Positions 1 to 64,000 of a stretch of DNA of 64,000 nt are shown in pieces. The stretch's first letter is position 1; each line of letters starts with the position of its first letter. The notes under the pieces are model-generated. The model saw only the letters and a list, made by a program, of their open reading frames with translations. It was not told the DNA's origin and searched no databases. Source of the stretch: Demequina aestuarii (GTDB lineage Bacteria > Actinomycetota > Actinomycetes > Actinomycetales > Demequinaceae); NCBI RefSeq assembly GCF_000975095.1, contig NZ_BBRD01000001.1:1817467-1881466 (forward strand), in the 5' to 3' direction. The position numbers and the translations under genes were made by a program.

Positions 1-1
1 G

Positions 2-151
2 CGCCAGCGCGAGGCTCTCGAACTCACTTACTTCAAGGGCTTCACGCAGCGAGAGGCGGCGGACGCCCTGGGGGTGCCGCTCGGCACCGCGAAAGCACGC
101 ATTCGTGACGGACTCATCAAGCTGCGCGACGCGTTGGGGGGCGAGCGATGA
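2..151 (+). CDS. ECF-type RNA polymerase sigma factor, C-terminal 49 residues (partial)
   Basis: Only the 3' end of the gene lies in the window. The visible 49 residues form a sigma region 4 helix-turn-helix: [20 protein letters not shown] matches the ECF pattern in which the second helix contacts the -35 element. The stop codon overlaps the start of the next gene by 4 bases (ATGA), and that gene encodes an RskA-like anti-sigma factor, so the two are translationally coupled. A SigK/RskA-like pair is the natural reading, but the diagnostic N-terminal part is outside the window, so no symbol is given. Confidence 0.9.
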
Positions 152-939
152 ACGTCGATCCGCACTCCCTGGTGGGCGCCTACGCCGTCGATGCGCTCGA
201 CGCACCCGAGCGTGCGCTCATCGAGAGCCACCTCGACGAGTGCGCGGAGTGCCGCGAGGAGCTCGCGTCGTTCGCGGCAGTGGCGACCGCGATCGCGGAT
301 GCGCATGCGACCGCTCCGCCGACCTCCCTGCGGTCGCGCGTGATGGCGGCCGTGGGCGGCACCGCCCAGCTCACGCCGGCCGATGCGCAGGCGGACTCGC
401 GCGCCGAGGCCCGCTCAGGGATGCTCGCTGCCGACCACACGCCTGTGGCAGACGCCAGGGCGGAGAGCGCCCCGCGCGGCCGCGCGCGACGATGGATGCC
501 CGCACTGCTGGGCGCCGCCGCATCGGCCGTCGCGGTCGCCATCGTGGCCGTCGGCGCGCTCGACCTCGGCGGCGGAGACGACGCCTCGCAGATCGCGCTC
601 GAGAAGGACGTGATGATGGTGACCTCGGCGCCAGACGCGCAGTCCATGGACCTCGACCTGGGCAACGGGCACGTCGTGGCGAGCGAGCGCATGGACGGCA
701 TGGCGCTGATGGGCGCCGCGGCGCCGATGCCCAGCGACGGCATGGAGTACCAGGTGTGGCTCGTGATGGACGACGGCACGGCGATGCCCGGCCCCACGTT
801 CATGCCACAGGACGACGGCGAATACATGGCCGTGGTCCACATGGACCTGGGCGACGTGGCGGCGGTGTGCATCACCGAGGAGCCGGCGGGCGGCTCGACC
901 CACCCCACCACGGAGCCGATGCATACCGTCGAGCTCTAG
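148..939 (+). CDS. Membrane-anchored anti-sigma factor, RskA-like
   Basis: 263 residues. The N-terminus carries a zinc-binding anti-sigma (ZAS) motif, HLDECAEC (His28, Cys32, Cys35), which in this family grips the cognate sigma factor in the cytoplasm. One hydrophobic helix at about residues 117-138 crosses the membrane. The extracytoplasmic part (about 150-260) resembles the RskA C-terminal domain ([17 protein letters not shown]) and would sense the signal or be cut by regulated proteolysis. It is rich in Met and Asp. The start overlaps the sigma gene stop by 4 bases. The pair likely forms an autoregulated unit, but the promoter is outside the window. Confidence 0.9.
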
Positions 940-946
940 GCCGAGC

Positions 947-3334
947 TCACCCCTTCCAGGCGGCGAGGTCGTCCAGGGCCCGCTGATACTCGGGACTGTA
1001 GCCATAGCTCGAGTGGGTGAGCACGTGCTCCACTCCGCGTGGGGGTGTGTGCGACGCCTGCCGACTCGCAGAGCCGAGAGCGAGAATCGAGTGCCCCAGC
1101 GGGTCCGTCTCCCGGAAGAGGTGGATCCACCGTCCCGGCGCGGCGTCGTCGAGCGCGCGCAGCCTGGCGTCGTCGAACAGGTGCGGGAACAGCCGCTGGT
1201 AGTGGGCGGAGAGCAGCGTGCCGTAGCTGAGGAATCGCAGCGCGCTCGCGTGCGCGGGGTCGTCGGCGAGCAGGCGCCGCATCGCGGGGAAGCCCAGCAC
1301 CGCGCCCTGGCTGTGGCAGCTGAGGACGATGCAGTGGCTCGGATGATCGGTGCGCAGGTCGGTCAGGCGCCGTTCGAGCGCCGGGATGGCGGTCTCCGAG
1401 TACGGCGGCGGCGCCCAGGGATGATGCAGCCGGGGCCAGAAGTTGGTGAGGTCCCACAGCACGCCGACGCCCCGGCGCGACTCCCGGTTGCCCGAGGCGG
1501 AGAGCACGAACCACAGCACCGAGACCGCGGGGATGAACAGCGCGACCGTCACCGCCACGAGAGTGAAGCCGGACGCCGCCACCCAGGGGTCGCCGAGTCC
1601 GGTCGCGGCGATCACCTCCGAGTCCAGCGGCGACGAGCCGCCGAGCACGGTCTGCGATGCGTTGCTCTCGGAATCCAGGCCGTCCACCGGGGCCCCCTGC
1701 CCCGCCCTGTCCACCCGCGCCCACGACAGCACGTCGAACCCCGCGCGCTGCAGCAGCCATCCGAGGGACCCGACCCCCGCCACGGTGACGGCCGCCACCA
1801 TCAGCGCTGCGCGCCTGCCGCGGCACGCGCGCACCACCAGGTACGCGACGAACAGCCAGCCTGCGGCACCGATCACCAGGCGCGGCTCCGTCACGAGGCG
1901 GCCGACCGTCTGCGCCCATTGCCCGCCAGGAAGGCTGACGCGGAGGAGTTCGCCCACGACGAGCACACCCGCCGCGATCAGCATCCCGAGCCCCGCACGC
2001 CGTACCTCGACTGGCGCCAGCTCGACGGCCCGGCGCACCCGTGTCGCTCCGTCGACGCCCAGGTCACCGGGGTGAGCGAGAGGCCGTGCCTCGCCCACCA
2101 CGCGCGCGGCGATGAACAGCACCCCGCAGGTCAGCACCACGGCCGCGAAGTCGACCAGCCGGAACATCGCGGCGGGCGCAGGCGCCTCGACGAAGGCCCT
2201 GACCGACCGGTCCGACCCGGACGCGAGCAGCGCATACGACAACGCCCCGAACGCCGAATACGACATGAAGAACCCCAGCGCCGCGAACACCACGGAGAAG
2301 CCCGCCGACTCCCGGACGGGCATGCGACGCTCCGCCCCAGAGGCGACGCCCAGGGCGATCACGGCCGACGCGGCCAGCACGAAGTGGATGACGGTCAATC
2401 CCGTCGCGGCCGCCGACGCCCCCTCGCGCAGCGCCGCCGCCACGGCGGCGGCAACCACCGCCGCCGCTCCGACCACGGCGGCCGGTCCGCCGGCCGGATG
2501 AGCGGCGTCGGGCCCCGCGACGCGCGTGCCGAGCACGGCGGCGACCCCGAAGGCCAGGGCTGCGCCGGCGAGCACGGCGACCAGAATCGCCGCCACCACG
2601 GCCCCTGGTGACGCGGCAGCCGCGCCGTCCAGCGTCACCGCCCAGCCCACGAGTGCGATGACGGCAAGTGCCACTCCCAAGTGAGCCAGGGCGAGCGAGC
2701 GCAGCGCGAGGGCGCGCCCCCATGGGTCGTCGTGACGGTCACGGTCATCGGGCGCTCCGCCCACCTTCGCCAACGCGTGCAGACCGGCAGGGACGAGCGC
2801 CGCGAGCAGGACCATCGCCGCCGCGCGGCCGGGGGCGAGCGGCGCATCGGCGGTCATGAGCCCCAGCACCGACGCGGCCGCCTGGACGGCGACCGCACCG
2901 ATCAGCGCCGTGGCCACCAGCGTGACGACCCTCATCGCGGCATCGCGCACTGTCGACGCGCGGGACCGCGGTGCGCGGTCGGCGCCAGGCGCGCCGCGCT
3001 CGGGCAGCGAGTGGGCAGGAGTCATCCAGCCGGCGACGTTGATGAGCGACAGTGGCGCGAGGAACAGCCACAGCGCGGTGATGCGGCTGCGGGACGTGAG
3101 CCCGCCCCAGCTGAAGGCCTCCGCGATCCCGCCGGACGTCCCCGCATCGTGCGCGCGGTAGAAGCCCGCATCGGCATCCCCCGCGACGCGCACCGGGAAC
3201 GCGCCCAGCAAGGCCTGCGGCGGCGTCCCCGACACCCCGTGCACCCGAACCTCGATGGTGCGGTCCGGCACACGCACCCGCACGAGCTCCTCGACCGGCT
3301 CCATGCGAGCGAAGGTACACCCGCGTCTGGCCAT
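947..3334 (-). CDS. Large multi-pass membrane protein with alpha/beta-hydrolase-like C-terminal domain
   Basis: 795 residues. The N-terminus holds an RVHGVSGTPPQALL segment, as in actinobacterial 'HGVGGTPP' membrane hydrolase-like proteins. About a dozen hydrophobic segments follow through the middle. The C-terminal third has a serine-hydrolase elbow in VLSCHSQGAVLG (CHSQG in place of GxSxG) and conserved-looking His residues further on (LGHSILAL, EHVLTHSSYGYSPEY). The substrate is unknown; a lipid or cell-envelope ester is plausible. I chose the first ATG because a GGAG lies 8 bases upstream; the ATG ten codons later has no visible ribosome site. It converges on the anti-sigma gene with only 7 bases between the stops. 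Confidence 0.75.
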   Translation of the reverse strand: MARRGCTFARMEPVEELVRVRVPDRTIEVRVHGVSGTPPQALLGAFPVRVAGDADAGFYRAHDAGTSGGIAEAFSWGGLTSRSRITALWLFLAPLSLINVAGWMTPAHSLPERGAPGADRAPRSRASTVRDAAMRVVTLVATALIGAVAVQAAASVLGLMTADAPLAPGRAAAMVLLAALVPAGLHALAKVGGAPDDRDRHDDPWGRALALRSLALAHLGVALAVIALVGWAVTLDGAAAASPGAVVAAILVAVLAGAALAFGVAAVLGTRVAGPDAAHPAGGPAAVVGAAAVVAAAVAAALREGASAAATGLTVIHFVLAASAVIALGVASGAERRMPVRESAGFSVVFAALGFFMSYSAFGALSYALLASGSDRSVRAFVEAPAPAAMFRLVDFAAVVLTCGVLFIAARVVGEARPLAHPGDLGVDGATRVRRAVELAPVEVRRAGLGMLIAAGVLVVGELLRVSLPGGQWAQTVGRLVTEPRLVIGAAGWLFVAYLVVRACRGRRAALMVAAVTVAGVGSLGWLLQRAGFDVLSWARVDRAGQGAPVDGLDSESNASQTVLGGSSPLDSEVIAATGLGDPWVAASGFTLVAVTVALFIPAVSVLWFVLSASGNRESRRGVGVLWDLTNFWPRLHHPWAPPPYSETAIPALERRLTDLRTDHPSHCIVLSCHSQGAVLGFPAMRRLLADDPAHASALRFLSYGTLLSAHYQRLFPHLFDDARLRALDDAAPGRWIHLFRETDPLGHSILALGSASRQASHTPPRGVEHVLTHSSYGYSPEYQRALDDLAAWKG

Positions 3335-3384
3335 GCGCCGGGCTCCGCTCAGCGCGAGCGCCGTAGCAGAGGCACACTGGGGGT

Positions 3385-3969
3385 ATGGCCGAGATTCTGA
3401 TGCTCCATCATGTGCACGGCCTCACCGAGGGCCTGTGCTCGCTGGCGGACCGGTTGCGCGCGGGCGGCCACACGGTGCACACCCCCGACGCGTTCGGCGG
3501 CCAGACATTCGCGAGCATCGACGACGGCCTCGCATACGCCGCCCGGATCGGACACGACGCCCTGCTGGAATCGGCGATGCGATCCGCGCGACTCCATCCC
3601 GAGGCCGACGTGGTGATGGGCTTCTCGATGGGCGCGACGCACGCACAGCATCTCGCACAGGTCCGGCGGCGCATGCGCGGATGCATGCTGATGGGCGGCG
3701 CCAGCAGCGCCGAGATGCACGGTTCCTTCTGGCGACCGAGAGTGGCGCTGCAGATTCACGTCGCCGACCCCGATGACTGGTGCTCCGCGGACGAGGTGGG
3801 CGCGCTGGAACGGGAGGTCCCGGCCGCCGAGGTCTACCGCTACCCGCACCAGCGCCACATGTTCGTGGATCCCTCGACGCGCGACTACGACGCGGATGCC
3901 GCCGACAGGTTCGAGGAGCGGCTGAACGACTGGCTCTCTCGCCTCGACGCCGCCACCGCCACCGCCTGA
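3385..3969 (+). CDS. Dienelactone hydrolase family protein
   Basis: 194 residues, close to the normal length for compact dienelactone-hydrolase-like alpha/beta hydrolases. The nucleophile elbow is GFSMGA, with Ser where classical dienelactone hydrolases have Cys. An Asp-bearing strand (VADPDDWCSADE) and a C-terminal catalytic His in HQRHMFVDPSTRDYD complete the triad layout. It is a soluble cytoplasmic enzyme; the true substrate cannot be told from sequence. Transcribed alone, divergently from the membrane hydrolase-like gene 50 bases upstream, and followed by a hairpin. Confidence 0.85.
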   Translation: MAEILMLHHVHGLTEGLCSLADRLRAGGHTVHTPDAFGGQTFASIDDGLAYAARIGHDALLESAMRSARLHPEADVVMGFSMGATHAQHLAQVRRRMRGCMLMGGASSAEMHGSFWRPRVALQIHVADPDDWCSADEVGALEREVPAAEVYRYPHQRHMFVDPSTRDYDADAADRFEERLNDWLSRLDAATATA

Positions 3970-3975
3970 CCCCGG

Positions 3976-4002
3976 CCCTCTGCGCCTTAGCGTCCCAGAG
4001 GG
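3976..4002. terminator. Hairpin between convergent genes
   Basis: Inverted repeat CCCTCTG / CAGAGGG with a 13-base loop, 7 bases after the hydrolase stop. There is no T tract, as is usual for GC-rich actinobacterial terminators. It may serve only the rightward gene. Confidence 0.45.
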
Positions 4003-4085
4003 CAGTGGGTGACGGATCTGGCGTTCACGCGCGCCCTGCGGCACTCTCAGCGTCGCTTCAAGGAAAGCGTGTCGCCGCGCCCGCC

Positions 4086-4580
4086 TCAGGCCGGGTCGGT
4101 CACGTCTGCGACGCTCGCGTCCAGCACCTCGACCAGCTGCGCCGGGTGCACCGTCGCCGCGACCCCGTGGGCGCCGCCGCCGATGGATACGGGCCCCTCA
4201 CGCGACACGATCAGCGCATCGGCGATCACGGGCCACGGCGCACCGGCGGGCGACGGCGACGATCCGAACGGCGTGATGGTGCCGCGCTCGTATCCAGTGA
4301 CGTCGCGCGCGGCGTCCTTGTCCGGCATCGACAGCCGCGAGACGCCCAGGTGCTCACGCAGCTTGGGCCACGAGATCTGACGGTCGCCGGGAACGAGCAC
4401 GAACAGGAAGTCGTCCTCGCCGCGACGCACCACGAGCGTCTTGAGAATCTGGCGCGCCTCCAGCCCGCGGGCCTGAGCGGCCTCCTCGAGCGACCGCACG
4501 GGGCCGTGCACGGTGACCTCGAACTCGATTCCCGATGCGGCGAGCGCCCTCGTCGCCGGCGTCTCGGGGGCGGCGGTCAC
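4086..4580 (-). CDS. YbaK/EbsC-family aminoacyl-tRNA deacylase
   Basis: 164 residues, full length for the YbaK/ProX family, which hydrolyses misacylated tRNA in trans (typically Cys-tRNA-Pro). Family hallmarks seen: a QILKTLVVR segment that carries the catalytic-site Lys, LVPGDRQISWPKL, YERGTITPFG (a substrate-pocket loop), and a GGGAHG turn near the C-terminus. Start is GTG, overlapping the stop of the upstream gene by 4 bases (GTGA), so the two form an operon. Exact tRNA specificity is not predictable here. Confidence 0.9.
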   Translation of the reverse strand: MTAAPETPATRALAASGIEFEVTVHGPVRSLEEAAQARGLEARQILKTLVVRRGEDDFLFVLVPGDRQISWPKLREHLGVSRLSMPDKDAARDVTGYERGTITPFGSSPSPAGAPWPVIADALIVSREGPVSIGGGAHGVAATVHPAQLVEVLDASVADVTDPA

Positions 4581-5038
4581 AGGTACGCACCATCCGCCTC
4601 GTCCGCGCCGCCGGGGCGCGAGAAGCGATCACGCGCGATGGCCCGGAGCGCGGCGACCATCCACTCACAGATCATCTCGTCGAAGTCGCCCTGCACGCCG
4701 CTGAAGGCCACGATCAGCCCTTCGCGGATGATCGCGCCGGGGTACTTGATGTCACCCTCGCGGTACAGGTGCGGGAAGTCCTGTCGCACGCGAGAGCTGT
4801 CGAGACCGGTGCGCATGGTGACAGCGACCTTGCCCTCGACGTTGCGCAGGTACTCGGGGTTCGGCTCGCCCACGTGACCGACGAACAGCGGCGCGGCCGA
4901 ATCGGGATTCGCAGGGTCGAGCACCATGATGGTGCCACGCAGGCCGTTGATCAGGCCTGCCTCCCGCGCCTTCGCGATCGCGGGCTCGAGGACGGACCAC
5001 GCCATCGCGCAGGACTCTTCGGTGACACCTGGGAACAT
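4577..5038 (-). CDS. Conserved hypothetical protein, possibly GlcG/HbpS-like
   Basis: 153 residues, not firmly recognised. It has an alternating helix-strand layout without membrane segments: AWSVLEPAIAKAREAGL, then GTIMVLDPANPD, then a RTGLDSSRVRQDFPHLYREG segment and a hydrophobic strand AIIREGLIVAFSGVQG. The order resembles the GlcG/HbpS (DUF336) fold, in which a helix leads into a strand of the type VVDxxG, but motif agreement is loose. The promoter faces the MFS gene across about 170 bases. It is coupled to the deacylase downstream by a 4-base overlap. Confidence 0.6.
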   Translation of the reverse strand: MFPGVTEESCAMAWSVLEPAIAKAREAGLINGLRGTIMVLDPANPDSAAPLFVGHVGEPNPEYLRNVEGKVAVTMRTGLDSSRVRQDFPHLYREGDIKYPGAIIREGLIVAFSGVQGDFDEMICEWMVAALRAIARDRFSRPGGADEADGAYL

Positions 5039-5209
5039 GCGAACTCCTTGGGGATTGCGGGCGGCCGATGCACCGGCCGCCTGTCGCTTGCCACGCTAGC
5101 GGATGCGTGGACGAGGGACAGGAACGGCGGGGTGGTCGCGGGCCCCGTCCGGAGGCGGCACAATATGTTGAGGGCAACAACCTTCACCTTCGACGATGGA
5201 GAACGGCCG

Positions 5210-6544
5210 ATGCGCGACGATGCGAGTGCCGAGGCGCGCGCCCGCGCGCCCGAACCGCCGCACGGCTATGCCGTGCCGACGCCAGGCGCCAGCGCATCGG
5301 CCCTCCTGCCAGAGAGCACGGCGCCGGACACCTCCCCCACGGCCCGACCGTGGACGCCACCCGCGTCCTCGCGCAGGTCGATGGCCACGCTGATCGCCCT
5401 CGCCGCATCGGCCTTCATGATCGTCACCAACGAGATCGCACCGCTGGGCCTCATCCGCCTGATGGCGGCGGACCTGGGCCGCACCGAGTCGGAGATCGGC
5501 CTGGTGACCACGGTGTTCGCCGTGGTGGCGATGGTGACGACGGTGCCGCTCGCCCTGCTCACCACCCGCCTGCCACGCCGACCGCTCATCGTCGCGACCA
5601 TGACGTTCTGGTCCGCAGGCGCGCTCGTCATGGCCACCGCCGACTCCTTCAGCCAGGTTCTGGGCGGGCGCGTCATCACCGCGATGGGTCACGCCCTGTT
5701 CTGGGCGGTGGTGACGCCGGCCGCGGCGGGCATGTTCGCCCCTGAGATGCGGGGGCGCTCCGTGACGCGGCTGATGCTGGGCGCGTCCGGGGCCGGCGTC
5801 GTCGGCCTGCCGTTGTCGACCTGGCTCGCCCAGCAGACCGACTGGCGGGTGCCGTTCTGGATCATCGGCATCGGCGGACTGGTGCTGGCGGCCACCATCG
5901 CGGTGCTGATGCCGAGCTTCCGCACCGCACAGGGCTCGGTCGCGCGCGGGGACCTGCCGTCGCTGCGGCGGTTCATCCGGGTGCTCGTCGTGGTGCTGCT
6001 CACCACCTCCTCGATGGCCACGACCTGGACCTACATCACGCCGTTCCTCGTCGAGGTCTCCGGCTTCGCCGAGTCGACGGTGCCGGTGCTGCTCGCGCTC
6101 GCCGGTGCCACGGGCGTGGTCTCGATGTGGCTCACCGGCCGATTCCTGGACCGCTGGCCCGTGAGGGCCGTCGCGCTCGGGGAGGTCGGGCTGCTGGTCA
6201 TGTGGCTGGGGCTCGCATCGCTGGGCCAGCACAAGCCCTTCGCGATCGTCATGGTGCTGCTGCAGGGGCTCGCGTGGTCGCTGTTGGTCGCAGCCATGCT
6301 CAACTGGGCGCTGCGCCACACGCCATGGTCGAGCGACATCGGCGTGGGCGCGCAGGCGAGCACGTTCAATGCCGGCAACGCCGTGGGGTCGGTGCTGGGC
6401 GCCGCCATGCTGGCGTGGTGGGGTGCGCAGTGGCTGCCGCTCGCCTCGGCCATGATGTCTGCCGCGGCGGTGGCGCTCGTGGCGGCGGTGGCACCGGACG
6501 CGACGCGCGCGCTCGCCCGTCGCGGCATGCGTCAGCGACGCTGA
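5210..6544 (+). CDS. MFS transporter, sugar or drug efflux (DHA1/AraJ-like)
   Basis: 444 residues with 12 predicted membrane helices beginning at about residue 59 (MATLIALAASAFMIVTNEIA). The NEIAPLGLI and TTRLPRRPLIVATM loop after helix 2, and RVITAMGHALFW in helix 4, are typical of the sugar-efflux/arabinose-exporter branch of DHA1 permeases. The first 55 residues are Pro/Ala-rich and cytoplasmic. I chose the ATG at 5210 because GGAGA lies 8 bases upstream; an in-frame ATG 15 codons earlier (5165) is an alternative. Reading further upstream in frame only runs through the antisense of the neighbouring gene. Confidence 0.85.
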   Translation: MRDDASAEARARAPEPPHGYAVPTPGASASALLPESTAPDTSPTARPWTPPASSRRSMATLIALAASAFMIVTNEIAPLGLIRLMAADLGRTESEIGLVTTVFAVVAMVTTVPLALLTTRLPRRPLIVATMTFWSAGALVMATADSFSQVLGGRVITAMGHALFWAVVTPAAAGMFAPEMRGRSVTRLMLGASGAGVVGLPLSTWLAQQTDWRVPFWIIGIGGLVLAATIAVLMPSFRTAQGSVARGDLPSLRRFIRVLVVVLLTTSSMATTWTYITPFLVEVSGFAESTVPVLLALAGATGVVSMWLTGRFLDRWPVRAVALGEVGLLVMWLGLASLGQHKPFAIVMVLLQGLAWSLLVAAMLNWALRHTPWSSDIGVGAQASTFNAGNAVGSVLGAAMLAWWGAQWLPLASAMMSAAAVALVAAVAPDATRALARRGMRQRR

Positions 6545-6568
6545 TTCACGGGGCCGCCCCCAGGCAGG

Positions 6569-6979
6569 TCAGTCGGGAATGACGACCGACGGCGTGGTGA
6601 CGGTGCCGAACAGCGACCCGTCTCCCACTGGAAGCTGAGGCGCCATCGGGTCTATCTCGAGGTACGGGGCCACTGTGGCGGTGTACCACCCAAGGAACGT
6701 GTCGGTCGCGGAGCCGATCCACCCCTGCGTCACGGCTAAGTAGCCCACCAGGAGGATCCCGGCCACCGCCAAGGTCCGGAGTGCCACGTCTCCCAAGCGG
6801 AGCCCGATGCGTGTGCGGCGCTCGACCTGCAGTCGGTGCTCGGCCGCCGTACGCGGTTCCCGGGTCGGGCTGGCGATCCCCGGGCGGGGTGTCGTGACCG
6901 TGGGAGCGGTGACGCGGACCGGATGGCGGCCTTCTGTCACCGGCTCCAAGGTCATGACAGAGGGGTGTGTCACTGTCAC
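6569..6979 (-). CDS. Small single-pass membrane protein of unknown function
   Basis: 136 residues. The first 70 are a basic, Thr/Pro-rich cytoplasmic segment (RTAAEHRLQVERRTRIGLRL). One membrane helix follows (TLAVAGILLVGYLAVTQGW), then a short extracellular tail ending in TPSVVIPD. Not recognised as any family. It converges on the MFS gene with 24 bases between stops. The 195 bases upstream, to the lacI stop, hold no recognisable gene. Confidence 0.6.
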   Translation of the reverse strand: MTVTHPSVMTLEPVTEGRHPVRVTAPTVTTPRPGIASPTREPRTAAEHRLQVERRTRIGLRLGDVALRTLAVAGILLVGYLAVTQGWIGSATDTFLGWYTATVAPYLEIDPMAPQLPVGDGSLFGTVTTPSVVIPD

Positions 6980-7174
6980 GGTTTCCTCAAGAGTCGGTGT
7001 GTGTTTGTGCCATCAGTGCCAACTCTCCCACCTTTGGGGCTATTCCGCCTACCCTGCGCGCGTGCCGATACGCAACTGTGACGAACTCCCTGCGAGCGCC
7101 CCTGAAGGACCCCCTCCGCGTCCGTTACTGAGTGGGTCGACTTCACCGTTGGGGGGTCGGCTCCGATGCCCCGT

Positions 7175-8182
7175 TCAGCGGGCGGAGGCACCGGTCGTCG
7201 AGCCGCGCACTGCGAGCCGGGTGGGAAGGGTGACCACCCGGTGGGCGCCTGTGGGCGCCTGCAGCTCGTCGAGCAGGTTCCGGGCGAGCGTCGATCCGAT
7301 CTCCTCGAACGGCAGCTCGATGGTCGACAGGTCGAGCACGTCCGACATCGGGTGTCCGTCGTACCCGATGAGGTCGACGTCGCGACCAGGGACCAGGCCA
7401 TGCTCGCGCATGGTGCGCATGGCGCCGTACGCCATCTCGTCGGAGAACGCGAAGACAGCGGTGGGCGGGTCGTCGCCGGCGAGCAGCTGCTCCATCGCGA
7501 GGGCTCCGCCACTGGTCGTGTAGTCACCCGCGACGATCAGGTCCTGGTCCAGCGTGAGACGCGCGCGTTCCGCAGCGTCACGCACTCCCACGTGCATCTC
7601 GTGCTCGAGCACGCCCGCGTCCACCGCCTCGCGCCCGTAGATGATGCCCAGGCGCCGATGCCCCAGGTCGACCAGGTGGTCAATGGCGCGCGAGGCGCCG
7701 GCGCGGTCGTCCACCCGCACGCTCGACGTGTCCGCACCCCTGGAGCCGAACATCGACACGGGCATCCCGAGTCGCAGGATCTGCTCGAGGTCGCGGCTGT
7801 CCGCGGAGATCGACAGCACGATGAAGCCGTCGACGCGACGCGCGAGTCGCTTGTGGGGCGGGACAGGGTGAGGCTCGCTCGGGTCTCCGGTGCAGTGCAG
7901 CAGCAGGTCCATGCTCGAGCCGCGCATCTCGCTCTCGATGCCGGCGAGCATGCGCTGGAACCCGAGCCGGTCCACGAACGGCGTGATGAGGCCCACGCTC
8001 CCGGCCTTGCCGGTGGTGAGGGCGGCGGCGGCAGGTGAACCGACGTAGTCGAGCCTTTGCGCGACGTCGAGGACGTGCGCGCGCACGGCAGGATCGACGG
8101 ATTCGAACCCTCGGAGCGCCCGCGACACGGTCGCGGTCGAGACACCTGCGACCCGGGCGACATCTTTCACTGTGACGCCCAC
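7175..8182 (-). CDS. LacI-family transcriptional repressor
   Basis: 335 residues, full length. The N-terminus is the classic LacI helix-turn-helix plus hinge: VKDVARVAGVSTATVSRALR followed by ALTTGKAGSVGLITPF. The rest is a periplasmic-binding-protein-like ligand domain (DGFIVLSISADSRDL, VDLGHRRLGIIYG, FAFSDEMAYGAMRTMREHG). I chose GTG at 8182 because GAGAGGAG stands just upstream; longer readings add unrelated residues. It is divergent from the carbohydrate ABC operon, and two operator-like palindromes lie in the gap, so it most likely represses that operon and itself. The inducer is unknown. Confidence 0.92.
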   Translation of the reverse strand: MGVTVKDVARVAGVSTATVSRALRGFESVDPAVRAHVLDVAQRLDYVGSPAAAALTTGKAGSVGLITPFVDRLGFQRMLAGIESEMRGSSMDLLLHCTGDPSEPHPVPPHKRLARRVDGFIVLSISADSRDLEQILRLGMPVSMFGSRGADTSSVRVDDRAGASRAIDHLVDLGHRRLGIIYGREAVDAGVLEHEMHVGVRDAAERARLTLDQDLIVAGDYTTSGGALAMEQLLAGDDPPTAVFAFSDEMAYGAMRTMREHGLVPGRDVDLIGYDGHPMSDVLDLSTIELPFEEIGSTLARNLLDELQAPTGAHRVVTLPTRLAVRGSTTGASAR

Positions 8183-8237
8183 GGAACTCCTCTCACGAAT
8201 TCGTTCCCACAAGATAGCACGGGGCAATCGAGGGCGA

Positions 8238-8249
8238 GTAACCGTTTAC
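8238..8249. promoter_or_regulatory. LacI-type operator, lacI-proximal
   Basis: GTAACCGTTTAC is a near-perfect palindrome (one mismatch) with the central CG typical of LacI-family operators. It lies about 55 bases upstream of the lacI start and shares the GTAACC half-site with the second operator, suggesting autoregulation. Confidence 0.65.
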
Positions 8250-8324
8250 CCACGACCAACGAGCGAACGCTGCAATGGCAGTATCTTCCGCACACCTGAG
8301 CCGTGGTCACGATTGGATTACGGA

Positions 8325-8340
8325 AAGTAACCGGTTACTT
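8325..8340. promoter_or_regulatory. LacI-type operator, operon-proximal
   Basis: AAGTAACCGGTTACTT is a perfect 16-base palindrome with the central CG step that LacI-family hinge helices need. It lies about 107 bases upstream of the binding-protein start codon and overlaps the first bases of a -35-like TTGACA, so repressor binding would block RNA polymerase. Confidence 0.8.
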
Positions 8341-8368
8341 GACAGGGCCGTCTCGGCGTGTGCATCCT
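8339..8368 (+). promoter_or_regulatory. Putative promoter of the carbohydrate operon
   Basis: A consensus -35 hexamer TTGACA (8339-8344) begins inside the operator. The -10 is weaker: CATCCT at 8363-8368, spacing 18. The leader to the GTG start is about 70 bases. Confidence 0.45.
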
Positions 8369-8446
8369 GATCGCGCCGCACCACCGATGCGGCGGCTGGC
8401 CCTCGCCAGTCAGCACCGTCAGCAGTTCACTCAAAGGAGAGAAACC

Positions 8447-9730
8447 GTGCGCACCACTCAGCGAATCGCGATGGTCGCGGCAGGCACTGCCGCCGTCCTC
8501 GCGCTGGCCTCGTGCAGCTCAGACGCCTCAGGAGACGCCGACCCGTCGGATGGCTCCCCCGCAGCGGAGGACGCCGAAGGCGTCGGTCCGATCACCTTCG
8601 CGTCAGGCAAGGACCTGACCGGCGCCATGCCCCAACTCATCGAGATGTGGAACGAGATGCACCCGGAGCAGGAGGTCACCTTCCTCGAGCTCTCGGCGTC
8701 GCCAGACGACCAGCGCACCTCTTTCGTCCAGGACTTCCAGGCCCAGAGCGGCAATTACGACGTGGTCTGGGGCGACGTGGTGTGGACCTCGGAGTTCGCG
8801 GCACGCGGGTGGCTCGAGCCGCTTGACGCCGAGGCCGTCGCCGGCGACGACATCCTGCCGGCGGCGGTCGAATCGGCCACCTACGACGGCCAGGTCTGGG
8901 CCGCACCGTTCATGACGAACGCCGCGCTGCTGTTCTACCGCTCCGACCTGATCGACACGCCTCCGACCACCTGGGCCGAGCTCAGGGAGGACTGCGCGAT
9001 CGCAGAAGAGAACGATATGCAGTGCTACGCGGGACAGTTCGCGCAGTACGAGGGCCTCACGGTCAACGCTGCCGAGGCGATCACCTCCGCCGGCGGCGCC
9101 TTCCTCAGCGAGGATGGCGCCAGTGTGGCGGTGGACTCGCCCGAGGCGCGTGAGGGTCTCCAGAACCTCGTGGACATGTTCGACGAAGGCCAGATCGACC
9201 CGGCCGCGATCACGTTCCAGGAGCAGGAGAGCGCGAACGCGTTCCTCGACGGCAGCACGCTGTTCCTGCGCAACTGGCCCTACGTCTACACCGCTGCCAG
9301 CGAAGAGGGCTCGGAGATCGCCGGCAAGTTCGACATGACCGTGCTTCCTGGCATCGACGGCCCGGGAAGCTCGTCGCTGGGCGGCATCAATCTGGGCGTC
9401 TCCGCATTCTCGGAGAACAAGCAGACGGCCAAGGACTGGGTCGAGTGGATGCAGTCGGACGAGGCGCAGCGCGTGCTCGTGAGCGTGATGAACCAGGCCT
9501 CTGTCCGCACGGACCTGTACACGGACCCCGAGATGGTCGAGGTCTCCCCCTACCTGCCCAACCTCCAGGAGTCGCTCATGAACGCCGTGCCGCGACCCCG
9601 CACCCCCAACTACAACGCGGTGAGCCTCGCGATTCAGCAGAACGCCTACGCCGCCCTCCAGGGTGACGTGAGCGTCGACGAGGCCATCACCACCATGGCG
9701 GCCGATCTCGAGCTCGCCATCGCCGAGTAG
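8447..9730 (+). CDS. Carbohydrate ABC transporter substrate-binding lipoprotein
   Basis: 427 residues, family 1 extracellular solute-binding protein. The signal peptide ends in a lipobox (VLALASCSS), so the protein is tethered outside the membrane. The body shows the expected pattern: ITFASGKDLTGAMPQLIEMW, an LDGSTLFLRNWPYVY segment, and GGINLGVSAFSENKQTAKDW near the C-terminus, typical of maltose/trehalose/sucrose-type binding proteins. The start is GTG with AAAGGAGAG about 5 bases upstream. First gene of a five-gene operon under a LacI operator. The exact sugar is not predictable. Confidence 0.92.
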   Translation: MRTTQRIAMVAAGTAAVLALASCSSDASGDADPSDGSPAAEDAEGVGPITFASGKDLTGAMPQLIEMWNEMHPEQEVTFLELSASPDDQRTSFVQDFQAQSGNYDVVWGDVVWTSEFAARGWLEPLDAEAVAGDDILPAAVESATYDGQVWAAPFMTNAALLFYRSDLIDTPPTTWAELREDCAIAEENDMQCYAGQFAQYEGLTVNAAEAITSAGGAFLSEDGASVAVDSPEAREGLQNLVDMFDEGQIDPAAITFQEQESANAFLDGSTLFLRNWPYVYTAASEEGSEIAGKFDMTVLPGIDGPGSSSLGGINLGVSAFSENKQTAKDWVEWMQSDEAQRVLVSVMNQASVRTDLYTDPEMVEVSPYLPNLQESLMNAVPRPRTPNYNAVSLAIQQNAYAALQGDVSVDEAITTMAADLELAIAE

Positions 9731-9751
9731 TCGACAGCCAGAAGGCGAGTC

Positions 9752-10708
9752 ATGTCACTCATCACGTCGTTGACCAAGCGCCAGCCCGCGACGACGAGCT
9801 CCGATCCCGCTCGCGACATCCGCGAGAAGGACGGCAGGCTCGCCTTCTGGCTCGTCGTTCCCTCCCTCATCGTCCTCACGATCGTCATCGCGTTCCCCGT
9901 GGTGTGGTCCTTCGTGAGATCTCTGTATGGCGATGGCATCGGCGCCACGCCGTTCGTCGGAGGGGACAACTACGCCAATGCCCTGTGGGGCAACGGCTCC
10001 GCGGAGTTCTGGGACGCGGCCCGCTTCACCTACTTCTTCACTGCAGTGTCCGTCGTCCTCGAGGTCCTGATCGGCGTGGCCATGGCGCTCGTCGCCAACC
10101 GGGCCTTCCGGGGACGGGGGCTGCTGCGGGCAAGCGTGCTCGTGCCGTGGGCGATCCCCACGGCCGTGGCCGCGGTGCTGTGGAAGTGGGCCTTCGATCC
10201 CAACGGCATCGTCAACGCGGTGACCGGGTGGGACCTCATCTGGACCGGGGCCGAGGGGCCGTCCACCGTCGCGATCATCGTCGCGGACGTGTGGAAGACG
10301 GCGCCGTTCGTGGCGCTGCTGGTGCTCGCCGGTCTCCAGATCATCCCGGAGGACGTCTACGAGGCTGCTCGCCTCGATGGCGCCAACGCTCGCCAGCAGT
10401 TCCTGCGCATCACGCTCCCGCTGGTGCGCCCGGCGCTCCTGGTCGCGATCCTGTTCCGCCTGCTCGATGCGCTCCGCATGTACGACCTTCCGGCCATCAT
10501 GACGGGAGGAGCGAACGGCACCACCACGCTGTCGGTGCTGGTGGTCCAATCGAGCCTCAGCCAACTGAAACCCGGCTACGGCGGTGCGCTGGCGACCCTG
10601 ACCTTCCTGCTCATCTTCATCACCGCCTTCCTGTTCGTGCGAATGCTCAACGTCAACGCGGTGGAGCAGGCCGGCGTGCGGACCCCCCGAAAGAAGGACT
10701 CGGAATGA
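9752..10708 (+). CDS. Sugar ABC transporter permease, MalF-like
   Basis: 318 residues with six membrane helices after a 30-residue cytoplasmic N-terminus. The EAA loop that docks the ATPase is EAARLDGANARQQFLRITLP at about residues 204-223. LVVPSLIVLTIVIAFPVVWS and LLRASVLVPWAIPTAVAA are typical of MalF/UgpA-type permeases. It follows the binding protein by 21 bases and overlaps the second permease by 4 bases. No nucleotide-binding subunit is encoded in the operon, so it probably uses a shared MsiK-type ATPase, as is common in actinobacteria. Confidence 0.92.
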   Translation: MSLITSLTKRQPATTSSDPARDIREKDGRLAFWLVVPSLIVLTIVIAFPVVWSFVRSLYGDGIGATPFVGGDNYANALWGNGSAEFWDAARFTYFFTAVSVVLEVLIGVAMALVANRAFRGRGLLRASVLVPWAIPTAVAAVLWKWAFDPNGIVNAVTGWDLIWTGAEGPSTVAIIVADVWKTAPFVALLVLAGLQIIPEDVYEAARLDGANARQQFLRITLPLVRPALLVAILFRLLDALRMYDLPAIMTGGANGTTTLSVLVVQSSLSQLKPGYGGALATLTFLLIFITAFLFVRMLNVNAVEQAGVRTPRKKDSE

Positions 10709-11598
10709 CCACCCGCACCCCAGAGCCCACCATCAAGGGCGCACGCTGGCGAGCCAAGAAGTCGGTGCACCACGGCTCGCGGCTGTCCATGATCGGCCAG
10801 AACGCGGCGCTCGCCGCCATCATCGTGTTCTGCCTGGCGCCGTTCTACTGGATGGTCGTCTCGAGCCTCAAGTCCCCCGACGAGATCTTCGACAACTCGC
10901 TGGTCCCAGCCGAGCCGACGCTGCTCAACTATGAGGCGGTGTTCGGCGCGGAGAACACGTTCGTCTACGCCCTGCGCAACAGCTTCGTCATCGCGGGGTC
11001 GGTGACGATCATCGCGCTGCTGTTCGGTGTGCTCGCCGCCTACGCGATCGCCCGTCTGCAGTTCCGGTTCAAGACCACAGTGCTCGCGCTGTTCCTGGCG
11101 ACGTCGATGTTCCCCGGCGCGGCGATCCTCACTCCCCTGTTCCAGCTGTTTGCCAAACTGGGATGGATCGACACATACCAGGCGATGATCATCCCTGACA
11201 TCAGCTTCTCACTGCCGCTCGGGGTGTGGATCCTCACCAGCTTCTTCCGCGCGATGCCGTGGGAGCTCGAGGCGGCGGCGCGCGTCGATGGGTGCAGTCG
11301 CGGTCAGGCGTTCCGCAAGATCATCCTGCCGCTCGCGGTGCCCGGGGTGTTCACCACGGCGATCCTGGTGTTCATCTCCGCATGGAACGAGTTCATGATC
11401 GCGAACTCCATGTCCCAGACCCCGGACGCTCAACCCGTGACCGTCGCGATCGCCCAGTTCACGGGGGTGTCGCAGTACGACAAGCCCTACGGGACGCAGA
11501 TGGCGGCGGGCGTGATCGTCACGATCCCGCTCATCATCCTCGTCCTCATCTTCCAACGCCGCATCATCAGCGGCCTGACCGCAGGAGGACTCAAGTGA
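10705..11598 (+). CDS. Sugar ABC transporter permease, MalG-like
   Basis: 297 residues, six membrane helices. MalG-family marks: FCLAPFYWMVVSSLKSPDEI at the N-terminal helix, the EAA loop EAAARVDGCSRGQAFRKIIL, and FISAWNEFMIANSM before the last helices. It starts with ATG overlapping the previous stop (ATGA) and its own stop overlaps the next start (GTGA), so the permeases and the following enzyme are coupled. It pairs with the MalF-like subunit to form the membrane channel. Confidence 0.92.
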   Translation: MTTRTPEPTIKGARWRAKKSVHHGSRLSMIGQNAALAAIIVFCLAPFYWMVVSSLKSPDEIFDNSLVPAEPTLLNYEAVFGAENTFVYALRNSFVIAGSVTIIALLFGVLAAYAIARLQFRFKTTVLALFLATSMFPGAAILTPLFQLFAKLGWIDTYQAMIIPDISFSLPLGVWILTSFFRAMPWELEAAARVDGCSRGQAFRKIILPLAVPGVFTTAILVFISAWNEFMIANSMSQTPDAQPVTVAIAQFTGVSQYDKPYGTQMAAGVIVTIPLIILVLIFQRRIISGLTAGGLK

Positions 11599-12635
11599 CA
11601 CGTCAGCGCATCCTGTTCATCGGCGGCACCGGCATCATCAGCGCGAGCTGCGTGCGGGAGGCCATCGCCCAGGGCCATGAGGTCCACTGCCTCAATCGCG
11701 GAGCGTCGACGCTCCGCCCCCTCCACCCGGACGTGACCCTGCATACGGCCGATGCGCGCGACCAGCAGGAGGTCGCCCGCATCGTCCGCGAGGGGGAGTT
11801 CGATTCGGTGGTGCAGTTCGTGGGATTCGTGCCCGAGCATGTGGAGGCGGACGTCGAGGCCATGGCCGGACACGTGGGCCAGTACGTGTTCATCAGCTCC
11901 GCGTCCGCGTACCAGACGCCGGTCACGCGGCTGCCGGTCACCGAGTCCACGCCGCTGCGGAACCCGCACTGGCAGTACTCCCGCGACAAGATCGCGTGCG
12001 AGCAGACCCTGCTCCGGGCGTACCGCGACACCGGGTTCCCCGTCACCATCGTGCGCCCATCGCACACCTACGACGAGACGATGCTGCCGTTCGACGGCGG
12101 ATGGACGGTCGTGGACCGCATGAGGGCAGGCAAGGAGGTCGTGGTGCCCGGCGACGGCACGTCGCTGTGGACCATCACTCACCACTCGGACTTTGCACGC
12201 GGGTTCGTGGGACTGCTCGGCCGGGTCGACACCGTGGGCGAGGCGTTCCACATCACGTCGGACCAGGCGCCCACCTGGAACGAGATCTACGAGGCGATCG
12301 CCGCCGCCGCGGGCGCCACGCCCCGGCTGGTGCACGTGCCGTCGACATACATCGCCGCCGTCGACGCGGAGTGGGGCGCCGCCCTGCTGGGCGACAAGGC
12401 GCACTCCATGGTGTTCGACAACGCCAAGATCCGCACCATCGTGCCGGGCTTCCGCGCCACCGTGCCGTTCCGCGACGGAGCGCGCGACATGATCGCGTGG
12501 CACGACGCTCACCCGGAACACCAGCGCATCGACCCTCGCTGGGACGGCCTCATGGATCGTCTCGCGGACACCTTCCGTCCCCCCGCGGCCACCGCGTCGC
12601 AGACCACACCCCACCACGAGGAGAACCTCACGTGA
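11595..12635 (+). CDS. NAD-dependent epimerase/dehydratase (extended SDR)
   Basis: 346 residues. Rossmann start RILFIGGTGIISASCVREAI gives the GxxGxxS/A dinucleotide site. In place of the usual YxxxK, a YSRDKIACEQ segment (Tyr-x-x-x-Lys) and upstream SSASAYQTP provide the catalytic Ser-Tyr-Lys set. VPGDGTSLWTITHHSDFARG is typical of nucleoside-sugar or sugar epimerase-like enzymes. Its place inside a sugar-uptake operon suggests it acts on the imported sugar or a derivative. GTG start, 4-base overlap with the permease stop. Confidence 0.85.
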   Translation: MTRQRILFIGGTGIISASCVREAIAQGHEVHCLNRGASTLRPLHPDVTLHTADARDQQEVARIVREGEFDSVVQFVGFVPEHVEADVEAMAGHVGQYVFISSASAYQTPVTRLPVTESTPLRNPHWQYSRDKIACEQTLLRAYRDTGFPVTIVRPSHTYDETMLPFDGGWTVVDRMRAGKEVVVPGDGTSLWTITHHSDFARGFVGLLGRVDTVGEAFHITSDQAPTWNEIYEAIAAAAGATPRLVHVPSTYIAAVDAEWGAALLGDKAHSMVFDNAKIRTIVPGFRATVPFRDGARDMIAWHDAHPEHQRIDPRWDGLMDRLADTFRPPAATASQTTPHHEENLT

Positions 12636-13651
12636 AGTACCGCCAGCTCGGCGCCTCCGGCGCCGCCATCTCCCACTACTCGCTCGGCACCATGACGTTC
12701 GGCGCGGAGACGTCCGAGGAGGACAGCCACGCGCAGCTCGACCTGTACGCCGAGCGTGGCGGCACCGTGATCGAGACGGCCGACGTCTACAGCGGCGGCG
12801 TCTCCGAGCAGATCGTGGGCCGCTGGCTCGCCAGCCGCGACAACGCGACCACGGACGCGATGTTCCTCGCGGGCAAGGGCCGCTTCCCGGTGGGCGTGCC
12901 TGCGTTCGAGGCTGGACTCTCTCGCCGCCACCTGCGCCGCGCTCTCGACGCGACGCTCGCGCGCCTGGGCGTCGACCACCTCGACCTCTACCAGGTGCAC
13001 TCCTGGGATCCGCTGACTCCGCTCGAGGAGACGCTGAGCTTCCTCGAGGACGCCGTGCGGTCGGGCAAGGCCTCCTACGTGGGGCTGTCCAACTTCCTCG
13101 GCTGGCAGATTGCGCAGGCCGCGACGCTCGCCCGCGGCCGGTTCCCGCTCGTGTCCATGCAGCCCCAGTACAACCTGCTGGCGCGTGAGGTCGAGTGGGA
13201 GATCGTGCCGGCGTCCGAGGCGAACGGATTGGGCATCCTGCCCTGGTCCCCGCTCGGCGGCGGCTGGCTCGCGGGCAAATACACCAAGGACGCGGCGCCC
13301 AGCGGCGCAACCCGCCTGGGCGAGGACCCCGAGCGCGGGGTCGAGGCCTACGGCAAGCGGTCCCAGGACGAGCGCACGTGGCGAGTGCTGGACGCCGTCG
13401 CGGACGTCGCCACGCGCATCGGCCGCACGGAGGCCCAGGTCTCCCTCGCCTGGCTCGACTCGCGACGGGCCGTCAGCTCGATCATCCTGGGCTGCCGCAC
13501 CACCGAGCAGCTTGCGTCCAACCTCGATGCGAGCGACGTGGAACTGTCCGCTGAGGACCTCGCGCTGCTCGCCGAGGCCAGCGACCCCCAGCCGGCCAAC
13601 TGGCCGTACGGCGCCGCCGGAGTCGAGCAGCGGAGTCGCTCGCTCGGCTAG
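12632..13651 (+). CDS. Aldo/keto reductase
   Basis: 339 residues, full length for NADPH-dependent aldo/keto reductases related to the voltage-channel beta-subunit/YghZ group. Catalytic Asp-Tyr-Lys-His are visible: ETADVYSGG (Asp, Tyr), FLAGKGRF (Lys), LYQVHSWDP (His). The cofactor-binding C-terminus reads SSIILGCRTTEQLASNL. It overlaps the epimerase by 4 bases and ends the operon. Together with the epimerase it would oxidise or reduce the imported carbohydrate. The last residues are encoded by the first copy of a 21-base direct repeat. Confidence 0.9.
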   Translation: MKYRQLGASGAAISHYSLGTMTFGAETSEEDSHAQLDLYAERGGTVIETADVYSGGVSEQIVGRWLASRDNATTDAMFLAGKGRFPVGVPAFEAGLSRRHLRRALDATLARLGVDHLDLYQVHSWDPLTPLEETLSFLEDAVRSGKASYVGLSNFLGWQIAQAATLARGRFPLVSMQPQYNLLAREVEWEIVPASEANGLGILPWSPLGGGWLAGKYTKDAAPSGATRLGEDPERGVEAYGKRSQDERTWRVLDAVADVATRIGRTEAQVSLAWLDSRRAVSSIILGCRTTEQLASNLDASDVELSAEDLALLAEASDPQPANWPYGAAGVEQRSRSLG

Positions 13652-13673
13652 CGCAGCGGAGTCGCTCGCTCGG
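13627..13673 (+). repeat. 21-base direct repeat straddling the aldo/keto reductase stop codon
   Basis: Two identical 21-base copies (13627-13647 and 13653-13673), separated by 5 bases. The first encodes the C-terminal residues of the reductase; the second lies after the stop. This looks like a slippage duplication that moved or recreated the stop. Confidence 0.85.
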
Positions 13674-13683
13674 GCGGCCCTGG

Positions 13684-14331
13684 TCAGCCGGCCGATGTGC
13701 GGGTGGGCCAGGGCGCCATCGCCGGGGCCTTCTTGATGGCGGCTCGGGCGGCACGGCGATCGCTCCAGCCCAGGCGTGACCATGATCGGCTTCCGGTGTC
13801 CCGCGCGCCGATGCCACCGGCGACGCCGCGGCGTTCGATGGCCTCCCACGCGGTGCCCCCCGCGATCCCGAACGCGAGCTCCTCGAGAGAGTCAGCCATC
13901 TCCTCGACGTTCTCGTCGCAGGCGTCGCAGCCGCACACTGGGGCGCGTGCCTCGAGTGTTGCGCCGGCCAGCATCACGACCCCCGGGGAGTCGGTCTCGA
14001 CGACGGTCAGCGGGGCCCCTTCCCCCCGGGGGACGAGGCGGCGCACCGCGGGCGGCACCCCGTCGATGGGCGCGCGTGGTGTCGGGGCGTGACCCCGTGG
14101 TGCACGCCCCTCGTGTGGGTCGACGTCAGTGATCACGTCGACGTCATACTCGGCGACGAGGTGGTCCACCAGCGCGCGGGCGAGCGTCCACGCGACCTCG
14201 AAGCGCTCGGGATGGACGGAGCGCGAGTAGGTGTCATCCGGCGGGCTCATGTCCCAGCGCTTTCCGTACGGGATGACGGCGCCCGCCTCATCGCGAAACT
14301 CCGCGAACGCGACGTCCGGCCTCCAGTCCAT
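13684..14331 (-). CDS. Conserved actinobacterial hypothetical protein, DUF6226-like
   Basis: 215 residues, soluble, no membrane helix. Features seen: an N-terminal FRDEAGAVIPYGKRW segment, a mid-protein hydrophobic strand (LTVVETDSPGVVMLAGA), a potential metal-binding CGCDACDENVEEM motif at about residue 135, and a basic C-terminal tail. The arrangement resembles proteins annotated DUF6226, but I recall this only loosely. No function is known. It converges on the aldo/keto reductase operon. Confidence 0.65.
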   Translation of the reverse strand: MDWRPDVAFAEFRDEAGAVIPYGKRWDMSPPDDTYSRSVHPERFEVAWTLARALVDHLVAEYDVDVITDVDPHEGRAPRGHAPTPRAPIDGVPPAVRRLVPRGEGAPLTVVETDSPGVVMLAGATLEARAPVCGCDACDENVEEMADSLEELAFGIAGGTAWEAIERRGVAGGIGARDTGSRSWSRLGWSDRRAARAAIKKAPAMAPWPTRTSAG

Positions 14332-14365
14332 GGACTCAGCGTAGGCACGGCGCTAGCCTGAGGCC

Positions 14366-14551
14366 ATGGCCAACCCGCTGGTACCCGCCGCATACGACAT
14401 CATCTGGACCCTCGCGGTGCTGGGGATCCCCACGGCGGTGATCCTGGGCGTCGTGCTGATCGTCCGTCGCTCGCGCAAGCCAGCCGACGGGCCCGGTGCC
14501 CTGCAGGCGAATGCCGGCGTGACCGGGCCCCGCGACACCCCGCTCGACTGA
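14366..14551 (+). CDS. Small single-pass membrane protein
   Basis: 61 residues. Residues about 10-34 form one membrane helix (IIWTLAVLGIPTAVILGVVL) followed by a basic VRRSRKP stop-transfer and a short cytoplasmic tail. Similar short-helix proteins are common next to unrelated genes in actinobacteria. Divergent from the DUF6226-like gene, 34 bases apart. Function unknown. Confidence 0.6.
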   Translation: MANPLVPAAYDIIWTLAVLGIPTAVILGVVLIVRRSRKPADGPGALQANAGVTGPRDTPLD

Positions 14552-14597
14552 CCCGGCCGGCTGGCTCGGCCACGCGCGTTGTGAGAGTCTCAAGGGC

Positions 14598-15182
14598 ATG
14601 CACTCCTCTCTCACCAGACTCGTGACCGTGGCCGGCGTCCTGGCGGGCGTCGCGGCGTTGTCGGCGTGCGGGCCCGGTGACGACGGCCCTGGCGAGGACG
14701 CCGCCTCCGTGACATTCCGCCCCGTCGAGGCCGCCATCCAGGCAGGCTCGTCCGATGGCGCTGTGCCCCCGGCGGTCGAGGGTCACCGGGCGGCCGACTG
14801 GTTCGCGGCCGGCGACTGCGCAGCTCCCGCGCCCACCGGCGACGACTTCGTGGCCGCGTGCTCCGCAGATGGCAGCGAGATCTTCCTGCTCGGCGAGGCG
14901 GCGGTCGACGGCACGGACGTCGAGAGCGTCGAGGTCACGCGCGACGACGACGCTGGCGACGCGGTGAACCTGACGTTCAGCGAGGCAGGCACGCAAGGGC
15001 TCACGGCCCTGACCGAAGCGGCGGTGGCACAGGACGAGCCGGGCAACCGCATCGCGGTGGTCGTCGACGGCACCGTTCTCGCCTCGCCTGCGGTGCAGTC
15101 GGTCATCACCGAGGGCGCCATCTCGATCATCGGCGACACTGGAGACGACGTCGCCCAAGCGATCGCCGACGCCCTCGACTGA
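14598..15182 (+). CDS. Lipoprotein with a SecD P1-head-like domain
   Basis: 194 residues. A signal peptide with lipobox (AALSACGPG) predicts membrane anchoring on the outside. The C-terminal 80 residues strongly resemble the P1 head subdomain of the translocase accessory protein SecD: VNLTFSEAGTQGLTALTEAA, then GNRIAVVVDGTVLASPAV, then an ITEGAISIIGD strand. SecD itself has six membrane helices, so this is a free-standing copy of its periplasmic domain on a lipid anchor. It may help late stages of export or simply share the fold. No other sec gene is nearby. Confidence 0.8.
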   Translation: MHSSLTRLVTVAGVLAGVAALSACGPGDDGPGEDAASVTFRPVEAAIQAGSSDGAVPPAVEGHRAADWFAAGDCAAPAPTGDDFVAACSADGSEIFLLGEAAVDGTDVESVEVTRDDDAGDAVNLTFSEAGTQGLTALTEAAVAQDEPGNRIAVVVDGTVLASPAVQSVITEGAISIIGDTGDDVAQAIADALD

Positions 15183-15264
15183 TCCCCGGGGCCACCGCCG
15201 GTGGCGACCCCGCCACGCGCATCGGCCGATTCGCATCTCGTGGCGACGCCAATAGTGTGGAGGG

Positions 15265-15771
15265 ATGACTTCCGCCAACGAGAGCCCTGACGTCGCGCCC
15301 GACGTCACCACCGACGAGATCCTGCAGGCCTTCGCTCGCGATGTCGAGCTCCTGCTCACCACTCTCCCGCCCGCATCGTCGGACACCTTGGTCGAGAACC
15401 CGCACCGCGAACTCGACCCCATCGAGACCGAGATGCTGGCCGATATGCCTCACGCGCTCGATCCCGCGCGCGACAACCGATACCTGCGTTCCGAGTACGC
15501 CGAGTTCATCCAGCTCGCGGTCACCGTCGACACGTCGGCCCGAGAAGCCCAGGACCGCGCCCGCACGGTGCTCGAGGCGCTGTCGGAGCAGGATGGCATC
15601 GCGCTCGTGCAGCAGCCCTTTCAGACCCTCACCGCAGAGCAGGCTGCGGCCATCGACGCGCTGGGAGACGAGACGCTGCTGCGCGCGAACGCCGACGGCC
15701 AGCAGCTCGCGGAGGACATCGCGATCTTCCTCGACCGCAACGTCACCATCGCCGAAGACGACGAGGGGTAG
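15265..15771 (+). CDS. Hypothetical acidic protein
   Basis: 168 residues, strongly acidic, no signal peptide or membrane segment, predicted mostly helical (TDEILQAFARDVELLLTTLP, AREAQDRARTVLEALSEQDG). Not recognised. Coding is supported by a GGAGG directly before the ATG and GC-rich third positions throughout. It stands alone between the SecD-like lipoprotein and sbcD. Confidence 0.6.
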   Translation: MTSANESPDVAPDVTTDEILQAFARDVELLLTTLPPASSDTLVENPHRELDPIETEMLADMPHALDPARDNRYLRSEYAEFIQLAVTVDTSAREAQDRARTVLEALSEQDGIALVQQPFQTLTAEQAAAIDALGDETLLRANADGQQLAEDIAIFLDRNVTIAEDDEG

Positions 15772-15844
15772 GCGGACCACCGCGGGCATCCGTCCCGACG
15801 TGGACACGCGCGTGCGCGTCGGTCCCGCCCGCTAGCCTCGGGCC

Positions 15845-17059
15845 ATGCGCCTTCTCCACACCAGCGACTGGCACATCGGCCGCACGTTCCACGGGCACAG
15901 CACCGACGAGCACCTCGCCCAGGTTCTCAGCGCGATCGCCGATGCGGTGGCCGAGCACAGCGTCGACGCCGTCATCGTCGCGGGCGACATCTTCGACAGC
16001 TCGACCCCCAAGTCCGGCGCCTTCACGCTGCTGGCCGATGCGCTCCTCGCCATTCGCGACCACGGCGCCCAGGTGGTCCTGACGTCGGGCAACCACGACG
16101 GCCCCGCGCGGCTCGCGCACAACGCGGCCTTCGCCCGGGCCGGCGGAGTTCACATCAAGGCCGACCACACCGACCTCGCCTCCCCTGTCACGCTCACGGA
16201 CGGGCACGGCGAGGTGCTCGTCTACGGCCTCCCCTACCTCCACCCCGAGTTCATGCGCAGCGCGTACTCGGACTTCACGGGGTCGACCCACCAGGACGCC
16301 CTCACGTTCGCGATGGACCAGATCAGGGCCGATGCGCGCGACCGCGCCGGCGGTTCGGATGCTCAGGGCGGCACCCCACCCCGGTACGTGGTCGCCGCCC
16401 ACTGCTTCGCCGCATCGGCCGCAGGCACGGCGCCGCCGGAGACGACCGAGGACACCGGCCGCGCCGAGGAGCGCGACATCACGCGCGGCGGGCTCAACCT
16501 CGTAGGTCTCGCCACCTTCGAGGGGCCGGCGTACACCGCGCTCGGACACATCCATTCGCGCCAGACGCTCTCCGACACCGTGCGCTACAGCGGCGCTCCC
16601 CTGCGGTTCTCGTTCGGGGAGAGAAGCAGCGCCAAGGGCATGTGGCTCGTGGACATCGGCGTGGACGGTCTCGAGAGCGCGACCTGGCTCGAACTGCCCA
16701 CCCCACGCGCGGCCGTGCGCCTCGAGGGCACTCTCGCGGATCTCGTCGCCCCGGGCGCGCACCCCGACGCCGAGGACGCCTGGGTCGAGGCGATCCTCAC
16801 TGACGACCAGCTGCCGCGCGACGCGATGCGCACCCTGCAGTCCCGCTACCCGCACGCCGTGACGCTCGCCCACCGGCCCGCCACGCGTCACGACGCGGGC
16901 CCGCGACAGTACGCCGAGCGCGTCGAGGGCAAGAGCGACGCGGAGGTGATCGAGGAGTTCCTGACGTATGTGCGCAACGGCGCGGGTCCCACCGAAGCCG
17001 AACAGGCCCTGCTGAACGACGCCCTCGACGCGATCGACGCGCGGGAGGCCACCCGATGA
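15845..17059 (+). CDS. sbcD: Exonuclease subunit SbcD (Mre11-like)
   Basis: 404 residues. The five Mre11 phosphoesterase motifs are visible in order: HTSDWHIGRTFHG, VAGDIFDSS, TSGNHDGPARL, VVAAHCFAAS and ALGHIHSRQ, which bind two Mn ions. With SbcC it makes the ATP-dependent nuclease that opens hairpins and cleans protein-blocked DNA ends. The stop overlaps the sbcC start by 4 bases (ATGA), giving coupled expression. The length is slightly above the usual 380-400 because of an acidic insert near residue 200. Confidence 0.95.
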   Translation: MRLLHTSDWHIGRTFHGHSTDEHLAQVLSAIADAVAEHSVDAVIVAGDIFDSSTPKSGAFTLLADALLAIRDHGAQVVLTSGNHDGPARLAHNAAFARAGGVHIKADHTDLASPVTLTDGHGEVLVYGLPYLHPEFMRSAYSDFTGSTHQDALTFAMDQIRADARDRAGGSDAQGGTPPRYVVAAHCFAASAAGTAPPETTEDTGRAEERDITRGGLNLVGLATFEGPAYTALGHIHSRQTLSDTVRYSGAPLRFSFGERSSAKGMWLVDIGVDGLESATWLELPTPRAAVRLEGTLADLVAPGAHPDAEDAWVEAILTDDQLPRDAMRTLQSRYPHAVTLAHRPATRHDAGPRQYAERVEGKSDAEVIEEFLTYVRNGAGPTEAEQALLNDALDAIDAREATR

Positions 17060-20000
17060 AGGTGCTCACTCTCGACATGGAGGGGTTCGGCCCCTACCTC
17101 CGGCGCCAGACCATCGACTTCGCCGAGTTCGACGACGACATCTTTGTCATCACCGGCAGGACGGGCGCGGGCAAGAGCACGATCCTGGATGCGATCGTGT
17201 TCGCCCTGTACGACTCTGTGCCGCGCTACGCGGGCGCGGCGACGTCGGTGCGCAGCGACTTCTGCACCCCGGACGATCCCACCGTGGTGACGCTCGAGTT
17301 CGAGTCCGGCGGCACCAGGTATCGCGTGCGGCGGTCGCCCGAGTTCCAGCGCCCCAAGCTGCGAGGCGAGGGCCTCACCACCCAGAAGGCCGAGGCCGCC
17401 CTGTGGGTGGAGCGCAGCGGCGAGTGGGACGCGTTGGCCGTCCGGCCCGTCGAGGCCGGGCACCTCATCAGGGACATCCTGGGGCTGAGCGCGGACCAGT
17501 TCCTGCAGGTGATCCTGCTCGCCCAGGGGCGGTTCCAGCAGTTCCTCGAGGCCAAGACGGACGAGCGTCGCGACGTGCTGCGGTCGCTGTTCGGGACCAG
17601 CCGGTTCGCTGCGCTGGAACGCCACGTGCGCGACGTCGCGAAGGAACGCTCACGCTCGGTCGAGGAGGCCGATGCGGGCTTGGGCGAGCTGATCGCGCGG
17701 GCCTCGTCGGAGGCCGGGGCCGAGGCGCCCGGTTTGGCCGAGCGCGACAGCTGGCTCGAGACGACGGCCGATGCGCTCGCCGAGCTGGCGCAGGCCGCTT
17801 CCGCTGCGCGGCTGGAGGCAGGCACGGCGGCCGACGCCGCGGCAGCGGCACTCGCGGAGGCGAAGGCGGTCGCGGACAAGCACGCGAAGCTGGCCGAGGC
17901 GCGCGAGACGGTGGCGGCGCTCGAGGCGCGTGCCGACAAGCACGAGGCCGATCGCGCCAGGCTCGATGCGGCCACTCGCGCCAAGCCGGTGGCGGCACCG
18001 ATGCGCGCCGTCGCACGCTCAGACGCGGAGCTGGAGAAGGCCACGGTCGCGCGGGATGCCGCGCTGACGGGGGCGCAGGCGGCGGCCGTGGCGGAGGTCG
18101 CGTGGCCCGCGTCACTGGGTGTGCTGGCGGACGCCTCCGAGGAGGACCTGGCCGCGCGCATCAGCGCGTTGGCGGGCGAGATCGGCACGCTGTCGACGGC
18201 GCTCGAGGTGGAGCTGGCGCTGCCTCGCCTCCGCGAGGAGGCGGAGTCTGCCGAGGTGTCCGTGACGGCCGCGGCCGAGACTCGAGATGCGGTGCAGACG
18301 GACATTGGCGCACTGCCGGAGCTGGCGAAGGCGCTGCGCGCGGCTCGCGTCAAGGCGGAGGCGACGGCCGCGCGCGTCGACGACCTCGAGCAGGCGCACG
18401 TGCGGGCCGAGGCGTCGGCAGCAGCACACGAGAACGTGCTCGAACTGACGAGCGCACTCGAGGCCGCGACCAAGGAGCGGGACGCCGCGCTCGCCGCCCA
18501 CGCCGCCGCGACCGAGGAGTACAACGACCTGGTGCAGCGGCGCCTGCGCTCACAGGCGGCGCACCTGGCCGCCGAGCTGACCGACGGCGAGCCGTGCCCC
18601 GTGTGCGGGGCCACCGAGCACCCCTCCCCAGCCGAGCCTTCCGACACCCACGTCACCGACGACGAGGTCGACGCCGCTCGTGCGTCGGAGACGGAGGCGG
18701 CCGACCTCCTCAAGGGGGCCAAGGACGCGGTGGCGGGGGTGGAATCCACCCTGGCGGTCGCTCGCGCGGCGGCTGGCGACGGCGATGCCGAGTCCGCGAC
18801 CGCTGCGGTGGAGGCAGCGCTCGCGCAGCTCGAGGCGGCACGGTCGGCCGTCACGGAGTGCCGGCGTCTCGATGACGAGCTGGCGGGGCTCGACGAGCGA
18901 GAGGCCGCGCTCAAGGAGTCGCTCACCACGACGTCCGCGGCGGTCGAAGCGGCGCAGTCGTTCCGGGCACAGGCCGTTGCGGCGGTCACGGCGGCGGAGA
19001 CGTCGGTCACGAAGAGCCGTGCCGAGTACGAGTCGGTGGGGGCCCGAGCGCGCGACCTCGAGCGCGCCAAGGAACTGGTCGCCGCCGTCGCCCAGGCCGC
19101 CGGAGCGCTCGCCGATGCGCACACTGCTCAGGCGCAGGCGCGGGCTTCGCTGGCCGAGGCGCTGGAAGAGTCGGGCTTCGAGACCGCGGAGGCGGCACGC
19201 GACGCCTTGCTGCCGGAGGCCGATCTCGCGGCGTTGCGCGAGGCCGTCGCCGCGCACGAGTCGACGCTCGCGGGCGCACGCGCCGTCGTGACGAACCTCA
19301 GCGCCGAGGGTCTGCCCGCGGTGGAGGATGAGGCGACGACGGACCTCGAGGCGCTGAGCGCATCGGCCGCCGAGGCAGCCCAGGCGAGGGACGCCGCCGT
19401 GGCTGCGGAGACGGCTGCGGCGTCGCGCAGCGAGCGGTTCCAGGCACTGCGCGACGAGTACGCGCAGCAGGCGGAGTCATCGCAGCAGGCGCGGGCCGCG
19501 CGCGACGTCGCGCTCACGCTGGCGGACAGCCTCGAGGGCAGCCCGCCGAACGACCGCAGGATCCGCCTCGAGTCGTTCGTGCTGGCGTCCAAGCTGGAGA
19601 GGATCGTGGCGGCGGCGAATGTGCGGCTGCAGGTGATGTCGAGCGGCCAGTACCGGCTGGAGCACGACGACGACAAGCAGTACCGCAATACGCAGGCGGG
19701 GCTGGGGCTGCGCATCGCGGACTCCCACACCGGTCAGTCGCGGTCCACCCACTCGCTCTCCGGAGGCGAGACGTTCCTCGCCTCGCTGTCGCTGGCGCTG
19801 GGGCTCGCGGAGACGGTCACCGCCGAGGCGGGCGGGATCCGGCTGTCGACGCTGTTCATCGACGAGGGCTTCGGGTCGCTCGACGGCGACACCCTCGAAG
19901 TCGCGATGTCGACCCTGGACGAGCTGCGGTCGGGCGGTCGCACGATCGGCCTGATCTCCCACGTCGAGGCGATGAAGGAGCAGATCCCCGCGAAGCTCGA

Positions 20001-20088
20001 GGTCGAGAGGCTGGCCGATGGGTCGAGCCGGGTGGTGGCGCGCACTGCGATGTCGCCAACCCCGGCGCGGTCGGCCGCGCAGGAATAG
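17056..20088 (+). CDS. sbcC: Exonuclease subunit SbcC (Rad50-like ATPase)
   Basis: 1010 residues. Walker A GRTGAGKST at residues 34-42, a long Ala/Glu-rich coiled coil (about 190-880) interrupted by the zinc hook EPCPVCGATEHP at about 512-523, the ABC signature HSLSGGETFLASL near 900, and Walker B STLFIDEGFGSLDGD near 930-944. The hook dimerises two SbcC arms; the heads drive the SbcD nuclease. The coiled-coil part is extremely Ala-rich, as in other high-GC actinobacteria, which is why long open frames appear on the opposite strand. Confidence 0.95.
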   Translation: MKVLTLDMEGFGPYLRRQTIDFAEFDDDIFVITGRTGAGKSTILDAIVFALYDSVPRYAGAATSVRSDFCTPDDPTVVTLEFESGGTRYRVRRSPEFQRPKLRGEGLTTQKAEAALWVERSGEWDALAVRPVEAGHLIRDILGLSADQFLQVILLAQGRFQQFLEAKTDERRDVLRSLFGTSRFAALERHVRDVAKERSRSVEEADAGLGELIARASSEAGAEAPGLAERDSWLETTADALAELAQAASAARLEAGTAADAAAAALAEAKAVADKHAKLAEARETVAALEARADKHEADRARLDAATRAKPVAAPMRAVARSDAELEKATVARDAALTGAQAAAVAEVAWPASLGVLADASEEDLAARISALAGEIGTLSTALEVELALPRLREEAESAEVSVTAAAETRDAVQTDIGALPELAKALRAARVKAEATAARVDDLEQAHVRAEASAAAHENVLELTSALEAATKERDAALAAHAAATEEYNDLVQRRLRSQAAHLAAELTDGEPCPVCGATEHPSPAEPSDTHVTDDEVDAARASETEAADLLKGAKDAVAGVESTLAVARAAAGDGDAESATAAVEAALAQLEAARSAVTECRRLDDELAGLDEREAALKESLTTTSAAVEAAQSFRAQAVAAVTAAETSVTKSRAEYESVGARARDLERAKELVAAVAQAAGALADAHTAQAQARASLAEALEESGFETAEAARDALLPEADLAALREAVAAHESTLAGARAVVTNLSAEGLPAVEDEATTDLEALSASAAEAAQARDAAVAAETAAASRSERFQALRDEYAQQAESSQQARAARDVALTLADSLEGSPPNDRRIRLESFVLASKLERIVAAANVRLQVMSSGQYRLEHDDDKQYRNTQAGLGLRIADSHTGQSRSTHSLSGGETFLASLSLALGLAETVTAEAGGIRLSTLFIDEGFGSLDGDTLEVAMSTLDELRSGGRTIGLISHVEAMKEQIPAKLEVERLADGSSRVVARTAMSPTPARSAAQE

Positions 20089-20138
20089 GATCTCCTCGAC
20101 GCACAGTTCACCTCCGGGCGGCAGGGGACGGGAGTGCC

Positions 20139-20612
20139 ATGGCGACCGACTCGGCACACGACGCCAAGGTCGAGCGTCTGCGGGAGCGCTACCGCGAGCT
20201 GCTCGAGGAGCTGCGGACCATCATTCCGGGCTCGCAGGTGCTCTTCGCCTTCCTGCTGACGGCGCCGTTCAGCGCTCGGTTCGAGGAGCTCGACGACTTT
20301 GGCCGCAATGTGTTCGTGCTCGTCCTCCTGGGGGTCGCGGCCGCCACCGTGTTCTTCATGGCGCCTGCGGCCTTCCACCGGATCAGCAGCCGCCCCTACC
20401 GGCGCACGCGACTGCGATACGCGATCAGGTTCGCGATCACCGGCATGGTGCTCCTGGCGGCATCGATGTCCGGTGCGGTCTTCGTGGTGACGCGGTTCAT
20501 CTTCGACGACGTCGCATGGGCGGGAGCGGCCGCCGGTGCCGCCGTCGCGACACTCACGGCCGTCCTCTGGTACCTGTTGCCCCGCGCCCGGAGCCGTCGC
20601 TCCCCCGAGTAG
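20139..20612 (+). CDS. DUF6328-like small membrane protein
   Basis: 157 residues. A cytoplasmic N-terminal helix (ERLRERYRELLEELRTIIPG) is followed by four membrane segments (FAFLLTAPFSARF, VFVLVLLGVAAATVFFMAP, FAITGMVLLAASMSGAVF, AGAAAGAAVATLTAVLWYL). The RTIIPGSQVLFAFLL opening matches DUF6328 proteins. Function unknown. A GGGAG stands 4 bases before the ATG. It follows sbcC by 50 bases and may share its transcript. Confidence 0.75.
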   Translation: MATDSAHDAKVERLRERYRELLEELRTIIPGSQVLFAFLLTAPFSARFEELDDFGRNVFVLVLLGVAAATVFFMAPAAFHRISSRPYRRTRLRYAIRFAITGMVLLAASMSGAVFVVTRFIFDDVAWAGAAAGAAVATLTAVLWYLLPRARSRRSPE

Positions 20613-20657
20613 GGCACGCCGGAATGCTCGCGCACGCGGCGCTGAGAATCCGCACCG

Positions 20658-21428
20658 CTAGCGGCGATCCGACGCCGCCTCCGGGGGTGAGTCCAGCGCA
20701 GCACGTGGACGGGCCTCTCGTCGTACGTGGACATCTCGCGGTGCGACGGCATCGCATGCTGTCCGGGTCCCGTGCGGTGAGAAGCCATCGCGCCGCCGCC
20801 ATGCCACGGCGAGCGCCACGATGGCTCCGGTCGCCACCGCCTCCAGGAGGCCCCACGCGACGTGGTGCGGCACCAGCTCCTCCACCGCCGCGCCCGCGGC
20901 TCCCGGAGCCACTCCCCCTGCGATCTCCATCGCGGCGAGCGTGACCGCCGACGCCACGACGCTCACCCACGCGCCCACGCCGGCGGCGAGCGCACGCGAC
21001 CACGTGGGCGTCACCGCGGGGCTCCGTCGCCACCGGCCAAGCCCGGCGACCGCTGCCCGGTAGACCCAGTAGCCCACGAGCACGCCGACGACTCCCATCA
21101 CGAGCACGTTCGCGCCGAGCGCGGAGGTGCCGCCGTCCGCGAGCGCCAACGCCTCGAACGCCAGCACCGCGGTCATGGTGATCACCGCCAGCGCCGGCCC
21201 GAGCGCGATGGCCAGCAGAGTCCCGCCGATCAGGTGCCCGGTATAGGCCCCGTGCAGCGGCACGTCGGCCAGGTGGGCGAGGAGCACTCCTCCGGCGCCC
21301 GCGAGCGCGAGGCCGATGCGCGGCCGTCCCGTGCGCAGCGCACGCGCCGAGGCCGCGACGGCCCCCACCGAGGCCGCGCCGGCCACCGCCAGCACTGCCG
21401 GGTCCATCGTTCCATCGGGGATATGCAT
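20658..21428 (-). CDS. CbiM/NikM-like ECF transporter component for nickel or cobalt
   Basis: 256 residues, about seven membrane helices. It begins MHIPDG, the signature in which the free N-terminal amine and His2 bind the metal in CbiM/NikM. HLADVPLHGAYTGHLIGG and ADGGTSALGANVLVMG carry further family residues. Because the neighbours on the same strand encode a Ni-Fe hydrogenase, nickel is the likelier ion. Unusual: no CbiN, CbiQ or CbiO (energising) genes are present nearby, and the last about 35 residues are a hydrophilic extension. It sits 68 bases after the hydrogenase-associated operon. Confidence 0.85.
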   Translation of the reverse strand: MHIPDGTMDPAVLAVAGAASVGAVAASARALRTGRPRIGLALAGAGGVLLAHLADVPLHGAYTGHLIGGTLLAIALGPALAVITMTAVLAFEALALADGGTSALGANVLVMGVVGVLVGYWVYRAAVAGLGRWRRSPAVTPTWSRALAAGVGAWVSVVASAVTLAAMEIAGGVAPGAAGAAVEELVPHHVAWGLLEAVATGAIVALAVAWRRRDGFSPHGTRTACDAVAPRDVHVRREARPRAALDSPPEAASDRR

Positions 21429-21496
21429 GATCAGGTTCCTTTCCGGAGAGCACCACTATTCAGAACAGCGCCGCCTTCTGAGAGCAGCGCCAGGAG

Positions 21497-22297
21497 TCAA
21501 GACAACACAGTCGCCGGCGCGGAGTATCGGCAGGAGCTCACCGCGTCGAGCTCCGTCGATGTGGACTGGACCAGCCACGACATCTCGCGCGGGTCCAGCC
21601 GGTCGCACACCCAGTCCCAGTGCAACGACACCCAGTCGCCGGGCTCGACCGGCCGGCTGAGCCGGTGACCGTCGCGGCGCAGCTGCGCGGTCTCGAGAGT
21701 GCGCGGGCCCAGGCGCAGGCGCCGCCCGTCCCACTCGAGGTGGCGGCTGCGGACCACCGCCACCTCGCCGTCGAGAGACACCACGCGCCCCCACCGGATG
21801 CGGCACCGGTCGAGCACCTCGAGCGGAGCGTCGCCCATTCCTCCCCGCATCAGGCCGACCCACGGGTACACGCCGAACACATGGAAGCTGTGGTGCGGTG
21901 TCCCGCCGTTGCGCACCCCGTCCTCGAGCCGCTCGAACTCCTGGCGGCTGAGCCGCGGCCGGAACCTCTCCTCGAGCGAGCGCGCGAAGGCGGCTCCGCC
22001 GCATCGGGCCAAGGCAGGCCCGCCCAACCAGTACGTCGACACCACCGCCAGGTCGAGAGGCGCCCGGCCCAGGCACTCGCCGATGCGCTCGAGGTAGGGC
22101 CATGCCCCCGCGAAGGCGCGCGCCACTTCCGCAAGCGCGGGTCCCGAGGCGCCCTCGCTCACCCGCTCGAGCAGCTCCCCGGCGCGATCGGGCCCGCAGT
22201 ACCCCTTCTCGTTCGGCGGGAACGCGTAACGGCCGAACAGGATCGCGCCGTCGGCCCTGTGGGGCACGGCGTCCGGCCGATGCGCGGCGAGGGTCAC
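21497..22297 (-). CDS. DUF6390-like hydrogenase-associated protein
   Basis: 266 residues, soluble. Marks: FGRYAFPPNEKGYCGPD near the N-terminus, STYWLGGPALA, SFHVFGVYPWVGLMR and CRIRWGRV in the middle, and WDWVCDRLDP near the end. I associate this layout with DUF6390, a family seen beside actinobacterial 3b hydrogenases; the function is unknown. Start is GTG overlapping the EamA stop by 4 bases, so it is the last gene of the coupled run. A role in hydrogenase maturation is an inference from position. Confidence 0.75.
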   Translation of the reverse strand: MTLAAHRPDAVPHRADGAILFGRYAFPPNEKGYCGPDRAGELLERVSEGASGPALAEVARAFAGAWPYLERIGECLGRAPLDLAVVSTYWLGGPALARCGGAAFARSLEERFRPRLSRQEFERLEDGVRNGGTPHHSFHVFGVYPWVGLMRGGMGDAPLEVLDRCRIRWGRVVSLDGEVAVVRSRHLEWDGRRLRLGPRTLETAQLRRDGHRLSRPVEPGDWVSLHWDWVCDRLDPREMSWLVQSTSTELDAVSSCRYSAPATVLS

Positions 22298-23217
22298 GTC
22301 ACGGCTCGCCTCCCGCGCGCGCTGAGCTGGGGCGCGAGCCATACCAGCAGCCCACCCGCGGCGATCATCGCGAGCCACGGTGCCTGGGCGGCGAGCGGCA
22401 CGGCATCGAAAGCCCCGGCGAGCGCCGCCGTCACGAGGGCACCGAGCGACAGGACTGCGGTCACGTCGACGGCTTGTGCCCGCGCCAGTGCCTCGTGCCA
22501 CGACAGCACGTAGCCCGCGAGCAGCACGCCCGTCACCGCGACCCAGCCCCACTGAGTGGCGGTCGAGGGCACCACGGTGCCCAGCGACCCGGTCATGGCC
22601 GACCACGCGAGCAGAGCGACGGACCCGCCCGCCATGCGGGTGAGCGACAGCGTCCACGCCGACATGTCCCGCAGCAGCCGCTTGGTGATGGCGACCTCGA
22701 CGGCCCACATCAGCGTCGCGGCCGCGATGAGCGCGGTGCCCACGTCGGCGATGATGCGCACGTCACCCGCGAGCCCGAACTGCGCGACGATCAGCAGCAC
22801 GATCGCGGCGCCGTGCCACCACGTGAGCTTCTCCTTGAGCAGCAGCACCGCGAGCACGGCCACCCACACCAGCTGGGTCTTGTGCAGGAACGCCGCCTGG
22901 GTGGACGCGGTGCTCGCGAGTCCCTCGAAGAACAGCACGAATGGCACTGCCCCTCCGAGCACCGCGACCACGATCAGACCCCACCAGTGCCCGGGTTGCG
23001 ACGGGCGGGTGAGGGCGACCGCGCCGGCTCCCTTGGCACGGCGCGCGAGCACGAAGGCCAGCGCGATCACCAGCGCCGAGGCGGCGTTCTTGGCGGTCGT
23101 GTACGCCGTGGCGTCGCCATACGCGGCCACGCCGTTCGCATTGACGTAGATGGCGACGCCCGAGATCGTCGCGGTGACGGCGGCGAGCGCGAGGCCACGG
23201 GTGCGGGTGGAGGTCAT
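22294..23217 (-). CDS. EamA/DMT-family transporter
   Basis: 307 residues with ten predicted membrane helices in two five-helix repeats, as in drug/metabolite transporters. Representative segments: LALAAVTATISGVAIYVN, NAASALVIALAFVLARRA, WWGLIVVAVLGGAVPFVLFF. It overlaps the hypC stop (ATGA) and the next start (GTGA), so it is embedded in the hydrogenase operon. Whether it moves a metal, a cofactor precursor or something unrelated is unknown. Confidence 0.88.
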   Translation of the reverse strand: MTSTRTRGLALAAVTATISGVAIYVNANGVAAYGDATAYTTAKNAASALVIALAFVLARRAKGAGAVALTRPSQPGHWWGLIVVAVLGGAVPFVLFFEGLASTASTQAAFLHKTQLVWVAVLAVLLLKEKLTWWHGAAIVLLIVAQFGLAGDVRIIADVGTALIAAATLMWAVEVAITKRLLRDMSAWTLSLTRMAGGSVALLAWSAMTGSLGTVVPSTATQWGWVAVTGVLLAGYVLSWHEALARAQAVDVTAVLSLGALVTAALAGAFDAVPLAAQAPWLAMIAAGGLLVWLAPQLSARGRRAVT

Positions 23218-23528
23218 GACTGCGCCTCCTTGATGGGCGGGGCGTCCTGCTCGGCTGAGTCCTCCTCGGCCTCCGCTGTCTCCTGTGCCGGCTGGGCGTC
23301 CTGCGGCTCGGAGTCGCCAGAGCCTCGGATGCGCAGCGCCTCCTGCGCTTGAGCCTCGGTGAGCAGCTCGAGCGCGAAGCCCGAGTTGATCACCACCCAG
23401 TCGCCGGGCCCGATGTCGTCGTCGGACAACGTCATCTCGAGCACCTCTTGGCGGATGCCGTCCACATCGACGACGGCGCGACCGTCACGGTGCACCTCGA
23501 CGACCTTCGCGATGGTTCCTAGGCACAT
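23214..23528 (-). CDS. hypC: Hydrogenase assembly chaperone HypC
   Basis: 104 residues. It starts MCLGTIAKV, with the essential Cys2 that holds the Fe(CN)2CO unit and contacts the large-subunit precursor. The OB-fold follows (GRAVVDVDGIRQEVLEMTL, PGDWVVINSGFALELL). The last about 30 residues are an acidic Gln/Glu/Ala-rich tail, longer than in the usual 75-90-residue HypC. It overlaps the protease gene by 10 bases and the EamA gene by 4. HypA, B, D, E and F are not in the window and must be elsewhere. Confidence 0.93.
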   Translation of the reverse strand: MCLGTIAKVVEVHRDGRAVVDVDGIRQEVLEMTLSDDDIGPGDWVVINSGFALELLTEAQAQEALRIRGSGDSEPQDAQPAQETAEAEEDSAEQDAPPIKEAQS

Positions 23529-24012
23529 GTCGTGGCCTCGATTCCTTCCCTGGCGAGCTCGGCCTCCACGGCGGCTGCCGCAGCGCCGATGCTCGCGCTG
23601 ACCTGCGGGGACATCGGCCCGTAGGCGAACGTGGCCGCCTCGACGCCGACGACGACGACTCTGGCGGGCAGCGTCCCGAGCGCCCGCGCGAGCGCCACAG
23701 CGCCCGCGAGCCCAAAGGTGTGGGTGCCGCCGCGACCGGTCGCCGCGAAGGCCCGGAGTGGGAGGGGTGGAGCGTCGGCCCCGGCCTCGATCACCCGCAC
23801 GGTGCCGGGGGTGCGTCCCGACGCCACCGCGTCGACCACGATCACCACCCGGGCCCCCTCCCACAGCTGCACCAGGGCGGTGGGATCTTCGCGCGTCACC
23901 ACCCGCACCCGCCCTCCGTATCGGTCGTCCACCCGGGAGGCGACTGCGGCACCGACAGCATCGTCCCCGCGGTCGGGCGAACCCACCCCGACGACGATCA
24001 CGTCCGGCGCGC

Positions 24013-24016
<4 letters not shown>
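23519..24016 (-). CDS. Hydrogenase maturation endopeptidase (HyaD/HybD/HycI family)
   Basis: 165 residues. GVGSPDRGDDAVG carries the first metal ligand (Asp), a VVIVVDAVASG strand supplies the second Asp, and THTFGLAGAVALARAL supplies the third, His. These residues read nickel in the active site and then cut the C-terminal peptide of the large subunit. It starts with ATG overlapping the large-subunit stop by 4 bases, the natural place for a dedicated protease. Any longer open reading upstream runs antisense or out of frame through the large subunit. Confidence 0.92.
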
Positions 24017-25316
<1,300 letters not shown>

Positions 25317-25320
<4 letters not shown>

Positions 25321-26255
25321 CGTGCGCCTCCCGCCTCGACCGCGTTGCCGGCCGCCTCGAACTCCGGTGCGCCCGCGTTGAAGGTGCGGTACACGCGCAC
25401 GATGTCCGCATCGGCCATCCCCAGCTCGACGAGCTGCGTGGTGAGCGAGGCCGTATTCGTCGTGTCCTGCGGGCCGAAGCAGCCGTAGCAGCCGCGCCCG
25501 TACGTGGGGCACAGCGCCCCGCATCCGGCCTGCGTGACCGGGCCCAGACACGGCGTGCCGTTGGCGATGGGGACGCAGATGTTGCCCTTGCGCTTGCACT
25601 CCACGCACACCGAGTAGCTGGGAATGCGAGGCTTGCGGCCGTTCAGGTACGCCGCGAGCACCTCGATGAGCTGGCGCTTGTCCACGGGGCAGCCACGCAG
25701 TTCGTAGTCGACGTCGACGTGGCTCGCGATGGGCGTCGAGGTGTCGAGCGTGGAGAGGTACTCGGGGTGCGCGTAGACGATCGAACGGAACTCGTCCACG
25801 TCCGCCCAGTTGCGCAGCGCCTGGATGCCGCCGGCGGTGGCGCACGCGCCGATCGTCACCAGCGTCCCGGACTGCGCGCGGATCTCGTGGATGCGGCGCA
25901 TGTCCTCGGGAGTGGTGATCGACCCCTCCACGAGCGAGAGGTCGTACGGCCCTTCGACCACGGCACGGGTCGCCTCGGGGAAGTACGCGATGTGGACGGC
26001 GCCCGCGATCGACAGCAGCTCGTCCTCGCAGTTGAGCAGGCTCAGCTGGCAGCCGTCGCAGCTGGCGAACTTCCAGACGGCGAGCTTGGGGCGTGCGGCC
26101 GATGCGGGGGCGGGCTCGGGCGCGGCAGCCTCCGCGAGTGCGGGCCCAGGCACGGCGGCTGGTTCAAGCCCAGAGGCCGGCTCAATTGCAGCGGCCTGCT
26201 CCATCCCAGAGGCTGTCTGAGCTGCGGGTCCGTGGTGGTGCGCGTGGTCTGTCAT
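25317..26255 (-). CDS. hyhS: [NiFe] hydrogenase small (delta) subunit, group 3b-like
   Basis: 312 residues. Cys ligands for the FeS relay are seen in [12 protein letters not shown] (Cys66, Cys69), [47 protein letters not shown]-like and [11 protein letters not shown] segments. There is no Tat signal, as expected for a cytoplasmic group 3 enzyme. Unusual: before the family core (from about residue 57) stands an extension with a His cluster (HAHHHG at residues 4-9) followed by an Ala/Pro/Glu-rich stretch. The His cluster might bind nickel. Confidence 0.94.
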
Positions 26256-26270
26256 GTCGCCGCTCTCCTC

Positions 26271-27146
26271 TCACAGTTCCCGCACGTCCATGAGCGGCTC
26301 GAGCCGCGCGTAGTCCAGCACGGGACCGTCGACGCACACGAACAGTTCGCGCAGCTGGCAATGCCCGCACAGGCCGATGCCGCACTTCATGGACCGCTCC
26401 ATCGACAGCCGCACGCGGGCGGGGCTGACGCCGCGGCTCACGAGGGCCGATGCTGCGGCCCGCATCATCCCCTCGGGCCCGCACACGAACGCGAAGGCGC
26501 GGCGGGGGTCGAAGCCGGCGCGGCCGATCAGCTCGGTCACGAACCCCACGCGGCCCTTGTATCCGTGCGGGGCGTTGTCGACGGTCATCTGCACGTTGAC
26601 GCCGTCGAGGTCCGCCCACCGGCGCATCTGCGCGCCGTAGAGGATGTCGTCGGGCGTGCGCGAGCCGTACAGCAGCAGCACCTTGCCGTAGCTGTCCCGC
26701 TCGGCGAGCACGTCGAGGATCGCGGGTCGCAGCGGCGCCAGCCCGATGCCGCCGGTGACGAAGACGACGTCGTGGCCGCGCGCATCGGCCGCATCCCACG
26801 AGGTGCCGAAGGGGCCGCGCACGCCGATCTCGGTGCCGGGAGCGGCGTTCACCAGGGCGCGCGTGACGGCGCCCACGTTGCGGATGGTGTGCTCGAGCGG
26901 CGCGGGGTGCCGGGGGTCGCCGGCGATCGAGATGGGCACCTCCCCCACACCGAACGCGTGCAGCATGGTGAACTGCCCGGCCCGGAAGGTCATCTCCTCG
27001 CCGCCGTCCACGGGATCGAGCAGCAGCGTGAAGGTGTCACGGGTGTCCTGGCGCACGCGGGTGATCGCGAAGCGGCGCGGGATCATCGGGTCGGCGCGAC
27101 CCGTGCGTGCCACCGCATCGGCGATGGTGCCCACGCCTGCCATCAT
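26271..27146 (-). CDS. hyhG: Hydrogenase gamma subunit, FAD/NAD(P)-binding
   Basis: 291 residues, ferredoxin-reductase-like. The flavin domain has FRAGQFTMLHAFG and PISIAGDPRHP; the nucleotide domain has VVFVTGGIGLAPLRPAILD and AFVCGPEGMM; the C-terminus carries a [2Fe-2S] site, CGIGLCGHCQLRELFVC. It passes electrons between NAD(P)H and the FeS chain. ATG at 27146 is preceded by AGGAGAGGAG. It lies 15 bases before the small-subunit gene. Confidence 0.93.
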   Translation of the reverse strand: MMAGVGTIADAVARTGRADPMIPRRFAITRVRQDTRDTFTLLLDPVDGGEEMTFRAGQFTMLHAFGVGEVPISIAGDPRHPAPLEHTIRNVGAVTRALVNAAPGTEIGVRGPFGTSWDAADARGHDVVFVTGGIGLAPLRPAILDVLAERDSYGKVLLLYGSRTPDDILYGAQMRRWADLDGVNVQMTVDNAPHGYKGRVGFVTELIGRAGFDPRRAFAFVCGPEGMMRAAASALVSRGVSPARVRLSMERSMKCGIGLCGHCQLRELFVCVDGPVLDYARLEPLMDVREL

Positions 27147-27179
27147 GGCTCCTCTCCTGCGCTCCGCGGGCGCGTTGCG

Positions 27180-28469
27180 CTAACTCGTCACTGTCACGTG
27201 GTCCCCGGTCGGCACGTGGTCCCCGGTGGGAAGGACGCCGCCGGCGCGCATGCGTCCCAGCGCCGCAGCCTCCTCGGTGATGTCGATGCCCGCCGGGCAC
27301 CAGGCGATGCAACGGCCGCAGCCCACGCACCCGAGCATCCCGAACTGGTCCTCCCACGAGGACAGCTTGTGGGTGATCCACTGGCGGTAGCGGGCCTTCA
27401 CGGACTCGCGGGTGGGGCCGCCATGGATGTAGGTGAAGTCCTCCGAGAAGCACGAGTCCCACACGCGGTGGCGCTCGGCGGTCGCGCCAGTGAGGTCGGA
27501 GACGTCCTCGACGGTGGTGCAGAAGCACGTGGGGCACACCAGCGTGCAGTTGGTGCAGGACAGGCAGCGTGAGGCGACGTCCTCCCAGCGCGAGGATTCG
27601 GCCGATGCGCGCAGGTCGTCGCGCACGGTCGCGGCGGTGATGCGGCGCGTCTGCTGCGAGGCGGCGTGGGCCGTGACCGCCAGTGCCTCGTGCTGGTCGT
27701 CGAACTCCGCGGGCGCCGTGTCGATCGCGTGGGCGACGTCCCGGCCGGCCTCGGTGCCGATCTCGAGGACGAAGTGGTGCCGGTCGGGGTCGCTGGGGGC
27801 GATCTCGGTGAGCAGCAGGTCGTACGAAGGCTCGCCGGTGGCCGGGTCGGTGGCGGCGGGGCGTGGGCCGGTCCCCATCGAGGCACAGAAGCAGGTGGCC
27901 GCGGGATCCGAGCAGGCGACCGCGACCACGAAGGTGGCCTCGCGGCGGGTCACGTAGTGGGCGTCGATGTACGTGCGGCCGGCGAGCACCTTGTCGTGGA
28001 TCTGGACGGCGCGCAGGTCGCACGAGCGGACGCCCAGCAGCGCGATCGGGGGGGCGTCCAGCTGGTCGCGTTCGACGGTGAAGCCGGGGTCGTGCGGGCT
28101 GGAGGCCGGGGCGGTGGTCGGGTTGCCGGCGTTGTCGGGGGTGGACGCGCTGGCAGCGCTGTCGGGGGTGACCGCGGTGTCGCGGCGACCGCGCCAGATC
28201 ACCTCTTCCGCCGGGAAGAACACGGGCTTCGACGACTGGGCGGGGGCGGCGAAGCCGAAGTAGGCGCCATCATCGCGCTTGCGCAGACGGTAGCGGGCCG
28301 GGTCCTGCTCGTCGCCCACTCCCTGCGGCAGGTCGGAGGCCGAGCGGATCTCGCCGGTGACGATCGCATCGTCCCGGAGCGTGGGGCCCATCACCCGGTA
28401 GCCGCGGCTTCGCAGCTGCGCGATGAGGCCCTCGAGTCCCGTCGCCGGGAGCAGTCGGATGTCGTCCAT
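27180..28469 (-). CDS. hyhB: Hydrogenase beta subunit, 4Fe-4S dicluster
   Basis: 429 residues, first gene of the operon. Two ferredoxin-type motifs, [16 protein letters not shown] at about 301-316 and [14 protein letters not shown] at about 378-391, hold the clusters. An earlier [14 protein letters not shown] and a [11 protein letters not shown] segment are typical of HydB/HyhB-like proteins. A low-complexity Ala/Ser/Thr-rich insert lies near residues 100-120. The gene starts ATG with GGAGG nearby and a DosR-like box about 47-60 bases upstream, so oxygen limitation may induce the whole operon. Confidence 0.93.
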
Positions 28470-28515
28470 GACACGCCTCCACTTGCGACGCTAGCCCGCG
28501 GGCGCGCGTGCGGAA

Positions 28516-28529
28516 GGGACGTTGGTCCC
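28516..28529 (-). promoter_or_regulatory. DosR/DevR-like binding box upstream of the hydrogenase operon
   Basis: GGGACGTTGGTCCC fits the DosR core GGGACTTTNGNCCC with one change. It lies 47-60 bases before the hyhB start. A -10-like TAGCGT (minus strand, 28488-28493) places the box near -35 to -45, where DosR activates. In mycobacteria the group 3b hydrogenase is in the DosR regulon, which makes the reading plausible; no regulator gene is in the window. Confidence 0.65.
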
Positions 28530-28624
28530 ACGACCGGGGAGGGCGCTGATGCGGCGGCCGTGGCGCGACGGCGCACGGGCGCGTGCGCGCACCGATGTGC
28601 TGCGGCGTGAGGGCAGCGGAGAAG

Positions 28625-28939
28625 TCAGTCCGCGTCGCCGAAGAGCAGCTGACCCATCTGCGACAGTTCCTGGCCCACATCCTCGATGCGCGCGAGCTCG
28701 TCGTCGGGATAGGCGCCCTGTGGGTAGGCGAAGGCCGCACCCACGTCCACGAACGCGAGCGCCAGGCGCTTGGGCACGTCGGAATGGTTCGCGTAGTAGT
28801 CGATGAGGCGTTCGAGCGCCGCCGCGAGATCGCTGTACGCGTCCTCGTCCATACCCTGGTGCATACGCAGCCGCATGGGGATGGAGTGCTCGGAGAGCAT
28901 CAGCCGCTCCACGGTCCGCAGGTCGTTCTGAATGCTCAC
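28625..28939 (-). CDS. Small conserved hypothetical protein
   Basis: 104 residues, helical and acidic (DAYSDLAAALERLIDYYANH, LARIEDVGQELSQMGQLL). Not recognised. GTG start chosen because GAGGGAGGTG lies directly upstream; a longer reading would add about 77 residues encoded by tandem-repeat DNA and is unlikely. It lies upstream of the hydrogenase operon on the same strand, about 155 bases away, separated from it by the DosR-like box. Confidence 0.65.
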   Translation of the reverse strand: MSIQNDLRTVERLMLSEHSIPMRLRMHQGMDEDAYSDLAAALERLIDYYANHSDVPKRLALAFVDVGAAFAYPQGAYPDDELARIEDVGQELSQMGQLLFGDAD

Positions 28940-29046
28940 GGGCACCTCCCTCGTCGTTGGCGGGTTCACTCCGAGTCTGTCACTTCGCGCGCATCGGCGT
29001 GGAACGAGGCATGTCGCCTCACCGTCGTGCGTCGTGGTCGCCTCAA

Positions 29047-29092
29047 CAGCGCGGTCGTCTCGACAGCGCGGTCGTCTCGACGGCGCGGTCGG
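29047..29092 (+). repeat. 17-base tandem repeat, about 2.7 copies
   Basis: Unit CAGCGCGGTCGTCTCGA at 29047-29063 and 29064-29080, then a partial, slightly changed third copy. Intergenic, between the small hypothetical gene and the MFS gene. Confidence 0.85.
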
Positions 29093-29114
29093 CCACGGAG
29101 GCACACGTTCGCGA

Positions 29115-29178
29115 GCGCACACGGCGGCTAGCGCACACGGTGTCCAGCGCACACGGTGTCCAGCGCACACGGTCGCCA
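29115..29178 (+). repeat. 16-base tandem repeat, four copies
   Basis: Four head-to-tail units beginning GCGCACACGG, each 16 bases (29115, 29131, 29147, 29163), with variation only in the last 6 bases. It lies in the same 263-base gene-free stretch as the 17-base repeat. No spacers, so not CRISPR. The gap otherwise holds nothing recognisable. Confidence 0.88.
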
Positions 29179-29202
29179 GCGGGCACCCCGACCGGCTGAC
29201 CT

Positions 29203-30516
29203 CTACGCCCTCTCAGCCGCGACCTCGGCCTCGGGCAGCCCGCGGCCCACGACGGCTCCGGCCACGCCCAGCATGGCGAGCAGCAGCAGAGCGAACTCGG
29301 CGCCCACCATCGCCAGTGCCGCAGTGCCCGCACCCACGGCCAGCAGCAGCACCCCCATGAGCGTGTTCGCCACCGCCACATACTGCGTACGTCGGTCGCC
29401 CTCAGCGATGTCCACCACGTAGGTCTTGCGGGCCAGGCGCGCACCCACGTGGACCAGGGCGAGCAGCAGATAGGCCGCGGCCGCCAGCCACGCGGACTCC
29501 TCGAGAGTGGGCACGCGCAGCGCACCCAAGAACACAAGAATGACTGCCGACGCCGCCAGCGAGGCACCGATCATCAGCCTCCGCGACGAGCGATCCGCGA
29601 GCCGTCCGAACACTCGTCCTCCCACGAGACCGGCGACTCCCTGAGCGATCACGAACAGCCCCAGCGAGGACAGGCCCGATGCGCCCTGCTGGACCCCCAG
29701 GGTCACCACGAACGGGGGGCTCAGCGCAGAGACGAGCAGCAGCGCGCGGGCGATGACGAAGCGTCGGAACACCGGTTCCCCGCGCCACAGCTCCGCTGAC
29801 TGCGCCACCCACCCGGGACCGTCCGCATCGGGGGCGTCGACGCCCCCTGCGGGCTCACGGATGGTGGCGAAGATCGCGGCCGCCCCCACCCACGCCAGCG
29901 CCGCTGCACCGAGCAGCGCGGCGAGCACGCCGTTCCCCGCGCTGTCGCCGCCCCAGGCTCGCAGCGAGAGGCCCAGCGTGAGGGCCACAGCGGCCGACGC
30001 GACGGTGGTCGTGCCCTTGATCTGGCCCCGCTGCCCCTTGGGCACCGTGCGGCCCAGCACGTCCTTGCTCGCGATCGAGCTGAGCGACCGGGCGAGCGCA
30101 AACACGGCGAGGGCTGCCAGCACGCCCATGCCTGCGACGACACCCGATGCGGTGGCCGCCACGAGCGCCATCGCGGCGGTCGCGGCGGCCTGCCCTGCCG
30201 CGCCTGCGACCCAGACCCACTTGCGCACGCGACGGCGACGAACCCTGGGCGCCCAGGCGGCCTGCGGCAGCATCGATCCGGCCTCTCGGATGGGCACCAG
30301 GAGGCCGACGAAGCCGCCGGGTGCGCCGAGCGCCGTCATCAGCCAGGGCAGGACGGTCTTGACATTGACCACCTGATCGCCCACGGACTGAAGCGCCTGG
30401 GCGGCCATCTGCCGCACGCCGTTGGCCGCGATGTGGGGGCGGGCCTCTTCGCTGATGCTCTTCAGTTCCGACTCGTCGTCGCTGACAAGTCTGCGAAAGA
30501 TCCGTTGAGATGCCAC
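29203..30516 (-). CDS. MFS transporter
   Basis: 437 residues with about 11-12 membrane helices and a 45-residue cytoplasmic N-terminus (ISEEARPHIAANGVRQMAAQ). GFVGLLVPIREAGSMLPQAA and SSIASKDVLGRTVPKGQRGQ are characteristic of a little-studied MFS branch found in actinobacteria and proteobacteria; VGGRVFGRLADRSSRRLMIG is the central loop. Substrate unknown. It stands alone, with no obvious operon partner. Confidence 0.82.
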   Translation of the reverse strand: MASQRIFRRLVSDDESELKSISEEARPHIAANGVRQMAAQALQSVGDQVVNVKTVLPWLMTALGAPGGFVGLLVPIREAGSMLPQAAWAPRVRRRRVRKWVWVAGAAGQAAATAAMALVAATASGVVAGMGVLAALAVFALARSLSSIASKDVLGRTVPKGQRGQIKGTTTVASAAVALTLGLSLRAWGGDSAGNGVLAALLGAAALAWVGAAAIFATIREPAGGVDAPDADGPGWVAQSAELWRGEPVFRRFVIARALLLVSALSPPFVVTLGVQQGASGLSSLGLFVIAQGVAGLVGGRVFGRLADRSSRRLMIGASLAASAVILVFLGALRVPTLEESAWLAAAAYLLLALVHVGARLARKTYVVDIAEGDRRTQYVAVANTLMGVLLLAVGAGTAALAMVGAEFALLLLAMLGVAGAVVGRGLPEAEVAAERA

Positions 30517-30557
30517 GGGACCATTATCTCGGCGTCGTCACGTGCGTCTCGACGCCG

Positions 30558-32318
30558 TCAGGCACATCTCGACGTCGGCCGTAGCGTATGGCGACCGGGG
30601 TCCGCCCGGCCGCGCGCCCGCCGCTGTCCCCTCATCGCGCTGACGACGTGAGGGCGGCGAGGCGCAGCCGCGCTCGGACTGGAGGTGGGAGTGACGGTCG
30701 ACCGCGCGGCCGGCTGCTGCTGCCTGTGCTCGTCTTCGTCATGGGCCACCCGCGACACCGCGCATGGCACCGGTGCCGCCAGCGCGCATCGGCGATCTGA
30801 GCCACTGGGGCCAGCCGTCGGTTCCGGTTCCAGCGGACAGGCATCGAAGAGCCGCCGCCCACCGGGACGCTTTCGCCGGGCCGGATCGACCGTCGCCGGG
30901 GGCGTGAACGATACCTCGTCTGCGGTGGCGTGGATCTGCCAATCGTCGCGGTGGATGTCGTGGTGGCACCGCACGCAGAGCAGCACGCCGTTGTCCATGT
31001 CAGTGGTGCCACCGCGAGCCCAATGGCGGATGTGGTGGGCGTCGCACCACGACGGTGGCGCACCGCACATCGCGCACCCGCCGTCGCGTTCCACGAGCGC
31101 GAGCTTCTGTTCGTGCGTGAAATTCCTCTTGCGGCGACCGTGGTTCAGGGCGACGGACTCGCCGCCCATCACCTGGGGGATCACTCCGGCCGCGGCGGCC
31201 GCCCTGCGCAGCGCTCCCGCGTCGAGGGAGGTCGAGAGACCGTCGACCGACGCGCCGCCCACCCCCTCTCGCAGCTCGTTCAGCGTGGTCCTCACGACGA
31301 GGGTCACGCCAGCGCGGGGAAGCACCTCGACCTCGCACCCGGCGAGGTGGCGCGCAAAGTCTCCGATCGCATCGGCCCTCACCTGCTCGGGCGTACGCTC
31401 GTCGATGACCACCGACTCGCCGGCCCGGGCGGCGTCCTGCATCCTCTTGCGCAGGCGGAAGTGCTGAGTGACCATCGCCTGCAGCACCGCGATCAGGGGC
31501 GCGCCGTTCTCGGGGTCGAGCCGACCGCTCACCGTCACCATGCCGTCCGGCGTCTCACCGATGCGCAGGAAGCGTCGCTCGCGCCGGTCACGCGCGAGCT
31601 CCTCGAGGTGCTCGCGGTCCAAACGCTCCTCGGTGCGGGTGATGAGCCCCGCGAGGCGGTCGATCCGCATGTGCCGCGCGGAGGACACGAGGTCCTTCTC
31701 GGCGGCCGCCAGCGACCGCTCGGGACACCTCTTCGCGATGCGGCGCAGCATGCGCAGGATCATCGCGGACGCCTCGACGCCCAACTCCCCTGCGTTGACC
31801 GCCTTGGCGACCTCTGGGAACACCGCGGTGGGCTCAGCCTTCTCAGTGTCCGACGACGGCTCAGCACCCACACGTTCCGCGTCGGCATTCTCCGCGTCAC
31901 GCAGCGCCTCGCCCAGTTCGATCAGGCGACCCGCCTCCGCATGAGAGCCCCCGGTCTGCGCGGACACCATCCCGCGCTCGTCGCCCTTGCCTCGGCGTCG
32001 CGCCAGCCCCACGTCGCTCGCCTTGGCGCGGGAGCGCGCGGCCTGCTCGGCGGCCACGACCGCCATCATCCGGTCCGCGTCCCTGCGCACCGCCCCCAAC
32101 GCGGCACCGAGGCCCACCAGGTCGTCCTCCGACATTGCGCTGACCCCGGAGTGCGTCAACGGGCGCCGGTCCGCGAGGGCGGCGCGCACGCGCTGGTCCC
32201 ACGTCCCAGCGCCCGTGGAACCGCGCGTATCTTCTGAACCCCGCGCACCGTCCGAACCCCGCGCACCCTTGCTCGCCGCGCCCTCATCGGGGGCGAGCAG
32301 AGCGGGTGCCTCGGTCAT
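30558..32318 (-). CDS. DUF222/HNH endonuclease (13E12-like family)
   Basis: 586 residues. The middle (about 50-400) is a DUF222 domain (GSHAEAGRLIELGEALRDAE, RLDPENGAPLIAVLQAMVTQ). The HNH nuclease site follows at about 414-455: CAMCGAPPSWCDAHHIRHW and CVRCHHDIH, with the zinc Cys pairs and catalytic His. After about residue 500 the sequence becomes a low-complexity tail with no family likeness. Such genes are multicopy in many actinobacteria and are thought to be selfish or phage-related. N-terminal GARGSDGARGSEDTRGS is a short internal repeat. Confidence 0.85.
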   Translation of the reverse strand: MTEAPALLAPDEGAASKGARGSDGARGSEDTRGSTGAGTWDQRVRAALADRRPLTHSGVSAMSEDDLVGLGAALGAVRRDADRMMAVVAAEQAARSRAKASDVGLARRRGKGDERGMVSAQTGGSHAEAGRLIELGEALRDAENADAERVGAEPSSDTEKAEPTAVFPEVAKAVNAGELGVEASAMILRMLRRIAKRCPERSLAAAEKDLVSSARHMRIDRLAGLITRTEERLDREHLEELARDRRERRFLRIGETPDGMVTVSGRLDPENGAPLIAVLQAMVTQHFRLRKRMQDAARAGESVVIDERTPEQVRADAIGDFARHLAGCEVEVLPRAGVTLVVRTTLNELREGVGGASVDGLSTSLDAGALRRAAAAAGVIPQVMGGESVALNHGRRKRNFTHEQKLALVERDGGCAMCGAPPSWCDAHHIRHWARGGTTDMDNGVLLCVRCHHDIHRDDWQIHATADEVSFTPPATVDPARRKRPGGRRLFDACPLEPEPTAGPSGSDRRCALAAPVPCAVSRVAHDEDEHRQQQPAARSTVTPTSSPSAAAPRRPHVVSAMRGQRRARGRADPGRHTLRPTSRCA

Positions 32319-32394
32319 GCATCCATCACATCATCGAGGTCTGACATCGGCGAGAGCCAAGCACTCCGAAGCGCACTCTCGCCACCGTCGCAAC

Positions 32395-32409
32395 CGGCCG
32401 ATGCGCGGG
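32395..32409 (+). repeat. Intergenic copy of the 15-base motif CGGCCGATGCGCGGG
   Basis: Exact copy between the DUF222-HNH gene and the WYL regulator. The same 15 bases occur at 38669-38683 and, inverted, at 63785-63799, all between genes. Confidence 0.8.
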
Positions 32410-32465
32410 CTGTCCAGCCCCGCCGCTCCCCTCGCTGTGCTCGCAGGAGAGGTTGATCGAGGCCG

Positions 32466-33164
32466 TCACTCGTCCCGGCCATGCACCGGCCGGGCGTTCA
32501 CCGGAGGCTCTCCGACCTCGTGGAGGGCGTGGCCGCTACAGGCCGCCTTGGTAACGCTGGCCCGCTCGATGCGTGACAGAGCGAACCATCGCATCGCGTC
32601 GCGCAGACGGCACCACCCAACCAGGTACCACCGGCCGCTCGTGGAAGCGAACAGCACCGGCTCGACGTCACGGGTGGTCGTGGTGCCGTCTCGTGATGTG
32701 TAGCGGATGCGAATCACCCGCTGCTCGGCCATCGCATCCTCGAGTGCTGATCTGACGGCGCGCGAGGAGGCAGGAGGCGCATCGACCCAGACGCGGTGGG
32801 CCAGCTCGTCGGCACGCGCTCGCGTCCTGGGATCGAGGACGTCCATGATGTTCCGGATGCCCGCGGCAGCCAGATCCGCGTACGGAGCATCGGGTGCGGC
32901 GGACACCGCCGCCATGAGCGCCACGGCCTGCACCGGGGACAGGGTCACGGGAGGCAGAGAAGCACCTTTGGCCATTCCGTATCCACCGCCCGGGCCCGGG
33001 CGAGACCAGATCGGCGCGCCGCTGGTCTCCAACGCATCGAGGTCTCGCTTCACCGTGCGCACCGACACCTCGAACTCTCGCGCCAGCCGCTCAGCGGAGA
33101 CGCCCCTCGCGCCACTGCGCCGCAACATCTCGGACAGGGCATGCAGACGTTCGGCTCGTCTCAC
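32466..33164 (-). CDS. WYL-domain transcriptional regulator (YafY-like)
   Basis: 232 residues. The N-terminus is a DeoR-type winged helix-turn-helix (RLAREFEVSVRTVKRDLDAL) followed by a PGPGGGYGMAKG wing. The C-terminal half is a WYL domain: RIRYTSRDGTTTTRDVEPV and SGRWYLVGWCRLRDAMRWF, thought to bind a ligand or nucleic acid. I chose GTG at 33164 because AAGG lies 8 bases upstream. It is divergent from an alpha/beta hydrolase gene and probably controls it through the shared 74-base gap. Confidence 0.88.
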   Translation of the reverse strand: MRRAERLHALSEMLRRSGARGVSAERLAREFEVSVRTVKRDLDALETSGAPIWSRPGPGGGYGMAKGASLPPVTLSPVQAVALMAAVSAAPDAPYADLAAAGIRNIMDVLDPRTRARADELAHRVWVDAPPASSRAVRSALEDAMAEQRVIRIRYTSRDGTTTTRDVEPVLFASTSGRWYLVGWCRLRDAMRWFALSRIERASVTKAACSGHALHEVGEPPVNARPVHGRDE

Positions 33165-33198
33165 CGCTGAGGCCTTGGCCGATTCATGACATAAATAG

Positions 33199-33214
33199 TG
33201 ACACACTCTTGTCA
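33199..33214. promoter_or_regulatory. Candidate operator between the WYL regulator and hydrolase
   Basis: TGACA-CACTCT-TGTCA, an inverted repeat with 5-base arms and a 6-base gap; another TGACA stands at 33187-33191. On the minus strand TTGACA here could also serve as the -35 of the regulator gene. Confidence 0.4.
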
Positions 33215-33237
33215 AGTCTGACTGGGAGGGTCGTCAC

Positions 33238-33969
33238 ATGACAACTCCTAGAAGCAGCCAGACAATCGTTCTCATCGCCGGCCATTGGCTGGGAGCATGG
33301 GCATGGGACGAAGTACTTGAACATCTCGAAACCGACCACATTCGCGCAGTCGCGATGACTCTGCCTGGTCTAGACGGAGATGACACCGACCGCGCGACGA
33401 GGACTCTCGATGACCAGGCAGCAGCGATCCGGGACGTCATCGCTCATCACGGCGATCAGCCTGCGATCCTCGTTGGGCACAGCGGGGCCAACGCCCCCAT
33501 CAGTCTCGTCCTCGACCGACACCCCGAGCTCATCTCCCGGGTGGTGTGGGTCGACTCCGGCCCCGTGGCGGACGGCAGCGTGTTCGCCCCTGACCTTCCG
33601 GATGGGCTCGAAGAACTGGCATTGCCGTCGTTCGATGCCCTCGGGCAGCAGGCGAGCCTCGAAGGCCTGAGCGCCGAAGCGCTTGAGCGCTTCCGGGCGA
33701 GGGCCGTCCCGGAGCCTGCCTCAGTGCTTCGTCAGCCCGTCCAGCTCGCGGACGAGGCCCGCCACGGCGTCCCGACGACCTTGGTGTGCTGCTCAATCTC
33801 GGGCGCACAGGTGGTGGAACTGGCCCAGGCGGGTCACCCCATGTTTGCCGAGGTCGCGAGTCTCGAAGTCGTCGACATCGTGGACCTCCCCACAGGGCAC
33901 TGGCCCATGTGGAGTCGCCCCCGCGACCTCGCAAAGGTGCTTCGGTCCGCGGCATCGCGGTCCAGCTGA
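33238..33969 (+). CDS. Alpha/beta hydrolase, esterase-like
   Basis: 243 residues. VLIAGHWLGAWAWDEV gives the oxyanion region, AILVGHSGANAPISL the nucleophile Ser in GHSGA, and DLPTGHWPMWSRP the catalytic His near the C-terminus. These are marks of small salicylate-esterase/hydroxynitrile-lyase-like hydrolases. GGGAGGG lies upstream of the ATG. Divergent from a WYL regulator and followed by a strong hairpin, so it is probably a single-gene regulated unit. Substrate unknown. Confidence 0.88.
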   Translation: MTTPRSSQTIVLIAGHWLGAWAWDEVLEHLETDHIRAVAMTLPGLDGDDTDRATRTLDDQAAAIRDVIAHHGDQPAILVGHSGANAPISLVLDRHPELISRVVWVDSGPVADGSVFAPDLPDGLEELALPSFDALGQQASLEGLSAEALERFRARAVPEPASVLRQPVQLADEARHGVPTTLVCCSISGAQVVELAQAGHPMFAEVASLEVVDIVDLPTGHWPMWSRPRDLAKVLRSAASRSS

Positions 33970-33986
33970 ACTGCGCTCCCCACCTG

Positions 33987-34016
33987 AAGGGGCCAGCCGA
34001 ACTCCGCTGGCCCCTT
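33987..34016 (+). terminator. Strong hairpin after the alpha/beta hydrolase
   Basis: AAGGGGCCAGC and GCTGGCCCCTT form a perfect 11-base stem with an 8-base loop, 18 bases after the stop. It also lies just before the decayed transposase. Confidence 0.8.
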
Positions 34017-34035
34017 CCCTCACGGAGGGGGGCTC

Positions 34036-34753
34036 CTGACACATCCACACGCTGCTCTCATGCCTCGCCACCGCCCGATGGTCGCCCACCTCGCCATTGA
34101 TGGAGGCTTGCCGATCGGCGAAGCTGCCGTCCGATTCCAGGTTTCGTGGCCCACGGAGAAGCGATGGGCCGACGGGCATCAGGCCGGGCAGCCGATGCAC
34201 GACCGACGCTCGCGGCCACACCACTCGCCGAACACGACCGACGCGAAGACCAGTCCTCGTGGCATCGTGCATCGCCCGCGCCTCGGCGAGGGGCCCATTC
34301 CGCTGTCCGCCCGTTTGGGAATTGCCTCGACGGCTCAGACCGGCGCTTCGTCGGCCGTCGACCGGGCGGGAAGAAGCGGGTTGAGGAATCCGGAAAGCCC
34401 CGCCGCAGGAACAGTGACCCGCTTCTGGTTCATACCTACGCCCACACCGGCTTCGGCGATCACTCTCGCGTTGCCTCCGCTGAAGCCCATGCCGCCGGAA
34501 TTGCGCAACTGCCACGGCGGTGCTCAATCGTGCCGTCGAGTGGTCAGGCGAGCGGGACATCACCGCTCAACGCGCCGTCGCCGACGAGGGGAGTGCCGAC
34601 CGCTCGGACTTGAGGCGGAACGCATGCACCGAGCTGGGGCTACAGCACACGCGTACATGCCCGTGTCCCCCACAGATGAATGGCAGGATCGAGCGTCCAC
34701 CGCACGCTGACCGACGGTCTGGCGTGCGCCCGCTGCCATACCTCCGCGTCTGA
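34036..34753 (+). pseudogene. Decayed IS481-family transposase
   Basis: Transposase-like pieces occur in order but in different frames. First, RHRPMVAHLAIDGG with VSWPTEKRWADG and SRPHHSPNT (the N-terminal HTH). Then RRFVGRRPGG-like and VHTYAHTGFGDHSRVASAEA (DDE catalytic region, first Asp). Last, NRAVEWSGERDI, DEGSADRSD, NACTELGLQHTRTCP and NGRIERP (catalytic-core end). Intact IS481 transposases read straight through about 320 residues; here at least two frameshifts and the loss of the C-terminus have killed the gene. Its start would be a CTG where GTG or ATG is expected. No clear terminal inverted repeats remain. Confidence 0.85.
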
Positions 34754-34788
34754 GCGTTGGGGGCTGTATGGCTGCTCGGCGCCGCCTG

Positions 34789-35847
34789 CTAGTCGCGCTT
34801 GAACCTGTCCGCGACCGCACCAGCGGCCTTGACTCCGGCGCCCTTCGCAGCCTTGGCCGCGCTCACCGCCGCTCCACCCACGGTCGCGCCCACCGAAGCA
34901 CCCGCCGACTTCACCGCCGTCAGTGCCTGCGGCTCGCGGTGCACCCCATCGACCTCGGTGCCGCGGAACGCGGCCGTCCCGTCGACCACGCGCGTCCACA
35001 CGCTCTCGCCGAAGTCCTTCGCGGAACCCGACGCCGCGCGCATGGCGACGACCGCGCGCGAGCCGGCGAGCGCATCGGCCGTATCGCCGTCGCTGGGCTC
35101 GAGCCACGCGGGCCACGTCTCTGCCGGCTCGGAGAAGCCCTCGCGGCACGCCTTCACCACGCTCGAGCCGAAGTAGTAGCTGGTCACTCCCCCGGCGACC
35201 GCGCCGATGACCGGGATGGCCTTGGTGCCGATCTTCACGCTGCCGAACACCGCGGCCTGCGTGCCCATCTGCTTCGCGAGGGCGATCGTGACCGGCACCA
35301 ACGCGGAATCGGGCAGCTGGGTCGCCAGCAGGTCGCCCCACTTGGGGTTGACCTTGGACACCGTGGCGCCGGCGGTGCGGCGCGCGGTGCCCACCGTCGC
35401 GCCGGCGGGCAGCGCGCTGAGGACGACTTCGGTGATGCGGCTCTTGCGCTTCTCCCCCAGGAGCGCGCCGAGCACCACGGCCTTGGCGCGCTCGGGGTCG
35501 TCGATGGGGATGCCGCGCAGCTCGGCCATGCACAGGGCGAACAACGCAGTGGTCTCGTAGAAGAACAGCAGATCCGCGACGCCGAGGCCGATCGCGACCG
35601 GCACGCCCACCACCGGGATGCCTGCGGTGGCGCCCGCTGCCGCGCTCGCCGAGGTGGTGGTCGCGACGTACTGGGACTCGATGGTCTTCATGACCTCGGC
35701 AGGGGTCGCATCGGGCTTCCGACGCCGGATCTCCTTGATGTACGCCGTCGCCGCGGGGCGCTGGACCGCGATCGCCTTGAACACGCGATCCTGGAAATCG
35801 TCGGGAAGGGCGAGGGTGGTGGGCGTCGTGGAGGAGTCCTGGGTCAT
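34789..35847 (-). CDS. EcsC-like protein
   Basis: 352 residues. The central part resembles EcsC: GVPVAIGLGVADLLFFYETT, ALCMAELRGIPIDDPERAKA, and a Gly-rich GTKAIPVIGAVAGGVTSYYF segment. It has amphipathic or short hydrophobic stretches but no clear signal peptide. The last about 45 residues are Ala/Gly/Lys-rich (AAKAAKGAGVKAAGAVADRF), like a membrane-associating tail. EcsC family members are linked to ABC exporters, but the function is not known. ATG at 35847 preferred over a farther upstream in-frame ATG. Confidence 0.75.
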   Translation of the reverse strand: MTQDSSTTPTTLALPDDFQDRVFKAIAVQRPAATAYIKEIRRRKPDATPAEVMKTIESQYVATTTSASAAAGATAGIPVVGVPVAIGLGVADLLFFYETTALFALCMAELRGIPIDDPERAKAVVLGALLGEKRKSRITEVVLSALPAGATVGTARRTAGATVSKVNPKWGDLLATQLPDSALVPVTIALAKQMGTQAAVFGSVKIGTKAIPVIGAVAGGVTSYYFGSSVVKACREGFSEPAETWPAWLEPSDGDTADALAGSRAVVAMRAASGSAKDFGESVWTRVVDGTAAFRGTEVDGVHREPQALTAVKSAGASVGATVGGAAVSAAKAAKGAGVKAAGAVADRFKRD

Positions 35848-35893
35848 AGGGGACACGGTAGCTGGCGGTTCGGACACCCAGCGCCGATGCGCG

Positions 35894-38533
35894 TCACCGC
35901 TCGGCGGCGTCCTCGACCAGCCAGTCGCCACGGGCTCGGGTGCCATCCTGCCCGCGCGTCGAGTAGCGCCGACGCCACACGCCCAGCCGAGCCATCACGA
36001 AGCGGTAGGCGAGCCACGCTGCGATCCCCACCGCGATGCCCGCCAGGGCGCCGGCAACCGGGGGTTCGACCCGGAAGATCACCTGCCAGTGGACCAGGTA
36101 GATGAACAGCGAGGCGCCCGCGAGCGCCCATACCGCCCCCACGAGCGGCCGCGGCACCGGGACCCACGGCACCCACAGCAGCACCAGCAGCCCAAGACAA
36201 CCGACGAGGTCCCACATATCGAGAGCGGCGAACACCGGGGTCGCCGCCACTGCGATGGCCGAGACCAGCAGCCGTCCGCGCCACGTGGGAGCACGAGCGC
36301 CGGCCCAGCCCAGCATCACGAACCAGGCCGCGGTCGCCAGGGTGTACCGATCGAGCTCGTTGACCGCCACGTCGGTCAGCAGGTAGCGCGTGACCCCCGC
36401 GAGGGCGAGCAGGACCAGCGCGAAGCCGAAGGGCGTGCGTCTCTCCCGCCGATCGATCGCGGGCACGGCGAAGAGTGCCGCCAGCGCCAGCATCGTCCAC
36501 ACCGCGACCTCGATGAACCACAGCTCCCACTGATAGGTCCACATGGCATCGCGAGGAAGGAAGGAGTTCACCAGCAGCACCGTCGTCGGCTGGTAGTGGC
36601 CGCTCACCACCGCGACGAAGCCCGACCACAGCACGGCGGGAATCGCGATCTGAACGGCGACGCCGAGGAGCCTCCTGCTCCGCTTCACCCCTGGCAGATT
36701 GACGATCTGGAAACGCGCAAGGTTGTAGCCCAGCACAGCGAGGAGGACGGCGGACCCGCCCGCGAACCTCAGCACCTCCACGTGCAAGAACACGATCTGG
36801 ACAATCGCGGCCGCGCGCAGCGCGATGGACGTCTCCACCCGGGAGATGGACCCCGCCCACGCGCGAAGGCGCCCGGTGAGTGATGGCGAGGCGGCGGGCT
36901 CGGCGCCCCGCGAACCGGTCTCGGATGGGGCGCCCTCACTGTCGTGCCGCGCGTAGAGCTCGCGAGGGCTCAACGCATGCCAGTCGGTGGGCAATCGCCC
37001 CACCATGGTCTCGAGCCGGATCGAGACCTCGACGTAGCTGAGCGAGTCGCCGCCGAGGGCCGCGAAGGAATCGTCCAGGGTGGCGCCCGGCCGGCCCAGC
37101 AGCTCGGCGTAGAGGTCGCGGATCGAGTCGCCCAGTGAAGCGGCGCTGGCCGGAGCATCGGGAGATTGCCGATGCGCCTGCGCGTGACGCACCAGCGCCG
37201 CCGTGTCCGACTTGCCGCTCTCGGTGCGCGGGAACTCGTCGATAGCGAAGGAGTCGATCGCGTGGATGGGCACGCCGATCGCTGCCGCCGCCCTCCCCCG
37301 GGCCACCGCGACCAGCCCCGGTGACCGCACGAACAGCAGCAGCCGCTCGTCCGCCGATGCCGTCCGCGCGTCGATGCCGGCCTCCGCGAGCAACTGTTCG
37401 ACGGCGTCGAGATCGATCCGCAGTCCGTAGACCTTCACGAACCGGTTGGCGCGCCCCACGATCTCGAAGAGTCCGTCCTCGCGCTGGCGGGCCAGGTCGC
37501 CGGTGCGCAACTCGGTGATCACGCGGCCGGTGGCGAAGTCGGCGGGGTGCTCCGCGTAGCCCATCATCACATTGGGACCGGAGTACACGAGCTCGCCCGA
37601 GTCTTCGCCGGCCGCGACGTCCACGCGCAGCGACCCGCCGGGGATCGCGCGGCCGATGCTGCCGGCGGCGGCTTCGGCCAGGTCGGGCGGGAGGTAGGCC
37701 ATGCGCGCCGTCGCCTCGGTCTGCCCGTACATCACGACGAGCTCGAAGCCGCGCTCGCGGCCCAAGCGGGCGTAGCGCCGGACCATGTCCGGGGCGAGAC
37801 GCCCGCCGGCCTGGGTGATGTAGCGCAGGCTCGGGAGGTCGCGCTCAGCAAATCCTGACGCGTCGAGCAGCTCGAACGTGTAGGGAACGCCAGCGAACGA
37901 CGTTGCGCCCGTCAGCGTGAACTCGTCCCAGAACCGTTCGTCCGAGACGCTGTGCTCGGTGAGTACCACGCTCGCTCCCGCCAGCAGGTAGCTGTTCAGC
38001 ACCGAGAGCCCGTAGCAGTACTGCAGGGGCAGCGTGGTGGCGGCCCGGTCGCGCGGAGTGATCCGCAGGTACTCGCCGATGGCCGCCGCGTTGCTGCGCA
38101 GGTTCTCGAACGACAGGCGCACGAGCTTGGGCGACCCCGTGGAGCCAGAGGTGCTCGCGAGCATGGCCAGGTCGGGGTGGAGGTCGTGGCGCGAGCCAGC
38201 ACGGCGCTCCTGCAGCCGCCATCCCTCGCTCGCACCGGCGGCGACCACGTCCGGATCGAACCGCTCGATGAGCGCCTCGCGGTGGGCGGCGCCGGCGGAT
38301 CCGTCATCGGGGACGAAGAGCACAGGGTGGCCCGCCTCCAGGGCGGCGAGATACGTCACGACCGGCTCGATCGCGTTCCCGGCGGTGATCACCACCAGTC
38401 GACGCTCGGCCCCCAGGTGGGTGCGGCGCTCGTCCACGAGGCCGCGCAGCTCGCCGTACGTGACGGTGCGGCCGGAGGCAATCAGGGCCGGATCTTCGGT
38501 GCTTCCTCCCACGAGGCAGAGTCCCGGAAGCAT
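35894..38533 (-). CDS. Fusion: adenylation domain - carrier protein - membrane acyltransferase
   Basis: 879 residues in three parts. Residues 1-450: AMP-forming acyl/aminoacyl adenylation domain with the P-loop LASTSGSTGSPKLV (about 125), VMYGQTEATARM (about 270), TGDLARQREDGLFEI and the hinge GRANRFVKVYGLRID, and the catalytic Lys in PRTESGKSD. Residues 465-530: carrier domain with the phosphopantetheine Ser in ALGGDSLSYVEV. From about 555: an OafA-like acyltransferase-3 membrane domain with about ten helices, beginning near ALRAAAIVQIVFLHVEVLRF with its conserved His. The protein could activate an acid, load it on its own carrier and transfer it across or at the membrane to an envelope acceptor. 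Confidence 0.85.
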   Translation of the reverse strand: MLPGLCLVGGSTEDPALIASGRTVTYGELRGLVDERRTHLGAERRLVVITAGNAIEPVVTYLAALEAGHPVLFVPDDGSAGAAHREALIERFDPDVVAAGASEGWRLQERRAGSRHDLHPDLAMLASTSGSTGSPKLVRLSFENLRSNAAAIGEYLRITPRDRAATTLPLQYCYGLSVLNSYLLAGASVVLTEHSVSDERFWDEFTLTGATSFAGVPYTFELLDASGFAERDLPSLRYITQAGGRLAPDMVRRYARLGRERGFELVVMYGQTEATARMAYLPPDLAEAAAGSIGRAIPGGSLRVDVAAGEDSGELVYSGPNVMMGYAEHPADFATGRVITELRTGDLARQREDGLFEIVGRANRFVKVYGLRIDLDAVEQLLAEAGIDARTASADERLLLFVRSPGLVAVARGRAAAAIGVPIHAIDSFAIDEFPRTESGKSDTAALVRHAQAHRQSPDAPASAASLGDSIRDLYAELLGRPGATLDDSFAALGGDSLSYVEVSIRLETMVGRLPTDWHALSPRELYARHDSEGAPSETGSRGAEPAASPSLTGRLRAWAGSISRVETSIALRAAAIVQIVFLHVEVLRFAGGSAVLLAVLGYNLARFQIVNLPGVKRSRRLLGVAVQIAIPAVLWSGFVAVVSGHYQPTTVLLVNSFLPRDAMWTYQWELWFIEVAVWTMLALAALFAVPAIDRRERRTPFGFALVLLALAGVTRYLLTDVAVNELDRYTLATAAWFVMLGWAGARAPTWRGRLLVSAIAVAATPVFAALDMWDLVGCLGLLVLLWVPWVPVPRPLVGAVWALAGASLFIYLVHWQVIFRVEPPVAGALAGIAVGIAAWLAYRFVMARLGVWRRRYSTRGQDGTRARGDWLVEDAAER

Positions 38534-38668
38534 CTGATCCCCCTCACCGGATCACCATGCTCACTCGGCACAGGGAGCATGTCGCGACTCTACTGGCGCG
38601 CCTGCCCGATGCGCCAGGGTCCGGGCTTTGCCCGTGGTGCTGGCATGGGGTGGGCTTGGGCTGTCACG

Positions 38669-38683
38669 CGGCCGATGCGCGGG
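38669..38683 (+). repeat. Intergenic copy of the 15-base motif CGGCCGATGCGCGGG
   Basis: Exact copy of the 15-mer found at 32395 and 63785. It lies immediately before the pentanucleotide repeat and the end of the gene at 38705. Confidence 0.8.
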
Positions 38684-38716
38684 TTCAGTCCAGTTCGGTT
38701 CAGTTCAGTTCAGTTC
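38684..38716 (+). repeat. Pentanucleotide (TTCAG) microsatellite
   Basis: TTCAG is repeated three times in a row (38699-38713) plus degenerate flanking copies. The array overlaps the stop codon of the minus-strand gene at 38705, so slippage would change that protein's C-terminus. Confidence 0.8.
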
Positions 38717-39187
38717 GCCGAACGGGTACCGCACGGTAGCGAAGGGCCAGGAGTTCTCGAGCCAGGCCGGGACGAAGGCGCGCACTGCGGCGGCGAGGCC
38801 TTCGGGTGCGTCCGGGACGACCCACCACGAGACGTCGGCGGCGGGCTGTTCGACGCTGGAGCCAGGTTCGAGCTCAGCGGGGTCGATGTAGATGCAGCCG
38901 AACAGCCGGCTCTCGTCGCTGGGCAGGATCGCGTAGTTGAACGAGTGGTTCTCGGCCATGTCCTCGGCGTGGAGTTGGAGATCCTCGCGGTCCTCCTCGG
39001 CCGTCATGGTGGCGGGCGGCCAGCCCCAGGTGTCGCCGTACTTGTCCCACAGCATCGCTTGGTTGCCCATGACGGCGGGCATGTCGATGTCGAGATCGTC
39101 GGGGCTGATGGGGCGGATGTGGACGTCGTCGGTGATGTCGACGCGAAGGGGGTGTTGGAAGTCCAGAGGAAGCCAAAGTGATGTCAT
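38705..39187 (-). CDS. Hypothetical protein, possibly GNAT-like; intact copy of a duplicated gene
   Basis: 160 residues. Visible: VHIRPISPDDLDIDMPAVMG near the start, AMLWDKYGDTWGWPP, a FNYAILPSDESRLFGCIYID strand (reminiscent of the GNAT 'G-x-x-x-I' core), then an SWWVVPDAPEG segment. It resembles small acetyltransferase-like proteins, but the acetyl-CoA loop is not clear. A second, broken copy lies at 43370-43736 on the same strand, about 80% identical over 80 residues by eye. Its 3' end runs into a microsatellite. Confidence 0.7.
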   Translation of the reverse strand: MTSLWLPLDFQHPLRVDITDDVHIRPISPDDLDIDMPAVMGNQAMLWDKYGDTWGWPPATMTAEEDREDLQLHAEDMAENHSFNYAILPSDESRLFGCIYIDPAELEPGSSVEQPAADVSWWVVPDAPEGLAAAVRAFVPAWLENSWPFATVRYPFGELN

Positions 39188-39408
39188 GTTGAGGTGCCCG
39201 CCTTTCGAAGCGACGCAAGGTCTGCGGCCGATGCTCGATCCATATCGATCCTGGTTGCGCCAGCGCCCATAGTCAAACGGCCCTTGGCAGGACTTGCGCG
39301 ACCAACGCTGATCCGAGCGCTGCCTTGCGCAGCCTTGGCCCCTACACTCACGTACACGGTGGAGCGCCCATCTTGCGCGCTAGGCAGTCCGGACCTGAGG
39401 AGTCAACG

Positions 39409-40758
39409 ATGAACGATGAGCTCCAGTTGATCAGTGACGGCGATGGCCTAGCCGTCATCGGCGAGCCGGGCGCTGTCGAGCGCTTCCTCGTTGCCGAGGG
39501 ATTGCAGTCGCGGGAACTCGCGTTGCCGAAACTTGCAAATGTCCTCGCTTCATCCGCAGGGGCCACAGAGGCCACGTCGATCGTGGCGGCTTCTTCGGGT
39601 CGCTGGCTCAAGTTGACCGCGGATTCGGCAAGCAAGATCGACAAGTACGGGTTGATGAAGGGTTCAGCGCCTGGCTTGAGCCGCGGCGTGGTGACCTCCA
39701 ATGGAAAGATCAAAGGCGTGGTCGAGTTCGCAAAGGGACCCGGCGCGCTCCTGACCAACCCGGCGATGCTTGCCGGTGCCGCAGGGGTGATGGCGCAGTT
39801 GGCGATGCAGCAGCAGATGGACGCAATCGCCGACTATCTCGAAGTGATCGACAAGAAGATCGACGATGTGCTCCGCGCACAGAAGGACGGGGTGCTCGCA
39901 GACGTGATTGCCGTGGGTCTCGTGATCGAAGAGGCCACGACAATCCGAGCCCACGTGGGCAGGATCTCTGAGGTTTCGTGGTCAAAGGTGCAGTCAACGT
40001 CGCTGACCATAGCCCGGACCCAGGCGTATGCCTTGCGGCAGTTGGATGGACTGGCAGAGAACATGGAGAGCCACGCCAGTCTCGGCGACCTTGTGAAGGC
40101 AACCGGCGAGGCAGAAGCAAAGGTTAAGGAGTGGCTCGCAGTGCTCGCCTTCTGCTTCCAACTGCAGGATGCAATCGCAATTCTGGAGCTTGACCGGGTG
40201 CTGGATGCCGCTCCTGAAGAACTGGACCAGCATCGGCTGGGCCTGAACGCGGCCCGGGACAACAGGGTCGCGGTGATTACCCGGAGCACGCTTCAACTTC
40301 TGGCGCGCATCGATGCCGCTGCTGCTGGGGCAAACTCCAAGGTCCTGTTGCATCCAAGGGCCGCGCGCCAGGCGGTGGCATCCAGCAACCAAGTCAGTGC
40401 CGCAGTGGTCGAGCTTCATGCAGTACTCGGCATCGGCAACGAGCGAGCGGTGGTTGACGCACGGCGCTGGCGAGAAGCGGCATCGGACGCGAGGGATAGG
40501 GCCATCGAGACAGGGTCCGACGGACTCAGTGCTGCGAAGCGCTTTGGCAGCGAGACGCTCGAGCGCACCAAGTCGGCTTCGGGCGCCGCGATCGAGACCG
40601 GCACCGAGGGCATCGGTACGGTAAGGCGCCTGAGCGGGCAGAGCCTTAACCGCACCAAGTCTGTGTCGGGGAAGCTCTCAGGCGAAATCACTGAGCGCGC
40701 TCGCCTACGGCGGTGGACAAGCGCGGAGAATGAGCTCGAAGACGACACCGAGGGTTGA
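39409..40758 (+). CDS. Unrecognised 449-residue protein with C-terminal repeats
   Basis: No family recognised. A GGAG precedes the ATG by 8-10 bases. The protein is mostly helical. Around residues 105-135 a Gly/Ala-rich hydrophobic patch (AMLAGAAGVMAQLAMQQQ) is followed by long helices (DAIADYLEVIDKKIDDVLRA, LVIEEATTIRAHVGRI). The C-terminal about 75 residues contain two imperfect 29-residue repeats, each starting AIETG and ending RTKS(A/V)SG. The layout (amphipathic patch plus coiled coils) would suit a membrane-interacting effector, but that is a guess. First gene of the accessory island. Confidence 0.6.
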   Translation: MNDELQLISDGDGLAVIGEPGAVERFLVAEGLQSRELALPKLANVLASSAGATEATSIVAASSGRWLKLTADSASKIDKYGLMKGSAPGLSRGVVTSNGKIKGVVEFAKGPGALLTNPAMLAGAAGVMAQLAMQQQMDAIADYLEVIDKKIDDVLRAQKDGVLADVIAVGLVIEEATTIRAHVGRISEVSWSKVQSTSLTIARTQAYALRQLDGLAENMESHASLGDLVKATGEAEAKVKEWLAVLAFCFQLQDAIAILELDRVLDAAPEELDQHRLGLNAARDNRVAVITRSTLQLLARIDAAAAGANSKVLLHPRAARQAVASSNQVSAAVVELHAVLGIGNERAVVDARRWREAASDARDRAIETGSDGLSAAKRFGSETLERTKSASGAAIETGTEGIGTVRRLSGQSLNRTKSVSGKLSGEITERARLRRWTSAENELEDDTEG

Positions 40759-40775
40759 CGCTGTGTCGCCTCCGA

Positions 40776-41432
40776 CTACCTCGCGAGTGTGCGCGACCCG
40801 TCTGGGTTTCGGATGTAGGCCTCGAAGAGGTGGCTGGTGATGTCTGGCACCGAGTGGTCGACACAAATTTCCGCCACGGCCAACGGCCGCGATCGCTTGG
40901 TCCGCCAGTACTCGAAGTCGTAGTCCGCGATGGGCTTGAAGGTATCGGACCCCCGCTTGGGAGCGTCGCGCACCGTCGCCCCGCTATTGATGGGCGACAG
41001 GGTGATGTGCTCGGCGTGGGCACTGACCAGCGACGCCGTATCCACCACCAGGATGAGGTGTGGGCGATCCCGGTAAGTGCTCGCAGCGAAGAGCGTGTCG
41101 AGCCGCTTCTGTGTAGGCCAGAAGAACACTTTGCTGTTGATGAGGCGCAGGAACTCGGGCACTGTCATGTCAGTGAGGCACGCCGCGAGCTTCTTCTCAT
41201 TGAGCGGGCCGTTGTCGCGGATCAATGCCGAGCCGTGAACGCCGTGGCGGACGGAGGTCATGTCCGGCCGGGGCTCGGACAGGAGCCTCCGTCGGCGTGG
41301 ATTGGGGGTCTCGAAAAGGTCCACAAGGGCGCCGGTGGATAGGAGTCCGTGACGCTGGATACCATCCCAGGCCGAGGCTTCAGCCATATGGAAGATGCGG
41401 GGGTATGTGGCGATAAGTTCAGCGGGGAGCAC
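40776..41432 (-). CDS. DUF7002-like protein
   Basis: 218 residues. Recognisable pieces: IFHMAEASAWDGIQRHGLLS, then SALIRDNGPLNEKKLAACL, VFFWPTQKRLDTLFAAS, RPHLILVVDTASLV and LSPINSGAT. I associate this pattern with DUF7002. The HxT/A...HGL..S opening resembles ADP-ribosyltransferase-like folds such as RNA 2'-phosphotransferase, an inference only. GTG at 41432 is taken as start; an in-frame ATG at 41513 would run into the neighbour. Convergent with the 449-residue gene (17 bases between stops), divergent from the next. Confidence 0.65.
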   Translation of the reverse strand: MLPAELIATYPRIFHMAEASAWDGIQRHGLLSTGALVDLFETPNPRRRRLLSEPRPDMTSVRHGVHGSALIRDNGPLNEKKLAACLTDMTVPEFLRLINSKVFFWPTQKRLDTLFAASTYRDRPHLILVVDTASLVSAHAEHITLSPINSGATVRDAPKRGSDTFKPIADYDFEYWRTKRSRPLAVAEICVDHSVPDITSHLFEAYIRNPDGSRTLAR

Positions 41433-41469
41433 GATGCAACAATGCCAGCAATTCCTTGGGGGTGGCTTG

Positions 41470-42000
41470 ATGAACATTCGCGAAATGCGCCAGGCGTACA
41501 TGCCAGACCGCATCCGCCTGCTCTTGGTGGCCGAGGCACCACGAGAGTCGACCGATCGCTTCTTCTACAACCCGGTCGTCGCTACTCACGATTCACTGTT
41601 CCTTGAGACCTCGAAGGTGTTGTTGCCAGAGGTTTGGAAGGCGCGAGGCGCGAAGGACGTCCGTGCGATGAAGACTGAGGTCCTGGCGAGGCTCTGCGAT
41701 GAAGGCGTGTACCTGGTCGACGCAGTGGACGAGCGCCTCCCCCAAGGCCTAAGCGATGCGCGCTGTGCCGCCATCCTGCGTGAGCACGCTGCGACGAAGG
41801 TTGCAGAGATCGTGAGGCTGCTCGGCGAGCGTGGCGCCCCGGAGGCGTCGGTGGTACTCATCAAGGGCACCGTATTCGATGCGCTCGCCGAGGGGCTTCG
41901 AGCCGCAGGGGTGAGAGTTCCTCAAGAGCGCCCCCTACCTTTCCCCAGTTCGGGCCAGCAGGTGAGTTTTCGAGAGTCGCTAGTGCGGCTTCTCGGCTAG
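41470..42000 (+). CDS. Conserved hypothetical protein, UDG-like N-terminal motif
   Basis: 176 residues. It opens RLLLVAEAPRESTDRFFYNP, which recalls the GEAPGxxE motif of family 4/5 uracil-DNA glycosylases but lacks the Gly. A later strand (EASVVLIKGTVFDAL) would match the second motif region. No Cys cluster is present. A plausible relative of the UDG superfamily, not firmly assigned. ATG is preceded by a GGGGG ribosome site. Its stop overlaps the end of the next, opposite gene by 4 bases. Confidence 0.55.
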   Translation: MNIREMRQAYMPDRIRLLLVAEAPRESTDRFFYNPVVATHDSLFLETSKVLLPEVWKARGAKDVRAMKTEVLARLCDEGVYLVDAVDERLPQGLSDARCAAILREHAATKVAEIVRLLGERGAPEASVVLIKGTVFDALAEGLRAAGVRVPQERPLPFPSSGQQVSFRESLVRLLG

Positions 42001-42413
42001 CTCCTTACGCGGGCCCGCACGTGCGCGAGGTGGTCCTCGAAGCGTGCTTCGGAGCGTGAGTAGCGAAGGTGCTCGGGAAGGCTCGCCCACCGAACCTCAG
42101 CCTCTCGGAGTGCCCGACGCGCAAGGTCGAGTTCACCCACCTGCAGCGCGACCGCCGCGAGGTTTGACAGGTGCGCGGGGAGGTCGTGCTGCTCCTCGTC
42201 GCTCGCGACTCCGGCGTCCACCCTTGCCCGCACGATGCTGGCCGCCAAGTCGAAATGGATGAGCCTTTCGGCATGGTCCCCTAGCTCGGCGAAGGTGGAC
42301 CCGACGCTAGCGATCGCCCACGCCCACCTCGCGGTGTAGCGAGACGGACTCTGGTCGGCAAGGTGCTCCCAGTGCGCGGCCGAGCGCTGTGCATCTTCTA
42401 CCCAGGTGCCCAT
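41997..42413 (-). CDS. Hypothetical TPR-like helical protein
   Basis: 138 residues, all helical with repeat-like pairs: ARWAWAIASVGSTFAELGDH, HLSNLAAVALQVGELDLARR, typical of two or three tetratricopeptide-like repeats. ATG at 42413 is preferred; an upstream reading adds about 29 residues. Function unknown. It is convergent with the gene at 41470. Confidence 0.5.
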   Translation of the reverse strand: MGTWVEDAQRSAAHWEHLADQSPSRYTARWAWAIASVGSTFAELGDHAERLIHFDLAASIVRARVDAGVASDEEQHDLPAHLSNLAAVALQVGELDLARRALREAEVRWASLPEHLRYSRSEARFEDHLAHVRARVRS

Positions 42414-42514
42414 GCTGTGAAGGGTATGGGGATGGTGCGACAACGCGGGCACTAGCCATCGAAACCCCTGCTCCCTACGCTCAGGGGACGCGCCGCACAC
42501 CGCAGGAGGTTGCC

Positions 42515-43276
42515 ATGGTCGTCAAAGCCAAAGCACTAGCCGCCGACATCGAACAGCACCTGACCAAGGCTCGCTCAAGGGACGGGTACCGACCAGTCAA
42601 TTTTTCAGCTCCCACTTGGGAAAAGTGGCTAAGGGACATCGAGAGGGTGAGCGTCGATTTCAGAGCGTTCAAAGGTGCAGTCACACGCGGCGAAATGGTC
42701 GCATTGGTCGACACGAGCCTCAAGCGAGGCCGCGAGGGCGTGGCGGACGCATTCGTCATCGCAATGCTCTGGGGTCACGGTAAGAGCGGTTACGGGGCGT
42801 ACCGGACGCACGAGGTTCTCACCCAGGGCACCGCGCCGCTTAGTGGCGATGTACTCGACAGGCTGCACGCCTCGGTTGAACCAATCCGCCGCGGCCCGGA
42901 AAGCGCGTTCTGGTTCATGAACAACCTCAACACACGAGAGGGTGGCGTTGGAGGCAAGGTGCGCTCCCTCGGGCCTGCGTTCTTCACCAAGTGGATGTAC
43001 GCGGTCTCCGCTAAGGGCGACCCTTCGAGCAGCGAGGCGCTTCCGATTCTCGATGCGGTCATGCGCAGTGCAGTCGCGCCCATGTGGGATAGGCGGGGCG
43101 GACCTCGCATGGGACGCACAGCGGACTACGTGGAGTATACGAACGCGCTGAAGCAGTGGGGGCGACCGTTCGACGCGAGTGCGGTGGACGTCGAAGAGGC
43201 AATCTTTGATGTGTCACAGGGATACACGAATCTAGAGAGACTGGCACCGCGCCCACTCGAACGCGTCTTCGGCTGA
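42515..43276 (+). CDS. OGG-fold (8-oxoguanine DNA glycosylase-like) protein
   Basis: 253 residues. GCAGGAGGT precedes the ATG. Core segments VIAMLWGHGKSGYGAYRTHE, SLGPAFFTKWMYAVS and LPILDAVMR match an actinobacterial family annotated as OGG-fold DNA glycosylase; the G-P-A-F-x-T-K-W motif carries the Lys that would be the catalytic nucleophile, and LD supplies the Asp. The likely role is removal of a damaged or modified base, but no activity is established for this branch. Last intact gene before the broken paralogue. Confidence 0.6.
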   Translation: MVVKAKALAADIEQHLTKARSRDGYRPVNFSAPTWEKWLRDIERVSVDFRAFKGAVTRGEMVALVDTSLKRGREGVADAFVIAMLWGHGKSGYGAYRTHEVLTQGTAPLSGDVLDRLHASVEPIRRGPESAFWFMNNLNTREGGVGGKVRSLGPAFFTKWMYAVSAKGDPSSSEALPILDAVMRSAVAPMWDRRGGPRMGRTADYVEYTNALKQWGRPFDASAVDVEEAIFDVSQGYTNLERLAPRPLERVFG

Positions 43277-43369
43277 GAGTCCGCCGCCGAGGACGCCAAC
43301 GCCGACGACAACTTGGTAGCAACACCTCCGTACGAGCCACGACGCCTGCGGGCGCGTGCGTCACAACCC

Positions 43370-43736
43370 TCACGAGACGTCGGCGGCTGGCTGCTCCACG
43401 GTTGAGCCGTGCTCAAGCTCGGCGGGGTCGAAGTAGAGGCAGCCGAACAGCCGGCTCTCGTCGCTGGGCAGGATAGCGGAGTTGAACAAGAGGTTCTTGG
43501 CCATGTCCTGGGCGTGGAGCACCGGGTCCTCGCGGTCCTCCTCGGCCGTCAAAGCGGCGGGCGGCCAGCCCCGGGCATCGCCGTACTTGGCCCACAGCAT
43601 CGCCTGATTGCCCATGACGGTGGGCGTGTCGATGTCAAGGCCGTCGGGGATTATGGGGCGGATGTGGACGCTGGCGGTGATGGCGACCCGGAGGGAGGTG
43701 GGTGAAGTCGGTGGGGAGCCAATGTGGCGTTGTCAC
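43370..43736 (-). pseudogene. Broken partial copy of the gene at 38705
   Basis: The middle matches residues about 40-118 of the intact protein (VMGNQAMLWAKYGDARGWPP, AILPSDESRLFGCLYFDPAE). The N-terminal codons VTTPHWLPTDF are present but in another frame, so a small indel separates them. Beyond QPAADVS the sequence is unrelated, so the C-terminal third is missing. It is therefore frameshifted and truncated. Confidence 0.82.
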
Positions 43737-44312
43737 AGAAACAATGTACCTATGGCGAATCGGTACGGTTGGGATCGGCTGCGCCCTACTTGACCGTGTG
43801 CCATCGACAGTGTCTTTGTATCGGCCAATGCGCCCGGTGTCACCGCCCCCGCAAGTCATCCGCATGATCGTCCCAACGCGGCGTTCGAAATGCTCGGTAG
43901 CGAGCGGTGCGGCTTCGTTGTTGAGAACTGGCCCGAGCGCCACCACGCGATATGTCGCAAGGCACGAGGGGAAGCGGCCTGTGCGTCAACTTCAGCACTC
44001 GCGGAGCGGGCATCCAGCCACTCGATATTCTCAGCCCCACGGGCCACAGGGCTTCCACTCCTGGCGGTTAATCTCCTTGCTGTCGCCGTCACGGCATACG
44101 CGAAAAGACACTTGCCCTCAGGTCGCGCTGATGGACCTCGTCAAGGCAATTCTCGGTCACGAAGGGGTGCACGGACTGGGAATGATGTGCTGCTCGGCTG
44201 CCGGAGCACAACCGGCCGGACCGGCACGCGAGTTGCAGCCGAACGCTTGCGAACGCTATCCGGGCGCACAAAGCGCTCCTACTATGCTCGTCCTGGACCG
44301 AGGAGGTCACGG
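43737..44312. other. Gene-free stretch of about 575 bases
   Basis: Short open frames exist on both strands, but none shows coherent codon use, a ribosome site or a recognisable product. The downstream end contains the AGGAGG of the following gene. No tRNA or repeat was seen. Confidence 0.5.
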
Positions 44313-45626
44313 ATGAAAATGGCGGTGGCAGGAAACCAATGGGCAGTGGGGCAAGGAGGCTTTTACTCCGGCCGAGTCACTGTGGATGGGAGGAGCGTCC
44401 TCGATTGGGTCTACGACTGTGGTTCGAGTACCGCGAAGTCGCATCCCGCCCGAGAGATTCGCGACTACGCGCGTAGCCACGAACTGACGAGCAACGCAAG
44501 CAAGCAGATCGACGCCGTGTTTATCTCCCACTTCGACGCCGATCACTTCAATGCGCTGTCCGACCTAGCGGGTACCGTGCACCGAGTTGCACGTGTGATC
44601 CTGCCACTCGTATCTCTCGAACAGCGGCTTGTTCATCTCCTGAGTTCGCAAACGCCCGAATCGCCGCAAGACCTAGAGGACTACGTCCGTTTCGTGGTGG
44701 ACCCCGGTCAAGCACTTGCAGACATCTTCGGCCAGACGACCCAGGTAATTTCTGTCACACCACGGACTGACTTTCAGACGTTCGCTCCAACGCCGATCGA
44801 CACAGTCGAGCCGATAGACACGATCCCGCAGGAAGACTACGAGCAACCGCTAGAGTTCGGCATTTCAGTTGAGGAGGGGCCCGGCTTGGCTTTGCTGCTC
44901 GCCCTTCGAGTGGATGGACGTTGGGAGCCGCTGTGGGAGCTCGTGGCCTGGACACCGCTCGCGAAATGGCCGAGCCGCGAAGCGCTCCTTGCGTCGGTTG
45001 TCAGCGAATATGGCCTCACGGGCACCGACGAAGCTCTTCGGCTACTCTCCGATAGCACGTGGGTTCTCGGGGTGGTTCGCGACGCGGCCGCCAGGCAGCG
45101 ATTGAAGCGCGCCTACGAGGCCGCTGGCTCACTGGCACCCGGGCTCAGCTCGCGGACGAACCGCACATCGATGCTGCTCTACAGCGGGCCGGTTCTCAAA
45201 TCTCCATGGCTCTCGACATGGCGAGCACACAGGCGTAGTCCAAGACCTGCATCCCTCCTTGAAAGGTGTCAGATAGACCCATGGCCTAGAAAGGTCGCGT
45301 GGCTAGGCACCGGCGATATCAGCCTCAATCATCCGAGCGCGGTGGCGGACACGCGGCGAGTTCTGGGCCCTAAACGCTTAGGACGCGTAGGCGTACTCAA
45401 TCTTCCACATCACGGCGCCGACCCTGACTACCCCGAAGAGCTTCTGAGAACTGGCGACCTCAGGCCAAATGTCGTTGTCGCCGCAGCGGGCAGCAACAAC
45501 CACTACGACCACCCGGGCCGGCTGTCGCTCTTTGAGCCGCCGCGAACTGGCGCACACCTGGTCGTAGTCAGCGAAGAGCGAGCTTCTCGATGGCGCAGCG
45601 ACGTGTCACTTCGGCGCTCGCCCTAG
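44313..45626 (+). CDS. MBL-fold hydrolase, ComEC/Rec2-like
   Basis: 437 residues. The metal motif is FISHFDADHFNAL (H-x-D-x-D-H type), with later ligands in LNLPHHGADPDYPEEL and a C-terminal SNNHYDHPG. WLGTGDIS supplies the middle motif. This order resembles the competence-type metallo-beta-lactamase domain of ComEC, here free in the cytoplasm and with a 200-residue insert between motifs. AGGAGG stands 7 bases before the ATG. It precedes the restriction-modification cassette on the same strand with a 214-base gap; a nuclease role in defence is possible but unproven. Confidence 0.75.
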   Translation: MKMAVAGNQWAVGQGGFYSGRVTVDGRSVLDWVYDCGSSTAKSHPAREIRDYARSHELTSNASKQIDAVFISHFDADHFNALSDLAGTVHRVARVILPLVSLEQRLVHLLSSQTPESPQDLEDYVRFVVDPGQALADIFGQTTQVISVTPRTDFQTFAPTPIDTVEPIDTIPQEDYEQPLEFGISVEEGPGLALLLALRVDGRWEPLWELVAWTPLAKWPSREALLASVVSEYGLTGTDEALRLLSDSTWVLGVVRDAAARQRLKRAYEAAGSLAPGLSSRTNRTSMLLYSGPVLKSPWLSTWRAHRRSPRPASLLERCQIDPWPRKVAWLGTGDISLNHPSAVADTRRVLGPKRLGRVGVLNLPHHGADPDYPEELLRTGDLRPNVVVAAAGSNNHYDHPGRLSLFEPPRTGAHLVVVSEERASRWRSDVSLRRSP

Positions 45627-45765
45627 CGGTACCGGCGTAGGACCGATCGGGTGTCCGGCGAGTGGGACACTCGACCTCACGCCGTCGGAATGGGGCAAGC
45701 CACCCACGGCGCCAGCCGCGCCTCGGACACTGACTAGCGCGCGGCGTTCGGCATGTGAACGCGCT

Positions 45766-45780
45766 AACGCGAGTAGCGTT
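45766..45780. promoter_or_regulatory. Inverted repeat upstream of the restriction-modification genes
   Basis: AACGC-GAGTA-GCGTT, 61 bases before the methyltransferase start. It could be an operator, since such cassettes are often tightly controlled, but the arms are only five bases. Confidence 0.25.
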
Positions 45781-45840
45781 GGGGTTGCCACCAGGCTAGA
45801 TACTGAGGCGCGTGCCGGCGCCTACGGGAAGGACGGTCAC

Positions 45841-46464
45841 GTGTCTTTGGTGAGGTCGAAACAACGCGTCGCTGAACACGGAGAGGTGTTCACCCCGGAC
45901 TGGCTTGTGGAATCCATGCTCGATCAAGTCAAGGGCGAGTCGGAGCGCATCGATTCCCGCTTCCTTGAGCCGGCGTGCGGTTCCGGCAATTTCCTCGTGA
46001 GGGTACTCGCCCGCAAACTCGACGCAGCGGAGCGACGCTACGCCGGAAGCGAGTTTGAACGCCGCAACTACTCGCTGCTCGGCGTCATGTGCATCTACGG
46101 CATCGAGTTGCTCCCTGACAACGTGGAGGAGTGTCGTCAGAACATGCTTGAGGTGTTCGACGTGTTCTTGGGTCTGACAGCGAACAACGATCTACACAAG
46201 GCAGCCGAGTACGTGCTCAGTCAGAACGTCGTCCACGGGGACGCCCTTACGATGCTGAATCATGACGGCACGCCCATCACGTTCGCGGAGTGGGGCTACT
46301 TGGGCAAGGGTCGTTTCCAGCGGCGGGATTTCCGTTTCGACACTCTCTCGCACATGAGTGCCTTCAGAGCCGAAGACACGTTGTTTGCCGATAGCGGCAA
46401 GCATGAGGTGTTCAAGCCGACGAAGAACTACACGCCCATGAGCGTGGCGGAGTTAGCAGCGTGA
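45841..46464 (+). CDS. N6-adenine DNA methyltransferase, SAM-binding half
   Basis: 207 residues. HGEVFTPDWLVESML and the SAM motif I, FLEPACGSGNFLVRVL (about 41-56), are clear; VHGDALTML is motif III. The protein ends without a catalytic (N/D)PPY motif, which is instead present in the next gene. The two are joined by a 4-base overlap (GTGA). I recognise this as the small partner of a conserved three-gene restriction-modification cassette. It would methylate host DNA together with the next subunit; target sequence unknown. Confidence 0.85.
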   Translation: MSLVRSKQRVAEHGEVFTPDWLVESMLDQVKGESERIDSRFLEPACGSGNFLVRVLARKLDAAERRYAGSEFERRNYSLLGVMCIYGIELLPDNVEECRQNMLEVFDVFLGLTANNDLHKAAEYVLSQNVVHGDALTMLNHDGTPITFAEWGYLGKGRFQRRDFRFDTLSHMSAFRAEDTLFADSGKHEVFKPTKNYTPMSVAELAA

Positions 46465-48112
46465 CCACGCAGCAAGCGACTTTTTCCATTCGTGGGCGCA
46501 ACCCCGACGTCCTGACCTGTATCGCAAATTTGTCCAACGATGAGGTGTTTACGTCACCCGAGCTCGCTAACCGCATGCTCGACAAAATGGCTGCGGCCTG
46601 GGCCGATTCCAATGACGACGAGGACATTTGGTCCAACCCTGACATAACATTCCTCGACCCGTTCACGAAATCAGGGGTTTTCCTGAGAGAGATCACGAGT
46701 CGCCTGACTAAGGGACTTGAGGAGCATATTCCCGACCTCGAAGAGCGAGTGGATCACATCCTCACCAAGCAGGTCTTTGGCATGGCTATCACCGAACTTA
46801 CGGCGATGCTCGCTCGGCGAAGCCTCTACTGCTCGAAGTGGGCCAACGGTCCCCACTCAATCGCCAAGTCAATTGACGACGAGCATGGCAACATCTGGTT
46901 CGACCGTACCGAGCACACATGGATCGGCGGCACCGAGTGGGTCACCACTGCCGATGCCGAGGGCGACCGCGTCGGAAAATTCACCAACGGCAAGTGCAAG
47001 TACTGCGGTGCAAGCCAGAAGGCGTTGAATCGAGGCGAAGAGTTTGAAAGCCACGCCTACGCTCTCATCCACACCGAAGACCCCAAAGCTCTGCTAGCAG
47101 AGCTGTTCGGAGAAGACATGAAGTTCGACGTCATAATAGGCAATCCGCCGTATCAGCTCGACACGGATGGCCACGGCAATCAGGCACGACCGATCTATCA
47201 ATTGTTTGTGGAGCAGGCCAAGAAGTTGGAACCAAAACTTCTTGTGATGATCACACCCGCTCGCTGGTTCTCCGGTGGCATGGGCTTGGGTGCCTTCAGG
47301 AAAGCTATGCTGGCCGACCGCAATATTCGCACTATCGTCGACTTTCCGAAGCTCTACGACGCGTTTCCTGGCGTTAAGATCCGCGGTGGAGTTGCCTACT
47401 TCGTTAGAGATAGCAGCCATTCAGGACCGTGCACGATCCAGACGATGTGGGACGACGAGCCCCTCGGTCCGCCGTCAGTTCGTTACCTCGACGCATACGA
47501 CATCTTGGTTCGACGGAACGAAGCCATTCCGATTCTGGAGAAGGTGCGAGCAAAGGCGGAACCCACCATCGACGGCCGCGTCTCCAGTCAGAAGCCGTTC
47601 GGCTTGGCGACCAACTTCAAGGGCAAGACTTCAGAAGTGGGCCTTCGTTCGCCGGTGAAACTCTACGCGAACCAAAGCACCGTGTTCGTAGAGCGGACTG
47701 ACATCCCGACCAACGTCGAATGGGTGGACGAGTGGAAGGTGCTCATGACGAGAATCCAGGGCACGAGCGCATCCGTCGAGACCAAGTTTCTGAGTAAGCC
47801 CCTTGTGACGCCCCCTGGAACGGCCTGCACCGAGACTTACCTCGTCGCAGGTCACTTTGCCACCGAGGATGCAGCTATTCGCCTCGCTACTTATCTCCGC
47901 ACTCGCTTTGTACGCTTCCTCGTATCTCTGCGGAAGCCAACACAGGACGCATTGAAAGGTGTCTACAGCTTCGTGCCAGTCATCCCACTTGATCGCGAGT
48001 GGACGGACGCACAACTGTACGAGCGTTACGGGTTGACCGAGGAGGAAGTGAAGTTCATCGAGTCGCTTGTCGCTCCTCACGACGATGAAGCCACTTGGAA
48101 GACGACAGTGTG

Positions 48113-48113
<1 letters not shown>
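46461..48113 (+). CDS. Eco57I-like DNA methyltransferase/specificity subunit
   Basis: 550 residues. A SAM-site remnant, ITFLDPFTKSGVFLREI (about 61-77), departs from the usual GxGxF. A zinc-knuckle-like KCKYCGASQ follows near 176, then the catalytic motif IV FDVIIGNPPYQL at about 220-231. TPARWFSGGMGL and a long C-terminal region probably form the target-recognition domain. GTG start overlapping the previous stop; its own stop shares a base with the next ATG. Base composition is more AT-rich than the flanks, consistent with transfer. Confidence 0.88.
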
Positions 48114-50683
<2,570 letters not shown>

Positions 50684-50695
50684 AAGACACTCCAC

Positions 50696-50725
50696 AGGAG
50701 GCCCCAGAGCCCGTCGGGCCCTCCT
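50696..50725 (+). terminator. Hairpin after the restriction cassette
   Basis: AGGAGGCCCC and GGGCCCTCCT pair with one bulged G, 13 bases after the helicase stop and before the convergent GmrSD-type gene. Confidence 0.55.
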
Positions 50726-50852
50726 CTCCACCGATTGTTCAAACCGGGCTGATCGGTCAACCGCACTACCCCTTGCCGATCCTGGTTCGCTCTCACACCT
50801 CGAACAATCTGGGGGCACGAGGTTAGTTCCAGATTCTCACCGTTCCACCCGT

Positions 50853-53798
50853 TCAGGCGTCGCCAACGCGACCCCTCATGAGCACGTCCAGTTCCTCGCG
50901 ATGGTCACGAAGGTTCTGCACCGTGCCATTGAACTGGAGCGAACGCCTGAGCTCCTCCGACATGTCGCCTCGCGAGAGCTCGACACCGTGCCAGTCGACG
51001 GGCCTGCGATGAGGAACTGGGGATCCACCCGCGAACTCGTAGGGCCCCACGATCGTCGCTACTCTGTAGGAACTGTCGCCAGTAGGAACGAGGACAAGGT
51101 CGCCGTCAGCCATTTGCGAGACGACGACCCAGATCTGACCGACCGCGAGGCCTGCTCCGATCTGGCTCTCAATGCCGTCTTTGGCCTTGACGAGGTCGTT
51201 GAACTTCGCATGGAAGTCCTCGTGACCATTACCCGCATGCGGACCGAGGTCGACGTCCAGCAGCCAGCCAGTGCCGATATAGCCGTGGACCAGAGCGTCG
51301 TCGAGGTAGGCGGCTCCACGCCCGAGCGATACCCGGTACACGCTTCGGCCCTCGTGCGCTCCCGCCCGTTCAGACGCCAGCACACTCAGGTCGTCTGCAT
51401 CAAGCCGCTGCTCGGGGTCTGCGACATCGCCATCGAACCGCAAGCCCTCACTCTCAAGAAGTACTCGCGGGTCGCGAGTATCATTCGGGTCGCTCCACGC
51501 GAAGCCATCGGCGACGCGCCCGTCAAAGCGCAGCACACGCTGCGCGTTCTCACACCGTAGGCAGGAACTCACATGATTGGCGATTGGTTGCGCCGTCGTA
51601 CCGACGGCGTCCGCGAGCGCACCGTAGGTCGTCCACGAACCTGCCGGTAGCGCCGCGAGGAGAGCATGCACCCGCATCCAGTCGAACCCCATCCGCTCGG
51701 ACGCCCTGCTCTTGCCCATGTATGCCGCGCGCACGTCCGCTAGCCGACGACCATCATCCAAGGACCAGTTCGTCCAGCCGTTGGTCGCACGACCGCACAG
51801 GGCACGACCCGCGCCCGACGGACTCTCATGGAGCGACCCGTCGAGATCGATTAGTCCGTCGTCTCGTACGTGAGCCGTGTGCCCCGTCCACTCGCCCCGC
51901 CTGAACGTTAAGGTCGCTCCGGGCGCCAAATGGCCTGACACGACGAGGTCACGCACTGTGACGGTGAAACTTGCTCGAGAGCGTGCATCCACGACATCAC
52001 CGACGTGCCCCTCTGGAACCGGCCAGATCTTCAACAGACGCTGGGTGAGGGCCTCAGATCGCGTGTCGATGGCGTCCTCCGACCAACCCCCATTGCCTAC
52101 ATCGGCTGTCATCCGTGCGTTGAGAAGGAGGGTGTTGTGCTTCGCGAGTTCGCCGCGCTTGTGATTCCATTCCCGGTTCGACACTCCTGCGTTCAAACTC
52201 TCGGTCAGGAGCGTCAAGTTGCCCAACCGGTGAACATGGGCGTCGCGGTCGAGCTGCTCCTCCAGCTCGGCAACGGGCCAGTGCTCTTGCCACGACTGCG
52301 GCAGCACGTGCTCGATTGGGAACTTCCACCGAGTGACCTGAGGTGAACCCTTCTCAGCCCGCATCGAATTCTCTAGCGCCTCAAGCACTGCCCGCAGACG
52401 CTGCCGCGGGTACTTCCTGTATACGGGCTCTGACAACAAAGACCTTCGCACCTCGTCGTCACCCGGCCAGTAGGTGCTCGCGACGTTGAGCATGGCTAGG
52501 TGGTTCTCGACATGGGCCGCGACGCCATCGGGCTCGACTCCACTCAGACCACGAATCACATCTGCGAGCACGCGCCCCAGGTCACTCGACGGCAGCCGCA
52601 GGAGCGACCTGCGCATCATCCAAGACTCCGCAATTTGGATGGCGCGCGAGACTTCCGACGCGCCTAGCCCTCGACCAGGCGCGTGGAGCCAGATCAGAAG
52701 CGGTCGCAGCAACTGGCTGTCGAGCGCGAGCGATCGGTAGAAGCACATCGCCGTAGCATCGAGGGTGTGGTCGCTGCTCTCCGCCTCCCCCCACCAGTGC
52801 TGGTATAACGCGGCTTGGTCGCGAATCTCCGTCAGCACGTCTTTCATCGAGGCATCCGTGTCATGCCCCATGAATGTCTTGAAACGGGTGAAGGTCGCGT
52901 GAGGGCTCACCTCCTCACCCAGGCGCGACGTCAACCATTGGTTGAGGTATAGCGAGGACCGCGAGACCTTCGACCGGCCGACACTCACCTCTCTCTCCCA
53001 GAACTTGGTGTCGAAGGGCCAGATCTTCTCGTAGGCGTGGGCGGTGTCGGCACCCTCCTGTGCGAGACGTTGAAACACGAAGTTCTTGATCAGATCGGCC
53101 GCCGTCAATGGTGTGCCGCGTGCGTTCAGCGTTTCGAAGATCTCCTGAGAGTTCTCGTCCGCATTGAGCGTGATCGTGACAACCTGGAGACCCGAGTCCA
53201 GCACACGGGTCAACGACTCCGCCCTTTGTGCGAAGTCCGTCGAGATCGGGTCGCCAAGCCAACGTTCAACTCGGTCTGCGAAGTACGCATGTGCCGCCGC
53301 GATCTTGCTTCCTCCGTGCTTGAGAGTCTCATAGTCGAGAGGAGGCTGAGCCTCCATCACCTCGTGGAACGCTTCAGCGTCTCGATTGGTGTGCTTGAGC
53401 TTGAGCAATTGGTCGCCGGTGGGCACATAACTTGCGCCGTTGTGCGTGAGGTTTCGCAGTTGCTGAGAGTGCGTCAGGTCTCCAGCCTGCTCGAAGGCAA
53501 GACTCGCTGCATCAAAGACGATCTGCAACGTCGTGAGGCGCTGCTGGCCGTCAATGACCTGACTTGTGGCGATCCCACCAACGGGCTGCGGAAGAGCTTG
53601 GAAGACCACCGCCCCTAGAAAGTGCCGCACCTGCGTGCCCGGTGCGTTCAGCCGCAACTCGGCCATACGTCGGATGTCCTGCCAAAGCGGTTCCCACTGT
53701 TCATCAAGATTCCATACATAAGGCCGCTGGAAGAGCGGGATCTCCAGGTACTGCGGCATGTTGAAGATCTCTAGCGGCGTGTTGGGCGCGGTCTGCAT
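50853..53798 (-). CDS. GmrSD-type restriction enzyme fused to DNA-modification reader domains
   Basis: 981 residues. Residues about 10-400: GmrS/DUF262 NTPase-like part with IPLFQRPYVW (20-29) and VIDGQQRLTTLQ (81-92), plus FETLNARGTPLTAADLIKNF. About 490-560: GmrD/DUF1524 HNH nuclease with FPIEHVLPQSW and HRLGNLTLLTESLN. About 605-675: a RAMA-like segment (VRDLVVSGHLAPGATLTFRR). About 700-795: an alkyltransferase-like DNA-binding domain (AGSWTTYGALADAVG, RVLRFDGRVADGFAW) whose PCHR catalytic site is replaced. About 815-975: a putative EVE/PUA-like reader (WVVVSQMADGDLVLVPTGD). Likely a type IV enzyme that cuts modified phage DNA. ATG at 53798 chosen because the family core begins there. Confidence 0.85.
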   Translation of the reverse strand: MQTAPNTPLEIFNMPQYLEIPLFQRPYVWNLDEQWEPLWQDIRRMAELRLNAPGTQVRHFLGAVVFQALPQPVGGIATSQVIDGQQRLTTLQIVFDAASLAFEQAGDLTHSQQLRNLTHNGASYVPTGDQLLKLKHTNRDAEAFHEVMEAQPPLDYETLKHGGSKIAAAHAYFADRVERWLGDPISTDFAQRAESLTRVLDSGLQVVTITLNADENSQEIFETLNARGTPLTAADLIKNFVFQRLAQEGADTAHAYEKIWPFDTKFWEREVSVGRSKVSRSSLYLNQWLTSRLGEEVSPHATFTRFKTFMGHDTDASMKDVLTEIRDQAALYQHWWGEAESSDHTLDATAMCFYRSLALDSQLLRPLLIWLHAPGRGLGASEVSRAIQIAESWMMRRSLLRLPSSDLGRVLADVIRGLSGVEPDGVAAHVENHLAMLNVASTYWPGDDEVRRSLLSEPVYRKYPRQRLRAVLEALENSMRAEKGSPQVTRWKFPIEHVLPQSWQEHWPVAELEEQLDRDAHVHRLGNLTLLTESLNAGVSNREWNHKRGELAKHNTLLLNARMTADVGNGGWSEDAIDTRSEALTQRLLKIWPVPEGHVGDVVDARSRASFTVTVRDLVVSGHLAPGATLTFRRGEWTGHTAHVRDDGLIDLDGSLHESPSGAGRALCGRATNGWTNWSLDDGRRLADVRAAYMGKSRASERMGFDWMRVHALLAALPAGSWTTYGALADAVGTTAQPIANHVSSCLRCENAQRVLRFDGRVADGFAWSDPNDTRDPRVLLESEGLRFDGDVADPEQRLDADDLSVLASERAGAHEGRSVYRVSLGRGAAYLDDALVHGYIGTGWLLDVDLGPHAGNGHEDFHAKFNDLVKAKDGIESQIGAGLAVGQIWVVVSQMADGDLVLVPTGDSSYRVATIVGPYEFAGGSPVPHRRPVDWHGVELSRGDMSEELRRSLQFNGTVQNLRDHREELDVLMRGRVGDA

Positions 53799-53962
53799 TC
53801 CACGAACATAGCGCGCTCTGCGCGACCCAAGACAGTGTCTCGGTGGGCAGAGCAAGCGTCTGACAGTCACGTTCGCGGCAGATGAGTGAAGCTCCGGACG
53901 CGGGTTTTGACACCACGGGATGCCTCGGCCACTGCCGCCCCGACGTCCGGCACAATGCTTGG

Positions 53963-54367
53963 GTGGAGAACTTTGTGGTGGCGGCCTTCGCGTTCGCCGG
54001 CGTGGCGATCAGTTCGACTATCGCCTGGTGGAGTTCGACCCCGCGCGTTCTTCGCTTGAACCGCCAACGCCTCGACCTCGCCGAACGCCTCCCCGAGGAC
54101 AGCGAAGCGCGGAAGGATCTCGTGGAACTCGTCGAGAAGACTTCAGCCGACCATGTGGAGAACGCGCATACCGGTGAAGCCATGCGCGGTGTCTGGACTG
54201 TCTTCGGGACGGCTGCGACGGGCTATCTCTTCTGGGGACTTGGGGACGAACTCGGGGTGTTCTGGCGCATTGCTGGCGGATTGCTGGGTGCGATGGCATC
54301 CTCAATCGCCGTCCTGGCCATCGTCGCGGGCGTTCGAAGTCATCGACGCAAGAAGGTCCAGCACTAA
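53963..54367 (+). CDS. Small three-helix membrane protein
   Basis: 134 residues from the GTG at 53963; an in-frame ATG at 53882 would add 27 residues that look non-coding. Membrane helices: FVVAAFAFAGVAISSTIAWW, WTVFGTAATGYLFWGLG and GLLGAMASSIAVLAIVAGV. Between the first two lies a charged helix (RLDLAERLPEDSEARKDLVE). No ribosome site is convincing for either start. It is divergent from the GmrSD-type gene. A membrane partner of a defence system is possible, but nothing in the sequence proves it. Confidence 0.55.
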   Translation: MENFVVAAFAFAGVAISSTIAWWSSTPRVLRLNRQRLDLAERLPEDSEARKDLVELVEKTSADHVENAHTGEAMRGVWTVFGTAATGYLFWGLGDELGVFWRIAGGLLGAMASSIAVLAIVAGVRSHRRKKVQH

Positions 54368-54670
54368 CGAGAGCGGATAACCCCCAGGACAGACGGTCGC
54401 TCGACCGGCGAGGCAAATGCCACCGAGCGCCGCGCGGCGCTGAGGGGCGTCAATGCCATCGCATCACGCGCTCTCGCTCTGGTCGCTGGTCCTGGCCCCC
54501 TTGCCGCAGGGCTCCTGTCCCTGCCCGACCCAGTCGCGTGGCTCGCCGTCGTCGCGATCATCGCGGTACCGGTGGCGGCCATCGGATACGAACGCGCGCA
54601 CGGCACGCCGTGGGGCCAGTCGCTGCACCACGGCGTGCGTGCTGTCTGGCAGGTCGTGACGACCGTCTAG
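54368..54670 (+). pseudogene. Possible remnant of a small membrane protein gene
   Basis: An open frame without ATG, GTG or TTG reads two hydrophobic stretches (ALALVAGPGPLAAGLLSL and WLAVVAIIAVPVAAIGYERA) and ends WQVVTTV. The coherent hydrophobic-turn pattern and GC-rich third positions suggest a real gene that lost its 5' end. It continues the frame of the preceding gene after the TAA. Confidence 0.35.
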
Positions 54671-54782
54671 AGCCTTCCCTGGGCAAAACCTTGCCGAAAC
54701 CCCTTGTAGCGAAGTAAGGTCCCATGCTCGTGCGCCGGCATCGGCCGGAATGCGCACCAGGGACGCACAGAAGGGAACCGCG

Positions 54783-54911
54783 ATGAGCATCGACGCCACG
54801 AGCTCGGCCACCGCCGGCTTCTTTTTGCGTACCCATGAACCTCTCCGCCTCCAAGATCGCTCACTTGAGCGACCGGTAGAGCGTCGAGAGGGTAATCAGC
54901 CCGCACGCTGA
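54783..54911 (+). CDS. Candidate 42-residue ORF in the rtcB leader
   Basis: ATG with GAAGGGA about 7 bases upstream; encodes MSIDATSSATAGFFLRTHEP followed by an Arg/Glu-rich tail. No homologue recognised. It could be a leader peptide or chance. The rest of the leader, 54912-55122, holds no gene I can support. Confidence 0.25.
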   Translation: MSIDATSSATAGFFLRTHEPLRLQDRSLERPVERREGNQPAR

Positions 54912-55122
54912 CCATCACTGTGCCCACCCGAACGTGGGCCCACATGGCGGTGCTGGCCGAGATCCCATAGGGGGCGGTCCGCCTTGCGGCCCACCCGCCA
55001 GGCTCCCCCGCCCCGAGGACTCTCACACCACACGTCATGCTCGTGCGCGCGCACGCCTGCTCGCCACGACGTCGGCCCAGCCGACACCACTCACCACTCA
55101 CTCATCACAGAAAGGAAAGACC

Positions 55123-56313
55123 ATGGAGAAGCTGAACTCTCGGCTTCTGAACTGGGCGTCCATCCTGGACCCCCAGACCAAGGAGCAGGCGATCACCACC
55201 TCGACCATGCCGTTCATCTACCCGCACCTGGCACTCATGCCCGATGCCCACTTGGGCCTCGGGGCGACAGTCGGTTCGGTGATCCCCACGCTGGGGGCCA
55301 TCATGCCGGCGGCCGTGGGCGTGGACATCGGCTGCGGGATGATCGCGGTGCGGACCCAGTTCACTCTCGGCGACGTCGAGGGCAAGGACCTGGCCGAGCT
55401 GCGGTCGCAGATCGAGCGGGCCATCCCGCTGAGCGCGGGCGGCAAGAACCAGAAGCTGCGGGACACCGCGGCTGCCCGGATCGAGGCACTCGAGGCTGCG
55501 GCGACGCCCGAGCAGATAGCACGGTTCGATTCGCTCGCCAAGGCGTGGAGGCTGCAGTTGGGCTCGCTCGGCTCCGGCAACCACTTCATCGAGGTGAGCG
55601 TCGACGAGTCGAACCGGGTGTGGCTGTTCCTGCACTCCGGCTCCCGGGGCATCGGGAACCGGATCGCGCAGCACCACATCGCGGTGGCACACACCGAGAT
55701 GTCCAAGTACTGGATCACGCTGCCGGACAAGGACCTCGCGTACCTCGTGGAGGGCACGCCTGAGTTCGATGACTACATCGCCGACCTGCTGTGGGCGCAG
55801 GCATACGCGCTCGCCAACAGGGAGGAGATGATGGACCGGGTGATCGACCAGTTCGAGCGGTGGATGTCCGCCGCCGCCGGCACGGAGGTCACCATCGACG
55901 AGCAGCATCGGATCAACTGCCACCACAACTTCTCCGCCAAGGAGAGGCACTGGGGCAAGGAGGTCTGGGTGTCCCGGAAGGGCGCCATCTCGGCGGCCGA
56001 CGGCGAGTGGGGCCTCATTCCCGGATCGATGGGAACCGCATCGCACGTGGTGACCGGGTTGGGCAATGCGCTCTCGCTCAACTCGTCCCCGCACGGCGCG
56101 GGGCGGGTCTACTCGCGGTCAAGGGCTCGGAAGTCCTTCACCCAGGACGACCTCCGGGCGTCGATGGTGGGCATCGAGTACCGGGACACCGACGCGTTCA
56201 TCGACGAGATCCCGGCGGCGTACAAGGACATCGATCAGGTCATGGCCGATGCGGCCGACCTGGTCGAGATCCAGCACACGCTGCGGCAGATCGTCAACGT
56301 GAAGGGCGACTGA
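55123..56313 (+). CDS. rtcB: RNA 3'-phosphate/2',3'-cyclic phosphate ligase RtcB
   Basis: 396 residues, the shorter bacterial RtcB type. Mn/active-site residues are visible: MPDAHLGLGATVGS, VGVDIGCGMIAVRT (Cys ligand), LGSLGSGNHFIEV (His), FLHSGSRGIGN (His), INCHHNFSAKE (His), and the GMP-accepting His in SSPHGAGRVYSR. It joins RNA 3'-phosphate or cyclic-phosphate ends to 5'-OH ends in RNA repair. AAAGGAAAG precedes the ATG. No archease, RtcA or RtcR gene is present, so this is an orphan. A long leader and a strong terminator bracket it. Confidence 0.95.
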   Translation: MEKLNSRLLNWASILDPQTKEQAITTSTMPFIYPHLALMPDAHLGLGATVGSVIPTLGAIMPAAVGVDIGCGMIAVRTQFTLGDVEGKDLAELRSQIERAIPLSAGGKNQKLRDTAAARIEALEAAATPEQIARFDSLAKAWRLQLGSLGSGNHFIEVSVDESNRVWLFLHSGSRGIGNRIAQHHIAVAHTEMSKYWITLPDKDLAYLVEGTPEFDDYIADLLWAQAYALANREEMMDRVIDQFERWMSAAAGTEVTIDEQHRINCHHNFSAKERHWGKEVWVSRKGAISAADGEWGLIPGSMGTASHVVTGLGNALSLNSSPHGAGRVYSRSRARKSFTQDDLRASMVGIEYRDTDAFIDEIPAAYKDIDQVMADAADLVEIQHTLRQIVNVKGD

Positions 56314-56320
56314 CAATAAC

Positions 56321-56364
56321 GAGACGCGCACCCTCGAGCTTCTTAGCTCAAGGGTGCGCGTCTC
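56321..56364 (+). terminator. Strong terminator after rtcB
   Basis: Two 19-base arms (56321-56339 and 56346-56364) pair with one mismatch around the 6-base loop TTCTTA, 7 bases after the rtcB stop. Confidence 0.88.
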
Positions 56365-56408
56365 TCCCGCCTCGGCCGTCGCTGGGGAAGTGCCCGAGCG
56401 TCTACCGC

Positions 56409-56570
56409 CTAACCAAAGTGGCGCGTAGCGGAGACGGCCATGTCGAGTGAGATCACCCAGTCTCCGCCCTGACCCGGAGCATCACCGGGGTATTCCTGGC
56501 GGAGATAGTCTCGCAATTTCTTGGCGTCGACGTTGAGAAGCGCAGCAAGTGCAGGTGCGGAGTAATCCAT
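56409..56570 (-). CDS. Small DNA-binding-like protein
   Basis: 53 residues. LAALLNVDAKKLRDYLRQEY followed by WVISLDMAVSATRHFG matches a small helical domain common in actinobacterial and phage proteins (pattern L-x-V-x-x-K-x-L-R-x-x-L-R, then W-x-(I/L)-(S/T)), thought to bind DNA. ATG at 56570. It could be an independent regulator or a remnant of a larger protein. It converges on rtcB and lies just after the truncated DUF2252 locus on the same strand. Confidence 0.55.
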   Translation of the reverse strand: MDYSAPALAALLNVDAKKLRDYLRQEYPGDAPGQGGDWVISLDMAVSATRHFG

Positions 56571-56625
56571 GCTGCGAACGTACCGCCGTGCTCCCCACAG
56601 CGCGCGACGAATCTGTACTGCTCCC

Positions 56626-56640
56626 TCCGCGCATCGGCCG
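56626..56640 (-). repeat. Inverted 14/15 match to CGGCCGATGCGCGGG
   Basis: TCCGCGCATCGGCCG differs from the reverse complement of the 15-mer at one base. It continues into GATGC, so here two GCATCGGCC halves overlap as a palindrome. Confidence 0.65.
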
Positions 56641-56653
56641 ATGCGTGCGAGCG

Positions 56654-57525
56654 CTACGCCCCCTCGGCAATCGACATCCGGCCACTCTTGACCGCGGCCA
56701 GCAGCGCCTCGTGATCGGCCTCCGTCTGGTCGGCATAGGCCTTCGCAAACTTCGCCATCGCCTTGTCCACGTTGGTGCCCTTCCCCACGTAGCCGGCGAT
56801 CATCGACGCGCCGCTCGTGCGGGCGTGGCCCTTGGCGAGCAGGCGACCAGCGATGCCCGCGTAGTTCGCCAGCGCCTTCCCGGAGATGTTCTTGAGCGAG
56901 ACGGCGCCCTTCATGTTGCGGAACTGCCGCACGTAGAACTGCCGGTCGTCGACGGTGGTCCAGCCGAGCAGCGGATCGCTCACGGTCTGCAGTGCCTTCT
57001 GATACTCCACCACTCGCTGACCCTGGTGCTCGTGTCGCGCCTTGTCGCCGTGCACGTGCTGCGCGAGCACCGACCTGCGAGCCTGCTTGAGTAGCAGGAA
57101 GATCACGTCCTCCTTGCTCGATCCCTCCAGGAGCGCCACATAGGCGCGCAGGCCCACGGACCCCACGCCCACGACCTTGTGAGCGACGTCCACGAGCGTG
57201 TAGCCACCGAGGATCCGTCGCCAGTGCGGGTCGAGAGTCATCAAGTACTCGTCGAGTCCCTCGGCCACCATCTCGGCCTCGGCGTCGGACAAGCGGGTGA
57301 TGAGCGGCGGCTCCTCGACGATCTGGCGGGCGCCGCCGTTCTCGGTCGTGAAGCGCGGCAGGGCGCGGTCCGAGGTGCGCTTGCGCGCCCGCTTCGCCGC
57401 TCGCTTGAGTTCGGAGTCCAGCGAACTGCCCGTCTCGTGGAGGGCCGTCCGGTCCATGTCGAGTCGCTCGAACGAGCGGGTGAAGAGAGCCTGGTTCGCT
57501 TGACGGCGAACCTCGTTGCGATGAG
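56654..57525 (-). pseudogene. 5'-truncated DUF2252 paralogue
   Basis: An open frame of 267 residues from an internal Met (57457), with recognisable homologous codons continuing to about 57525 (ANQALFTRSFERLDM). It matches the C-terminal 60% of the intact DUF2252 protein at 59833-61266, at 85-90% identity by eye, ending SIAEGA versus PIAEGV. The N-terminal region, including GDAHLGNVG, is missing. It is a partial duplicate, probably not functional, though the frame is still open. Confidence 0.8.
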
Positions 57526-57782
57526 GACCTTGGCGACGATGCTGCCATTGCTGAAGTCTCGGGGCGCATAGGGCCTTGGATTCTCGACCCGCCAGTGCCG
57601 ACTGCGGCTGGGTCGGGCGGCGAGGGCTAGGTCGGGCAACCTCCCCGGGTATACCCTCCCTTCAAAGGGCTCCCCCAACAGGGATGCGGCGTACCCCCAA
57701 AGAGGAGCGTCAGGTTCACCCGGTCGAAATGGGCGGCAGGGGTGGCAAGGACTCATTCCTGCCATTCGCCTGGAGCGCTCCC

Positions 57783-58016
57783 ATGCCCTCGCGTACCAAG
57801 GTTCCCTTTCCATCAGCCGGTGCGGCTTTGTACGCAGGCGCCATTGTCGCCCGTAAGCTCCAAGTGTGTGGCGTGACGAAGCTGCCCCGCGGTGTGCATC
57901 CGTGCGCGGCTTGTCGTGCCTGGCACATCACATCCCACAAGACCAAACCGAGATGGCGCCTCAACGGTGACCACGGCAAGCCAACTTCTGAGCGAAGCGC
58001 ACTCCAAGATAGGTAG
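57783..58016 (+). CDS. Small zinc-knuckle protein
   Basis: 77 residues. The core HPCAACRAWHITSHKT matches the C-x-x-C-x-x-W-H-(L/I/V)-T-S motif of tiny actinobacterial and phage proteins, preceded by the usual basic FPSAGAALYAGAIVARK helix. A nucleic-acid-binding role is likely but unproven. ATG at 57783 chosen as the Met nearest the conserved core. Upstream lies a 10-base palindrome, GGGTATACCC (57647-57656). Confidence 0.55.
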   Translation: MPSRTKVPFPSAGAALYAGAIVARKLQVCGVTKLPRGVHPCAACRAWHITSHKTKPRWRLNGDHGKPTSERSALQDR

Positions 58017-58088
58017 ACGCCAACTGGACTCAACGTTGCGGCAGACACTCGCTTGCCCCGCCTGACCACCGTCTGCCAGGCTCGTTGC

Positions 58089-58217
58089 ATGACAGTGCTG
58101 AGGCTGGATTCTTGCAAGAGCGGCTGTGTCGCAATCGCTATCGTCGACAAAGGCTTCTTCGATGCTCTCGAAGCGCCGTCGATTGCCGACGCGCAGCGAG
58201 AACTAGTACTCACGTGA
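58089..58217 (+). CDS. Candidate 42-residue ORF coupled to the NERD nuclease gene
   Basis: Encodes MTVLRLDSCKSGCVAIAIVD and a helical tail; its TGA overlaps the GTG of the next gene by 4 bases (GTGA), the usual arrangement for coupled genes in this genome. No family recognised and no strong ribosome site. Could be a leader or a small regulator. Confidence 0.35.
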   Translation: MTVLRLDSCKSGCVAIAIVDKGFFDALEAPSIADAQRELVLT

Positions 58218-59149
58218 ACGACTTCACTGTCACGCGCTGGAAGCGCTACGGCCACGACCGGGCCTACGTCTCGGACGCGTCTGGGACCAAGCTCGGCTAC
58301 GTCGACCTCAGCACGAGCGAAGTCATAATCGAACAAGCGGCCAATGCAGACGCGGTAAGGAGAGCAGTCGCAGTGTGGTCTGCAGCGGAGGGCGTCTCCA
58401 CTCCGGCCACACCTGACGTAGCAGAGCCGGCTGCCGCCGAGGCGCTACCCACTGAGGCGCTTGAGACTGCGTCGGCCGGTGCCGAACCCACCCCGGAACC
58501 ACCTGTACAGCAGTGGGTGGACTTGGCCGAACATCGGCCGGGTGAAGGCGTACGCCAGCTCGCCAACGAGGAGTGGGCAGCTGCCAAGGAGCGATCCAAG
58601 GTCTTCTCAATCGCCAACCGCTACGTGTTCGACAACCACACCCAGGAGCGCGCCTGGCGCAAGGGGGCCGAGGGTGAAGAGTTCGTGGGGATGAAGCTCA
58701 ATAGGCTCCGCGACCGCGGGTGGCGCGTGCTGCATAGCGTGCCGGTAGGCAAGGGCGACTCGGACATCGACCACATCGTGATCGGGCCTGGGGGCGTCTT
58801 CACGGTGAACAGCAAGATGCACGCGGGGAAGAAGATCTGGGTCGCCAAGTACCAGATGCGCGTGAACGGCCAGCCTGTCCCCTACCTCCGGAACTCTCGG
58901 CACGAAGCAGGGCGGGCAAAGAAGTTGCTGGAGGCTCAGCTCGACTTCGACGTTCCTGTCGTGGGCTGCGTGGTGGTGCTCACCGGCTCGCTCGTGCCCG
59001 AAGTGACGTACAAGCAGATGCCTGACGATGTGCGCGTGCTCGACAAGTGGGACGTGCCGCGCTGGTTCAAGAAGCGTCCCGCCGTCCTATCTCCCGAGCA
59101 GGTCGAGGCGATCTTCAGTGTCGCGAGGCGTTCGACGACCTGGCGCTGA
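58214..59149 (+). CDS. NERD-domain nuclease-like protein
   Basis: 311 residues. An N-terminal segment (about 1-60) is followed by an Ala/Pro/Glu-rich linker (about 65-105). The NERD domain (about 150-260) shows GAEGEEFVGMKLNRLRDRGW, DSDIDHIVIGPGGVFTVNSK and GKKIWVAKYQ, the PD-(D/E)xK-like core with Asn in place of the usual Glu/Gln before the Lys, as also seen in related actinobacterial proteins. The C-terminus has a short conserved DVRVLDKWDVPRWF. It is predicted to be a cytoplasmic DNA-processing enzyme. GTG start overlapping a tiny upstream frame. Confidence 0.85.
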   Translation: MNDFTVTRWKRYGHDRAYVSDASGTKLGYVDLSTSEVIIEQAANADAVRRAVAVWSAAEGVSTPATPDVAEPAAAEALPTEALETASAGAEPTPEPPVQQWVDLAEHRPGEGVRQLANEEWAAAKERSKVFSIANRYVFDNHTQERAWRKGAEGEEFVGMKLNRLRDRGWRVLHSVPVGKGDSDIDHIVIGPGGVFTVNSKMHAGKKIWVAKYQMRVNGQPVPYLRNSRHEAGRAKKLLEAQLDFDVPVVGCVVVLTGSLVPEVTYKQMPDDVRVLDKWDVPRWFKKRPAVLSPEQVEAIFSVARRSTTWR

Positions 59150-59233
59150 CTCCCGATGCCGCGGTAGCAGGCGTCGAACCGGCACGAAGGTGGTCAGTCG
59201 CTGCCACAGCGGACCCCCACCGAGCCTGCGCCC

Positions 59234-59434
59234 CTACCCCTGATCCCAGTCCCCGCGCTCTCCAAGCAGCACGCTCGGTGGCGTTTCGGGTGGCTCAGTG
59301 TCCTCGACCGGCTCCTGCTCGAGTTCGGCCTCGAAGTCGTACTCCGCGATCTCCCCCTCGGATAGGCCGAGGTTGCGCAACTGCTGCGCCCTGTCGTCGA
59401 TCAGTCGCTCACGCGGATCGGATGAATCGGTCAC
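59234..59434 (-). CDS. Small acidic protein
   Basis: 66 residues, strongly acidic: RERLIDDRAQQLRNLGLSEG then EIAEYDFEAELEQEPVEDTE. Helical N-terminus, disordered C-terminus. Not recognised. GTG at 59434 has a GGGGGA just upstream and overlaps the stop of the 51-residue gene by 4 bases, so the two are an operon. Confidence 0.5.
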   Translation of the reverse strand: MTDSSDPRERLIDDRAQQLRNLGLSEGEIAEYDFEAELEQEPVEDTEPPETPPSVLLGERGDWDQG

Positions 59435-59586
59435 TGTATCCCCCGGAGTGTCAGCGGCACCTGGGGGCAGGAGGGTGCCGGCCCCACGAACCAGGCGAAC
59501 GCCGCTGCCAACACAGCAAGCGCCGCAACAGAGAACCGAGCCCAGACCCTGGCATTCATGCGCCGCGAAGCCGCACTCGCGCGCAT
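59431..59586 (-). CDS. 51-residue membrane or secreted micro-protein
   Basis: Reads MRASAASRRMNARVWARFSV and then a hydrophobic helix (AALAVLAAAFAWFVG), with one Cys in PSCPQVPL and the end TLRGIQ. The form is a basic N-terminus plus a signal-anchor. GGGGGG lies about 6 bases before the ATG, and its stop overlaps the start of the acidic protein gene (GTGA). Too short for routine gene calling. Confidence 0.5.
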   Translation of the reverse strand: MRASAASRRMNARVWARFSVAALAVLAAAFAWFVGPAPSCPQVPLTLRGIQ

Positions 59587-59832
59587 ATTGCCCCCCTGTC
59601 CTCCGGAGCGCAGTCGTGCGCTCTGGAGTGGATGCCGCCATTCGGCGACTCATAGTCAGGCCGATGGGTGCATTCCGTCAATAGGATGCGCCGACCGGTG
59701 TTGAAAAGCCGGTCACGCCTGCTTGGGGCGCTCGTAAGTGGACTGACCTGCGGTCGTCCCCTGCGCCACCGGGCCCGCGCCTCCTGGTAAGTGCCGACGA
59801 ACCCGTCGCCGCTCGCGAGTCTTCGCGGCTCA

Positions 59833-61266
59833 CTACACCCCCTCAGCAATCGGCATCCGACCACTCTTGACCGCGGCCAGCAGCGCCTCGTGATCGGCCT
59901 CGGTCTGGTCGGCGTACGCTCGCGCGAAGGCGGCCATCGCCTTGTCGACGTTGCTGCCGGCACCGAGGTAGCCGGCGATCATCGACGCGCCGCTGGTGCG
60001 CGCGTGGCCCTTGGCGAGCAGGCGACCGGCAAGGCCCGCGTAGTTGGCCAGCGCACGTGCGGAGATGCTCTTGAGGGACACCGCACCTTTCATGTTGCGG
60101 AACTGGCGCACGTAGAAGTCCCGACCGTCCACGGTGGTCCAGCCCAGCAGCGGGTCGCTCACGGTCTGCAGCGCCTGCTGGTACTCGACCACGCGCTCAC
60201 CCTGGTGTCCGTGACGCGCGTTCTTGCCGTGGACGTGCTCCGCGAGCACGGACCGCCGCGCCTGCTTGAGCTGCAGGAAGATCACGTCGTCCTTGCTTGA
60301 GCCCTCCAGCAGCGCCACATAGGCCCGCAGCCCGACGGACCCCACGCCCACCACCTTGTGCGCCACGTCCACGAGCGTGTAGCCGCCGAGGATCCGTCGC
60401 CAGTGCGGGTCGAGGGTCTCGAGATAGTCGTCGAGGCCCTCGGCGAGCATGGTGGCCTCGGCCTCGGGGAGCCGCGTGATGAGCGGCGGCTCCTCGACGA
60501 TCTGACGCGCACCCTCCTTCTCGGTGGTGAAACGCGGCAGCGCGCGGTCCGAGGTGCGCTTGCGTGCCCGCTTGGCCGCCCGCTCGAGCTCCGAGTTGAG
60601 CGAGCTGCCCGTGGAGTGGTGGGCCAGGCGGGTCATGTCGAGCCGTTCGAACGAGCGAGCGAACAGTGGCTGGTTCGCGAGGTAGCGCATCTCCTCGCGA
60701 TACGACCTCGCGCAGGTGAGCACCGCCTCCTTGCACTTCTTCTCGGACGCGCCGTTCTCGCGGCCCGCGACCCAGGTGCTCGCGACCAGCCGCCGCAGAT
60801 CCCACTCCCACGCGCCGGGGTGTGACTCGTCGAAGTCGTTGAGGTCCATCACCAGGTCGCGCTCGGGCGACGCGTAGAAGCCCACGTTGCCCAGGTGCGC
60901 GTCCCCGCACACGACGGGCGTGACGCCGGTCGAGGGCAGGCGCGCGACATCATCGGCCATGACCACTGCGGATCCCCGGAGGAACCCGTAGGGCGAGGCC
61001 GCCATCCGTGCGACCCGCACCGCCACCAGGTCCGGAACGCGGCCCTTGTGGTTCTCCTCGATGAGCGCCACGGGGTCCCGGTCCTCGCGGCCGATGCGCC
61101 ACTCGCCCAACGCTCTGCGAGGAACCTTCTTGCGCAGCGACTTGCCCAGCGCGTAGCGCTCGGCACGGGAGTTCGGACGGCTGCGCAGCGACCCGTAGGC
61201 GGGCCCGTCACCATCGCTGTCGGTCTCGGCCAGGATGTCGTGGCCTTCGTCGCCTGCAGTACCCAC
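59833..61266 (-). CDS. DUF2252 family protein
   Basis: 477 residues, full length for DUF2252, a family with a kinase/aminoglycoside-phosphotransferase-like fold and no established reaction. Conserved pieces: RVARMAASPYGFLRGSA, VVCGDAHLGNVGFYASPERD, VMDLNDFDESHPGAWEWDL (the kinase-like DFD/E), and DVAHKVVGVGSVGLRAYVAL. Start choice between GTG 61266 and 61275 is uncertain; both follow a GGAGGGA. A truncated paralogue lies 2.3 kb downstream on the same strand. Confidence 0.88.
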   Translation of the reverse strand: MGTAGDEGHDILAETDSDGDGPAYGSLRSRPNSRAERYALGKSLRKKVPRRALGEWRIGREDRDPVALIEENHKGRVPDLVAVRVARMAASPYGFLRGSAVVMADDVARLPSTGVTPVVCGDAHLGNVGFYASPERDLVMDLNDFDESHPGAWEWDLRRLVASTWVAGRENGASEKKCKEAVLTCARSYREEMRYLANQPLFARSFERLDMTRLAHHSTGSSLNSELERAAKRARKRTSDRALPRFTTEKEGARQIVEEPPLITRLPEAEATMLAEGLDDYLETLDPHWRRILGGYTLVDVAHKVVGVGSVGLRAYVALLEGSSKDDVIFLQLKQARRSVLAEHVHGKNARHGHQGERVVEYQQALQTVSDPLLGWTTVDGRDFYVRQFRNMKGAVSLKSISARALANYAGLAGRLLAKGHARTSGASMIAGYLGAGSNVDKAMAAFARAYADQTEADHEALLAAVKSGRMPIAEGV

Positions 61267-61383
61267 GTGGTGCACTCCCTCCGCCCCGCTACCGCAGCGG
61301 AGGACGCCACCATCGTCGCATGCGCTAAAGCAGAAGCGTGCGGCCAGCATCGTGCGGCCAGGAACGAGTGTCCCGCCCGTGCT

Positions 61384-62154
61384 TTAGAAGACGGTGTACC
61401 CGCCGTCGACGGTCAGCACCGTACCCGTGGCGAACGACGATGCGTCCGACGCCAGGTACACGATCGCACCTGCGAGCTCGTCGGGCTCGCCGACCCGCCC
61501 GAGCGGCGCATCGGCCTTCCAGTAGCGCTGGAACTGCGGCTCGTCGACGGGCGACATGTCGGTCCGCATGTAGCCGGGGGCGAGCGCGTTGACGCGCACG
61601 CCGAGGGGTGCCCACTCGGCTGCGAGCGAGCGCGTGAGGTGATGCACCGCCGCCTTCGACGCGTTGTACGCGGGCTGCCACTGCGGCCTGTTGACGATCT
61701 GCGCCGACATCGAGCCGATGTTGATGATGGAGCCGCTGCCCCGCTCGACCATGTGCCGGCCAAAGACCTGACAGCCCAGCCACACGCCGTCGACGTTGAC
61801 GCTCATGACCTGATGCCACTCGTCGTCGGTCACGTCGAGCGCGGGCTTGTGGATGCACGTGCCCGCGTTGTTGACGAGGATGTCAACGCTTCCGAATGCA
61901 GTGACCGCCTCAGCAAGCATGCGCTCCACGTCGGTACGGACCGTCACATCCCCGAGCACCACCACGCTCTCGCGACCGCGGTCGGCGACCTCCGCCGCGA
62001 CGGACGCCGCGGCATCGGCATCCCGGCCGACGATCACGATGGCGGCTCCGGCCTCGGCAAGCGCCAGCGCGAACGTGCGACCGAGTCCCCTGGTCGCTCC
62101 GGTGACCACCGCCGTGCGGCCGGCGAGATCGAACTGCGACAGTGACGTACCCAT
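61384..62154 (-). CDS. Short-chain dehydrogenase/reductase
   Basis: 256 residues, classical SDR. Cofactor motif VVTGATRGLGRTFALALAEA, structural LVNNAGTCIHKPALDV, and catalytic Ser-Tyr-Lys in NIGSMSAQI and AYNASKAAVHH. Ends with ASDASSFATGTVLTVDGGY, usual for sugar-alcohol/gluconate-type dehydrogenases. ATG at 62154 chosen with GGGAG 11 bases upstream; an earlier in-frame ATG adds 7 residues. Substrate not predictable. Stands alone. Confidence 0.9.
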   Translation of the reverse strand: MGTSLSQFDLAGRTAVVTGATRGLGRTFALALAEAGAAIVIVGRDADAAASVAAEVADRGRESVVVLGDVTVRTDVERMLAEAVTAFGSVDILVNNAGTCIHKPALDVTDDEWHQVMSVNVDGVWLGCQVFGRHMVERGSGSIINIGSMSAQIVNRPQWQPAYNASKAAVHHLTRSLAAEWAPLGVRVNALAPGYMRTDMSPVDEPQFQRYWKADAPLGRVGEPDELAGAIVYLASDASSFATGTVLTVDGGYTVF

Positions 62155-62230
62155 GAGTGAACTCCCTTGTTCCACCTGTCACTGTAGACCGGCCGAGCGG
62201 CGCCCCCCGCGGGGACCCGCGTCCAGAGCC

Positions 62231-62974
62231 TCAGCGAGACTTGCGGCGCGGCGCCTTCCGCACGTACGCGTTCGACTGCCGCCCTTCGCCAGCCTTGCGT
62301 GACGTCATCTCGTAGGAGGGGTGGGCCTCCATCAGATCCTTGAGTTTGGCGTAGCCCCACGTGCGGGTGTCGAAGTCGGACGCGAGCCGAGACAAGTTGG
62401 AGCCGACGGTGCCCAACTGCGCCCAGCCGTCGTCGCCCGCTGCGGACTCGACTGCCTCGGACAGCAGCTTGTCGAGCCCTGCGTCCTTCGTGAAGGCCGG
62501 GCTTGCGGCCGGCTCCGGCGCAGCCTCCGTGTCGCCCAGGTTCTCCACGTAGACGAACTGCGTGCACGCAGCCACGAAGGGCTTGGGCGTCTTGCGCTGA
62601 CCGAAGCCGTACGCCGCCAGGCCCTGCTCCCGGATCCGAGCCGCGAGTCGCGTGAAGTCGCTGTCGCTCGACACCAGGCAGAAGCCGTCCACCATGCCCC
62701 CGTGGAGCAGGTCCATCGCGTCGATGATCAGCGCGCTGTCGGTGGAATTCTTGCCCGTCGTGTACGCGTACTGCTGAATGGGCTGCACCGAGTGCTCGAG
62801 CAGCTGCGGCTTCCACTTGGACAGCTGTGTCGACGTCCAGTCGCCGTAGGCGCGGCGCACGGTCGCCGTGCCGTACTTGGCGATCTCGACGAGGAGTCGC
62901 TCGAGATGCTGGGCGCTGGCGTTGTCGGCGTCGATCAATACGGCCAGCCGGGCGTCGTTCGTGGGTTCTGCCAT
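62231..62974 (-). CDS. NYN-domain (LabA-like) protein with C-terminal OST-HTH/LOTUS domain
   Basis: 247 residues. The NYN/PIN-like nuclease fold spans about 8-145: LAVLIDADNASAQHLERLL, TDSALIIDAMDLLHGG and DGFCLVSSDSDFTRLAARIR, with the acidic metal ligands. The LOTUS/OST-HTH domain (about 165-235) has DGWAQLGTVGSNLSRL and GYAKLKDLMEAHPSYEM, a fold that binds RNA or protein. Likely an RNA-processing or RNA-surveillance factor. The C-terminus is basic (RKAPRRKSR). Confidence 0.9.
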   Translation of the reverse strand: MAEPTNDARLAVLIDADNASAQHLERLLVEIAKYGTATVRRAYGDWTSTQLSKWKPQLLEHSVQPIQQYAYTTGKNSTDSALIIDAMDLLHGGMVDGFCLVSSDSDFTRLAARIREQGLAAYGFGQRKTPKPFVAACTQFVYVENLGDTEAAPEPAASPAFTKDAGLDKLLSEAVESAAGDDGWAQLGTVGSNLSRLASDFDTRTWGYAKLKDLMEAHPSYEMTSRKAGEGRQSNAYVRKAPRRKSR

Positions 62975-63049
62975 GACCCCACTGTCCCACGCGACTGCGC
63001 CGGACCGTGCCCTACGATGACAGCCATCGCAGAGCGACTCGGGGGAATC

Positions 63050-63742
63050 ATGCGGGCAGGCCAATGGGGACACCCGGGCATCGGTGTCGCCGTCGTGGCG
63101 GTGATGGCGGGATGCTCCTCGTCTCCCACCCTCGAGCCCGAGCCCGGTGAGATCGACTGGAATGTTGCGGTGACCCGTTTTGCGATCAAGGTCGGACAAT
63201 CGGACACCGATGTGGCGTACAACCCCTGGCTCGACGAACTGATGGACATGGGCGACAGCGATGCGCCGAACCCCGATATTGACGACCTGGTCGCCTCGGG
63301 GCTCGCCGTGGTCTGCGACCTCGCGGAGGTGACGCCGAGCGCGCTCGGATCAAGCCTCAACACCGGCTTCATGGCGCGTGAAGCCGTCGACGGAGCGGTC
63401 CTCGCAGCCGCGAGCCAGGACTTCCGCGAGGCGCAAGGCGCCAGGCTGTTCCATATCCTGAACCACGATGCAGCGGGCGATTGGCCTCCTGCGGAGTTCA
63501 CGACTGCGATAGAGCGCTTGTCCAACGACCTCTTCGACGAGTGGACGGAGCTGTACGCCCTGCAGACGAGCCTCGAGCAGGCAGCCTTCACCGGTGAGGG
63601 AGCACGAGCCGCACAAGCAGCAGCGGCCGAGCGTTGTGGCGTGACTGTTGCGGGCACCGAGGCCCCGGAAGAGCTCACCGGTGTCACCGGCCTACGACTC
63701 GTCGCACCGCCGCAGGACCTGACCGCCGCACCGGACCAGTAG
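63050..63742 (+). CDS. Putative lipoprotein of unknown function
   Basis: 230 residues. Short signal peptide with lipobox (VAVVAVMAGCSSS), then a mostly helical extracytoplasmic part (VAYNPWLDELMDMGDS, WTELYALQTSLEQAAF). Two Cys (VVCDLAE, AERCGVT) could form a disulphide. Not recognised. GGGGG precedes the ATG. Divergent from the NYN gene. Confidence 0.65.
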   Translation: MRAGQWGHPGIGVAVVAVMAGCSSSPTLEPEPGEIDWNVAVTRFAIKVGQSDTDVAYNPWLDELMDMGDSDAPNPDIDDLVASGLAVVCDLAEVTPSALGSSLNTGFMAREAVDGAVLAAASQDFREAQGARLFHILNHDAAGDWPPAEFTTAIERLSNDLFDEWTELYALQTSLEQAAFTGEGARAAQAAAAERCGVTVAGTEAPEELTGVTGLRLVAPPQDLTAAPDQ

Positions 63743-63784
63743 CGGCGAGAGCCAGCCACCTCTGAGCGCATCCGCCCGGCCCCG

Positions 63785-63799
63785 CCCGCGCATCGGCCG
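63785..63799 (-). repeat. Inverted intergenic copy of CGGCCGATGCGCGGG
   Basis: Exact reverse complement of the 15-mer found at 32395 and 38669, between the lipoprotein gene and the partial gene at the window edge. Confidence 0.8.
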
Positions 63800-63891
63800 C
63801 ATGAAATCTCCCGCACGGCAGAGATCCCGCCCGTCCCCCACGCCACCTGAGTCGCACGAGGGACGCGCGGGATCGCTGACGACGGTCGCGA

Positions 63892-64000
63892 CTACGAGAC
63901 CTTGTGCTCGGGCTCGGCCGCCTTGGCCTGCGCCCGCTCCTCCGGGTACGTCGGGTAGTCGTTGTTGCCCACCTCGGCACCCCCGCCGCCATACGCGCGG
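63892..64000 (-). CDS. Unknown protein, C-terminal end (partial)
   Basis: The last 36 codons of a leftward gene: a Gly-rich turn, then VGNNDYPTYPEERAQAKAAE and a short KVS terminus. The rest is outside the window. Not recognised; the Tyr/Pro-rich tail alone gives no function. Confidence 0.45.
   Translation of the reverse strand, partial: RAYGGGGAEVGNNDYPTYPEERAQAKAAEPEHKVS

Follow-up and report, generated by a model that had tools for sequence, protein, structure and literature searches.

A fused adenylation, carrier and acyltransferase-3 protein in actinomycetes whose relatives often adjoin a ferric importer

One open reading frame (ORF) in a 64,000-nucleotide stretch of Demequina aestuarii DNA (the window) encodes an adenylation (A) domain, a phosphopantetheine carrier (T) domain and an acyltransferase-3 (AT3) membrane domain in a single chain. 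This A-T-AT3 fusion is a real protein family and no assembly accident. The best explanation, held tentatively and at slightly less than an even chance, is a one-chain acyl-transfer machine whose job in the family is most likely iron acquisition by means of an acyl conjugate that captures Fe3+. The domains, the conserved residues, the resemblance in fold, the linkage of genes and the promoter boxes are observed, and from them we infer the chemical steps and the use of the product. Each component, whether AT3 protein, ferric importer or A-T module, is already known; the A-T-AT3 fusion and its iron link appear undescribed, and no description of such fusions, or of one encoded next to a ferric importer, was found among open-licence PMC papers. 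Databases annotate the fusion merely as ‘AMP-binding protein’.

The gene occupies 35894..38533 on the minus strand and is one ORF with an ATG start and 879 amino acids. On the same strand, the A domain (37169..38533, about residues 1-455) contains C173-Y174-G175 at the site of the NRPS Asp, R277 and K441. The T domain (36938..37144, about residues 464-532) has its phosphopantetheine serine, S497, in GGDSLS, and the AT3 (TmAT) membrane domain (35954..36853, about residues 561-860) has R573-x10-H584 and GGSA at residues 592-595. Pfam scores for the protein were 148 bits for AMP-binding, 26.4 bits for PP-binding (cut-off 20.8) and 27.1 bits for Acyl_transf_3 (PF01757), the last under the curated cut-off of 31. 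Among 57 family members scanned at E <= 0.001, AMP-binding was matched in 57, PP-binding in 53 and Acyl_transf_3 in 53, so that membership of PF01757 is seen at the level of the family. The ORF call and Pfam thus bear out the initial annotation, made from the window sequence alone, which had described an 879-residue chain with these three parts. Its further statements that the chain has no condensation domain and that no biosynthetic cluster lies nearby also held: Pfam reported no condensation domain in the protein, and no cluster was found around the gene in 20 neighbouring ORFs. The full-chain AlphaFold model had a mean pLDDT of 87.7 and a pTM of 0.60, and the relative placing of the A, T and AT3 domains is therefore not fixed by it. 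Both flanking ORFs lie on the minus strand and are syntenic in a sister genome. The downstream one (34789..35850, about 353 amino acids) is conserved and has no Pfam match; the upstream one (38705..39187, 160 amino acids) has a weak GNAT-like match (24.1 bits against a Pfam cut-off of 25.4). No functional tie between either of them and the A-T-AT3 gene is known.

Relatives were collected by a genome scan from which the best 80 of 348 loci were kept (L005-L084), a set that leans to close relatives. The fusion is one continuous ORF in all 80, five of which (L028, L050, L057, L075 and L082) are cut at contig ends. The sister genome (G015) carries a copy with 89% amino acid identity to the window protein and a whole-gene dN/dS of 0.22. 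A chance ORF is therefore excluded, as is a frameshift between the domains, the artefact that the initial annotation had named among the things that would refute it. The 80 loci are nearly all from Actinomycetota and come from Microbacteriaceae, Nocardioides, Nocardia, mycobacteria, Parafrankia, Thermoleophilia and Acidimicrobiales, with one alphaproteobacterial MAG. In a sample of the class, the gene was present in 46 of 296 genomes, spread over 20 of 115 genera (E <= 1e-90); in 10 of the 46 genomes the match covered at most the A-T part. One genus (probably Mycobacterium) had it in 77 of 198 genomes, and 15 of the 83 A-T-AT3 loci in that genus again had matches over at most the A-T part, because the AT3 part is too diverged for one local alignment. 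Among 44 genomes of the window's own genus, just 2 had a copy of full length, and the remaining matches there are general AMP-binding enzymes. Relatives were also found on plasmids of Rhodococcus, mycobacteria, Rhizobium, Leisingera and others.

The residues expected of an adenylate-forming A domain plus carrier are present. The catalytic lysine near the C-terminus of the A domain, K441, is found in 81/81 sequences and the phosphopantetheine serine S497 in 79/81, the other two having a gap. The marks of an NRPS, a condensation domain and the amino-acid-binding Asp, are both missing from the window protein. In an alignment with domain 1 of linear gramicidin synthetase, C173 falls at the amino-group-binding Asp and R277 within the pocket; the alignment with domain 2 is shifted two places, and Y-C-Y-G-L-S has no Asp either way. 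C173 is kept in 79/81 sequences (Ser in 2) and R277 in 81/81, and the A proteins that stand alone in glycan-type clusters have R277 as well. The missing Asp points to a carboxylic acid lacking an alpha-amino group as the probable substrate. An amino acid, one of the two substrate types allowed by the initial annotation, is disfavoured by the Cys-Tyr-Gly that replaces the NRPS Asp. As a guess, the pocket Arg would suit a second acidic group on the substrate. Reading the substrate from the pocket, as had been proposed, succeeded in so far as the amino-acid-binding Asp was seen to be absent, but a pocket without this Asp does not by itself name the substrate. The phosphopantetheinyl transferase (PPTase) that was also to be looked for has a single match in the window genome, an AcpS-like ORF of 119 amino acids. 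Among 12 genomes carrying the gene, six had one PPTase match, five had two or more and one had none. Since half of them have one match, AcpS may load the T domain of the window protein, although loading is uncertain.

In the membrane domain, the R/K-x10-H pair of the first membrane helix was found in 76/76 sequences (R573 and H584 in the window protein); counts of 76 exclude the five loci cut at contig ends. OafA loses its function on the equivalent substitutions, R14A and H25A, and its Arg is positioned on the cytoplasmic side (PMC7448272). GGAH is read in 74/76 sequences where the window protein has GGSA. RxxR, whose loss might have pointed to a carrier as donor rather than CoA, occurs somewhere in the third-helix stretch in 59/76, window included, with no fixed column. 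An AlphaFold model of the AT3 part alone (pLDDT 92.3, pTM 0.89) resembles the ten-helix TmAT fold. It was matched by VIA-align to HGSNAT (Z 13.7, rmsd 4.5, 251 residues aligned) and GWT1 (Z 9.9), the next unrelated row having Z 5.6; Foldseek alone also ranked HGSNAT first, yet with E 0.14 and probability 0.98. The fusion thus has in common with AT3/TmAT enzymes (OafA, OatA, HGSNAT, GWT1) the first-helix pair, the HGSNAT-like ten-helix model and the family-level Pfam match. It differs in being fused behind A and T domains, whereas the fusions named in an AT3 review section and in paper passages are with SGNH, racemase and NRF, with no built-in carrier (PMC9558356). The A and T domains precede the first AT3 helix and should therefore lie in the cytoplasm. 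The same review favours acyl-CoA, not a carrier, as the AT3 donor (PMC9558356); the fused carrier suggests a donor other than acyl-CoA.

Clustering of the neighbouring genes in the 80 loci gave one recurring set, the genes of a ferric importer (binding protein, double permease and ATPase). This linkage and the DtxR/IdeR-like boxes described below were absent from the initial annotation. With an annotated Rhodococcus opacus importer as the query, all three importer genes were found in 37 of the 80 loci, some of them in 7 and none within the fetched stretch in 36. Thirty of the 37 complete importers lie on the strand of the A-T-AT3 gene and 7 on the opposite strand. Selected neighbours in importer-free loci share no theme by Pfam/NCBIfam (PAC2, macro domain, alpha/beta hydrolase, DUF4386, metal P-type ATPase, MFS). 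In sequence, the binding proteins of the importers resemble SfuA/FbpA (455 bits to PDB 1xvy) or FutA. The two tyrosines (Tyr-Tyr pair) through which proteins of this class bind iron are kept in 43/43 aligned binding proteins, 40 of them taken from the loci and 3 from plasmid records. In the probable Mycobacterium genus, an SfuA-type binding-protein gene lies within 7 kb in 61 of 83 A-T-AT3 loci, the A-T-AT3 gene is present at 61 of 69 SfuA-type binding-protein loci, and strand and order are the same in 61/61 linked loci. This count kept 69 binding-protein rows and left out 20 weaker rows (37-40% identity). Among the 198 genomes, 62 had both genes, 15 the A-T-AT3 gene only, 3 the binding protein only and 118 neither (Fisher p = 6e-33, which treats genomes as independent, as related genomes are not). 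Of 16 annotated named records, the importer adjoins the gene in 7 (R. opacus B4, R. fascians D188, R. gordoniae, M. chubuense NBB4, M. crocinum, M. rufum and Pararhizobium sp. A13) and not in 9. Pararhizobium sp. A13 is an alphaproteobacterium, so that the importer linkage recurs outside actinomycetes.

The loci were scanned with a 19-bp DtxR/IdeR consensus; known sites have the same shape (PMC524172). The 80 loci plus the window stretch contained 41 candidate boxes at <=4 mismatches and 67 at <=5. Three shuffles of the same sequence, preserving base composition only, gave 1 match at <=4 and 13 at exactly 5 mismatches. At <=4 mismatches, 36/80 loci had a candidate box in the 350 bp preceding the gene (26) or the importer (14), a number that rose to 51/80 at <=5, and no box at <=4 mismatches was found elsewhere in 1,318,334 bp. 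In a second sample of 29 loci, which may have species in common with the 80, a candidate box lay within 300 bp upstream in 20 at <=5 mismatches (7 at <=4), with one box at <=5 elsewhere in 158,571 bp. Boxes also occur where there is no importer, in 6/7 Cryobacterium loci and on an Arthrobacter plasmid; most mycobacterial-type importer loci have no clear box near the gene. An upstream box for an iron-responsive regulator, as a set of predicted sites, is accordingly taken as a feature of the family.

With importers adjacent and iron switches upstream in relatives, the product of the family may be an iron scavenger that has been overlooked. In the sequence of events that we favour, the cytoplasmic A domain would make an acyl-AMP from a carboxylic acid, judging from the pocket probably not an alpha-amino acid. 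The acyl group would be loaded onto the phosphopantetheine arm of the T domain, as the conserved Lys and Ser suggest. Taking the part usually played by acyl-CoA, the arm would bring the acyl group to the cytoplasmic opening of the AT3 pore, and the AT3 domain, by analogy with AT3 biology, would transfer it to an acceptor hydroxyl, probably on the extracytoplasmic face. A cell short of iron would co-produce the A-T-AT3 protein and the ferric importer, and the product, a secreted or surface-bound acyl conjugate with a presumed ability to chelate, would capture Fe3+ and hand it to the Sfu/Fbp-type importer. The activate-tether-transfer logic of a self-contained machine, put forward in the initial annotation, is supported by K441, S497, the R/K-x10-H pair and the TmAT-like fold; its likening to the Dlt system did not survive, as the membrane domain is an AT3 and not an MBOAT as in DltB. 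The acceptor may or may not be the envelope polymer that it proposed.

Growth data on an importer of this class are in keeping with the favoured explanation. M. smegmatis without both of its siderophores needs an SfuB-like ferric permease (msmeg_3635) for growth in low iron, in a process that the authors call siderophore-independent (PMC6684656). A figure legend of that paper speaks of an msmeg_3630-3636 operon, of which three importer genes were analysed; the importer, msmeg_3633-3636, is of the Sfu/Fbp-type class that adjoins A-T-AT3 genes in relatives, and the paper's passages on it do not mention an A-T-AT3 gene (PMC6684656). Against the explanation stand the 36/80 loci with no importer in the fetched stretch and the 9/16 named records with none adjacent, the window and sister copies with neither importer nor box, and the mycobacterial-type importer loci, most of which show no clear box near the gene. 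The preference of the AT3 review for acyl-CoA as donor (PMC9558356) and the uncertain loading of the T domain by an AcpS-like enzyme, the sole PPTase match in the window genome, also weigh against it.

Surface acylation as a response to iron stress is the main rival. Here a surface glycan or lipid would be O-acylated during iron starvation, with effects on charge, permeability or biofilm; the tie to iron would be regulatory and not one of chelation. We consider this rather improbable. AT3 proteins mostly acylate extracytoplasmic sugars (PMC9558356). AimS of Acinetobacter baumannii, an AT3 induced by Fe or Zn limitation, aids growth in low metal, according to its authors independently of cell metal content (PMC13345540, preprint); it resembles the present family in tying an AT3 to iron limitation and differs in being, per the authors, a stand-alone AT3 (PMC13345540, preprint). 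Relatives of the A domain, 38% identical to the window protein in Parabacteroides and 35% in Rhizobium anhuiense and with R277 and the YGLS core in common, adjoin separate carrier and acyltransferase genes, in the former within a polysaccharide cluster. These differ from the fusion in that the genes are separate and the transferases hexapeptide/LpxA-like. A response confined to the envelope fits less well with an operon of fixed order with one class of ferric importer (61/61) that recurs in an alphaproteobacterium, which suggests that the importer uses the product, nor does any glycan gene recur among the most frequent neighbour clusters.

The window copy itself is a diverged member of the family, judged by its sequence, and its iron role is putative. 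No ferric importer adjoins it or its sister, and the one importer binding-protein match in the window genome (C6:74324) is 35% identical. Neither gene has a DtxR/IdeR-like box. In the intergenic stretch upstream of the window gene (38534..38704, minus strand) the best match has 8 mismatches, and the best in the window has 7 and lies far from the gene. The whole window genome has no box at <=3 mismatches, so the organism may use a different iron regulator or box. These absences raise a further alternative, which we regard as unlikely: that this copy, having lost importer, box and usual AT3 residues, has left the family job and acylates something else or is decaying. It departs from 6 of 171 columns conserved at >=90%, five of them in AT3 and common to the sister (A594S, H595A, G767V, R774W and P820F), and full-length copies are, as noted, rare in the genus. 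By our own matching, through spacing to the SG glycine, position 595 would correspond to OafA D39, and D39A abolishes OafA function (PMC7448272). Six departures are, however, unremarkable in a range of 0 to 23 among 81 sequences. The proposal that H595A kills the AT3 domain was softened, since 0/6 proteobacterial orthologues have His there and 3 read GGSA as in the window, including the Pararhizobium copy that adjoins a ferric importer. Between window and sister, dN/dS is 0.145 in A, 0.32 in T and 0.267 in AT3. From these values and the GGSA of the proteobacterial orthologues, the window copy is under purifying selection and probably works.

Dlt-like aminoacylation, in which an amino acid would be put on teichoic acid or a similar polymer, was rejected as highly improbable: the chemical steps do follow the order DltA-DltC-DltB (activation, carrier, transfer through the membrane) and DltA ranks 37th among the structures matched to the full model, but the fusion is one chain, its amino-group site has Cys or Ser in place of Asp, an AT3 replaces the MBOAT and the gene linkage is to iron importers.

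Poly-lysine and poly-ornithine synthetases such as PosA have A-T followed by a membrane region. The A-T-AT3 proteins differ from them in having an AT3 domain and no amino-acid pocket.

To return to the acyl conjugate that captures Fe3+, its stronger form is possible but doubtful: that A-T-AT3 proteins make, each as a single enzyme, Fe3+ ligands of a class not yet recognised, acyl esters either secreted or anchored at the surface, which feed Sfu/Fbp-type importers in actinomycetes and some alphaproteobacteria. If it is true, the annotation ‘AMP-binding protein’ would flag a route of iron uptake in many actinomycetes of soil and other environments, ‘siderophore-independent’ uptake by Sfu/Fbp-type importers would rest on a hidden chelator, and these AT3 enzymes would draw their acyl group from a fused carrier rather than from CoA. 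The family makes testable where Gram-positive Sfu/Fbp-type importers with no known siderophore obtain soluble Fe3+, and whether an AT3 domain can draw an acyl group from a tethered carrier.

Ferric importers of the Sfu/Fbp type adjoin the gene for the adenylation-carrier-acyltransferase-3 fusion (A-T-AT3) in many relatives. At three of these loci (L070, L073 and L076), the binding protein of the adjoining importer was FutA-like, of the NHYY type. This protein shares only ~30% identity with the SfuA-like binding protein of the other loci, so the ferric binding proteins paired with A-T-AT3 fall into two classes. A scan of the whole D. aestuarii genome for the 19-bp DtxR/IdeR-like iron-regulator box, allowing three or fewer mismatches, returned no boxes.

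The GNAT-like gene upstream of A-T-AT3 in the window (38705-39187, minus strand, 160 aa) has a second, degenerate copy at 43340-43726, with 83% DNA identity and stops interrupting the aligning frame; the two copies enclose ~4 kb. ORFs for an N6 methylase, an Eco57I-type methylase and a helicase at 45841-50680 match type II/IIG restriction-modification models. GC is reduced in this stretch: 2-kb windows between 46 and 50 kb give 57-62%, versus 70% around the A-T-AT3 gene. The minus strand at 24013-28469 carries an ORF resembling a nickel-dependent hydrogenase and another of the 4Fe-4S dicluster type.

Three proteobacterial copies of A-T-AT3 (L110, L147 and L162) have a glutaredoxin or MauE/DoxX-like gene nearby, together with a MerR-type regulator. 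In Rhizobium bangladeshense (L111:11711-16612), an operon encoding an AAA ATPase, YcaO and TfuA lies downstream of the A-T-AT3 gene. In an alphaproteobacterial MAG (Aquisalinus), a distinct, stand-alone AT3 gene (L084:6925-7935, 109 bits) lies immediately upstream of the A-T-AT3 gene, the two overlapping slightly. Perhaps this pair provides two transferases that serve one loaded carrier.
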